NCBI GenBank assembly: GCA_017631955.1
Contig: JAGBSJ010000040.1
Span: forward strand, 1-37,502
Direction of reading: 5' to 3'
Source of the DNA: Clostridia bacterium
GTDB taxonomy: Bacteria; Bacillota; Clostridia; Oscillospirales; Acutalibacteraceae
Length of the DNA: 37,502 nt
A model generated the notes under the pieces. That model had not been told where the DNA came from, ran no database searches, and was given only the letters and a program-made list of their open reading frames with translations. The position numbers were made by a program, and so were the translations under genes. Of the stretch, positions 1-37,502 are shown in pieces. How positions within the stretch are numbered: the stretch's first letter is position 1; the number at the start of each line of letters is the position of its first letter.

Positions 1-58
1 ATAAAAAATCCTATTAAGGAAATTATAGTACTGAATATAATACGCGGAGTGATATATA

Positions 59-763
59 TTGGATATAAAAAAAGAAATACGAAGTAAAAAACAAGTATTA
101 TGGCAGATAGTTGCAATTATTCTTGTAAACGTAATGGTAATTACCGCTATTGCATACACATATGGTGAAAGCACACAGACACTTTCTCAACTTGGCTCGC
201 GCGGACAAGAAGTTCGACAAATACAAAGCAAGTTGCGAGAGTTGGGATTATATTCTGGTTCTATTGACGGTGTTTATGGTACTGCAACACAAAAAGCAGT
301 GCGACAATTTCAGAAAAATTGCGGACTTACTGCAGATGGTATTGCAGGACGTAAAACATTATTATATTTAGGACTCGGTTCAGGCAGCAGTTCATCAACA
401 GGTGGTTACAGTTCAAGCGATGTGTATCTTCTTGCGCGAATTATTGGTGCGGAGGCACGAGGCGAAAGTTACACAGGACAAGTCGCAGTTGGTGCGGTAG
501 TGCTCAATCGTGTAAGGCATTCTTCCTTCCCCGATTCTATTGCGGGAGTCGTGTATCAGTCGGGTGCATTTTCGGCTGTGCGCGATAGTAACTGGAATGT
601 TCCACCTGATGACACTGCAAAAAAAGCTGCAAGAGATGCTATTAACGGTTGGGACCCCACAGGTGGCGCTATATACTATTATAATCCTGCAAAAACAAGT
701 AACCGTTGGATTAGAACAAGACCTGTTGTAACGACAATTGGTAGACATGTGTTTTGTAAGTAA
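59..763 (+). CDS. sleB: SleB-like spore cortex/cell wall hydrolase
   Basis: Secreted or membrane-anchored peptidoglycan hydrolase of the SleB/CwlJ (Hydrolase_2) family, 234 aa. Residues about 14-35 form one hydrophobic signal/anchor segment. Residues about 44-105 are a PG_binding_1 domain (LGSRGQEVRQIQSKLRELGL, then IDGVYGTATQKAVRQFQ). Residues about 123-234 are the catalytic domain, with the conserved ARIIGAEARGE segment that carries the likely catalytic Glu. The start is TTG at 59, preceded by a GGAG at 46-49 with good spacing. In spore formers this family degrades muramic-lactam-containing cortex during germination; that role is inferred here from family and from spoIIE and a SpoIIQ-like gene elsewhere in the window. 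Some Clostridia carry several paralogues used in vegetative growth, so the exact role is open. Confidence 0.85.
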   Translation: MDIKKEIRSKKQVLWQIVAIILVNVMVITAIAYTYGESTQTLSQLGSRGQEVRQIQSKLRELGLYSGSIDGVYGTATQKAVRQFQKNCGLTADGIAGRKTLLYLGLGSGSSSSTGGYSSSDVYLLARIIGAEARGESYTGQVAVGAVVLNRVRHSSFPDSIAGVVYQSGAFSAVRDSNWNVPPDDTAKKAARDAINGWDPTGGAIYYYNPAKTSNRWIRTRPVVTTIGRHVFCK

Positions 764-797
764 TGCAGAGTGCAAAATGCAAAGCGCAAAATGGCAT

Positions 798-835
798 AAA
801 CAAACCCCATTCTCGATTGAGAGTGGGGTTTGTTT
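798..835. terminator. Bidirectional intrinsic terminator between sleB-like gene and aroQ
   Basis: A 14-bp stem with one G-T wobble (caaaccccattctc / gagagtggggtttg) around a short loop, flanked by A-rich sequence on the left and T-rich on the right. It lies between two convergent genes, so it can end both the sleB-like transcript and the aromatic operon. Confidence 0.8.
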
Positions 836-836
836 A

Positions 837-1268
837 TTATCTGTATTTATTACAAAGATATTGCATTGCTAAATGATAGCCCTCTAGTCCTTTGCCAATT
901 ATATGTTCTTCGCAAGCCATACCTGCGTATGAAATTTGACGAAAATCTTCACGCTTGGTTACATCCGAAATATGAACTTCAACTGCGGGGATTGCCACAG
1001 ATTTAAGAGCATCTAAAATCGCAACACTTGTATGGGTATATGCAGCGGGATTAATTACTATTCCGTCAACTACTCCGTATGCCTGTTGGATTTTATCGAC
1101 TATATCGCCCTCATGATTTGATTGAAAACATTCAACTTCGCAATCAAGCTCATTTGCCCATTGTTCAATATCGCAAAGCAATGTTTCGTAATTCTGGCTA
1201 CCGTAAATGCCTGGCTCACGAATGCCTAACATATTTATATTTGGTCCGTTGATTACAAGAATTTTCAT
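837..1268 (-). CDS. aroQ: 3-dehydroquinate dehydratase, type II
   Basis: Type II dehydroquinase, 143 aa, the normal length. It dehydrates 3-dehydroquinate to 3-dehydroshikimate, step 3 of the shikimate pathway, in the cytoplasm. Visible motifs are INGPNINMLGIREPGIYG near the N-terminus (with the catalytic Tyr at the end), NHEGDIVDKIQ, INPAAYTHTSVAILDAL and EVHISDVTKREDFR. It is the last gene of the aromatic operon; its ATG overlaps the end of the aroE-aroK fusion by four bases, with AAGGAG upstream, so translational coupling is likely. The bidirectional terminator follows directly. Confidence 0.95.
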   Translation of the reverse strand: MKILVINGPNINMLGIREPGIYGSQNYETLLCDIEQWANELDCEVECFQSNHEGDIVDKIQQAYGVVDGIVINPAAYTHTSVAILDALKSVAIPAVEVHISDVTKREDFRQISYAGMACEEHIIGKGLEGYHLAMQYLCNKYR

Positions 1269-2488
1269 AAAGACACTATCTCCTTTATAATTCTGTTAGC
1301 TACTTCTTCTATTGTGCCGTTACCGTCAACCTCAACATCTGCAAACTGACGATAAAGTGGCATACGCTTTTCATAAAGTGCTTTTACTCCGTGCATTTGC
1401 GAAAGCGGTCTGCCGTTAGTCGGTAACAAATCTGCATCACGATTGATAAACACTATAATTCCGTTTTGCTTTAAGGAATTATAGTTTTCAGGTCGTGTTA
1501 CAACTCCCCCACCTGTTGCAATTATCTGACTTTTTTCTTTACCTGCAATATTAACTGCAACATTTTCACACCAACGGAAATAATCTTCACCTTTTTCTGC
1601 GAAAATTTGTGGTATTGGCATATTTTCAGTATCCACTATCATTTCATCAGTATCAATAAGGTCTTTTTTCAACAACTCGCTGAGTCGTTTACCTATTGTG
1701 GATTTACCACAACCCGCCATACCGATAAGAACAATATTGCACATTTGCAAAATAAGCGAGCGTTCAATCTGCACACACACTTCAAGTTCTGTAGTTGTAT
1801 CAAAGAAAATCTCGTGTGCCTTTTTAGCTTGGGCAACAAGCATTGAAAGACCCGCTGAAGATGGAATTTCTCTCTGCTCGGCATCTAAAATCAATCTTGT
1901 TTTAAGCGGATTGTACACTACATCAAGCACGCCTGAAAGCTTCCCGAATCGGTCAAGGTCAACAAGTGTATTAAGATTATCAGGATACATTCCCACAGGA
2001 GTAGTATTTACAATAATCTCTGCATCTGTATGTTTTATATACATATTAACATAGTTGTCGATACCATTTCTCGACACAACTATAATTTCACTTGCTTCCA
2101 TATCGCGAAGTACTGCTTGGACTGTTGCAGATGCGCCACCACTACCCAACACAAGTGCTTTTTTACCTTTAATGCTGATTCCTGACTTTTCAACCATATA
2201 CTTAAAACCGAAATAGTCAGTATTATATCCGCAAAGTTTACCGTCTTTTATTTTTATAGTATTGACCGCGCCTATTTTTTCTGCTTCAGGAGAAATCTCA
2301 TCAAGATAAGGAATAACCGCTTTTTTATATGGTATTGTCACATTTATGCCTTTGAAATTGTGTTCTTTCATAAATGCGTCAAGATTTTCAGGTGCAACTT
2401 CAAAAAGACTGTAATCCTTGTTGCCTAATGCACTATGGATTTGTGGGGAGAAACTGTGAGGTAAATGCTCGCCTAAAAGTCCGTACAT
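1265..2488 (-). CDS. aroE-aroK: Shikimate dehydrogenase - shikimate kinase fusion
   Basis: One 407-aa polypeptide carrying two consecutive shikimate enzymes. Residues 1 to about 245 are AroE: PHSFSPQIHSAL (substrate Ser pair), NVTIPYKK with the catalytic Lys, GYNTDYFGF, the NADP-binding LGSGGAS and VNTTPVGMYP. Residues about 249-407 are AroK: Walker A GMAGCGKST, DTDEMI, YFRWCE, ATGGGV and the GRPLSQ lid. All key residues of both halves are present, so both activities are expected (3-dehydroshikimate to shikimate to shikimate 3-phosphate). The AroE half is a little shorter than free-standing AroE and there is almost no linker. It starts right after pheA with GGAGGT upstream. Confidence 0.93.
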   Translation of the reverse strand: MYGLLGEHLPHSFSPQIHSALGNKDYSLFEVAPENLDAFMKEHNFKGINVTIPYKKAVIPYLDEISPEAEKIGAVNTIKIKDGKLCGYNTDYFGFKYMVEKSGISIKGKKALVLGSGGASATVQAVLRDMEASEIIVVSRNGIDNYVNMYIKHTDAEIIVNTTPVGMYPDNLNTLVDLDRFGKLSGVLDVVYNPLKTRLILDAEQREIPSSAGLSMLVAQAKKAHEIFFDTTTELEVCVQIERSLILQMCNIVLIGMAGCGKSTIGKRLSELLKKDLIDTDEMIVDTENMPIPQIFAEKGEDYFRWCENVAVNIAGKEKSQIIATGGGVVTRPENYNSLKQNGIIVFINRDADLLPTNGRPLSQMHGVKALYEKRMPLYRQFADVEVDGNGTIEEVANRIIKEIVSL

Positions 2489-2490
2489 TA

Positions 2491-3636
2491 TTACATTACC
2501 TCCGAATAGCTACCTAAATAGTGAAAATATTCGCACTCATCTTTTAACTGTTCAAGAATTTCATAGAATGCATTGTCATAAACCGAAACCGACATATCAA
2601 AATAAAACATAAATCCAAAGTCTTTATTCTGTATAGGTCTGCTTTCAATTTTTTGAACATTAATTCCCAATGCATAAAATCTTGCAAGAGTATGATAAAG
2701 CGAACCAGGGTGATGTGGCAAAGTAAGCACAAAACTTGTTTTGTCGGCACCGGGATAAATTTCTAAATCCTTTGAAATGCAGATAAAACGAGTATAGTTG
2801 TTATCTTTATTTTGCACGCTGTCAGAAATAAGTGTCATTCCATATAAATCACGACAATTTTCGGATGAGATAGCCGCAACATCTGTGCGACCACTTTCCA
2901 TAACCATTTTTGCCGCAACTGCAGTATTTTCGCAAACAGTAACTTTAATATTACTATGTTTGCGCAAAAACTCACTGCATTGATTAATTGCTTGTTCGTG
3001 AGAATAAATTTCTTTAATGCCGTCAAGAGTTGCACCTTTGTTACCCAAAAGGCAATGGTTGATTTTAAGACGAAAGCTCTTAACTACATAGAAATTATGC
3101 TCTGCCATTAAATCATAAACGCCGTTAACACTACCTGCGGTACTATTTTCAATCGGCAATACGCCGTATTTACAAAGTCCTTTTTCAACTGCATTTACAA
3201 CATCGTACCAAGTTTTGAAATATGATACAGTTGGGTATTTAAAAAGTTTTTCACAAGCAAGCCCTGAGTACGCGCCTTCAACGCCTTGGCACGCAACCAT
3301 TGCTTTTTGTGGGAACAATTTCTGTGTATTTTCAACTGCATACTTAATCTTTTCAGTCAGTTCACTATCTGTATTAAGATAGCGGTGTTGATATGAACGA
3401 GAAACACTCATAATTGTATCGTATAGCACGCGAGAGTAAACCTCTAAATCTTCACCCGCCATATTACTGATACGGTCAAGAAGTTCGCGTTCGCGCTTTG
3501 CATCAAGTACTGGAAGATTGTTTTCTTTCTTATACTGTGCAACTGACAAAGCTGTTTCCATACGCTCTTTCCAAAGGTCTATTATCTGATTGTCTATGTT
3601 ATTTATTTTTTCACGGATTATTGAAAGGTCTTCCAT
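2491..3636 (-). CDS. pheA: Chorismate mutase / prephenate dehydratase (P-protein)
   Basis: Bifunctional P-protein, 381 aa, converting chorismate to prephenate and then to phenylpyruvate for Phe synthesis. Residues 1 to about 88 are an AroQ-type chorismate mutase (IREKINNIDNQIIDLW, AQYKKENN). Residues about 112-290 are prephenate dehydratase, with GVEGAYSG, ENSTAGSVNGVYDLM and the NYTRF motif holding the catalytic Thr. The C-terminal 85 residues are an ACT domain with the Phe-binding ESRP motif, so allosteric Phe inhibition is expected. AAGGTGA precedes the ATG. This is the Phe branch of the operon, lying between aroC and the aroE-aroK fusion. Confidence 0.95.
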   Translation of the reverse strand: MEDLSIIREKINNIDNQIIDLWKERMETALSVAQYKKENNLPVLDAKRERELLDRISNMAGEDLEVYSRVLYDTIMSVSRSYQHRYLNTDSELTEKIKYAVENTQKLFPQKAMVACQGVEGAYSGLACEKLFKYPTVSYFKTWYDVVNAVEKGLCKYGVLPIENSTAGSVNGVYDLMAEHNFYVVKSFRLKINHCLLGNKGATLDGIKEIYSHEQAINQCSEFLRKHSNIKVTVCENTAVAAKMVMESGRTDVAAISSENCRDLYGMTLISDSVQNKDNNYTRFICISKDLEIYPGADKTSFVLTLPHHPGSLYHTLARFYALGINVQKIESRPIQNKDFGFMFYFDMSVSVYDNAFYEILEQLKDECEYFHYLGSYSEVM

Positions 3637-3645
3637 AATATCACC

Positions 3646-4710
3646 TTATAAAATTATGTCTAATATCGTAAACGCAGTTACTGCCTCAACTACTGGTACT
3701 GCGCGTTGAACGATGCAAGGGTCGTGTCTGCCTTGAATCTGCAATTTTTGTTCAGTTTTGTTTGCAATACTTACGCTATTCTGCTCTTTATAAATTGATG
3801 GAGTTGGCTTAATTGCGGTGCGGAAAACGATTGGCATGCCGTTTGTAATTCCGCCATTAATTCCACCTGCATTGTTAGTTGCGGTTTTGATTTCGCCATT
3901 AACTATGCAAAAATCATCATTGTTTTCACTACCGTAAAGGTCAGTAGCCAAAAAACCGTTGCCAAACTCAATACCCTTGATTGCAGGAATCCCAAAAATA
4001 TTTTTAGCAAGCATATTTTCAATGCCGTCAAACATAGGGTCGCCAACCCCCGCTTTAATACCTGTAACCGCACATTCAATTACACCGCCAACAGAGTCGC
4101 CCATTTCCCTTGCTTTTTCGATTTCTGCAACCATAAGTTTGCCTTTTTCATCGTCAATTACAGGAAAGTCTTTTTCTGCAGTATTCCATTTACCTATATT
4201 AACGAAATCAATTTTAGCGTCTTGCACATTTTTAACCTTTTGAATATGTGCTTGAATTTCTATGCCCATTTCTTCTAAAATCTGCATACATACTGCACCT
4301 GCAAAACAAAGTGGTGCAGTAAGACGACCTGAGAAATGACCGCCGCCTGACACATCATTAAATCCGTTGTAGCGAATATTACCGCTGAAATCCGCGTGAG
4401 ATGGTCGAGGTGTGTCCATAATATTATTATAGTCCGCTGAATGCTGATTTGTATTTTTTATTACTGCACAAAGGGGTGCGCCACAAGTTACATTGTTTAC
4501 TAGTCCTGAAATAATCTCAGGTGTATCGGCTTCTTTTCTTTGTGTGGAAAGGGAATTTTGACCTGGTGCACGACGAGTCATAAACGCCTTAACTTTTTCC
4601 ATATCTATTTTTTTGCCTGCAGGAAGTCCATCAATCACAACTCCTATACCATTAGAATGTGATTGACCGAAAACTGATATTTTAATTTTATTTCCCGTCA
4701 TTGATGACAT
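3646..4710 (-). CDS. aroC: Chorismate synthase
   Basis: Chorismate synthase, about 354 aa, making chorismate from EPSP with reduced FMN; last step of the common pathway. Motifs seen are FGQSHSNGIGVVIDGLPAG, RRAPGQNSLSTQRKE, RPSHADFSGNIRYNGFND and GGGHFSGRLTAP. The ATG at 4710 was chosen because GGAGGG lies seven bases upstream; an in-frame ATG at 4716 is too close to that site. The gene overlaps the end of aroA by about 20 bases, which suggests coupling. No flavin reductase gene is seen nearby. Confidence 0.94.
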   Translation of the reverse strand: MSSMTGNKIKISVFGQSHSNGIGVVIDGLPAGKKIDMEKVKAFMTRRAPGQNSLSTQRKEADTPEIISGLVNNVTCGAPLCAVIKNTNQHSADYNNIMDTPRPSHADFSGNIRYNGFNDVSGGGHFSGRLTAPLCFAGAVCMQILEEMGIEIQAHIQKVKNVQDAKIDFVNIGKWNTAEKDFPVIDDEKGKLMVAEIEKAREMGDSVGGVIECAVTGIKAGVGDPMFDGIENMLAKNIFGIPAIKGIEFGNGFLATDLYGSENNDDFCIVNGEIKTATNNAGGINGGITNGMPIVFRTAIKPTPSIYKEQNSVSIANKTEQKLQIQGRHDPCIVQRAVPVVEAVTAFTILDIIL

Positions 4711-5962
4711 TTGCATTCCCTCCTAAACTGTTAAAATCGTTAAAGAAATGTGGGTATGATTTTTCAACCGCTTTATAATCTGTAATATCAACAGGTAATG
4801 AACATTCACTACTTAAAATTGCCGCTGACATTACAATTCGGTGGTCGTTATAACCCTCAACTACTCTGCCTATTAACTCGTTATCACTCCAGATAACAAG
4901 TCCATCATCAGTTTCACTTACCGCCGCACCGACTGTATCAAGCATTTGAAAAACTGATTGAATTCGGTCACTTTCTTTTATGCGAAGTCGACCTGCATTT
5001 ATAATATGAGTTGCACCTTTTTCGCAACAAGCCGCGAGCACTGAAATTATAGGCACTAAATCGGGAATATCGCCCGCGTCGACTATTGTGCCGAAAAGGC
5101 GATTTTTCTTAACTGTAATTTCTGTACCATCAATTGTTACATCTGCACCCATTCGGCGAAGAATTTCAAGAATTTTCTTGTCACCTTGTGGTGAATTTAT
5201 ATCAAGTCCTGTTACTGTAATGCCATCTTTTGAAAGTGCGCCTGCACAAAGAAAAAATGCACCATTTGACCAGTCACCATCAACGGTGATTTCTGTTGGA
5301 GAAATATATTTCTGATTACCTTTAATTATGTAAAGGTTTTCTTCTTCTACAATTTCAATACCAAACTTTTTAAGTGCAGAAATTGTAATATTAAGATACG
5401 AGCGTGACTCAACAGGCGGAATAAGTTTTATTTTACTATCACCATTAAGAATTGGAAGTGCAAAAAGAAGTCCTGTAATAAACTGTGAGCTTATATTCCC
5501 CGCAATTTCATACTCCCCTGCCTGTAAATTCCCTGTAAGATGAAGTGGAAAATCACTGCCCGTATGGAATGTTACACCTTTTTTCTCCATTTCTTCTTTT
5601 AACGGAGAAATTGGTCTTTCGGGTAATCTACCTTGCCCTTTGAATGTAGCATCAATGCCTAACGAAGATACTACAGGCAATAAAAATCTTAAGGTTGAGC
5701 CGCTTTCAATACAATTAAGTGTTGCCTTTTTATTAAATGGTTGTGGGGCAACAGTAATTGCACCGTTACCCACAGTAATATCTGCACCCATACTTTTAAG
5801 ACACTCTGCAGTTGCCACAATATCTTTTGACAAACAGTTACAGTTGATTTTTGTAGGTTTGTCAGAGAGGGCAGCACAGATAAGCAGTCGGTGTGCATCT
5901 GATTTTGATGAAATTGCATTTATTCGTCCAGAAAGTTTAGACGGAGTACATCTCATTTCCAT
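4688..5962 (-). CDS. aroA: EPSP synthase (3-phosphoshikimate 1-carboxyvinyltransferase)
   Basis: EPSP synthase, 424 aa, joining PEP to shikimate 3-phosphate. Motifs: SKSDAHRLLICAAL with the N-terminal catalytic Lys, ESGSTLRFLLPV (the PEP-site loop), GRLPERPISPL, DIPDLVPIISVLAA, RLRIKESDRI and GYNDHRIVMSAA. Both inside-out alpha/beta domains are complete. The ATG follows the aroB stop by one base; a second in-frame ATG lies six bases further on, so the exact start is uncertain by two residues. Confidence 0.94.
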   Translation of the reverse strand: MEMRCTPSKLSGRINAISSKSDAHRLLICAALSDKPTKINCNCLSKDIVATAECLKSMGADITVGNGAITVAPQPFNKKATLNCIESGSTLRFLLPVVSSLGIDATFKGQGRLPERPISPLKEEMEKKGVTFHTGSDFPLHLTGNLQAGEYEIAGNISSQFITGLLFALPILNGDSKIKLIPPVESRSYLNITISALKKFGIEIVEEENLYIIKGNQKYISPTEITVDGDWSNGAFFLCAGALSKDGITVTGLDINSPQGDKKILEILRRMGADVTIDGTEITVKKNRLFGTIVDAGDIPDLVPIISVLAACCEKGATHIINAGRLRIKESDRIQSVFQMLDTVGAAVSETDDGLVIWSDNELIGRVVEGYNDHRIVMSAAILSSECSLPVDITDYKAVEKSYPHFFNDFNSLGGNANVINDGK

Positions 5963-7018
5963 TTAATTCATGCCTTTTTCAATAAAATTCAATAAATCCT
6001 CAACAGGAAGTTTCATAATTTTGCAAAGTCCATATTTTTCAGGGACTATAAGTGCTATAGTGTCAAGCGTTCTCTTTTTATCCGAAAGTGAAACCTTATA
6101 TAATTCTTCTGGGGTAAAATCGCAACTTGTTGGCAAGTTATTTGCTTTAAGAATAGGTAAAAGTACATCACTGTAATCTTTGTCGGACATACCGATTTCA
6201 TAAGCACCTTTTGTTGCAATAACCATACCAATTGCAACCGCGTTACCGTGGGAAATTGTAAGATTACTGCATTTTTCAATAGCGTGGCCAATTGTATGAC
6301 CAAAATTGAGAAGCTTTCTTTCGCCTTTTTCAAATTCGTCGTGGTCAACAACATCTCGCTTAATCTCAACACAACGCTTGATTACATATTCTATATTTTC
6401 TTTTATACTGTTATTGCTTAAATATGTAAGGAATTCACCATCTAAAATCATACCGTATTTAACAATTTCGGCACAACCCTCATTAAAAGTTTCGGGTGGC
6501 AAAGTATTAAGCGTTTCGCAATCTGCATAAACTGCGATTGGCTGATAAAATGCACCACAAAGATTTTTGCCGGCATTTAAGTTGATTGCAGTTTTACCGC
6601 CAACAGACGAGTCAACCATTGAAAGCACAGTTGTAGGAATCTGCACAAAATCCACACCACGAAGATAGGTGCTTGCCACAAATCCAGTAAGGTCACCTGT
6701 TACGCCACCACCAAGAGCTACAAAAAGGTCTGTTCTTGTAATACTATTTTCTGCACAGAATTCTTGCATTTTACCGAAATTTTCAAGTGATTTCGCGTTC
6801 TCACCGTGTGAGAATACAAATTCACAAACTGAATAACCTGCCCCAGTCAAACTGTTTTTTACCCTTTCACCATAGAGTGCATAAACTGTGTCATCAGACA
6901 CAAGTACTACTCGGCAAGCTTTTTTGATTTCACTAATTTTCTCGCCTATTGTATCAAGAAACCCCGTACCGATATGCACAATGTATTCTTTTGATGCGGA
7001 TACTTTAACTGTTTCCAT
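5963..7018 (-). CDS. aroB: 3-dehydroquinate synthase
   Basis: NAD- and metal-dependent cyclase turning DAHP into 3-dehydroquinate, step 2 of the pathway, about 351 aa. Motifs: LGGGVTGDLTGFVASTYLRG, PTTVLSMVDSSVGGKTAIN, NEGCAEIVKYGMI and LLNFGHTIGHAIE, which contain the metal-binding Glu and His residues. The ATG at 7018 is preferred over an upstream GTG at 7027 because GGGTGA lies just before it; that same GGGTGA contains the tyrA stop, so the genes are coupled. Confidence 0.94.
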   Translation of the reverse strand: METVKVSASKEYIVHIGTGFLDTIGEKISEIKKACRVVLVSDDTVYALYGERVKNSLTGAGYSVCEFVFSHGENAKSLENFGKMQEFCAENSITRTDLFVALGGGVTGDLTGFVASTYLRGVDFVQIPTTVLSMVDSSVGGKTAINLNAGKNLCGAFYQPIAVYADCETLNTLPPETFNEGCAEIVKYGMILDGEFLTYLSNNSIKENIEYVIKRCVEIKRDVVDHDEFEKGERKLLNFGHTIGHAIEKCSNLTISHGNAVAIGMVIATKGAYEIGMSDKDYSDVLLPILKANNLPTSCDFTPEELYKVSLSDKKRTLDTIALIVPEKYGLCKIMKLPVEDLLNFIEKGMN

Positions 7019-7023
7019 GTTTG

Positions 7024-7857
7024 TCACCCATCAATCTGTTCTTTTAATAGTTTTCCATCGCGAAGAAGTTCTTCTAATCTTTCGCGGTCATTGTTTTCCA
7101 TTGCCTCTTTATATTGTACCAAATTATTCACTATGGAGTCAATTTCATTTATAAGATTATCACGGTTTTCTAAAAATAATTCTGACCACATATTTTCATT
7201 AAGATATGCAACTCTTGTCAAATCTTTGTAACTGCCTGCCGAAAAACCCTTATGAATAAGAGCATTGGGACTTTTCACATAAGCGTTTGACACTATGTGA
7301 GCAAGCTGAGATGTGAAAGCGATTATCTTATCGTGTTTGTCAGGAGTTGACATCTGAATATTTGTAAATCCAATTTTAAGGAATAATTCTTTAATGGTAT
7401 TAATATAACCCCACGGTGTATCTTCATAAGGAGTAAGAATCATTGATGAATTGTTGAAGATTTTAGCCGTTGAGTGTTCAAATCCGGACAAGTGCAAACC
7501 CGCCATTGGATGCGCACCAATAAACACAAAATCATTCTCTTTTGCAGTTTCATAAAGGGCATCACAGACATAGCGTTTTACACCACTTATGTCCATAACG
7601 ATTGCACCTTTTTTGAAATTGTTTGCATTTTCTTTAATATAATCAATAGTAGCTTCAGGGTAAAGAGAAACAATAACCAAATCGCACTCTTTTAAATCCT
7701 CTTTTGTAAGTTCTTTTTCGATTGCACCTACAAAAAGTGCTTTTTGTACTGCTTCGGGGCTCCTATTTGTTCCCCACACAGTATGCTCTGTGCCAAAACT
7801 AATTGCCTTAGCAAGTGAGCCACCCATAAGACCTAAACCAATAATTCCGATTTTCAT
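7024..7857 (-). CDS. tyrA: Prephenate dehydrogenase
   Basis: Prephenate dehydrogenase for Tyr synthesis, 277 aa. The N-terminus is a Rossmann fold with GIIGLGLMGGSLAKA. Residues about 115-120 (GAHPMAG) and the TSQLAHIVSNA segment, with its conserved His, form the prephenate site. There is no C-terminal ACT domain and no fused chorismate mutase, so the chorismate mutase of PheA must supply prephenate. The ATG follows the aroF stop by one base and has only a weak, distant ribosome site, which points to translational coupling. Confidence 0.92.
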   Translation of the reverse strand: MKIGIIGLGLMGGSLAKAISFGTEHTVWGTNRSPEAVQKALFVGAIEKELTKEDLKECDLVIVSLYPEATIDYIKENANNFKKGAIVMDISGVKRYVCDALYETAKENDFVFIGAHPMAGLHLSGFEHSTAKIFNNSSMILTPYEDTPWGYINTIKELFLKIGFTNIQMSTPDKHDKIIAFTSQLAHIVSNAYVKSPNALIHKGFSAGSYKDLTRVAYLNENMWSELFLENRDNLINEIDSIVNNLVQYKEAMENNDRERLEELLRDGKLLKEQIDG

Positions 7858-7858
7858 T

Positions 7859-8860
7859 TTATTTCACTGCTTCCAATACTTTATTTACTGAATTCACAAC
7901 ATCTGTGAATTGTGGAGGTGTAAGTGCCTGTGGACCATCGCAAAGTGCTTTTGCAGGGTCGTTATGTACTTCAATCATAAGACCATCTGCACCACAAGCG
8001 GCCGCTGCCAACGACATTGGTTTTACAAATCTTGCAATACCTGACGCGTGTGATGGGTCAATAACAACAGGTAAGTGTGATTTTTCTTTAAGCATTGGAA
8101 CTGCTGACAAATCAAGAGTGTTTCGAGTAGCAGTTTCAAATGTACGAATACCACGCTCACAAAGAATAACTTTTTCATTACCGCCTGCCATAATATACTC
8201 TGCACTCATAAGCAATTCTTGGAATGTGCTTGAAAGGCCACGCTTTAAGAAAATTGGTTTATCAAGATGACCAAGCTCTTTCAAAAGTTCAAAGTTCTGC
8301 ATATTACGAGCGCCAACTTGAATAATATCAACATTCTCGAAAAGCGGAATATGAGATGCATCCATAATTTCGGTTACGATTGGCATTCCTGTTTCTTTTT
8401 TTGCTTCAAGCATTAATTCAAGACCTTCGCCACGCATACCTTGGAAAGCGTATGGAGAAGTACGGGGCTTGAATGCACCACCACGAAGGAAGTTTGCACC
8501 TGCTGCTTTAACATCTTTTGCAATACTTAAAATCTGTTCTCTTGATTCGATTGAGCAAGGACCTGCAAAAAATTGGAAATTGCCACCACCGATTTTATAA
8601 CCTTCAACATCAATAACTGTATCATCCGGGTGGAATTTTCTATTTGCACATTTGTATGGCTCTGAAATTCGTCTTACATCTTCAACAATGTCAAGACTTT
8701 GAATTAAATCAATATCAACTCGGCTTGTGTCACCGATAAGACCAAGAATTGTTTGGTATTCACCCACAACCTCATTAATAACGAGCTTTTGCTCGTGCAA
8801 CCAATTAGTTAAATTTTCGACTTTTTTAGGGTCAACCTGATTTTTAAGAATAACAACCAT
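7859..8860 (-). CDS. aroF: DAHP synthase, type I-beta with N-terminal ferredoxin-like domain
   Basis: 3-deoxy-7-phosphoheptulonate synthase, 333 aa, the committing step from PEP and erythrose 4-phosphate. Residues 1 to about 75 are the small ferredoxin-like domain that gives feedback control (Tyr/Phe) in the Thermotoga-type enzyme. The catalytic barrel follows: FFAGPCSIESREQ, GGAFKPRTSPYAFQG, QVGARNMQNFELL, FLKRGLSS and VIDPSHASG. It is the first enzyme gene of the aromatic operon, sits directly behind the attenuator terminator, and has a strong AAGGAGT ribosome site. Control is therefore probably double: attenuation of transcription and feedback on the enzyme. Confidence 0.95.
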   Translation of the reverse strand: MVVILKNQVDPKKVENLTNWLHEQKLVINEVVGEYQTILGLIGDTSRVDIDLIQSLDIVEDVRRISEPYKCANRKFHPDDTVIDVEGYKIGGGNFQFFAGPCSIESREQILSIAKDVKAAGANFLRGGAFKPRTSPYAFQGMRGEGLELMLEAKKETGMPIVTEIMDASHIPLFENVDIIQVGARNMQNFELLKELGHLDKPIFLKRGLSSTFQELLMSAEYIMAGGNEKVILCERGIRTFETATRNTLDLSAVPMLKEKSHLPVVIDPSHASGIARFVKPMSLAAAACGADGLMIEVHNDPAKALCDGPQALTPPQFTDVVNSVNKVLEAVK

Positions 8861-8885
8861 TTTTTCTTACTCCTTTAACAAAAAA

Positions 8886-8915
8886 ATCTCACGGTGTACT
8901 GTTTCACCGTGAGAT
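8886..8915 (-). terminator. Attenuator terminator hairpin upstream of DAHP synthase
   Basis: On the minus strand an 11-bp perfect stem (atctcacggtg / caccgtgagat, arms 8905-8915 and 8886-8896) with an 8-base loop is followed by seven T residues and then the aroF ribosome site. It lies inside the transcribed leader, between the leader peptide and the first enzyme gene. The upstream arm can instead pair with 8953-8962, see the attenuator entry. Confidence 0.88.
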
Positions 8916-8941
8916 AAAAATTACTATAATTTCAGCAATCC

Positions 8942-9028
8942 TTATTTTTCCGCAGCGAAACAAGCCCTTGACTTTGTAAAGTAAAAGCTAAAGTAAAAAT
9001 ATTCAGCTGCGAAATTAAGAGTTTTCAT
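8942..9028 (-). CDS. Phe/Tyr-rich leader peptide of the aromatic operon
   Basis: A 28-codon open frame, MKTLNFAAEYFYFSFYFT followed by KSRACFAAEK. Seven of eight consecutive codons are Tyr or Phe (YFYFSFYF), and two more Phe codons flank them. An AGAGGT ribosome site lies seven bases before the ATG (9036-9041) and a near-consensus promoter lies just upstream. The peptide sits between that promoter and the attenuator terminator. Its job is almost certainly to sense charged tRNA-Phe and tRNA-Tyr through ribosome stalling; the peptide itself need have no function. It does not resemble any protein family. Confidence 0.87.
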   Translation of the reverse strand: MKTLNFAAEYFYFSFYFTKSRACFAAEK

Positions 9029-9059
9029 AAATATTACCTCTGTTTGCTAATTGTGGAAT

Positions 9060-9088
9060 ATTTTAGCACATTAAAGCGCTAATGTCAA
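9060..9088 (-). promoter_or_regulatory. Promoter of the aromatic operon
   Basis: On the minus strand a perfect TTGACA (9083-9088) and TAAAAT (9060-9065) are separated by 17 bases. The predicted transcript starts near 9053, about 25 bases before the leader peptide ATG. Confidence 0.88.
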
Positions 9089-9121
9089 TATTTTTATAGA
9101 AATTTTATATAACTAAAAGAA

Positions 9122-9147
9122 AAAGGGCGATTCGCAAATCGCCCTTA
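9122..9147 (-). terminator. trpS terminator
   Basis: A nine-bp stem (aagggcgat / atcgccctt) followed on the minus strand by a T run, just after the trpS stop. It separates trpS from the aromatic promoter. The stem closely resembles a hairpin at 22743-22760. Confidence 0.8.
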
Positions 9148-9156
9148 CATTGATTA

Positions 9157-10164
9157 TTATAATTGATACAAGCCAGATTTCTTCATCGCTTTATTTAATG
9201 TTCTTTGTGCAAAGCGGCTTGCCTTTTCAGCGCCATTTTTTGCACACTCATTAAGATATGCTTTATCGTTGATAAGACGATTGAATTCTGTTTTGAATGG
9301 GCGAAGTTCTTCAACAACCGCTTCCGCTACTGCAGATTTGAAATCGCCATAGCCCTTGCCGTCAAAATCCTTTTCAATCTGTTCATAAGAAAGACCTGTG
9401 CAACAAGAGTAAATACCCATAAGGTTGTTGATACCATCTTTGCCGTCAGCGTATCTTACTTTTGCTTCACTATCTGTAACTGCGCTCTTGATTTTCTTTA
9501 CAATTACATTGTCATCATCAAGCATTGAGATATAACCCTTTGGGTTCAAGTCAGACTTACTCATTTTTGATGTTGGGTCTTGTAACGACATAACTCTTGC
9601 GCCAACTTTACCGATAAATGGCTCTGGTAATGTAAATGTGTTGCCATAAACTGTATTGAAACGCTCTGCAATATCACGAGCAATTTCAAGATGCTGTTTC
9701 TGGTCCGCACCAATTGGCACATAGTCTGCCTGATAAAGAAGAATATCAGCAGCCATAAGAATTGGGTATGTAAAAAGACCTACATTTACATTTTCAGGGT
9801 GTTTTTCACTTTTATCTTTGAACTGTGTCATTCTTGCTGCCTCGCCAAACTGTGTGCAACAATTCAAAAGCCATGCAAGTTGAGCATGTTGTGGCACATG
9901 GCTTTGAATAAATACGATGCTTTCTTCCGGGTCAAGACCAAGAGCTAACAAAATTGCATAAAGTTCCATTGTGTTCTTGCGAAGTGTTGCGGGCTCAGGA
10001 CGAACTGTAAGAGAATGCAAATCCGCAACTGCATAAAGACAGTTGTAGTCATCTTTCATATTTTTCCAGTTTTTAAGCGCACCAAGGTAGTTGCCGAGTG
10101 TAGGAGTACCTGTTGGCTGAATCGCGCTTAAAACTATCTTTTTCTTTTCTACGGTGTTTTCCAT
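9157..10164 (-). CDS. trpS: Tryptophanyl-tRNA synthetase
   Basis: Class I tryptophanyl-tRNA synthetase, 335 aa, charging tRNA-Trp. The HIGH-like signature appears as PTGTPTLGNYLGAL and the second as KMSKS; the DQKQHLEIARDIAERFN segment that binds Trp is intact. It has its own promoter 36 bases upstream and its own terminator, so it appears monocistronic. The leader is short and contains no T-box, unlike many Firmicute synthetase genes. It is adjacent to the aromatic operon, but no trp biosynthesis genes are present. Confidence 0.95.
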   Translation of the reverse strand: MENTVEKKKIVLSAIQPTGTPTLGNYLGALKNWKNMKDDYNCLYAVADLHSLTVRPEPATLRKNTMELYAILLALGLDPEESIVFIQSHVPQHAQLAWLLNCCTQFGEAARMTQFKDKSEKHPENVNVGLFTYPILMAADILLYQADYVPIGADQKQHLEIARDIAERFNTVYGNTFTLPEPFIGKVGARVMSLQDPTSKMSKSDLNPKGYISMLDDDNVIVKKIKSAVTDSEAKVRYADGKDGINNLMGIYSCCTGLSYEQIEKDFDGKGYGDFKSAVAEAVVEELRPFKTEFNRLINDKAYLNECAKNGAEKASRFAQRTLNKAMKKSGLYQL

Positions 10165-10200
10165 TATGTATCACCTTTGCTATAATTTTTGTTCCTATAT

Positions 10201-10229
10201 ATTAAACTATTTTTTTGTTGGTTTGTCAA
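10201..10229 (-). promoter_or_regulatory. trpS promoter
   Basis: TTGACA (10224-10229) and TTTAAT (10201-10206) on the minus strand with 17-base spacing. A GGTGAT ribosome site and the trpS ATG follow after a short leader. Confidence 0.78.
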
Positions 10230-10246
10230 TGATAAAAAGATATAAC

Positions 10247-10266
10247 GGCGGGAGCAAACCCCCGCC
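10247..10266 (-). terminator. GC-rich hairpin after the 46-aa small gene
   Basis: A six-bp GC stem (ggcggg / cccgcc) eight bases after the small ORF stop. The downstream T run on the minus strand is interrupted and starts late, so this is a weak terminator at best. It may also insulate the trpS promoter. Confidence 0.45.
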
Positions 10267-10274
10267 ATATATTT

Positions 10275-10415
10275 TTACTTGTTCATATAACTTTCTGCAA
10301 GGGTTTTAAGTTGCTCAACTGTGTCAAACTTTGCACCCGACTCAATTATTGCAGTTCTAACAGACGCAGGCAAAGTATTAAAATAAGTTCTTACATCAAA
10401 ACTCATATTGCTCAT
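10275..10415 (-). CDS. 46-aa small protein of unknown function
   Basis: A 46-codon frame with ATG at 10415: MSNMSFDVRTYFNTLPAS, then VRTAIIESGAKFDTVEQLKT and a short Lys-ending tail. GAGGTGA lies six bases before the ATG, an excellent site. The composition is protein-like, with a probable short helix-turn-helix of the kind seen in many small clostridial proteins of the form FDVxxYFxxLPxxV; I do not know a function. It lies 49 bases downstream of the ABC ATPase gene. Its ribosome site forms the 3' arm of the intrinsic terminator that ends the ABC operon, so folding of that hairpin would block translation of any read-through transcript. Confidence 0.7.
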   Translation of the reverse strand: MSNMSFDVRTYFNTLPASVRTAIIESGAKFDTVEQLKTLAESYMNK

Positions 10416-10450
10416 AAAAAATCACCTCGGTAATATTTTACCAAGGTGAT
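10415..10450 (-). terminator. Terminator of the amino-acid ABC operon, overlapping the next ribosome site
   Basis: A 13-bp stem with a single mismatch (atcaccttggtaa / ttaccgaggtgat) and a four-base loop, followed on the minus strand by five to six T residues that run into the ATG of the 46-aa ORF. The 3' arm contains the GAGGTGA ribosome site of that ORF. Confidence 0.82.
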
Positions 10451-10464
10451 TGTAAATTTATGCA

Positions 10465-11247
10465 TTAAAGAACTTTTGATAAAAATTCCTGAAGACGTCC
10501 ATTTTTTGGATTTTCGAAGAAATCTTTAGGATTATTTTCTTCAATAATTCTACCTTCGTCCATAAAGATAACGCGAGTACCAACTTCACGTGCAAATCCC
10601 ATTTCGTGAGTAACAACAACCATTGTCATACCACTATCTGCAAGTTCTTTCATAAGTTCAAGAACTTCGCCAACCATTTCAGGGTCAAGCGCAGATGTTG
10701 GCTCGTCGAAAAGAATAACATCAGGATTCATAGCAAGTGCACGGACAATTGCAACACGCTGTTTTTGTCCACCTGAAAGTTGTGATGGGTAAGCGTCTGC
10801 TTTATCTTCAAGACCAATTCTTTTAAGCAATTCAATTGCCTGTGCTTTTGCATCTGCTTTAATCTCTTTCACACTCTTAACAACTTCGTTATTTGGATTT
10901 TTGCGACGAAGTTTTTTCATACGCTTTTTCTCAACATAAACAGGAGCGAGCATAATGTTTTCAATAACTGTTTTGTTATTGAAAAGGTTAAAGTGCTGGA
11001 AAACCATTCCCATTTTCTGACGATGAATGTTAATATCAACCTTCATATCAGCAATATCAACACCGTTGAAAATAATACTACCTGATGTTGGGTCTTCCAT
11101 ACAGTTAAGGCAACGAAGGAAAGTTGATTTACCGCTACCTGACGGACCTACTACTACAACTTTTTCGCCTTTGTTGATTTTAATATTGATATCGTGAAGG
11201 ACATCTATTTCTCCAAATGATTTGTTAAGGTTAACGACCTCTATCAC
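10465..11247 (-). CDS. glnQ: Polar amino-acid ABC transporter ATPase (GlnQ/HisP type)
   Basis: ATP-binding subunit, 260 aa, powering a polar amino-acid importer at the inner face of the membrane. Walker A is GPSGSGKST, the signature LSGGQKQR, Walker [15 protein letters not shown], and the switch His is in VVTHEMGFA. It is about 20 residues longer than usual because of a basic insert ([20 protein letters not shown]) between the Q-loop and the signature. Its start overlaps the permease gene by 17 bases. The substrate cannot be told from the ATPase. Confidence 0.92.
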
Positions 11248-11941
11248 TTTTACTCAGACTCCTTTCCATCAATTTAACAAGACCACTTATAATAAGAACA
11301 AGTACAATGTAAATAAGAGCCATTACGAGATATGGCACCATAAATTCGTAGCTGTTTGAACCGATACGGTTGAATGCAACATACAAGTCAAGAGCACCAA
11401 CGAAACTTACAACAGATGTTTCTTTGATAAGTGTAATAAACTCATTACCAAGTGTAGGCAAGATATTCTTGATTGCCTGTGGAATTACGATTTTAAGCAT
11501 TGTTGTACCGAAGCTTAAACCGATAGCGCGACCACCTTCCATTTGTCCTGGGTCAACTGACTGAATACCACCACGCATAATTTCAGATATGTACGCACCA
11601 GAATTAAGACCGAAAACAAACAAAGCAACCGTTACCGACGGAATATTGAGTCCCATAAGCGGGAGTGCAACATAATATGATAAAAGAAGTTGCACAACCA
11701 TTGGTGTACCTCTGAAAAAGGCAACATAAAAGCTACAAATTCCGTTAAGTACTCTTGGTAAAAGTTTATATTTAGGTAAAACTCTTACAATAGCAATCAA
11801 AGTACCGATAACAATACCGATTAAAAGACCGCAAATTGCTATTTTGAGAGTATTTTGTAAACCCTCAACAACAGTTTTATAACCCTCATATTCAATGAAG
11901 AATTCTATAAATCTGTCAATTTTTCTATCAAAACCATTCAT
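11231..11941 (-). CDS. Polar amino-acid ABC transporter permease (GlnP/HisM type)
   Basis: Inner-membrane permease, 236 aa, with about five membrane segments and the family EAA-like loop ([30 protein letters not shown] split across the loop) that docks the ATPase. A single permease gene is present, so a homodimer is expected. It lies between the binding protein and the ATPase, after a hairpin that probably lowers its expression relative to the binding protein. AAGGAA precedes the ATG. Confidence 0.92.
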
Positions 11942-11962
11942 AAATCAAATTCCTTAAAAAAC

Positions 11963-11994
11963 GCCATAGCCCCACCGAGAGGCAGGGTTATGGC
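11963..11994 (-). terminator. Leaky terminator between binding protein and permease
   Basis: A ten-bp stem with one wobble (gccataaccc / ggggctatggc side) followed on the minus strand by GTTTTTT. It lies inside the ABC operon, right after the binding-protein gene. Such attenuating hairpins are common after binding-protein genes and give an excess of that protein over the membrane parts. Confidence 0.75.
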
Positions 11995-12015
11995 AAAAAT
12001 TATTAATGTGTTAAA

Positions 12016-12882
12016 TTATGCTACTTCGTTAATTGCTTTTGTAATGAATGCTGCTGGGTCAGCGTCAATAACAACGAAATCAATATTGTTGTTAATAAGG
12101 TCCTGAACTGCAAGTGAGCCGTTTGAATAGCCCTTACCTTCAACTTTAAGACCTGCAAAGCCCCAATCTTCATCACCTACAACGTACCAGTTTCCTGTTG
12201 TACCATTCTGGAAACCTGCTTTTTTAGTGTTGTCATAACCATTAAGGATTGTTTCAACATCTTCTAATGTCTTGCAAGCGTCAAATGTTGTGTCATCTGC
12301 TTTAACAACGAGTTTCTGGTTAGCTGTGTAGTATGATGTTGAGAATTCAACATATTCTTTTCTTTCTTCGTTAATTGTGAGACCTGCCATTGCGATATCG
12401 CACTTGTGCTGACCAACTGTCATACAAACTGCGTCAAATTCCATATCTTTAATAACAAGTTCTTGACCAAGATATTCAGCAAGAAGTGCTGCGATTTCCA
12501 TATCAATACCGTAATACTTGTCGCCTACTTTGTATTCAAATGGTTCAAATGCTGCGTTTGTAGCAACAACAAGTTGTTCATCTGGTCTTGTTGGGTCTTC
12601 TTCCACTGATGTAACGCCTTTCTTTTCGCCATCACCGAAGTATGCTTCACAGATAGCATCGAATTTACCGTTACCTTTGATTTCTGCAATAAATGTGTTT
12701 ACTTTTGTGAGAAGTTCTGGCTGATTTTTATCAACACCGAAAGCGTAAAGTTCTTCTGTAAGGGCAATATCAATAACCTTTACTTTTGCTTTTGGAGTTT
12801 CATTACCACCGCAAGCTGCGAAGCAACCAACGATAAGTACAAGAGCGAGAACAACTGAGAGAATTTTTACTGTTTTTTTCAT
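12016..12882 (-). CDS. Amino-acid-binding lipoprotein, apparently circularly permuted SBP_bac_3
   Basis: Extracellular solute-binding lipoprotein of the amino-acid ABC transporter, 288 aa. The signal peptide has two candidate lipobox cysteines, C20 (IVGC) and C24 (FAAC). Residues about 34-85 (VIDIALTEELYAFGVDKNQ, then PELLTKVNTFIAEIKGNGKF and AYFGDG) match the pattern that normally ends SBP_bac_3 proteins. A linker follows at 86-101. Residues about 103-288 begin with the usual mature N-terminus QLVVATNAAFEPFEY and stop at FVVIDADPAAFITKAINEVA, just where the missing C-terminal piece should start. The domain is complete but rotated. Substrate is probably a polar amino acid; unverified. Confidence 0.88.
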   Translation of the reverse strand: MKKTVKILSVVLALVLIVGCFAACGGNETPKAKVKVIDIALTEELYAFGVDKNQPELLTKVNTFIAEIKGNGKFDAICEAYFGDGEKKGVTSVEEDPTRPDEQLVVATNAAFEPFEYKVGDKYYGIDMEIAALLAEYLGQELVIKDMEFDAVCMTVGQHKCDIAMAGLTINEERKEYVEFSTSYYTANQKLVVKADDTTFDACKTLEDVETILNGYDNTKKAGFQNGTTGNWYVVGDEDWGFAGLKVEGKGYSNGSLAVQDLINNNIDFVVIDADPAAFITKAINEVA

Positions 12883-12922
12883 TTTTGTTTTCTCCTTTAT
12901 GTAAGTTGAATTTTATGGGACA

Positions 12923-12950
12923 ATTATACAACTATATTCAAAAAAGTCAA
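12923..12950 (-). promoter_or_regulatory. Promoter of the amino-acid ABC operon
   Basis: TTGACT (12945-12950) and a perfect TATAAT (12923-12928) on the minus strand, 16 bases apart, about 40 bases before the binding-protein ATG, which has AAAGGAG upstream. No riboswitch-like structure fits in the short leader. Confidence 0.85.
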
Positions 12951-13025
12951 GCATTTATTCATAAAAAGCGAAAATATTCACCGTTTTTATGTATTTTTAT
13001 ACATTGTACGATGAATATTTGAATA

Positions 13026-13475
13026 TTATGCATCTTTTTTGAAGATTACAAGTTTACTGAATATATAATTTGAAAGAACGATTACCACTTGTGCAGATGT
13101 TTTTACAATTAACTCGCCAACAGGGACTACTGCATCAATAAAATCAGGTTGCCATACAAATCTATCTGCATGGGCTAAATCAATAAATATGAATGAAATA
13201 AGCATTTCAAGTCCATATGAGAATAATCTTGCACTAAAGAAAAGTGCAAACTCTTTAATTTGTGCCTTGCCTTTTGCCTTGCTTTCAAAAACAAAAACAC
13301 GATTTGCAATATAAGCGAAAATCACGGCACCAAACCAAGCGGCACTTAATGCAACATAATAATTTGCACCTAAAAAACGCAACCCAAAGTGAATTATATA
13401 GTTAGCAACAGTTGTAAGTCCACCAACTATTATATAAACAATCAATTCGCGATATTTCTTAAAAAAATCTTTCAT
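13026..13475 (-). CDS. GtrA-like membrane protein
   Basis: Small polytopic membrane protein of the GtrA family, 149 aa, with four predicted membrane segments (about residues 9-30, 38-58, 77-98 and 121-142) and the typical opening YRELIVYIIVGGLTTVANY. Members are thought to help move undecaprenyl-linked sugars or to assist polysaccharide glycosylation. No glycosyltransferase gene is adjacent, so its partner is unknown. It appears to be a single gene with a poor ribosome site (AAAGGG). Confidence 0.88.
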   Translation of the reverse strand: MKDFFKKYRELIVYIIVGGLTTVANYIIHFGLRFLGANYYVALSAAWFGAVIFAYIANRVFVFESKAKGKAQIKEFALFFSARLFSYGLEMLISFIFIDLAHADRFVWQPDFIDAVVPVGELIVKTSAQVVIVLSNYIFSKLVIFKKDA

Positions 13476-13530
13476 TACCGAAGCCCTTTCAGTTAATGAA
13501 AATATTTTAACACATATTTATAAAAATAGC

Positions 13531-13561
13531 AACGGCGGAGAGAATCTCCCCGCCGTTTTTT
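13531..13561. terminator. Hairpin terminator after the GDYXXLXY-like gene
   Basis: An eight-bp GC stem (aacggcgg / ccgccgtt) extended by gaga/tctc. It lies directly after the stop of the minus-strand gene at 13562. The best T run is on the plus-strand side; on the minus side the T run is interrupted. Confidence 0.6.
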
Positions 13562-14098
13562 CTAACTTTTTCTTTTTAATGTCCTAAGTCCGCGTTCGTC
13601 TTGTTCCTCAACGGCGGTATCAAACCATTCTTGTGCAGGAATGCCGTCTATATACAATTCCACAACCTCAAATTCACCTTTATATACTTTTATAACAATA
13701 TATGCAGATTCTTCTTCTATTCTCCAAGCGGTAATATCAGAATCAATGTTGAAATCAGCTAACTTTGCTTTATTGTCCATTGTCACGCGAATATAATCGT
13801 CGGTTTCAGGTTTTGATTTATCAACATCTGAAAACAAATTGGCATATCCGTTATCGTCTGCTTTAACAGTAGCATAATAACCTAAATCATACCAATTATA
13901 ATAACTGTAAAAACCATAATCTATTGAGCCCTCATAAATATCAAGAACATTAACTTCAACCTTAAATTCTTTACCATATTTAGGCAAGGCACCTTCGATA
14001 TTTTTGCTATATGCAATCATACCAACAGGTACTGACAACTGAAGAATTATTGCTAAAACAAGAATAATTGTTGTTAAATTCTTACGCATTGTCATCAC
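13562..14098 (-). CDS. GDYXXLXY-like membrane-anchored protein
   Basis: A 178-aa protein with one N-terminal membrane segment (about residues 8-28) and an extracellular domain. The segment EFKVEVNVLDIYEGSIDYGFYS fits the GDYXXLXY family pattern loosely; the exact GDY is replaced by SIDYG. Family members usually sit beside DUF2157/DUF4401 membrane proteins, and the upstream neighbour, overlapping by 17 bases, is a multi-spanning protein of that kind. Function is unknown. Both genes are probably co-translated. Confidence 0.7.
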   Translation of the reverse strand: MMTMRKNLTTIILVLAIILQLSVPVGMIAYSKNIEGALPKYGKEFKVEVNVLDIYEGSIDYGFYSYYNWYDLGYYATVKADDNGYANLFSDVDKSKPETDDYIRVTMDNKAKLADFNIDSDITAWRIEEESAYIVIKVYKGEFEVVELYIDGIPAQEWFDTAVEEQDERGLRTLKRKS

Positions 14099-15578
14099 CT
14101 CCTGAAGTTTCTTCTTTCAGTGACTTTTTAAGAGACACCATTTTACTATTTAGAATAATAAGCCCTACGCCAAAAGCAACAAGAAGAAGACCAAGAACGA
14201 AAATATTGATATCTCCAAGACTACCATAAATACTTAAAATTTGTATAAATATTGTAATGACACCGAAGTTTAATGTGAGAAGTTGCAGTTCTTTTACACC
14301 TTGGTAAACAAGCAGTGCGCCGAATCCAATAGTCAATACCGAACCTATTAAATATGTTATATGATGTACTTCCGGTACAAAATCAACTATTCCGTTTTCC
14401 AACTCCCGCCACATAAAAAATTCTTCTATTATTGAATAAATACAACTCCATATAATCATTGCAAAAGGTAATGCAGTTGTACCAATTCTGACTTTATCAT
14501 CTTCAAAAGCATCTCTTTTGATAAACCATGCCACAACAGGTGGAATGATACAAGCTACTACCGAAATAACAAATGGTATAATGTTATTTTCAATCCCTGT
14601 GCTATCATAAAATCCACTGACTGACAAATAAAGCATTGAAATACATAATCCAATAACAGATATTGGTTTATACGGTAATTTGAAAGAGTCTTTTTCGAGA
14701 GCAAAAATAAACATACACAAGAAATATGAAAGCAAGAAAGCAAATAATACTGATAAGTCCGGTGAGAATATTCCTACTTCAAATCCCGCATACAGATAGA
14801 CCACAAACAATGGTATTGATGCGATAACTGTAATCCATTGTGCTAATTTGCCTTGCGGATTTTCTTTGTTTCGTGAAATAAAGAAAGTGAATGCAATACC
14901 CACCGCAAACAAAAGAAATGAAGCAACTATGTTAGACATATATACATTGGCAGTTATTGCAATGTGAATTGTCATATAATAATAAAAACCAAGTGGCGCT
15001 ATGACACCCATAATGAACATTACTGGAATTATAAGAAGTGAATCAACAAAAAGATAATCTGTATAAACCCAGCTTATATTGTATATATAGTCAATAAGGG
15101 CGATTGTTGAAACTATGCCAACACCCCAAACAAGTGATGCACACTCACGCCACAGCACATTGCTTTTCTTTTTTAAGAATACATAAACTGCAAATGCCTG
15201 ACCTGCGATTACGGGCACAACAGAAAATACTGTTTGCATGGAAACAGACAAATTCTGCCAGAAGCCGAAAAACACAAGTGCTAAACCAAAGGCAACAAGA
15301 AGTGAGCCAACAATTGCCAGAATTATTTTTATACGATTTTTCTCGGTTGTTTTTTCCTGAGAAATTATTACTTCTTTTTTCTCGCCATAAATGAGTTCTT
15401 CAATATCTACCCCGAAAACTTCTGCAAGTTTTTCGAGGGCTTCAATATCAGGTTTGGTTTTATCATTCTCCCAACTAGATATTGCCTGCCGTGTAACGTG
15501 AACTTTTTCCGCAAGAGCATCTTGGGTTAAGTTTCGTTCTGCACGAAGTTTTTTAATGTTTTTTGAAATTTTAGGCAT
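14082..15578 (-). CDS. XRE-family HTH fused to a multi-spanning membrane domain (DUF2157-like)
   Basis: A 498-aa fusion. Residues 1 to about 62 are a Cro/XRE HTH domain (LRAERNLTQDALAEKVHVTR, QAISSWENDKTKPDIEALEK). After a short charged linker come roughly 12-14 hydrophobic segments filling most of the rest. The ATG at 15578 is preferred over 15614 because AAGGAGG lies eight bases upstream. The arrangement suggests a membrane-tethered DNA-binding regulator, perhaps sensing an envelope signal through the membrane part. The partner gene downstream encodes a GDYXXLXY-like protein. DUF2157 membership rests on layout and the neighbour, so it is moderate. Confidence 0.75.
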   Translation of the reverse strand: MPKISKNIKKLRAERNLTQDALAEKVHVTRQAISSWENDKTKPDIEALEKLAEVFGVDIEELIYGEKKEVIISQEKTTEKNRIKIILAIVGSLLVAFGLALVFFGFWQNLSVSMQTVFSVVPVIAGQAFAVYVFLKKKSNVLWRECASLVWGVGIVSTIALIDYIYNISWVYTDYLFVDSLLIIPVMFIMGVIAPLGFYYYMTIHIAITANVYMSNIVASFLLFAVGIAFTFFISRNKENPQGKLAQWITVIASIPLFVVYLYAGFEVGIFSPDLSVLFAFLLSYFLCMFIFALEKDSFKLPYKPISVIGLCISMLYLSVSGFYDSTGIENNIIPFVISVVACIIPPVVAWFIKRDAFEDDKVRIGTTALPFAMIIWSCIYSIIEEFFMWRELENGIVDFVPEVHHITYLIGSVLTIGFGALLVYQGVKELQLLTLNFGVITIFIQILSIYGSLGDINIFVLGLLLVAFGVGLIILNSKMVSLKKSLKEETSGGDDNA

Positions 15579-15674
15579 ACATCTCGCCTCCTTTTCAACT
15601 ACATTATTGCACAAATGCTAAAAAAAGTCGAGCAATGATTTGTTGCAATGGGGTTTTTATTATATAATTCTTCC

Positions 15675-15703
15675 TTGACAAACCATTTTAACAACTGTAT
15701 AAT
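15675..15703 (+). promoter_or_regulatory. tRNA-Thr promoter
   Basis: Perfect TTGACA (15675-15680) and TATAAT (15698-15703) with 17-base spacing, 19 bases before the tRNA. This is an unusually strong consensus promoter, as expected for a stable RNA gene. Confidence 0.9.
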
Positions 15704-15721
15704 AACTCTTGCATTTCAAAT

Positions 15722-15797
<76 letters not shown>

Positions 15798-15806
15798 AAA
15801 ACACAG

Positions 15807-15840
15807 AAATCCGTTCTCATAAGAGAACGGATTTTTTGTT
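15807..15840 (+). terminator. tRNA-Thr terminator
   Basis: A 12-bp perfect stem (aaatccgttctc / gagaacggattt) with a four-base loop followed by a T run. It also lies right after the minus-strand rsmF-like gene, which it can terminate from the other side. Confidence 0.88.
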
Positions 15841-15841
15841 T

Positions 15842-16180
15842 TTATTTTGTTCGAAGACCTTTAGGGTAATGATTTTTCGCTCTACCATTTGAAACTTTTA
15901 CGCCACCCACAGTGCAACCGTCAACTAACACTACTGCCCAACCATTAGGACAATCTGTGTTAAATTCTTCGCCGTGAAGATATTTTTTAATCTCGTTACT
16001 ATTGGCTGTGAGTTCAATTTTTCTCTTAAAATCCTTACCCAATGCCATAAAAAATTGATGATGTGGCACCACATAATTCTTACGAATTTCGCCGATTGTT
16101 ACACCATAAGCAAAAGCCACTCCCCTTGGCACAGGGAATGTAGGTGTAAAATACACAGGGTTACCATTATAAATCTGCAC
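15842..16180 (-). CDS. C-terminal fragment of rsmF-like methyltransferase
   Basis: About 112 aa if read from a GTG at 16180, though the frame is open further upstream to the frameshift. It contains the pre-PUA/PUA-like RNA-binding region that follows the catalytic domain in RsmF proteins (IYNGNPVYFTP, GVTIGEIRKNYVVPHHQFFM, WAVVLVDGCTVGGVKVSNGR). There is no good ribosome site at the GTG, so it is unlikely to be an independent gene. Confidence 0.6.
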   Translation of the reverse strand: MQIYNGNPVYFTPTFPVPRGVAFAYGVTIGEIRKNYVVPHHQFFMALGKDFKRKIELTANSNEIKKYLHGEEFNTDCPNGWAVVLVDGCTVGGVKVSNGRAKNHYPKGLRTK

Positions 16181-16221
16181 ATTTTCTTTATCATATGTTG
16201 TAAGTGTATCGTCAAGAAAAT

Positions 16222-17202
16222 CTATAAGCGTTTTATCAAGTTTTCTTTGCCGATTGGCACGAAGAAATGCTCTGAATCGGTTGAAGAATCTGCATAACGG
16301 AGTACTGCTACAAACTGTCCCTCGCCTTTTGTCTTATGAGGGTAGCATCTTCTTGTATAGTGCATATTTTCACACTTGCAACCATCAAATTGTATTCCGT
16401 CAGTAGTATTTTCACGGACATTTTCAGGTACAGGTACAAGCTCAAATCCGGGATGACGCTCTAAAAACGAATCAATTGTCATTTCATTTTCTTCTAATGA
16501 GAAAGTGCAAGTTGAATACACGATATAGCCACCGAGCTTTACGAGTTGTGCGGCACAATCAAGAATTTCAGCTTGTCTTTCGGCACACATTCTAACATTT
16601 TCAGGTGACCACTCATCTATTGCGATTTCTTCTTTGCGGAACATCCCCTCACCTGAGCAAGGGGCATCAACCATAATCATATTAAAATAATTCTCGGGGA
16701 ACATTTTCACAAGTTTTTGCGGATGCATACAAGTTGTAACGACATTCTTGAATCCCATTCGCTCTATATTACCCGTAAGAATTTTACAGCGTGATGGTAC
16801 AATCTCGTTTGACACAAGAACACCATCTTTGCCTAACTTGTTCTTAATCTGACTACTTTTTCCACCAGGGGCAGCACACATATCAAGAATTTTCCAATTC
16901 TTTTGTATTTCTATACTTTCAACAGGCACCATTGCGGCGGGTTCTTGCACATAAATCATACCCGCGTGGTGATAAGGGTGATTACCGATTCCATCATAAT
17001 CAAAATAAAATCCATTAGGGACATAAGGGATTTTCTCTCCACCAAACGGATTGATTTTCTCGAAATCTTCAAGTGAAATCTTATCAGCATTCACACGAAA
17101 TGCACGAACAGGTGGCTCGTCAAAAGATTTTTTAAAATCCTCAAACTCGTCACCTAAAAGTGTTTTCATTCTGTTTTCAAATTCAACAGGTAATTGTTTC
17201 AT
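16222..17202 (-). CDS. rsmF: Catalytic part of rsmF-like rRNA cytosine-C5 methyltransferase
   Basis: 326 aa containing the complete SAM-dependent catalytic domain. Motif I is ILDMCAAPGGKSSQI, motif IV MVDAPCSGEGMFRKE, and motif VI VYSTCTFSLEENE holds the catalytic Cys. The N-terminal region before residue 90 is the family's RNA-recognition part. AGGTGA precedes the ATG, which overlaps the rsmE stop by one base. Because the frame ends at the frameshift near 16241, the RNA-binding C-terminus is lost unless the shift is an error or is corrected. Confidence 0.85.
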   Translation of the reverse strand: MKQLPVEFENRMKTLLGDEFEDFKKSFDEPPVRAFRVNADKISLEDFEKINPFGGEKIPYVPNGFYFDYDGIGNHPYHHAGMIYVQEPAAMVPVESIEIQKNWKILDMCAAPGGKSSQIKNKLGKDGVLVSNEIVPSRCKILTGNIERMGFKNVVTTCMHPQKLVKMFPENYFNMIMVDAPCSGEGMFRKEEIAIDEWSPENVRMCAERQAEILDCAAQLVKLGGYIVYSTCTFSLEENEMTIDSFLERHPGFELVPVPENVRENTTDGIQFDGCKCENMHYTRRCYPHKTKGEGQFVAVLRYADSSTDSEHFFVPIGKENLIKRL

Positions 17203-17951
17203 TATTTGTCACCTAAATACATTTCGGCATGAAGCATACACATTGATACGCTTGTAATTGCGGCAGTTTCTGTACGAAGAATACGTTTGCCTAAAGATAT
17301 TACTTTTCCGCCCATTTCTAAGGCATTCTCTATTTCTTTTTCGTCAAATCCACCTTCAGGGCCAATTAAAATGCCCACACTCATACCGCTTTTAATCTCA
17401 TTAAGGGCATTTTTTGTATCTTCCATTCCATTTTTGCTTTCATAAGGAACTAAAAGCACGTCAAGGTCTTTTGCTTTTTCTAATGCTTGTTTGTATGTAA
17501 GGATTTCGCTGATTTCAGGAATTTTATTGCATTTACTCTGTTTTGCAGCACTTTCTGAAATTGCTTGCCAACGCTCACGCTTGCTTTTCTTTTTCTTCTC
17601 TTCGATTTTCACAACAGAGCGACTCATCTGCACAGGTACAATTTCGCAAACACCTAATTCAACACATTTCTGAATAATCAGTTCCATTTTGTCCCCTTTG
17701 GGAAGTCCTTGAAACAGATATATTTTAATAGGCAAACTTGTATCATTAAAATTTTCTTGGAGTATTTTAACGACTACTGTATCACTTTCAAAACTTTCGA
17801 TTTCACAAAGATTGCTAACACCATTTTCGCTTACAAGAAAAGTATCACCAATACTCATTCTAAGCACATTTTTTATGTGGTTGAAATCAGTACCATTTAT
17901 GAAAAACCTATTATTCTGTTTTTGATTTTCATTTACAAAAAAGTTATGCAT
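17202..17951 (-). CDS. rsmE: 16S rRNA m3U1498 methyltransferase
   Basis: SPOUT-family methyltransferase, 249 aa, methylating N3 of U1498 in 16S rRNA. The N-terminal PUA-like domain (HNFFVNENQ, HIKNVLRMSIGD) is followed by the knotted SPOUT domain: QGLPKGDKMELIIQKCVELG, VPVQMSRSVVK, SAAKQSKCNKIPEI, LIGPEGGFDEKE and SLGKRILRTETAAI. It sits between the lipid kinase and the rsmF-like gene in a ribosomal RNA modification operon. AAGGGTAA precedes the ATG. Confidence 0.93.
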   Translation of the reverse strand: MHNFFVNENQKQNNRFFINGTDFNHIKNVLRMSIGDTFLVSENGVSNLCEIESFESDTVVVKILQENFNDTSLPIKIYLFQGLPKGDKMELIIQKCVELGVCEIVPVQMSRSVVKIEEKKKKSKRERWQAISESAAKQSKCNKIPEISEILTYKQALEKAKDLDVLLVPYESKNGMEDTKNALNEIKSGMSVGILIGPEGGFDEKEIENALEMGGKVISLGKRILRTETAAITSVSMCMLHAEMYLGDK

Positions 17952-17977
17952 AAATATTACCCTTTTAATTGATTTAA

Positions 17978-17998
17978 GGGACGATGTAGCACCGTCCC
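17978..17998 (-). repeat. GTAGGGGACG-type intergenic hairpin
   Basis: A six-bp GC stem (gggacg / cgtccc) between the lipid kinase and rsmE, with a CTACG tail. The layout, GC stem plus CTAC tail, resembles the hairpin at 22743-22762, which suggests a dispersed hairpin family. The T run is poor, so it is probably not an efficient terminator. Confidence 0.5.
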
Positions 17999-18009
17999 CT
18001 ACGATGATT

Positions 18010-18918
18010 TTACATATTCAAGAAATCCGAATTGCGAGGTACAACAAATGTGATTGCACCTTCTAAAAGTTTAAATTCACGCTCTGTAACATATTCACAT
18101 TCGCCGTCAATGTTAACTGCCGCTGGATTACGGCTTTCAATTCTGACTTTTTTACAACGGCGTACTGTTGTAATATCGAGGTCTAAATGGTCACCGTTTT
18201 TATAAACGCTTATAAGCGGTAAAAGTTTTAATGCACTTCTGTCACAACGGACCATTACACAATCAATAAAACCATCATTTGGCATTGCATTAGGCGCTGC
18301 TTTGTAGCCGCCACCATACCAACGGGAGTTACCTATGTAACAGAAAAGATATTTATCTTCAAAAATCTCATCATCGTCAATTATAATTCTAAAGTCATTT
18401 TTAGTTTTACCTTTAGCAAGGCAACCAAGTGCCGCAAGAGTATATGCAACTTCACCGTTAACACCCGGAAGTTTTTTATATGACACCTGTCTTATACAAA
18501 TTTCAGAATCAAGCCCCATAGCACACTCATTAATTGCAACCACACCATTAGTTTCAATAAGGTCAAGTTTGACAGGTACACCATTCACATGGTCACTAAG
18601 ATTTGTGTTCTTACCAAAAAGTCGGCAGAAATCATTACCCGAACCAAGCGGAATATTCGCAACTTGACAGTTAGGGTATTTGTAACAACCGTTTACGACC
18701 TCATAAAGAGTGCCGTCACCACCGCAAGAATAGAAGCGAATTTCTTCACCTGTTTTTGCTTTTTCTTCAACAAAGCGCATACCCTCTCGAGATTCTTTTG
18801 TCACATAAATTTCTGCGTCAAGATTATTTTCTTTTATGTAATGCTCAATCGTTGGAATATACCCTTTTGCGATTGTGCCTTTTCCTGAAACAGGATTTAC
18901 AACAAAAATATGCTTCAT
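18010..18918 (-). CDS. Diacylglycerol kinase family lipid kinase (YegS/DgkB-like)
   Basis: Soluble lipid kinase, 302 aa. The nucleotide-binding region shows VVNPVSGKG near the N-terminus, CGGDGTLYEVVNG (the GGDG motif) and IPLGSGNDF. The C-terminal beta-sandwich domain has GGGYKAAPNAMPNDGFIDCVMV. The family phosphorylates diacylglycerol or related lipids to recycle them into phospholipid synthesis; the actual substrate is not determined by sequence. It lies inside an RNA methyltransferase operon, so the grouping is probably transcriptional rather than functional. Confidence 0.88.
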   Translation of the reverse strand: MKHIFVVNPVSGKGTIAKGYIPTIEHYIKENNLDAEIYVTKESREGMRFVEEKAKTGEEIRFYSCGGDGTLYEVVNGCYKYPNCQVANIPLGSGNDFCRLFGKNTNLSDHVNGVPVKLDLIETNGVVAINECAMGLDSEICIRQVSYKKLPGVNGEVAYTLAALGCLAKGKTKNDFRIIIDDDEIFEDKYLFCYIGNSRWYGGGYKAAPNAMPNDGFIDCVMVRCDRSALKLLPLISVYKNGDHLDLDITTVRRCKKVRIESRNPAAVNIDGECEYVTEREFKLLEGAITFVVPRNSDFLNM

Positions 18919-18937
18919 AATTTCACACCCAAAGAAA

Positions 18938-20053
18938 TTATTTATAATACATATACAACTGGCATTTAATCATACCATTATAAAGCTTTCTGCGTTTATC
19001 TGCCTTTCTACCGAAGCATTTTTCAAAATCTTCGTCAGGACTAATCACATAATAAGCCCATCCACGCTCTGGCTTGAAGATTTTACCCATTGTTCTGTAA
19101 ATTTCTTCAGCAGATTTAATATCCATCATTCGCTCACCATAAGGTGGGTTGCAGATTACTGTACCCTTTTCACTTTTCGGAATAAAATCTTTCAAATCCT
19201 TTTTAGATAAGTCGATTTTCATACCAACGCCTGCACGACGAGCATTTTCACGTGCGATTTCAAGTGCATGGAAATCAATATCTGAGCCGTATGCCATAAA
19301 ATCGGCATCACGAATTACAAGGTCAGTTGCTCTGCCTCTTTCTTGTTGCCAAACAGATGCCGGAATATTTTCAAATCTTTCTGAAATGAATGCACGATGA
19401 AGTCCAGGGGCAATATTAAGGGCTTTCATAGCACCTTCAATAAGAATTGTACCTGAGCCACAACATACGTCATAAAGTGTGTGATAATGGCGAAGGCGAG
19501 CAAGCTCTGCCATAGCGGCGGCTAAAGTTTCTTTAATCGGTGCCGCATTTGCAACAGGTCTGTAACCTCGTTTGTGAAGCCCCGCACCTGACGTATCAAT
19601 AAACACAGTTACAACATCTTTCATAATTGAAAACTGAATTTGATGCTTTGAACCACTTTCTTCAAACCAAGAAATTCCGTATTTTTCTTTCAATCTTTCA
19701 ACAACTGCTTTTTTGATAATTGCCTGACAATCACTTACTGAATGAAGTTGAGAGTTAAGGGAATAACCTTTAACTGGGAATTCGTCAAACTTACCAATCC
19801 ATTCTTCCCAAGGGAGTTTTTTGACTCCTTGAAAAAGTTGTTCAAAAGTGATTGCTTTGAATTCGCCCATACGAATTAAAATTCTTTCGCTATATCTTGA
19901 ACAGAGGTTTGCACGGGCAAGAATATTCATATCGCCCTCAAAATCTACTCTACCATTTTTTGCTTCAACATTTTGTGCTTCCATATCTTTTAATTCTTGT
20001 GCCACAAGACCTTCAAGCCCTAAAAGACAAGGTGCAGAAAACTTAATTAACAT
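18938..20053 (-). CDS. rlmL: THUMP-domain SAM-dependent RNA methyltransferase (RlmL/YpsC-like)
   Basis: Class I methyltransferase, 371 aa, of the family that makes m2G in 23S rRNA. Residues about 1-155 are the N-terminal ferredoxin-like plus THUMP region (KFSAPCLLGLEGLVAQELKD, AKNGRVDFEG). The catalytic domain has RGYRPVANAAPIKETLAAAM, YDVCCGSGTILIEGAM, YGSDIDFHALEIARENARRAG and the target-base motif VICNPPYGERM. The ATG at 20053 is used because GGAG lies seven bases upstream; the ATG at 20071 would overlap that site. First gene of the rRNA modification operon with its own strong promoter. Confidence 0.9.
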   Translation of the reverse strand: MLIKFSAPCLLGLEGLVAQELKDMEAQNVEAKNGRVDFEGDMNILARANLCSRYSERILIRMGEFKAITFEQLFQGVKKLPWEEWIGKFDEFPVKGYSLNSQLHSVSDCQAIIKKAVVERLKEKYGISWFEESGSKHQIQFSIMKDVVTVFIDTSGAGLHKRGYRPVANAAPIKETLAAAMAELARLRHYHTLYDVCCGSGTILIEGAMKALNIAPGLHRAFISERFENIPASVWQQERGRATDLVIRDADFMAYGSDIDFHALEIARENARRAGVGMKIDLSKKDLKDFIPKSEKGTVICNPPYGERMMDIKSAEEIYRTMGKIFKPERGWAYYVISPDEDFEKCFGRKADKRRKLYNGMIKCQLYMYYK

Positions 20054-20095
20054 ACATTTTCTCCAAATCAATTAAAAAAATCCATAATCACAGAT

Positions 20096-20124
20096 AGTAT
20101 AGCTATTTTTAGCCCTTTTGTCAA
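20096..20124 (-). promoter_or_regulatory. Promoter of the rRNA-modification operon
   Basis: TTGACA (20119-20124) and TATACT (20096-20101) on the minus strand with 17-base spacing, about 45 bases before the methyltransferase ATG. Confidence 0.85.
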
Positions 20125-20139
20125 TTATACAAACACATG

Positions 20140-20166
20140 AAAAAGGGCGAAGTATCAACTCCGCCC
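20140..20166 (-). terminator. lexA terminator
   Basis: A nine-bp stem with one wobble (gggcggagt / acttcgccc) and a four-base loop followed by TTTTTC on the minus strand, just after the lexA stop. Confidence 0.85.
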
Positions 20167-20174
20167 AACTGTTT

Positions 20175-20765
20175 TTAATAATATCTGTAAAGTGCAACTA
20201 CTTTACCAAGAATTATTACCTCGTTTGTAATAATTGGCTCGTATGCATCATTTTCAGGTTGCAATCTGAAATGACCGTTTTCTTTATAGAAACGCTTAAC
20301 TGTTGCTTCGTCTTCAATCATAGCAACAACAATTTCACCATTTGTAGCATAAGGTGTTTTTTCGCAGATTACAACATCGCCGTCAAGAATACCTGCCCAA
20401 AGCATACTCTCACCACGAACTTTAAGAGCAAAAAGCGATTTGTCGCGAGACATTCTGCCGTTGTAAGGAATATAGCCCTCAATTTGTTCAACCGCAAGAA
20501 TTGGCATACCTGCAGTAACTGTACCTAAAAGTGGAACACTTGTTACATTTTCGGCTTGACCTAAAACTCTAATTGAACGCTTTAAGAGTGGGTCACGCTC
20601 AATATAGCCCGCTTCTTCAAGTGCATCAAGATTTGCCTGAACAGAAGATGTTGAACGAAGCCCCACCGCAGAGCCGATTTCACGAACTGATGGCGGAACA
20701 CCACATTGTGAACGCTCACAAAGGAACTCATAAATTTTTTGTTGTGTATCATTAATGGGGCGCAT
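20175..20765 (-). CDS. lexA: LexA SOS repressor
   Basis: LexA, 196 aa, repressing DNA-damage genes until RecA triggers self-cleavage. Residues 1 to about 65 are the winged HTH (QQKIYEFLCERSQCGVPPSV, REIGSAVGLRSTSSVQANLD). The cleavage site is TAGMP (Ala-Gly), the catalytic Ser is in VRGESML and the Lys in ATVKRF. The ATG at 20765 is preferred because GAGGAGA lies six bases upstream; an ATG at 20780 would overlap it. It is a single gene with a LexA-box-like site over its own -35, consistent with autoregulation. Confidence 0.94.
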   Translation of the reverse strand: MRPINDTQQKIYEFLCERSQCGVPPSVREIGSAVGLRSTSSVQANLDALEEAGYIERDPLLKRSIRVLGQAENVTSVPLLGTVTAGMPILAVEQIEGYIPYNGRMSRDKSLFALKVRGESMLWAGILDGDVVICEKTPYATNGEIVVAMIEDEATVKRFYKENGHFRLQPENDAYEPIITNEVIILGKVVALYRYY

Positions 20766-20818
20766 AAAAATTCTCCTCATTTTTTAGATTTTTATAAAAA
20801 CACAGTTTTATTTTCTAT

Positions 20819-20847
20819 ATTCTAACACATAATTTTCAAAAAGTAAA
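20819..20847 (-). promoter_or_regulatory. lexA promoter
   Basis: TTTACT (20842-20847) and TAGAAT (20819-20824) on the minus strand with 17-base spacing. The -35 element is overlapped by a LexA-box-like sequence. Confidence 0.75.
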
Positions 20848-20857
20848 CATTTGTTCG
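20844..20857 (-). promoter_or_regulatory. LexA (DinR) box at lexA
   Basis: On the minus strand CGAACAAATGTTTA, against the Firmicute consensus CGAACNNNNGTTCG. The left half-site is perfect and the right has two changes at its end. It covers the lexA -35, the expected position for autorepression. Confidence 0.72.
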
Positions 20858-20899
20858 ATAAATTTTTAAAAATTTTTTATTTTTCTTAAAATTAAGACT

Positions 20900-20928
20900 T
20901 TGTTAACAGTTATTTTGCAAAATATTAA
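20900..20928 (+). promoter_or_regulatory. Possible plus-strand promoter opposite lexA
   Basis: TTGTTA (20900-20905) and TATTAA (20923-20928) with 17-base spacing. A degenerate LexA-box-like sequence (aAAACatctATTCa, 20924-20938) overlaps its -10 and start. The match to consensus is moderate. Confidence 0.4.
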
Positions 20929-20935
20929 ACATCTA

Positions 20936-21078
20936 TTCATTGTGGCTTAACAATTAAGAGTTATTATTTAAATGCACCAAGGGAAACCGCGGTGCACATA
21001 CCCCATCCTCAAACAACCCCTCAGACCGATGTATTTCGGTCGGAAAAAGGACAGCTCCGCAACTGTCCTTTTTTTCTG
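20936..21078 (+). ncRNA. Candidate structured small RNA or leader upstream of spoIIQ-like gene
   Basis: A gene-free stretch with three successive hairpins: tgcacc / ggtgca (20974-20995), accga / tcggt (21025-21039) and the terminator aaggacag / ctgtcctt (21047-21070) followed by seven T residues. With the upstream promoter candidate it would give a transcript of about 140 bases that ends before the next gene. It does not match a riboswitch or housekeeping RNA that I recognise. It may be a free small RNA or an attenuated leader. Confidence 0.45.
21045..21077 (+). terminator. Strong terminator before the spoIIQ-like gene
   Basis: An eight-bp perfect stem (aaggacag / ctgtcctt) with an eight-base loop and a run of seven T residues on the plus strand. 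It lies 50 bases before the spoIIQ-like start, so that gene must have its own promoter or depend on read-through. Confidence 0.82.
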
Positions 21079-21126
21079 TATAAATTTAGCACCTTTGTCA
21101 AAAATATTGACGGAGGTGCTTTTATT

Positions 21127-21792
21127 TTGAAAAGAATCAAAAATCAGGAAAAATTCAAAAAAACTATTTATTCGGTTTCTGCATTGGCGTTATGCGGTGT
21201 AACCCTATTTTCACTATGGATGACAAACAAAGACAACACTACAACTCCGCAGACAAGCGACACTACAACTACAACGGAACAGACAACAGAAGATTTGCAG
21301 GTAAACACACCTGTTACAAATGTCCGTGACGACAGAACTGACCCTGTTACGACTACAGAAGAATCCCCTATAAGCGTGTTTTATTCGTTTCCCCTTGGTA
21401 ACAAAGTGGCAAGAGAATACTCAAAGGGCGAAATTGTAAAAAACAAAACCACAAACGATTGGCGAACACATAACGGAGTTGACATAAACGGTGCAAAAGG
21501 CGACCAAGTCAATGCAATTTCTGACGGAGTTGTAATTGAGCTTGAACACAGCGAAATCTGGGGCACAATTATTACAATCAACCACGGCAACGGATTTACC
21601 GCGAAATACTATGGATTGCAGAAAGACGGCACCGCAAATCCGGGCGAAGAAATAAAAGCAAACAGTAAAATAGGTGTTCTTGGGGAAATCCCTATTGAAA
21701 GTGCAGATGGTATTCACTTGCATTTTGAACTTTATAAAGACGGAATTACAGTTTCGCCGTCAGATTATTTAGGCAAAAGAGTAGATATTTGA
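21127..21792 (+). CDS. spoIIQ: M23 (LytM) peptidase-like protein, SpoIIQ-like
   Basis: Membrane-anchored protein with a LytM domain, 221 aa. One membrane segment (about residues 14-33) is followed by a Thr/Gln-rich linker. The segment GNKVAREYSKGEIVKNKTTN, then DWRTHNGVDI, is typical of SpoIIQ. The metal motifs HNGVD and HLHFEL are both complete; Bacillus SpoIIQ lacks the first His, while clostridial versions keep it. SpoIIQ spans the forespore side of the engulfment channel with SpoIIIAH. The start is TTG at 21127, with GGAGGT nine bases upstream; a frame open further upstream crosses the terminator and is rejected. It could be another M23 protein, but the linker and signature favour SpoIIQ. 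Confidence 0.78.
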   Translation: MKRIKNQEKFKKTIYSVSALALCGVTLFSLWMTNKDNTTTPQTSDTTTTTEQTTEDLQVNTPVTNVRDDRTDPVTTTEESPISVFYSFPLGNKVAREYSKGEIVKNKTTNDWRTHNGVDINGAKGDQVNAISDGVVIELEHSEIWGTIITINHGNGFTAKYYGLQKDGTANPGEEIKANSKIGVLGEIPIESADGIHLHFELYKDGITVSPSDYLGKRVDI

Positions 21793-21825
21793 ATTTCTTT
21801 GTGATAAAATAAACACGGTGATTTT

Positions 21826-22338
21826 ATGACATCGGTTTATTTCTTTAATCTGACAGAAAAAACTGAATATGATAAAAATCTTTTACCACAGAATGTTAGG
21901 GAGCATTGTAAAAAGCAAGAAAGTGTTGCAGCGGCAACTGAACTTCTTAATATGGGTGTAGAAAATCTTTGGTATGACAGAAACAAGCCAATGGCTGACA
22001 ACTGTTTTGTAAGTATTTCTCACAGTGGCGATATGGTTGCAGTTTGCACAAGCGAAAACCCCATTGGAATTGACATTGAAAAAATTGACGACAAAAGAAA
22101 TTTAGAAAAACTTTCAAATCGTGTTTTTTGTGGTAAAGAGTTAGAGACATTCAAGAATAATCCTACACCTGAACTCTTTTATGAAATATGGACTCAAAAA
22201 GAGGCATACAGTAAAATTGACGGACAAGGCGTAAATGAAATTATGAAGGGCTTTGACATTTTCGATTTACAAGGTTACGAATTCCATACAGAAATAGTAA
22301 ATGATTATGTATTATCAATTTGCGAGAAAATAAAATAG
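21826..22338 (+). CDS. Sfp-type 4'-phosphopantetheinyl transferase
   Basis: Phosphopantetheinyl transferase of about 170 aa, transferring the phosphopantetheine arm of CoA to carrier proteins. The family motifs are SISHSGDMVAV, GIDIEKI (Mg-binding Asp and Glu) and FYEIWTQKEAYSKIDGQG (the W-x-x-KE-A-x-x-K motif). It is about 50 residues shorter than Sfp, like many clostridial members. It lies 33 bases after the spoIIQ-like gene with GGTGA before the ATG. No carrier protein, NRPS or PKS gene is in the window; a condensation-fold protein is at 26201, not adjacent. Confidence 0.88.
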   Translation: MTSVYFFNLTEKTEYDKNLLPQNVREHCKKQESVAAATELLNMGVENLWYDRNKPMADNCFVSISHSGDMVAVCTSENPIGIDIEKIDDKRNLEKLSNRVFCGKELETFKNNPTPELFYEIWTQKEAYSKIDGQGVNEIMKGFDIFDLQGYEFHTEIVNDYVLSICEKIK

Positions 22339-22347
22339 CAAAAAATT

Positions 22348-22370
22348 AAGGGACACGATGTGTCCCTTTT
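22348..22370 (+). terminator. Terminator after the phosphopantetheinyl transferase gene
   Basis: A nine-bp perfect stem (aagggacac / gtgtccctt) with a three-base loop followed by a short T run, ten bases after the stop codon. Confidence 0.82.
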
Positions 22371-22413
22371 GTTATGTAATTTATTCGTTTTTGTGGGGAA
22401 TGGGTCTCTGCAC

Positions 22414-22710
22414 TTAAAAATCTATGGTTTGATACTCTTTACAATAGTTTGTATGTTGCACTACAAGGTGTACCTTTTCATCTAAATGTAGACAACAATG
22501 GTTATTCAACCACTTTACAAAACCCTCGGTTTCTATTGACAAATATTTTTTCCCATTGATAGTTACCCAATAATCACTATCACTTTCCGGCGGTGTCCAA
22601 TCCAAAAACTGTTTTGCCAAATCATTCATAGAACTGGCTATTTCATCAGGCACCGAAATTATGTCTACATCATTATATATTTCGTCATATACTATGTTTA
22701 TTTTTGTCAT
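22414..22710 (-). CDS. Hypothetical protein, 98 aa
   Basis: Unrecognised acidic soluble protein of 98 aa, without signal peptide or membrane segment. It is rich in Asp/Glu and aromatic residues (DWTPPESDSDYWVTINGKK) and has a His/Cys cluster (NNHCCLHLDE). The ATG has AGGTGG at normal spacing and the codon use looks coding. It stands alone, flanked by a plus-strand terminator on one side and a palindrome-rich spacer on the other. Size, acidity and isolation would suit an orphan immunity or cargo-type protein, but nothing in it proves that. Confidence 0.65.
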   Translation of the reverse strand: MTKINIVYDEIYNDVDIISVPDEIASSMNDLAKQFLDWTPPESDSDYWVTINGKKYLSIETEGFVKWLNNHCCLHLDEKVHLVVQHTNYCKEYQTIDF

Positions 22711-22737
22711 ATAACCACCTGAAGTCTAATAATATCT

Positions 22738-22949
22738 CTCGGGCGATTCGTGAATCGCCTCTACATTTATAATAGCAACGCAGTTCCGAAATGCACCATA
22801 GGTGCAAATCATGTGATTTATCACAATTCATGATGAAATCAATTCATGCAAACTTGTTTGCAATTCATTCTACCAATGATTTGCTACGCATGAATTGGCT
22901 ACGCCATGATTTCTCGCTACGCTCCATGAATTGAATTCTTGCGAATTCA
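22738..22949. repeat. Palindrome-rich intergenic repeat region
   Basis: About 210 bases with no gene. It starts with a hairpin gggcgattcgtgaatcgcc followed by TCTACA. It then contains many short inverted and direct repeats built on aattcatg/catgaatt, gctacgc and atgattt, e.g. gcaaacttgtttgc (22856-22869) and gaattcttgcgaattc (22933-22948). The last palindrome abuts the PHP gene stop. The look is of a dispersed palindromic element seen in gut Clostridia, perhaps MITE-like; no transposase or target duplication is seen. Confidence 0.55.
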
Positions 22950-23663
22950 TTATTTATTCAATATATAATCCACAACTGCTTGTGCGGTGCATTCGGGCAA
23001 GTCGATTTCTTCACTTGCTTCTACCATATTTTCAAGGTAATGGGCGTCGGAGTTGCGAAGATATTTCATACCCTTTAATAAGTCGTGTTTTTCTTCATAC
23101 TGTGGAATATACGCTTTATGTGTAAACTCGGCACAGGTAAAATTCATTTCGGGGTACATAAAGCCCAAAACTGAAAGCACAGAATATGATGCTCTATCAA
23201 GGTGTGCAGGAAAAACAACCCCGTTAAATCGTGATACTTCTGCTACAACATCATCAATGCTTATTCCCGATGCAGTTGTTAAAAGGATTTTTTCACTACC
23301 AAGTATTTGGTCGGTTTCATCCATTATATATTGATTGCCAAAAATGCTCTCATCATTTTTAATTGGTGGCATTGTTGTTTTTACATATTCTGAAAACTCC
23401 AACGCGTTTTCAAGAGTTGGGAAAAGGCAAACTGTATGAATTTCTTCTGATGTGCAAAGCTCCATTCCGGGCACAACTATAATACCCGCCTGCTCCCCCG
23501 CTTTTATAGCAGCAGGGCAATTAAGACAGGAGTTGTGGTCTGTGAGGGCGATAATGTCGTAACCCATTAACTTTGCCATATTAACAAGGTTATATGGTGT
23601 CATATCGTTATCGCCACAAGGGGACAAGCACGAATGCAGATGAAAATCATACTTTAAGTTCAT
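22950..23663 (-). CDS. PHP-domain phosphoesterase
   Basis: PHP-domain metal-dependent phosphoesterase-like protein, 237 aa. Metal-binding motifs are DFHLHSCLSPCGD at the N-terminus, ALTDHNS, a Glu in PGMELCTSEEIH, FPAHLD and RNSDAHYLEN near the end, which gives the full set for a trinuclear site. Last gene of the hydrogenase-like operon, starting four bases before the end of the DRTGG gene. PHP proteins are often found in these clusters; the substrate is unknown. Confidence 0.88.
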   Translation of the reverse strand: MNLKYDFHLHSCLSPCGDNDMTPYNLVNMAKLMGYDIIALTDHNSCLNCPAAIKAGEQAGIIVVPGMELCTSEEIHTVCLFPTLENALEFSEYVKTTMPPIKNDESIFGNQYIMDETDQILGSEKILLTTASGISIDDVVAEVSRFNGVVFPAHLDRASYSVLSVLGFMYPEMNFTCAEFTHKAYIPQYEEKHDLLKGMKYLRNSDAHYLENMVEASEEIDLPECTAQAVVDYILNK

Positions 23664-23986
23664 AACAAATTACCTAATTTTGTTGCTAAAGTATAAGAAT
23701 TTTCTTCTGATGAAAGAATTGCTACACCTTGCATTTCTGCACGCTCTTTTGCATTATCGTCAAGAGTTGCATTTTCGCAAAGGACAATACAACTGCAATC
23801 TGCAAGCACACAAACACCAATGGCGTTAATATTACCCATTACGGTAAACCAACAATCGCCACTTTGTGCTCTGCCCATAACCCAGCTTAAAAGGTCGCCA
23901 CAGTAACCGCCTGTGATTTCGCGGTCCATATCGCCTTCAACAATCACTTTAAGATTTAATTTTTCAATTAAAGTTTTAACTGTCAT
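23660..23986 (-). CDS. DRTGG-domain protein (second copy)
   Basis: A 108-aa protein of the DRTGG fold, about the whole length being the domain (LNLKVIVEGDMDREITGGYC, GDLLSWVMGRAQ, VLADCSCIVLCENA). DRTGG domains are found in HPr-kinase-like and phosphotransacetylase-like proteins and in sensory hydrogenase operons; ligand unknown. The gene overlaps PHP by four bases and the hydrogenase-like gene by one, so it is tightly coupled. A second DRTGG protein is at 25702. Confidence 0.82.
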   Translation of the reverse strand: MTVKTLIEKLNLKVIVEGDMDREITGGYCGDLLSWVMGRAQSGDCWFTVMGNINAIGVCVLADCSCIVLCENATLDDNAKERAEMQGVAILSSEENSYTLATKLGNLL

Positions 23987-25272
23987 TATTTTTCCTCTGT
24001 TCTAAATGGCTTTGGAATAAAGTTTTCCGCACCCTCTTTGTCCTTCAATGCAAAAATGCAGTCGTTTCTGTCTGCTTTACCGATTACTACATCTTCTGCA
24101 AAACAACGGCAAGACGGCGAGCCACACATTCCGCAATCGAGTCCCGGTAATTCTTGTTCAAGTTCTTTGATTTCGTTCATTTTCTGCATTGCTTCGAAAA
24201 CATTATCTGCCAATTTCCAAGGAGATGCAGACAATGGTTTTTCCCAATACATTTCTTTTGGAATTGTGCCGTATTCAAGATGGCTACAAGAAACAGGCAT
24301 ATATTTGCGAAGTCGTTGAAGTCGTGCTTTTGCTACAAAAGGATTTTCAACTGTAAGCGGTCCGCCAACACATCCGCCTGAGCAAGCATTAAGCTCAACA
24401 AAATCAAGGTCATTGAGCTTTTCGTCTTCTAACTCTTCAAGAACTTTTATAACATTTTCTATACCATCTGCTGCCAAGTATCTGTCTTTAAGAAGTGCTG
24501 CAGATTCGCCACCTGAAGACGCCCAACTTACACCGATAATACCCGAATCTTTCAATGGTTCAAGTTCGATAATTTTGTCCATTTGCTGTAAGAGTACAGG
24601 GTAAATATCTTTAATAGCAAGCACGCCGTTAATATTTGATTTACCGTTGCAGATTGGTTGTTTGATTGACGAAATTTTTGCAGTACAAGGTGAAATAAAG
24701 AATACACCGATTTCTTCATCTTTAAGTCCTGTTTCTTCTTTCGCTTTGATTCGAGCAAGACGAGCCGCCTCTTCCATAGGTGCATTCAAATCAAGTACAT
24801 TTTCAATAAGATTAGGAAAACGCACTCTGATTAATCGCACAACTGCAGGGCAAGCGGAAGAAATCATTGGTTTCTTGTGTTTATTCATTGACATAATAAG
24901 GCGTGTCGCCTCACTAACCAACTCTGCACCTTTTGACACTTCAAAAACATCATCAAAGCCCATTCTTTTAAGTCCTGTCAAAACATAGTCAGTATCTTCA
25001 AGATTATTGAACTGACCATATAAAGACGGAGCGGGCACTGCAATTCTGTATTTATATTCTAAAATTTCATTCAATGAATATTTTTCAGCATATTTAGCGT
25101 GATGCGGACAAATTCTTATACATTCGCCACAGTCAATACAACGCTCTGAAATTATGTATGCCTTTCCGTTACGGACTCTTATTGCATTTGTAGGGCAACG
25201 CTTAAGACAAGAAACACAACCCTTACACTTTTCTTCATCAAGTCGTACGGAGTGGAAATAAGTTTCGTTCAT
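23986..25272 (-). CDS. Sensory-type [FeFe]-hydrogenase-like protein with ferredoxin domains
   Basis: A 428-aa iron-sulfur protein. Residues about 9-60 are two [4Fe-4S] ferredoxin motifs (CKGCVSCLKRCP, CIDCGECIRICP). The H-cluster domain follows with SSACPA in place of TSCCPA, ISPCTAK, and ELNACSGGCVGGP, so the four Cys that hold the H-cluster iron are present. The Cys used for proton transfer in catalytic enzymes is Ala. Residues about 375-410 are an extra Fe-S motif (CGMCGSPSCRCFAEDV). This combination fits the sensory group C/D enzymes rather than a turnover hydrogenase. Likely role is sensing H2 or redox state for the operon's ATPase. Confidence 0.85.
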   Translation of the reverse strand: MNETYFHSVRLDEEKCKGCVSCLKRCPTNAIRVRNGKAYIISERCIDCGECIRICPHHAKYAEKYSLNEILEYKYRIAVPAPSLYGQFNNLEDTDYVLTGLKRMGFDDVFEVSKGAELVSEATRLIMSMNKHKKPMISSACPAVVRLIRVRFPNLIENVLDLNAPMEEAARLARIKAKEETGLKDEEIGVFFISPCTAKISSIKQPICNGKSNINGVLAIKDIYPVLLQQMDKIIELEPLKDSGIIGVSWASSGGESAALLKDRYLAADGIENVIKVLEELEDEKLNDLDFVELNACSGGCVGGPLTVENPFVAKARLQRLRKYMPVSCSHLEYGTIPKEMYWEKPLSASPWKLADNVFEAMQKMNEIKELEQELPGLDCGMCGSPSCRCFAEDVVIGKADRNDCIFALKDKEGAENFIPKPFRTEEK

Positions 25273-25282
25273 ATTTTATCAC

Positions 25283-25705
25283 TCAATTTGTAAAAACTTT
25301 AAGATACATCGTTGTACCTTCACCGACAACAGAATCAATTTTCATATCATCGGTATATTTTTTAATATTAGGAAGTCCCATACCTGCGCCAAATCCTAAT
25401 GAGCGCACATTGTCGGGTGCAGTTGAATAGCCCTCTTTCATTGCCAACTCAACATCGGGGATTCCTGGTCCTTTATCGGTAAGTACCATATCAATACACT
25501 GGGGAGAAATTTCAACATCAATTTCTCCGCCACCGGCGTGAATTACAAGGTTAATTTCTGCCTCATAAAGTGCAATTACAGTTTTTCTTACCACTTCAGG
25601 ATTAAATCCCAAATCTTTCAATGTTTTCTTGACACTTCCCGACGCCTCGCCTGCTCGTGTAAAATCGTCGCCCGGCACGTTAAAGTGAAGTTTCAAGCTG
25701 CTCAT
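25283..25705 (-). CDS. Anti-sigma-factor-like HATPase
   Basis: A 140-aa stand-alone HATPase_c protein of the RsbW/SpoIIAB type. N-box: ALYEAEINLVIHAGG; G1: LTDKGPGIPD; G2: GFGAGMGLPNIKKYTDDM. Such proteins bind and phosphorylate partners such as anti-anti-sigma factors, or act as anti-sigma factors. Here it lies directly upstream of the hydrogenase-like gene and overlaps the DRTGG gene by four bases, so it is a likely output for the sensor. No sigma factor or STAS partner is seen in the window. Confidence 0.87.
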   Translation of the reverse strand: MSSLKLHFNVPGDDFTRAGEASGSVKKTLKDLGFNPEVVRKTVIALYEAEINLVIHAGGGEIDVEISPQCIDMVLTDKGPGIPDVELAMKEGYSTAPDNVRSLGFGAGMGLPNIKKYTDDMKIDSVVGEGTTMYLKVFTN

Positions 25706-26052
25706 ACAGGGGCTCCTCCTCGAAGACCTTTTTCATAGAGCATTCCGCAAGATGCAAACATAGGTTGTTTTGTACTCATAAGCACAATATCGCGTTCTTT
25801 TGCCAAGTCGATAATTCCTTGGTCTGGCTTTTTACCACGAACAAACACAATACACTGCATATCCATCATTTCAGCAGTTCTTACAACTTGTGGATTAACA
25901 AGACCCGAAAGGAGTACCGCTTGTTCTTTTACATAAGCGAGCACATCGCTCATCATATCGCTACCGCAAGCGGTAAAAACGTCGCGGTCTAAAAAATCTT
26001 CACCACAGATTACTTCTGCATCAAGAATTTCTTTAATTTCATAAACTTTCAT
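25702..26052 (-). CDS. DRTGG-domain protein (first copy)
   Basis: A 116-aa DRTGG-fold protein, first gene of the operon (KVYEIKEILDAEVICGEDFL, ACGSDMMSDVLAYVKEQAVL, CIVFVRGKKPDQGIIDLAKE). It resembles the second copy at 23660 in overall plan, so the two may be diverged duplicates that form a heterodimer. GGAGGA precedes the ATG. Confidence 0.84.
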   Translation of the reverse strand: MKVYEIKEILDAEVICGEDFLDRDVFTACGSDMMSDVLAYVKEQAVLLSGLVNPQVVRTAEMMDMQCIVFVRGKKPDQGIIDLAKERDIVLMSTKQPMFASCGMLYEKGLRGGAPV

Positions 26053-26091
26053 TACAAATCCTCCCGACTTTCGTCAGATATATACTATATA

Positions 26092-26120
26092 ATTATACAC
26101 CTATGACAAATCTTTGACAA
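26092..26120 (-). promoter_or_regulatory. Promoter of the hydrogenase-like operon
   Basis: TTGTCA (26115-26120) and a perfect TATAAT (26092-26097) on the minus strand with 17-base spacing, 40 bases before the first ATG. A direct repeat tgacaaa/tgacaat (26104-26121) covers the -35. Confidence 0.82.
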
Positions 26121-26172
26121 TGCACCACTTTACCGAATTATATTCACTCAATTTGTGAAAAAGGACAGAAAA

Positions 26173-26194
26173 AAGGACGCATATAGCGTCCCTT
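26173..26194 (-). terminator. Terminator of the condensation-fold/membrane-protein operon
   Basis: An eight-bp stem (agggacgc / gcgtcctt with a T-rich tail) followed on the minus strand by TTTTTT, just after the gene stop at 26201. Confidence 0.8.
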
Positions 26195-26200
26195 AAATTT

Positions 26201-27481
26201 TTATTCACCAATAATTGTTTTAACATTCTTTTCCATAAGGTCGAAGAATTTGTTAACAATCTTTTTGTCTTCGTCATTACCACGTACACACATTGAAAGA
26301 GTGATAACATTCTTGTATGTTGTTGCAGTAAGAAGAACGAATGGTTTGTACTTAACAGCACCTGACATAAATGCATCTGTTGGCTCGTGACCGTCGAGTG
26401 CTAATTGTTGGCCGTTAAGAATACCGATATTACTCATTGCCATATATGGATTTGAGTAACCAATCTTAATAATTTCTTCACTTGCCGCGTGTGGCATAAC
26501 ACTATAACCGAAATTAAGAAGTGGCAATCCGTAAAGTCCCATAAACTTATCTTTCTTAAAACGTGTTGAGCTACGTACCACGTATTTGATAGTTTCAAAA
26601 ATATCGCGACCACGCTCTGGGATTGCACATTGCATCCAAGAAGTATGATTTGTGAAACCTTTATCTTCAACACTGTCCATATGGCGACGAAGGTCAATGG
26701 CACTTGAAATCATAAGTTTGTCGCTTGAAGGGAAGCCAGCCAACTCATAAACACTATAGAAATATGCCGCAAGGAGTAACTCATTAACTGTTGCACCAAG
26801 TTCTTTACCTTTTGGTTTGAGCTTTGCGAGTGTGTCTTCACTGAATTTTCTTCTTGCGATAAATGATTTATCAACAATGTTATTCGGTGTAAGTGGAAAT
26901 TTATGATTATCTCTTGCGTTGATATTCTTGAAAAGACGCTGTGCAACACCTGATTCAGTTTTTGAAAAGCCAGAATAAACATCGTTATATGCACGTGAAC
27001 CAGTTCTGAACTCAACAGGGCTTACACCCTCCTGCACATACTTTGTATAATTCTCACAGAATGCCTGCAAGAAATATTTAAGGTCGCCACCGTCCATACA
27101 CATATGATTTTCAACAATACAGAGTGTGCTTTTACCATCTTTAATGAAAAGTGCAATTTCCATCTGATTGTCTGCATCAGGGGCAATATATTGAGTAAGA
27201 AATTCCTCAACTGCTTCTTCTACATTCTCAGGATAAGCAACTGTAAGAATATCGTCTATTACATATGGTTTAACTTCCCAGTGAGTTGAAAGTTTTGTAT
27301 CAACAAATTTCGAACGAAGAACCGGAACTTTTTCAAACGCACATATAATAACTGTTTTAAGGGCTTCAATATCGGGTACAAAATCATAATTGAGTTCTAC
27401 ATGAACCATTCGGTCATTAAAATCGCGGAAGAGATAGTGCATTTTGTCCCAAAGTTCAGCATTTAATCTGCGTTCCATCAT
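26201..27481 (-). CDS. Condensation-domain-like acyltransferase
   Basis: A 426-aa protein of the CoA-dependent acyltransferase / condensation fold. The catalytic motif appears as ENHMCMDGGDL, so the second His and Asp-Gly of HHxxxDG are kept and the first His is Asn. The N-terminal part (ALKTVIICAFEKVPVLRSKF) and the segment ATVNELLLAAYFYSVYELAG are typical of alcohol acetyltransferase or PapA-like members. It overlaps the preceding membrane-protein gene by four bases. The reaction, an acyl transfer to an alcohol or amine, is inferred. No NRPS modules are nearby. Confidence 0.75.
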   Translation of the reverse strand: MMERRLNAELWDKMHYLFRDFNDRMVHVELNYDFVPDIEALKTVIICAFEKVPVLRSKFVDTKLSTHWEVKPYVIDDILTVAYPENVEEAVEEFLTQYIAPDADNQMEIALFIKDGKSTLCIVENHMCMDGGDLKYFLQAFCENYTKYVQEGVSPVEFRTGSRAYNDVYSGFSKTESGVAQRLFKNINARDNHKFPLTPNNIVDKSFIARRKFSEDTLAKLKPKGKELGATVNELLLAAYFYSVYELAGFPSSDKLMISSAIDLRRHMDSVEDKGFTNHTSWMQCAIPERGRDIFETIKYVVRSSTRFKKDKFMGLYGLPLLNFGYSVMPHAASEEIIKIGYSNPYMAMSNIGILNGQQLALDGHEPTDAFMSGAVKYKPFVLLTATTYKNVITLSMCVRGNDEDKKIVNKFFDLMEKNVKTIIGE

Positions 27482-28335
27482 TCATCATCCTCCTGCTTAT
27501 ATATAAAATACTTCGCATTGCTTGCAACCAATATCAAAGCGTAAATCACATCAACAATTAAGCCCGAAATAATTACAAGTCCGCCAAAAGACCCTACAAG
27601 ACCATACGCGTTGAGAATTACAAATACCATTGTAGAAATAATTGGCATATAAATCATTGTAGTAATTGTACGGAATTTTTGCTTTGTTGCAAAAGCAAAA
27701 CAAATGTCGGCAACAAGGGCAAGAATAATACCCGCAATAACAATTGGCCACATTTTTGTTTCAAGAGGATTTGTTGAAAGCATAAGTGCGCAAAGGAAGG
27801 CAAACACCATAATAATCATTACACAAAGCACAATCATTGCTCTTGCAATCGGGTGGAAAACTCTTCTCATTTTACAAATACGTTTAATTCCAAAACCTAA
27901 GCAGAAGATGATGATTCCAAAAATTGCACCTAAAATAATAAGCCAAGCATTACGATAAGCCGAAACCGTATGGAGTCCAAGAACATCATCATTATAGCCG
28001 TAGTAAGTGAATGTTGCATTTTCGCCAATAACAAAGAAAAGAATAAGTGAAATGAAGAAAGTCAAAACACAACCAACAACAGAAGCCAAACGCATTATTT
28101 TAGCATGTTGTTTCTTTTTATATTCCTTTGCCCAAGCATAATAATTACCTTCAAGATTTGGGTACTCGTCTGCCATTAAATCGGCAAGTACTTTTTCATC
28201 TTTAAGACCTGAATGAGTAACCTCGTTAGCACGGTCAATCATTTCATCAAGAATCTCTTTTTTATAAAGGTATGCTGTATGATTATCGGGAAGACTCTCA
28301 CAAGATTTCTCGATATATTCAATAAAATCTTTCAT
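27478..28335 (-). CDS. Membrane protein with HAAS-like N-terminal region
   Basis: A 285-aa protein. Residues 1 to about 72 are a soluble helical region with a DEMIDRANEVTHSGLKDEKV-like pattern reminiscent of HAAS/DUF1700 proteins. Six membrane segments follow (about residues 83-103, 128-150, 162-182, 192-212, 221-241 and 248-270). HAAS-type domains are often found next to PadR regulators, but none is present here. It is first in a two-gene operon with the condensation-fold gene. Function unknown. Confidence 0.72.
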   Translation of the reverse strand: MKDFIEYIEKSCESLPDNHTAYLYKKEILDEMIDRANEVTHSGLKDEKVLADLMADEYPNLEGNYYAWAKEYKKKQHAKIMRLASVVGCVLTFFISLILFFVIGENATFTYYGYNDDVLGLHTVSAYRNAWLIILGAIFGIIIFCLGFGIKRICKMRRVFHPIARAMIVLCVMIIMVFAFLCALMLSTNPLETKMWPIVIAGIILALVADICFAFATKQKFRTITTMIYMPIISTMVFVILNAYGLVGSFGGLVIISGLIVDVIYALILVASNAKYFIYKQEDDE

Positions 28336-28363
28336 AAATACACCTCCATTGAATACTAGTTAA

Positions 28364-28392
28364 ATTTTAACAGAAGATTTTATTTTTTTCAA
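28364..28392 (-). promoter_or_regulatory. Promoter of the membrane/condensation-fold operon
   Basis: TTGAAA (28387-28392) and TAAAAT (28364-28369) on the minus strand, 17 bases apart. GGAGGT and the ATG follow. Confidence 0.72.
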
Positions 28393-28471
28393 CACTTTTA
28401 GAATATATGATGAAAAAATTTTTTCTATACATTCTAGTTTACATCCCCGCAACTTTTGGTTGCAAAAAAGA

Positions 28472-28495
28472 AAAACCGCTGAAAACAGCGGTTTT
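28472..28495 (-). terminator. Terminator after the decarboxylase subunit genes
   Basis: A ten-bp perfect stem (aaaaccgctg / cagcggtttt) with a four-base loop and a T-rich tail on the minus strand. Confidence 0.86.
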
Positions 28496-28500
28496 CGTAT

Positions 28501-28686
28501 TTATTTATCGTCTTTATCGTTCTTCTTTCTTGAGAAGAATTTGTTAAGAAGTGTTGTAATACCAATAAGCACGCCCATAACAAAGATAATTGCGAGCATT
28601 CCAACACCCATATAATAAAGGTTATCAATAAAAGCGCCTGGATTAAATGCGATTGCCATAAATGAAATAAATAAATTCTGTAACAT
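28501..28686 (-). CDS. OadG-like small membrane subunit
   Basis: A 61-aa protein with one long membrane segment (about residues 20-48) and a highly charged Lys/Asp tail, the layout of gamma (OadG) subunits of Na+-translocating decarboxylases. GGAGGG precedes the ATG and the gene lies 15 bases after the beta subunit. It would anchor or stabilise the beta subunit in the membrane. The call rests on size, layout and neighbour, as OadG sequences are poorly conserved. Confidence 0.68.
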   Translation of the reverse strand: MLQNLFISFMAIAFNPGAFIDNLYYMGVGMLAIIFVMGVLIGITTLLNKFFSRKKNDKDDK

Positions 28687-28701
28687 ATCTGTACCCTCCT
28701 A

Positions 28702-29853
28702 TTACATAAAGAAGTTAAGGATAAGACCACCTGCAATAACAGATGCAATCTGACCTGAAACATTTACGCCGATTGAATGCATAAGAAGGAAGTTCTGTGG
28801 GTCTTCTGCGAGTCCCATTTTATGAACAATACGACCTGACATTGGGAATGCTGAAATACCAGCTGCACCAATCATTGGGTTAATCTTTTTGCCTTTTGGC
28901 AAGAAGATGTTAAGGAGTTTTGCAAACATAACGCCACCTGCTGTGTCGAAGATGAATGCAAAAAGTCCAAGGCCGAGAATAAGAAGTGTGTCCGGTGCCA
29001 AGAATGATTCATAGTGCATTTTTGTTGCGATTGTAATACCAAGGAAAATTGTAATAAGGTTTGCGAGCACTTTTTGTGCAGTCTCTGAAAGAGAGTTAAG
29101 CACACCGCACTCACGAATAAGGTTACCGAACATCAGGAAACCAACAAGTGAAACTGATGCAGGAGCAACAAGACCTGCAACAACTGTAATAACGATAGGG
29201 AAAAGAATTCTTGTAATCTTCTTAACTTCTGTTTGTGTGTAAGGCATACGAATCATACGCTCTTTTTTAGTTGTAAGAAGTTTGATTACAGGTGGTTGAA
29301 TAATTGGAACAAGTGCCATATATGAATATGCAGCAACCATAATAGCTCCGAGATACTCAGAATTAAGCTTGTTAGCAACAACGATTGATGTAGGACCATC
29401 TGCCGCACCGATAATAGCAATTGAAGCCGCATCGTTGATTGGGAAGAACATTGATGCCAAGCAAAGTGTGAAGAAAATACCGAACTGTGCCGCCGCACCA
29501 AAAATCATAAGTTTTGGGTTTGAAAGAAGCGGGCCAAAGTCAATCATAGCACCGATACCAATGAAAAGAATAAGTGGGAAAAGTTCGTTTGCAATACCTG
29601 CATCAAAAAGAACAGATAATGCACCTTCTTGAACTTCGCCATTAATAACCTGTGTAATTGCACCTGAAATAGGCAAGTTTACAAGGATTGCGCCGAAGCC
29701 CATTGGCAAAAGAAGTGTTGGTTCCATTTCCTTTTTAATAGCAAGGAAAATAAGAATACCGCCAATAGCCCACATAACGAGCATTCTTACATCAAAGTTG
29801 CTCATCATATCGCCAAATAGCAAATCAATAAAGTTTTTTACAAATTCAACCAT
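28702..29853 (-). CDS. oadB: Na+-translocating decarboxylase beta subunit
   Basis: Polytopic membrane protein, 383 aa, of the OadB/GcdB/MmdB family, which couples decarboxylation of a carboxybiotin to Na+ export. The signature GAADGPTS, with the Na+-binding Asp, is at about residue 145, and the two homologous halves each have a helical hairpin loop (PMIGAAGISAFPMSGRIVHK in the second). About nine membrane segments are seen. Only a gamma-like small gene follows; the carboxyltransferase alpha subunit and the biotin carrier are not in the window, so they must be encoded elsewhere. The substrate (oxaloacetate, glutaconyl-CoA or methylmalonyl-CoA) cannot be told. Confidence 0.9.
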   Translation of the reverse strand: MVEFVKNFIDLLFGDMMSNFDVRMLVMWAIGGILIFLAIKKEMEPTLLLPMGFGAILVNLPISGAITQVINGEVQEGALSVLFDAGIANELFPLILFIGIGAMIDFGPLLSNPKLMIFGAAAQFGIFFTLCLASMFFPINDAASIAIIGAADGPTSIVVANKLNSEYLGAIMVAAYSYMALVPIIQPPVIKLLTTKKERMIRMPYTQTEVKKITRILFPIVITVVAGLVAPASVSLVGFLMFGNLIRECGVLNSLSETAQKVLANLITIFLGITIATKMHYESFLAPDTLLILGLGLFAFIFDTAGGVMFAKLLNIFLPKGKKINPMIGAAGISAFPMSGRIVHKMGLAEDPQNFLLMHSIGVNVSGQIASVIAGGLILNFFM

Positions 29854-29929
29854 TTTAATTCTCCTTCATTTTATGGTCTTTATGGAAAAACAGATTAATT
29901 AAACACCAAATTTCTCCATTATAATATGT

Positions 29930-29957
29930 ATTGTAACACATTATAAATAGAATTCAA
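29930..29957 (-). promoter_or_regulatory. Promoter of the decarboxylase subunit operon
   Basis: TTGAAT (29952-29957) and TACAAT (29930-29935) on the minus strand, 16 bases apart. A second, better TATAAT lies downstream at about 29919-29924 but lacks a -35. Confidence 0.55.
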
Positions 29958-29988
29958 TAGAAAAAATTTTAAATAAATTTGTAAAATA

Positions 29989-30017
29989 TTGCAAAAATTA
30001 TGTTCAAGTGTTATAAT
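29989..30017 (+). promoter_or_regulatory. Promoter of the DUF554 gene
   Basis: TTGCAA (29989-29994) and TATAAT (30012-30017) on the plus strand with 17-base spacing. The predicted start near 30024 lies after an in-frame ATG at 30000, so that ATG cannot be used. Confidence 0.8.
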
Positions 30018-30047
30018 TCATTCAATCTTTTTTTGGATGTGACAAAA

Positions 30048-30785
30048 ATGTTTGGATTAGGCACAATTATAAATACAGTTTTAGTAGCTTTAGGTAGCGG
30101 ATTAGGACTTTTAATCGGAAAAGGCATTACTGACCGTTACCACAAAACTTTAATGGCTGCTTGTGGTGTTTCTACAATCTTCATAGGCGTTACAGGCGCA
30201 CTTCAAGGCATGCTCACAGTAACTGCCGAGGGCAAAATTGAAACCGGTGGCACAATGCTTTTAATCTTTTCAATGGTAATAGGTGGACTTATAGGTGAAC
30301 TTCTTAACATTGAAAAACGAATGGATTCTCTGGGCGAAAAACTCAAAAAACTTTTCAGGGCAGAAAGCGATAATAAATTCGTTGACGGATTTGTGAATAC
30401 ATCACTCATTATCTGTGTTGGCGCAATGGCGATTGTTGGTTCAATGCAAGACGGACTTACAGGCGACTATTCAATGCTTACCGCAAAAGCAATTCTTGAC
30501 TTTGTAATTGTTGCAATTATGGCATCAACTTATGGTGTAGGCACAATGTGTTCGGCTCTTGCAATCCTTGTTTATCAGGGTTCAATCACTTTGATTTCAC
30601 ATTTCGCAGGTAACTTTATCAACGAAGAACTTACTGGGTATCTTTCATATATTGGTTCGGTACTTATTTTCTGTGTTGGTATAAATATTACTTTCGGCAA
30701 GAAAATCCGAGTTGGCAATCTTCTCCCTGCACTTTTCATTCCCGCCTTTTATGTTTTTGGTAAATGGGTTTTAACGTTAATATGA
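30048..30785 (+). CDS. DUF554 family membrane protein
   Basis: A 245-aa membrane protein of DUF554 (YdfK-like), a putative small-molecule or ion channel/transporter. The opening FGLGTIINTVLVALGSGLGL and LLIGKGITDRYHKTLMAACG are typical. Six to seven membrane segments are predicted. The ATG at 30048 matches the family's usual start and follows the transcript start, unlike the ATG at 30000. Its ribosome site (GGATGTGA) is weak. It is a single gene ending in its own terminator. Confidence 0.88.
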   Translation: MFGLGTIINTVLVALGSGLGLLIGKGITDRYHKTLMAACGVSTIFIGVTGALQGMLTVTAEGKIETGGTMLLIFSMVIGGLIGELLNIEKRMDSLGEKLKKLFRAESDNKFVDGFVNTSLIICVGAMAIVGSMQDGLTGDYSMLTAKAILDFVIVAIMASTYGVGTMCSALAILVYQGSITLISHFAGNFINEELTGYLSYIGSVLIFCVGINITFGKKIRVGNLLPALFIPAFYVFGKWVLTLI

Positions 30786-30790
30786 AAATT

Positions 30791-30820
30791 GACCGACCTT
30801 AAAATTAGGTCGGTTTTTTG
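30791..30820 (+). terminator. Terminator of the DUF554 gene
   Basis: An eight-bp perfect stem (accgacct / aggtcggt) with a seven-base loop and TTTTTT, six bases after the stop. Confidence 0.88.
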
Positions 30821-30847
30821 TATATTCATATTTTTATCAGATAAAAT
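30818..30847 (+). promoter_or_regulatory. Possible promoter of the 77-aa gene
   Basis: TTGTAT (30818-30823) and TAAAAT (30842-30847) on the plus strand, 18 bases apart, directly before the small gene. The -35 overlaps the terminator tail of the DUF554 gene. Confidence 0.5.
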
Positions 30848-30862
30848 ATAAATGGTGATAAT

Positions 30863-31096
30863 ATGAAAAATGAAAAAGATAATTTTCCCCACTACGAAGA
30901 ACTTGAAGAATTTTCAACATATTTACCTGATAGCCCCGAAATCCCTTATGAAATGGTAAACAAATACGGCACTTATGAAATTCAACCAACCGCCGAAACG
31001 GAAAATTCATTCCCAACCATCGCACAAGGATTGCCAAAACACCGAAAAAAGCCGTCAACTAAGCAAGGATTTCAACGAAAAAAGGACTCTTTATAA
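30863..31096 (+). CDS. Hypothetical small acidic protein, 77 aa
   Basis: A 77-aa protein without membrane segment or signal peptide. Residues 1-60 are acidic and rich in Pro, Tyr and Glu (HYEELEEFSTYLPDSPEIPY, then MVNKYGTYEIQPTAETENSF); the tail is strongly basic (KHRKKPSTKQGFQRKKDSL). GGTGAT precedes the ATG and a promoter candidate fits. The split acid/basic composition suggests a nucleic-acid or protein-partner adaptor, but this is only composition. I do not recognise a family. Confidence 0.68.
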   Translation: MKNEKDNFPHYEELEEFSTYLPDSPEIPYEMVNKYGTYEIQPTAETENSFPTIAQGLPKHRKKPSTKQGFQRKKDSL

Positions 31097-31123
31097 AAAT
31101 ATTAAATTTTTTCAAAAAAATGC

Positions 31124-31152
31124 TTGACAGTGTCGATTTCCTTTGTTATAAT
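31124..31152 (+). promoter_or_regulatory. tRNA-Leu promoter
   Basis: Perfect TTGACA (31124-31129) and TATAAT (31147-31152) with 17-base spacing, about 30 bases before the tRNA. Confidence 0.9.
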
Positions 31153-31182
31153 GTCTCTTGCGTTCGAGAGAACGACCGATAT

Positions 31183-31266
31183 GCGAGAGTGGCGGAATCG
31201 GCAGACGCGCACGTTTGAGGGGCGTGTGGTAATCCCGTACGGGTTCAAGTCCCGTCTCTCGCACCA
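31183..31266 (+). tRNA. tRNA-Leu (anticodon GAG)
   Basis: Complete 84-base tRNA with encoded CCA and the class II long variable arm. Acceptor GCGAGAG / CTCTCGC; D stem GCG / CGC; anticodon stem CACGT / GCGTG around TTGAGGG, giving anticodon GAG; T arm ACGGG / CCCGT around TTCAAGT. It reads CTC and CTT codons. Confidence 0.95.
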
Positions 31267-31307
31267 AATATAGAGTTCACACATTGTGTGGACTCTATAT
31301 TTTTTTG
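31266..31307 (+). terminator. tRNA-Leu terminator
   Basis: A long stem (aaatatagagttcacac / gtgtggactctatattt) with one wobble, three-base loop and seven T residues. Confidence 0.86.
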
Positions 31308-31317
31308 TAAAAATATA

Positions 31318-31330
31318 GGGACTTGAACCC
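31318..31330 (-). repeat. Inverted copy of the tRNA T-arm
   Basis: The 13-mer gggacttgaaccc is an exact reverse complement of gggttcaagtccc in the T arm of tRNA-Leu at 31241-31253. It lies 52 bases after the tRNA, beyond its terminator, and is followed by gagaggg, which echoes the acceptor stem. It may be the remnant of a recombination or integration event at the tRNA. Confidence 0.5.
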
Positions 31331-31392
31331 GAGAGGGTTTTTGCAAAAAGAAATATACAAATATTTCCCTTTTATTCAGTTAATAATTATGG

Positions 31393-31398
31393 TATAAT
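31393..31398 (+). promoter_or_regulatory. Extended -10 promoter of the flavodiiron gene
   Basis: TATAAT preceded by TG at the extended -10 position (TATGGTATAAT). No good -35 is present, which suits an extended -10 promoter. It lies 33 bases before the ATG. Confidence 0.6.
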
Positions 31399-31430
31399 AA
31401 TTTGCAGATTTTATTGCAAAGGAGTTTATT

Positions 31431-32579
31431 ATGATTACAAATGATGTTAAATATATAGGCGTAAATGACCACAACATAGATTTGTTTGAAGGTCAATATA
31501 TTGTTCCTAACGGAATGGCATACAATTCATACATTATAATGGATGAAAAAGTTACAATTATGGATTCAGTTGATGCTAATTTCAAAGATGAATGGCTTGA
31601 TAACATCAAAAATATTTTAGGCGACAAGTCACCTGATTACTTAATTGTTCAACACATGGAGCCAGACCATTCCGCAAATATTCACGAATTTGCACTTGCT
31701 TACCCTGAGGCAACAATTGTTGCTACAGACCGTGCATTTGTTATGATGGGCAAATTCTTCGGTACAGATTACGCTGACCGCAGAATTGTTGTAAAAGATG
31801 GTGACACATTGTCCCTTGGCAAACATAATCTTTCATTCTGCTTGGCGCCTATGGTACACTGGCCAGAAGTTATGATGACTTATGACTCTACCGACAAAAT
31901 TCTTTTCTCTGCAGACGGTTTCGGTAAATTCGGTGCTTTAGATGTAGAAGAAGACTGGGCTTGTGAAGCACGCCGTTATTACTTTGGTATTGTTGGCAAA
32001 TACGGTGCGCAAGTACAAGCAGTACTTAAAAAAGCCGCAAATCTTGACATTCAGATTATTTGCCCACTTCATGGCCCTGTACTTAAAGAAAACCTAGGTT
32101 ATTATCTTGATTTGTATAACACTTGGTCATCTTACAAAGTTGAAAGTGAAGGCACATTAATCTGCTACACATCAGTTTACGGAAACACAAAGAAAGCTGT
32201 TGATATGCTTGCAGACGAATTAAAAGCAAACGGATGCCCTAAAGTTGTTATCAACGACCTTGCTCGTTGTGATATGGCAGAAGCTGTTGAAGATGCTTTC
32301 CGTTACGGAAAAATCATTCTTGCAACTACCACATACAACGGTGATATTTTCCCATTTATGAGAAACTTTATTCACGACCTTGTAGAAAGAGGTTACAAAA
32401 ACCGCAAAATTGGTATTGTTGAAAACGGTAGCTGGGCACCGGTTGTTAAAAATAAGATTACAAAAATGTTTGAAAATTGCAAGGATTTAACTTTCTCGGA
32501 CACAGTAGTTACAATCCATTCGGCACTTAATGATGAAAGCCGTGAGCAAATTAAACAACTTGCAAAAGAAATGGCGTAA
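31431..32579 (+). CDS. fprA: Flavodiiron protein (FprA, A-type)
   Basis: Flavodiiron oxygen/NO reductase, 382 aa, protecting anaerobes by reducing O2 to water without radicals. The N-terminal metallo-beta-lactamase-like domain has the diiron ligands HMEPDHSANIHEF, MVHWPEVMM, FSADGFGKFG and CPLHGPV. The C-terminal flavodoxin domain (from about residue 250) has YTSVYGNTKKAVDMLADEL and ATTTYNGDIFPFMRNF. No fused rubredoxin is present, so electrons must come from a separate partner. AAAGGAG precedes the ATG; terminators flank it. Confidence 0.94.
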   Translation: MITNDVKYIGVNDHNIDLFEGQYIVPNGMAYNSYIIMDEKVTIMDSVDANFKDEWLDNIKNILGDKSPDYLIVQHMEPDHSANIHEFALAYPEATIVATDRAFVMMGKFFGTDYADRRIVVKDGDTLSLGKHNLSFCLAPMVHWPEVMMTYDSTDKILFSADGFGKFGALDVEEDWACEARRYYFGIVGKYGAQVQAVLKKAANLDIQIICPLHGPVLKENLGYYLDLYNTWSSYKVESEGTLICYTSVYGNTKKAVDMLADELKANGCPKVVINDLARCDMAEAVEDAFRYGKIILATTTYNGDIFPFMRNFIHDLVERGYKNRKIGIVENGSWAPVVKNKITKMFENCKDLTFSDTVVTIHSALNDESREQIKQLAKEMA

Positions 32580-32582
32580 ACA

Positions 32583-32611
32583 AAAAGGAGTAGCATTTTG
32601 CTACTCCTTTA
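32583..32611. terminator. Bidirectional terminator between fprA and the symporter gene
   Basis: A 12-bp perfect stem (aaaggagtagca / tgctactccttt) with a three-base loop and T-rich/A-rich flanks, between two convergent genes. Confidence 0.88.
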
Positions 32612-32623
32612 TTTATGTAATTA

Positions 32624-34150
32624 TTATGCTTCAGATTTTTGACCTTCTTTTTCGTGTTTTTCACGAAGTGCTTCATAAATTGGTTCCATTTTTTCTTTTG
32701 TAAGTGGGTAACCAAATCTGAAAATAAGCCATACACTTGTGTAAACAATTGCAGGAATAATTGTACAGATAAACATAATCTTTCTACTTGTATCGTTTTC
32801 TGTAATAAATCCGTTACCTGCGGTTAAGCTATCATACTTTGCCCATTGAAGAAGGAAAAGTCCGCCTGCGTCTGCAATCGCCTGACCAAACTGACGACCG
32901 AATGTATATGCAGAATAAACTGCACTTTCGTTACGAATACCAGTCTTGTATTCCTGATAGTCAATAACGTCCATAACAACTGCCCAGCAAGTAAGACTAA
33001 CGAATGTATAACCGAAACCGATAAGGAGAAGGCAAGTCATATAAAGCCATGCAGGGTAAATGCCTTGTGTTGGGTTAATCCAGCGAATAAAGCTTTCGTT
33101 GTTTGCAGTTACAAAAAGGAACACAGATGTTATTGCAGAAACAATTGACATTCTTCCGCAAAGCTCTTTTTTACCGTACTTTGCTGCAAGCTTCGGTGTG
33201 AATAAAATCAGTATTACCATTGGAAGATAATTACAGATTGTACCCACAATACTAAGACCTGTATTTGTAAAATAGTTCTTATAAAGATAAGTGTTGAATG
33301 AGCCGAACTGAAGCTGACCACTGATAAGAACACCTGATAAAGTAAGTAATACAAATGGTCTTGATTTGAAAAGCCCCTTATAAACACCTTTCAAATCAAC
33401 ATTTTCGTCTTCAACTGCAGGTACACGTTCTTTAACCATTTTATGACCGACAAGGTATGTGACGATTGAGAAAATACCCATTAAAAGTGCATACATGAAC
33501 ATTCTGCTACCGTCTGCAACTTCAATCTCCTGACCGGTCTGCTCATCAAATCTGCCAGTGCCCACATAAATAATCATTGGAGCAATGAGAAGAACTACTG
33601 CACCACCGATACCGCTACCTACCGAACGGGCAGTTGAAAGAATTGTTCTGCCTTTAGGGTCATCAGTAATAACAGATGCCAAAGAGCCGAACGGAATGTT
33701 CATAGCAGTATACATTGTGCAATAAATCAAGTACAAAACAATTGCAAGAACAAACAAAAGCATTGGCTTTTCTGCTAAGGTCTGATTATAGAAAATTGAA
33801 TTTGGGTCATTAAATGGAATAAAGCAAATTACTGTTGAAATACCAAGTGGCACTGCAACAAGACGTAAATACTGACGATATTTACCATCTTTGCCTGCTT
33901 TACGCTTTGAAACAACCGCACCCCACAATGGGTCGTTGATTACGTCCCAAAGACGAGTGATAATAAACATATAACCAACAAGCTTTGGAGCGATTCCAAT
34001 AACGTCAGTCATAAAAATTTTAAGATAGCTTGTAATGTATGTAAGGTTAAACATATTACCTGATTCAGCAATAGTGTAACCCGCTATATCCTTAAAGCCA
34101 ATTTTATTAGGATGATTGTTTACTTCTTTTACTTTCTTTTCTTTAGCCAA
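32624..34150 (-). CDS. GPH-family sugar:cation symporter
   Basis: Glycoside-pentoside-hexuronide:cation symporter (MFS superfamily), about 508 aa with 12 membrane segments. The family pattern is seen in the N-terminal segment (IAGYTIAESGNMFNLTYITS, then TRLWDVINDPLWGAVVSKRK) and in SYAYTFGRQ-like text near the end (VYSAYTFGRQFGQAIADAGG). The start is taken as TTG at 34150, with AGGGGG eight bases upstream; an ATG at 34192 lies before the predicted promoter start. No glycoside hydrolase lies next to it, so the sugar is unknown. It is a single gene. Confidence 0.87.
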   Translation of the reverse strand: MAKEKKVKEVNNHPNKIGFKDIAGYTIAESGNMFNLTYITSYLKIFMTDVIGIAPKLVGYMFIITRLWDVINDPLWGAVVSKRKAGKDGKYRQYLRLVAVPLGISTVICFIPFNDPNSIFYNQTLAEKPMLLFVLAIVLYLIYCTMYTAMNIPFGSLASVITDDPKGRTILSTARSVGSGIGGAVVLLIAPMIIYVGTGRFDEQTGQEIEVADGSRMFMYALLMGIFSIVTYLVGHKMVKERVPAVEDENVDLKGVYKGLFKSRPFVLLTLSGVLISGQLQFGSFNTYLYKNYFTNTGLSIVGTICNYLPMVILILFTPKLAAKYGKKELCGRMSIVSAITSVFLFVTANNESFIRWINPTQGIYPAWLYMTCLLLIGFGYTFVSLTCWAVVMDVIDYQEYKTGIRNESAVYSAYTFGRQFGQAIADAGGLFLLQWAKYDSLTAGNGFITENDTSRKIMFICTIIPAIVYTSVWLIFRFGYPLTKEKMEPIYEALREKHEKEGQKSEA

Positions 34151-34182
34151 GAAGATAACCCCCTTTTCATTCATTAAAAAAT

Positions 34183-34211
34183 ATGATAACACTTTTTTAA
34201 TGAAAATACAA
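34183..34211 (-). promoter_or_regulatory. Promoter of the symporter gene with surrounding inverted repeat
   Basis: TTGTAT (34206-34211) and TATCAT (34183-34188) on the minus strand, 17 bases apart. An inverted repeat tcattaaaaaa / ttttttaatga (34171-34181 and 34193-34203) brackets the -10, which could be an operator for a sugar-responsive regulator. Confidence 0.55.
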
Positions 34212-34222
34212 TAGAGAAAAGG

Positions 34223-36535
34223 TTATTCTTCATTAAAACTGATTTTCACTGTGGCTACGGTTATATCGTCACCACGAGTTACATTTCTGCTTTTTGCAAG
34301 GGCACACAATTTTTGCGGTAAGTCCTCAGAAAATCCGTTTTCTTTTATATACTGTTTGATTTCTTCAAGACTACTGTCAGCCGCACCATCAGACATCATA
34401 ACAATAACATCACCATCTTTGAGTCCGCCACGAACTGTAGCAAATTCCGCTTGCCTTAAAATACCAATAGGCATAGCAGATTTTTTTATTTCGCTTACCT
34501 TTCCTTTTCTATATAAAAGTGAAACTGTTGCTCCCGCTTTATAAATTATCGATTGCCCCGTATAAAGATTTGTTTTCAGAATATCAAGTGTTGCCAAAGA
34601 TTCTTCACGGCTTTTTACAAGCATTGCAGAGTTAACAAGCCGTAATGCACACGGAAAAGAAAATCCCGAAATAATAAGTCGAGAAAAAAGAGAAGATGCC
34701 ATAGCACCATCAATAGCGGCACGATGCCCTGTGCCCATACCGTCACTTAAAACTGTGATAAAATTGCCTTTTCCATCATAAAAAGCATCAATGCAATCGC
34801 CACACACGTCATATCCTTCGGCAGAAAGTTGATAAAAAACACATTGGGCAGAATATGACGGTTTTTCCCAATACATCAGAATTTTTTCAACATCATTTTT
34901 AATAATAGCAGGCGCAGAAAACTCTTTTTCTGTAACCTTTTCAATGCATTCTTTTATTTCGTTTTCGGGGACTTTATTATTCACATCTATTGTGAGATTG
35001 ACAACCATATTAAGGTCTTCATTTTCGTAGCAATTCACAAATGCAGGCACGCCAATATCATCAAGAGCGTTTTTCAGTGCATTAGACTTGCTTGCAAACA
35101 ATCGTATATCACTATTAAAATCGCAGAGCATATCATCAAGCATTTCGCAAACACTGTCAAACTGGTCTGCCGTAATTTTTCTCATTTCGTTAATTCTCCC
35201 CTCTGCACCAAGGCGTGCGCAATACGACGAATAATTCTTATTAAAACTATCACACAATGACATTATGCGAATACATCTACCCTGAAGTGATGACGGCACA
35301 AAAGACGGTGTAACACTACCTGTTTTGCGGATTTCTTCAACTATTGAGTCAAACTCACCTATTGTGGCGGGCATACCATTTCGCCAGCATTTATCAAAAC
35401 TTGCACAATCACCGCACACGTTGTCGCGAACTCGCAGATACACTCCCGTTGTATCGGGTGCGGCTTTTTCTTTTAATATTTCAGACACCTTTGTAACTGT
35501 GCCCGACATATTACCAACTGCATTTCTCACCATTTTAAGTCGCGAAATTACCATATTCTGCATGGCCACGCCATCCCCCGCAAGCGAAGAAAATGAAAGT
35601 TGCATTTTTAATTGCAGAAACGCCTTTTGTGGCACTACAACAAACAGTATTGATGCTATTGCAGTTTCAACCAGTAGAGATATGTCCTTCATGGCACTTT
35701 CAAAAAGCAAAAAAGATGTACCATAAGCGAATATGTATGAAAATGCACATAACACTCTGCCCGAATATGAAAAAAGACCTGAAAACAGACCTGAAATACA
35801 ATAAGAGAAAACTGAAAGGTCACTATTGCCCATCATTAGAAGGCCCAATGATACCCCTGTTCCCATTATCGCACCGCCGCTTTCACGAAAAAGATAAGCG
35901 GCACACATTATTATAAAACTGCAACAGATTCCCGATATTGAAACGCCAAAAACGCTTATCGGACTTGCCGACAAAATCAGAATAAGCATTGCAATAATTG
36001 TAGTTGTAAGTTCACGGTTTGTAAGATGCTCGCCCGATTTAATTTTGTTTAGCGAATTAAAGCCCACTGTAAAAAAATATGCTCCACCAAAAGCAGTTGC
36101 AGATTCTGCCACACGAAGAAATATATCATTCAATTCAAACGGAGTAACAATTGTTGCCACAATTCCTGTTGAAAGTGTACTGAAAAGTGAAATTACAGAT
36201 GGCAAAAACACCTTGTCCCGCAGTTTTGGAAAACTGTGAACATATAATTTAAGAATATATACCATAATAAGAGCCATTACATAACGAAATGCAAAAACGT
36301 ATTCGTTTGTTAGAATATACCCTAGCATTGCACCGAAACAAGAAAACAATGTGTACTCTTTTTTTGTACCACTGCAAAATGCGATTCCTAACGGTGAAAA
36401 ATACCCTTTGCTACCTGCCGACGCCATTAATGTGCCTATTCCGAAATGGACTAAATTTATTCCTACAGATTTCATAAAATCTGAAAGTTCAATTCTTTCG
36501 TTACCTTCACTTACGCCAAACTCCTGATTGCTCAT
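34223..36535 (-). CDS. spoIIE: SpoIIE, sporulation PP2C phosphatase
   Basis: Stage II sporulation protein E, about 770 aa, dephosphorylating SpoIIAA so that sigma-F becomes active in the forespore. The N-terminal part (about residues 20-310) has roughly ten membrane segments. A middle region with a CGDCASFDKCW Cys cluster follows. The C-terminal PP2C domain (about 560-770) has VLSDGMGTGHRAAIDGAMAS, VMMSDGAADSS and RGDDITVATVKI. The ATG at 36535 is used because a TATAAT lies about 36 bases upstream and AAAGGCGGTG precedes it; a longer ATG at 36598 lies before that. A pseudokinase-like gene lies directly upstream. Confidence 0.93.
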   Translation of the reverse strand: MSNQEFGVSEGNERIELSDFMKSVGINLVHFGIGTLMASAGSKGYFSPLGIAFCSGTKKEYTLFSCFGAMLGYILTNEYVFAFRYVMALIMVYILKLYVHSFPKLRDKVFLPSVISLFSTLSTGIVATIVTPFELNDIFLRVAESATAFGGAYFFTVGFNSLNKIKSGEHLTNRELTTTIIAMLILILSASPISVFGVSISGICCSFIIMCAAYLFRESGGAIMGTGVSLGLLMMGNSDLSVFSYCISGLFSGLFSYSGRVLCAFSYIFAYGTSFLLFESAMKDISLLVETAIASILFVVVPQKAFLQLKMQLSFSSLAGDGVAMQNMVISRLKMVRNAVGNMSGTVTKVSEILKEKAAPDTTGVYLRVRDNVCGDCASFDKCWRNGMPATIGEFDSIVEEIRKTGSVTPSFVPSSLQGRCIRIMSLCDSFNKNYSSYCARLGAEGRINEMRKITADQFDSVCEMLDDMLCDFNSDIRLFASKSNALKNALDDIGVPAFVNCYENEDLNMVVNLTIDVNNKVPENEIKECIEKVTEKEFSAPAIIKNDVEKILMYWEKPSYSAQCVFYQLSAEGYDVCGDCIDAFYDGKGNFITVLSDGMGTGHRAAIDGAMASSLFSRLIISGFSFPCALRLVNSAMLVKSREESLATLDILKTNLYTGQSIIYKAGATVSLLYRKGKVSEIKKSAMPIGILRQAEFATVRGGLKDGDVIVMMSDGAADSSLEEIKQYIKENGFSEDLPQKLCALAKSRNVTRGDDITVATVKISFNEE

Positions 36536-36565
36536 TTTTTCACCGCCTTTCGCCTTTATACAAGT

Positions 36566-36571
36566 ATTATA
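36566..36571 (-). promoter_or_regulatory. spoIIE promoter -10 element
   Basis: Perfect TATAAT on the minus strand about 30 bases before the start. No consensus -35 lies at 17 bases; a TTGACT lies about 31 bases upstream. Promoters of spoIIE are typically Spo0A-dependent with long spacing, which would fit, but no clear 0A box was identified. Confidence 0.5.
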
Positions 36572-36642
36572 TGCTTGTCCTTGCACGATTTTTGCCACAT
36601 TAAGTCAATGAAAAAAGTTTTATTCTGGCGGATTTTGTTGTT

Positions 36643-37293
36643 TTAATTCTGATGATATTCCATTCCAAATAATTCTACATACAACGGAGAAAGGCGGTCA
36701 CTGATAAGAGAATACAAATCAGTAGACTTTAGATTATTATAATCTGTGGATTTTTGAAACATCATAATTGCATTTGTATGAAAAGTATTTTGCATTATAA
36801 AAAATCTGCCACTTGATTTAAGACAAACATCACAGACAAATTGCAACCCGTTATTATAGGTATTATCAAAAACGCCTCCACTTTGCACCTCTATCTGCAC
36901 AAAATTTTGTGACTCAACAGTTTTCACAGTTACAAGCTTTTCGCTACCGAAAAGATAAGCATTTGAAAGCAGGTTAAGAAGTGCTTTTGTAACAAATCTT
37001 TGGTTACAAACTGCGGGCGTTGTTTCGTTACCACAAAAAATAAAAGACATTCCCATTTGTGAAAGAAGAATGTCGCACCCCATAGTAACACTTTCTGCAA
37101 GTGCAGAAATATTTACAGTTTCAAGTGGAAAATCAATGAAAGAGTTTAATTCGAGTTGACGAAGAAATATATAGTGTTTCCGCAAGGAAGATTTGTCCCC
37201 ATTATTGAAAGAATGGTCAAAAAGCAGTTGCAAACGGTCGCGGTCAATATCATTTTGGCAAAAATTATACGGTTTTGTGCTTTCAAAGTGCAT
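36643..37293 (-). CDS. Degenerate histidine-kinase-like ATPase domain protein
   Basis: A 216-aa protein resembling the C-terminal half of a histidine kinase. The N-terminal half (residues about 15-90) looks like the helical dimerisation region but has no clear phospho-acceptor H-box. The N-box is kept (RFVTKALLNLLSNAYLF). The G1 box DxGxG is reduced to VQSGGVFDN and G2 to NGLQFVCDVCLKSSGRFFI, so ATP binding is doubtful. The ATG at 37293 is used because GGAGGG lies seven bases upstream. It lies just upstream of spoIIE in the same orientation, suggesting a link to sporulation. Confidence 0.68.
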   Translation of the reverse strand: MHFESTKPYNFCQNDIDRDRLQLLFDHSFNNGDKSSLRKHYIFLRQLELNSFIDFPLETVNISALAESVTMGCDILLSQMGMSFIFCGNETTPAVCNQRFVTKALLNLLSNAYLFGSEKLVTVKTVESQNFVQIEVQSGGVFDNTYNNGLQFVCDVCLKSSGRFFIMQNTFHTNAIMMFQKSTDYNNLKSTDLYSLISDRLSPLYVELFGMEYHQN

Positions 37294-37403
37294 TTTTATA
37301 CCCTCCATACTATAAATTTTATACCCATTTTGGCGGAATATTCCCCGATTTTTGAACACATTGACAAAAAGTTCACAAAATACCAAAAATTTGAAAAATA
37401 TGC

Positions 37404-37432
37404 TTGCATATTTTCTTCAAAAGATATAAAAT
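37404..37432 (+). promoter_or_regulatory. Promoter of the next gene (starts at 37492)
   Basis: TTGCAT (37404-37409) and TAAAAT (37427-37432) on the plus strand with 17-base spacing. A palindrome aaatatgc-tt-gcatattt (37396-37413) covers the -35, and a further tatgcata lies downstream at about 37447-37454; these could be operator sites. Confidence 0.65.
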
Positions 37433-37491
37433 AATATACGCAATAATATGCATACTAATATTTGTAAATATTTTATTTGGAGGAATTCAAA

Positions 37492-37502
37492 ATGTCAGTT
37501 AA
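37492..37502 (+). CDS. Start of a truncated gene at the window edge
   Basis: An ATG at 37492 with a strong GGAGG site nine bases upstream, reading MSV before the window ends. With the promoter at 37404 this is the first codons of a real gene, but its identity cannot be told from this window. Confidence 0.6.

Follow-up and report, generated by a model that had tools for sequence, protein, structure and literature searches.

Leader-peptide attenuation is usually associated with the Proteobacteria, and T-boxes, which sense tRNA charging by binding one tRNA directly and without a ribosome, with the Firmicutes. That amino acid attenuators may have originated in the gamma-proteobacteria is suggested in the available part of a 2013 regulon survey (PMC3766115), and the accessible text of a study of attenuators in Actinobacteria reports none for Phe or Tyr (PMC1262725). 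Among Gram-positive bacteria, the portions of the literature at hand describe His leader-peptide attenuators in bacilli (PMC2965389) and in the B. cereus group, Eubacteriales and Erysipelotrichales (PMC9413887), an Ile/Leu attenuator peptide of the Staphylococcus aureus ilv-leu operon supported by suppressor mutations (PMC5794164), and a Lactococcus Leu/phe leader, RF01743, listed for Lactococcus lactis only (PMC2864571). At the gene encoding the entry enzyme of the shikimate pathway, the uORFC-13-1 family precedes aroF and comprises, in the excerpt available, 24 sequences from Acholeplasma and unknown environmental sources only, for which attenuation has been proposed (PMC8632094); the terms aroF and DAHP do not occur in the main text, the part available, of a T-box survey (PMC2494555). 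Here we describe a leader upstream of a clostridial DAHP synthase gene that is very probably a ribosome-mediated transcription attenuator, predicted from its sequence and that of its relatives to sense charged tRNA-Phe and tRNA-Tyr.

The window, a 37,502-nucleotide stretch of DNA from a member of the clostridial family Acutalibacteraceae, carries on its minus strand trpS (9157-10164) and the gene for DAHP synthase (3-deoxy-7-phosphoheptulonate synthase; 7859-8860; NF006421, TIGR01361), separated by a 296-base intergenic gap that includes the trpS terminator (9146-9123). DAHP synthase is the first gene of the operon that would be regulated and is followed on the same strand by seven more shikimate/Phe/Tyr genes, namely a prephenate dehydrogenase gene (tyrA-like by family match; 7024-7857) and, at 837-7027, aroB, aroA, aroC, a pheA-like gene (chorismate mutase plus prephenate dehydratase), an aroE-shikimate kinase fusion and aroQ. 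The genes overlap or lie at most 9 bases apart, and this tight spacing suggests that they are co-transcribed. The content is that of a route to Phe and Tyr, and a trp gene is absent. The fusion protein (1265-2488) has 407 residues and combines shikimate dehydrogenase with shikimate kinase.

Within the gap, again on the minus strand, a sigma-70 type promoter-like sequence (TTGACA-17-TAAAAT with TG before the -10; 9060-9088) matches the consensus at 11/12 positions and would place the transcription start at about 9053. Since such sites numbered 3 in a consensus scan of 8600-9400, compared with 2.6 for shuffles, the promoter call draws on the quality and place of this site. A Shine-Dalgarno sequence (AGAGG, 9037-9041) precedes an ORF of 28 codons, MKTLNFAAEYFYFSFYFTKSRACFAAEK and a stop (8942-9028), which includes the putative sensor, the Tyr/Phe codon run YFYFSFYF (8978-9001); the run agrees with the products of an operon in which tyrA-like and pheA-like genes are both present. 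Region 1, the 5' arm of the putative protector stem (UUUCGCAGC, 9006-9014), was placed by folding and by covariation with region 2 (8948-8962), which can pair either with region 1 through 8956-8948 or with region 3 through 8962-8953. Region 3 (8900-8909), the 3' arm of the antiterminator, lies in the left arm and loop of an intrinsic terminator hairpin (3:4; 8886-8915) of 11 pairs, which is followed by a U-tract (T6, 8885-8880) and whose pairs covary in 34 relatives; the scanned stretch has 3 terminators against 0.3 in shuffles. In the antiterminator, 8962-8953 pairs with 8909-8900 over ten positions, two of them G-U; this helix overlaps the protector (8956-8953) as well as the terminator left arm and loop, and it encloses a middle AU-rich hairpin found by folding (8914-8945). 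Apart from this hairpin, which is added here, all of these parts, from the ORF and its YFYFSFYF run through protector stem, antiterminator and terminator to DAHP synthase, lie where a reading made from the sequence alone (hereafter the sequence-only reading) had placed them; it also called the promoter strong, which fits the 11/12 match and the good position but is not proven by a site count close to that of shuffles.

From this anatomy and its conservation we infer translation of the ORF, ribosome stalling, read-through and the sensing of two amino acids. RNA polymerase would transcribe the leader with a ribosome translating behind it. With charged tRNA-Phe and tRNA-Tyr plentiful, the ribosome would reach the stop codon at 8942 and cover region 2, so that the terminator (8915-8886) could form and transcription would stop. 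Should either tRNA become scarce, the ribosome would stall at 9001-8978 over region 1, and region 2, its partner occupied, could pair with region 3 before the right arm of the terminator is synthesized. The antiterminated polymerase would then continue into DAHP synthase, tyrA, pheA and the shikimate genes, so a single leader would gate production of both amino acids.

Conservation was examined in the best 80 of at least 593 candidate stretches with close DAHP synthases, which together with the window make a set of 81, and 450 bases upstream of the gene were scanned (less in five loci at a contig end) for short ORFs that have a matching Shine-Dalgarno sequence and five or more Phe/Tyr within nine codons. 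Cultured species among the carriers of the leader are Sporobacter termitidis DSM 10068 (L067), Angelakisella massiliensis (L017) and Yanshouia hominis (L027). In this best-matching set such an ORF was present in 56/81 loci, compared with 2/81 reverse complements and 21/1620 dinucleotide shuffles; sixteen other residue sets applied to the same DNA gave 0 to 23/81, the top three including Phe or Tyr. Six more loci (L035, L045, L084, L086, L088 and L089) have a Phe/Tyr leader with a Shine-Dalgarno sequence outside the pattern, which raises the total to 62/81, a rate that is no census because the 80 relatives are the nearest by protein identity. Among the 19/81 leaderless relatives, 3 are truncated, and in 13 an upstream frame of at least 60 open codons ends no more than 126 nt from the gene. 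Such a frame also occurs at 16/62 loci with a leader, so a place inside an operon explains only part of the leader's absence; in the class sample described below it occurs at 31/69 loci without and 6/39 with a leader. Leaderless loci thus tend to have another gene shortly upstream. On a tree of the 81 DAHP synthases the leader label requires 15 changes against 17.1 when shuffled (52/500 shuffles as low); it is spread over the tree in a way that favours neither a single origin nor several. A DAHP synthase clade of eight (L020, L032, L038, L056, L072, L085, L086 and L089) has the leader in 8/8 and keeps the layout with divergent arms, AACCGC...GCGGTT in four, with L072 nearer the common type. 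Leaders of this kind also occur in bins labelled Treponemataceae, Lentisphaerae, Planctomycetia and Victivallales (L035, L045, L084 and L088), indicative of either operon transfer or misbinned contigs.

Outside the Phe/Tyr run the 62 peptides, as judged by eye, share little sequence; FAAE and SAA are recurrent at the positions of the RNA arms, and by the same inspection RNA pairing accounts for them. A BLAST search of the leader DNA against 60 family genomes returned, besides the own genome, only short matches in 2. These fall at 9098-9058, where the query carries the promoter, and similarity at the DNA level thus fails to expose the leader family. The bare Phe/Tyr codon pattern is not in excess in the own genome (118 matches vs 172 in the control; 66+52 vs 86+86). 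Among the 30 of these 118 matches that were examined, ORFs in L095/L096, L101/L102, L104 and L113 passed the residue criterion besides the window leader and were judged by eye to be chance occurrences.

The arms of the three predicted pairings recur with the ORF. A terminator lies between run and gene in 59/62 leaders, compared with 169/620 shuffles, and an alignment made without reference to structure recovers a recurring UUUYGCUGCA after the run, CCGCAGUGAAA in the terminator left arm and, in many leaders, a complementary UUUGCAGCUGAA before the run. Arms were swapped between loci for the 58 of the 59 with long enough arms (n=57 after removal of one of an identical pair). Own arms pair better than swapped ones for 2:3 (-10.5 vs -7.5 kcal/mol; z -9.1; 0/5000 permutations) and for 1:2 (-9.6 vs -7.2 kcal/mol; z -8.2; 0/5000), whereas the control pair 1:3, which is not expected to covary, gave z -1.4 (419/5000). 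The signal persists in the 15 loci with unusual arms (2:3, z -3.7, 0/5000; 1:2, z -4.4, 3/5000) and is weaker when the arms of each locus are compared with their own shuffles, where 22/59 (2:3) and 24/59 (1:2) reach p 0.05. Covariation counts and the covariance model R1 were based on an alignment, A2, hand-picked for regular arms, which started from the loci with the usual region 3 motif minus L012, L013, L041, L061, L070 and L076 (40 sequences) and was reduced by L014, L032, L068, L081, L086 and L089 to 34. In these 34 sequences double-change cells in the terminator number 85, compared with 20.3 for shuffles (0/500). The 2:3 helix is 83.6% paired, slid versions do not exceed 57.3%, and 1/500 shuffles attained its covariation score; five 2:3 pairs are changed on both sides, a number reached in 34/500 shuffles. 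The compensatory changes that the sequence-only reading had proposed to look for are therefore present, with arms matched within loci for 2:3, 1:2 and the terminator and not for the control 1:3. The 1:2, 2:3 and 3:4 pairings, which by sequence exclude one another, thus have arms that covary across relatives.

Folding of the 193-base leader gave an energy z of -5.2 (0/200 shuffles as good), and the minimum-energy fold combines the protector (9014-9006:8956-8948), the middle hairpin (8945-8914) and the terminator. The duplex of the region-2 zone with the region-3 arm was better than for all 200 shuffles of the zone. When a ribosome occupies the Y/F run, the fold with the antiterminator (-27.4 kcal/mol) is close to the terminator fold, which is the best at -28.5 kcal/mol; for RNA ending at 8897 or 8893, before most of the terminator right arm, the antiterminator is the minimum-energy fold (-23.8). 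Given these near-equal energies, the switch must depend on the antiterminator forming first during transcription, and in these models it would be plausible co-transcriptionally and not at equilibrium. In a stall simulation of 59 loci, with the RNA ended just after the terminator loop, mean sequestration of the terminator left arm was 0.72 with ribosomes on the run versus 0.35 with a ribosome on the stop codon, the run value being higher in 53/59 loci. With the ribosome on the last Phe/Tyr it was 0.73, which exceeds the stop-codon value by 0.375, compared with a mean difference of 0.149 in 20 shuffles (sd 0.024, largest 0.20). Stalls at codons 2-4 gave 0.67 and ribosome-free RNA 0.58, and the window leader gave 0.81 on the run, 0.79 at codons 2-4 and 0.80 ribosome-free. 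Since the early-stall and ribosome-free values stay high, the folds support the ribosome on the stop codon, not the protector stem, as what releases the terminator. The role of the protector (1:2) is accordingly the weakest step of the proposed mechanism, as it draws on covariation and is poorly backed by truncated folds. Of the alternative structures set out in the sequence-only reading, all three pairings were recovered, although the terminator is slightly favoured at equilibrium even with a stalled ribosome; its protector pairs and covaries as proposed but barely protects in truncated folds. Its reading of the element as a ribosome-mediated attenuator thus gains from the ORF, terminator, antiterminator and matched arms and is left less secure at the protector.

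The distribution of the leader was assessed in a class sample of 118 genomes drawn evenly, 98 of which have a DAHP synthase match. The upstream regions of 108 genes were read, made up of 30 search loci, 72 stretches, the window and five loci from the covariance-model search; genes with truncated N-termini were left out, as were G061 and G116 at contig ends. Leaders in the class and family samples were called by the ORF criterion, and terminators and arms were assessed in the related set. The criterion flagged 41/108 class genes (2/108 reverse complements), from which L191, overlapping an Rfam T-box, and L198, a T-box by eye, were removed, giving 39/108 with a leader. In the family sample a Phe/Tyr leader precedes DAHP synthase at 18/30 best loci (0/30 reverse complements). 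The short ORF and its Phe/Tyr run, which the sequence-only reading had suggested seeking in related genomes, are hence kept among the relatives (62/81), the class (39/108) and the family (18/30). Nearly all leaders of these three samples contain two or more of each amino acid (60/62, 37/39 and 17/18, respectively), in agreement with the earlier suggestion that the run matches an operon making both; Trp occurs in 4/62, 7/39 and 5/18. A family subtype (L311, L319, L320, L323, L326 and L327) has an RFTGF- or RFISF-like start followed by Tyr/Phe, contains Trp in 4/6 and might add a Trp signal.

T-boxes take the place before DAHP synthase in part of the class. All 67 unflagged class loci were scanned with Rfam, and 13 have a T-box; of the 41 flagged loci 13 were scanned, with a T-box in L191 only, and the T-box core string is absent from all 39 leader loci, 28 of the 41 flagged loci having been judged without Rfam. 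T-boxes thus precede at least 15/108 class DAHP synthase genes. By our reading the specifier is UUC (Phe) in 8 of the 14 Rfam-found T-boxes, the other 6 being unreadable by pattern. A further observation is a TwoAYGGAY RNA motif just 3' of DAHP synthase in one locus (L166:2607-2763). At the gathering threshold Rfam 15 (4227 families) identified only two tRNAs and no leader family in the window, and no match in the leader-bearing loci L010, L011, L012 and L067; among the nine Rfam matches up to E 10 in 8850-9110 there is no T-box. The covariance model R1, built on regions 2-4, found 16 places in 15/291 class genomes, 5/16 of them plain terminators, and because of this insensitivity DAHP synthase upstream regions were counted directly as above. 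A DAHP synthase gene follows at ten R1 places, the window included, and all ten have a Phe/Tyr leader; among R1 places the L120 peptide equals that of L077, and that of L130 was read by eye from a cut locus.

These results bear on several other explanations of the element. It might be a leader-peptide attenuator that senses only one amino acid, or a general slowing of translation, with the other residue tolerated; the UUC specifiers of class T-boxes before DAHP synthase (8/14) indicate that Phe alone can signal at this gene, but the presence of both residues at least twice in 60/62, 37/39 and 17/18 leaders and an operon that makes both render this unlikely. A peptide that halts the ribosome through its nascent chain or when a free ligand is present, in the manner of TnaC or Erm leaders and not by codon hunger, would likewise be short and hydrophobic and lie upstream of a conditional terminator, as this one does. 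Such arrest seems very improbable for peptides that share little sequence beyond the run and whose recurrent FAAE and SAA are explained by the RNA arms.

We see next to no prospect for a T-box or other ligand riboswitch with an incidental ORF: T-boxes do occur in front of pheS in the window's genome and, in some members of the class, in front of DAHP synthase, but Rfam returned only the two tRNAs in the window at the gathering threshold, and no T-box up to E 10 around the leader. Hardly more credible is an ordinary 5' UTR whose terminator acts constitutively and whose aromatic ORF arose by chance. AT-rich DNA does supply Phe and Tyr codons, as the 118 pattern matches in the own genome against 172 in the control illustrate, yet place, Shine-Dalgarno sequence, frame and matched arms recur together in relatives despite the near-empty leader BLAST. 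An attenuator that responds to both tRNA-Phe and tRNA-Tyr is the reading that we retain.

The window's genome (1.4 Mb, 78% complete) also has six T-box matches, five of them above the cut-off, before pheS, leuA, trpB, thrS and cysE/cysS, and one below it before aspS (gene names from translations). In the pheS T-box (L001:1501-1721) we read the specifier as apparently UUC, so the genome appears to track tRNA-Phe by two devices. One R1 place, L123:1435-1600, is a Leu-rich leader, MKSQFSAQLNLLNLALLLQG, before a leuA-like gene, with a terminator and arms pairing 1:2 and 2:3. A second Leu-rich leader, MMQFMANLLGLLCITLLLCGGNAVCRATK, lies before leuA in L155, about 212 nt before the match, and is followed by a strong hairpin and a T-tract; it is the only one among the 30 best leuA loci (1/30). 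No Trp leader was found before trpE in 30 loci (0/30), 15/30 of which have a T-box-like string. These findings admit a speculative and rather doubtful reading, in which one old attenuator chassis (arms GCAG/CUGC/GCAG) carries swappable sensor codons, Phe/Tyr at DAHP synthase and Leu at leuA. It would have been kept at DAHP synthase for a two-tRNA report, because a T-box reads one tRNA and a ribosome on a mixed run reports two; the trunk enzyme would have to answer both amino acids, whereas one signal would do for trpE, where the Trp leader is lacking in those 30 loci. Against this reading, the Phe T-boxes before DAHP synthase elsewhere in the class imply that one signal can suffice.

The Phe/Tyr attenuator predicted at 39/108 class DAHP synthase genes, with a Phe T-box instead in other members, offers a natural comparison of two sensors of tRNA charging. 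For many anaerobes, including gut bacteria, it also predicts the way in which inflow into the shikimate pathway is controlled, by an RNA element that Rfam 15 matched neither in the window nor in four scanned leader loci. A Phe/Tyr leader before a clostridial DAHP synthase was not found among the hits listed from open-licence literature, nor did a search of the same literature with peptide strings return a relevant title; within that scope the statement of the sequence-only reading that it knew of no published clostridial description stands. Its wider contrast between Firmicutes, usually under T-box or TRAP control, and Proteobacteria, from which leader-peptide attenuation is best known, needs qualification. 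Attenuation in Firmicutes has already been published for amino acids other than these, and proposed for Acholeplasma aroF, in so far as the accessible portions of those papers describe it, and some members of the class have a T-box before DAHP synthase.

Compared with described systems, the T-box (RF00230) occurs before the same gene in at least 15/108 class members and is absent from the window leader, and RF01743, likewise an amino acid leader in a Firmicute, has no match there. The available text on uORFC-13-1 describes the same enzyme gene, a Phe uORF, a possible promoter and an adjoining intrinsic terminator (PMC8632094), and the window leader shares the place upstream of an aroF-type gene, the Phe-containing uORF and the terminator; that text states at least one Phe and describes neither a Tyr run nor an antiterminator, and the two were compared by description alone. 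The Firmicute His attenuators, as presented in the parts of the reports available (PMC2965389; PMC9413887), are of the regular leader-peptide type and exchange with T-boxes at the same genes, as here, but serve another amino acid and other operons. The S. aureus ilv-leu leader shares two kinds of sensor codon in one leader, a branched pathway and a Gram-positive host; it differs in its amino acids and, in the available account, in its antiterminator, for which pairing with the poly-U tail has been proposed (PMC5794164). With pheL and trpL of the Proteobacteria, whose mechanism is also outlined in the accessible part of PMC9413887, the window leader has in common the order of a short ORF of cognate codons, putative protector, antiterminator and terminator. 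Unlike them, it is clostridial and unmatched in Rfam, has a mixed Phe/Tyr run and heads a trunk operon whose first gene is that for DAHP synthase. The element looks like an undescribed and widespread member of a known, pheL/trpL-like kind.
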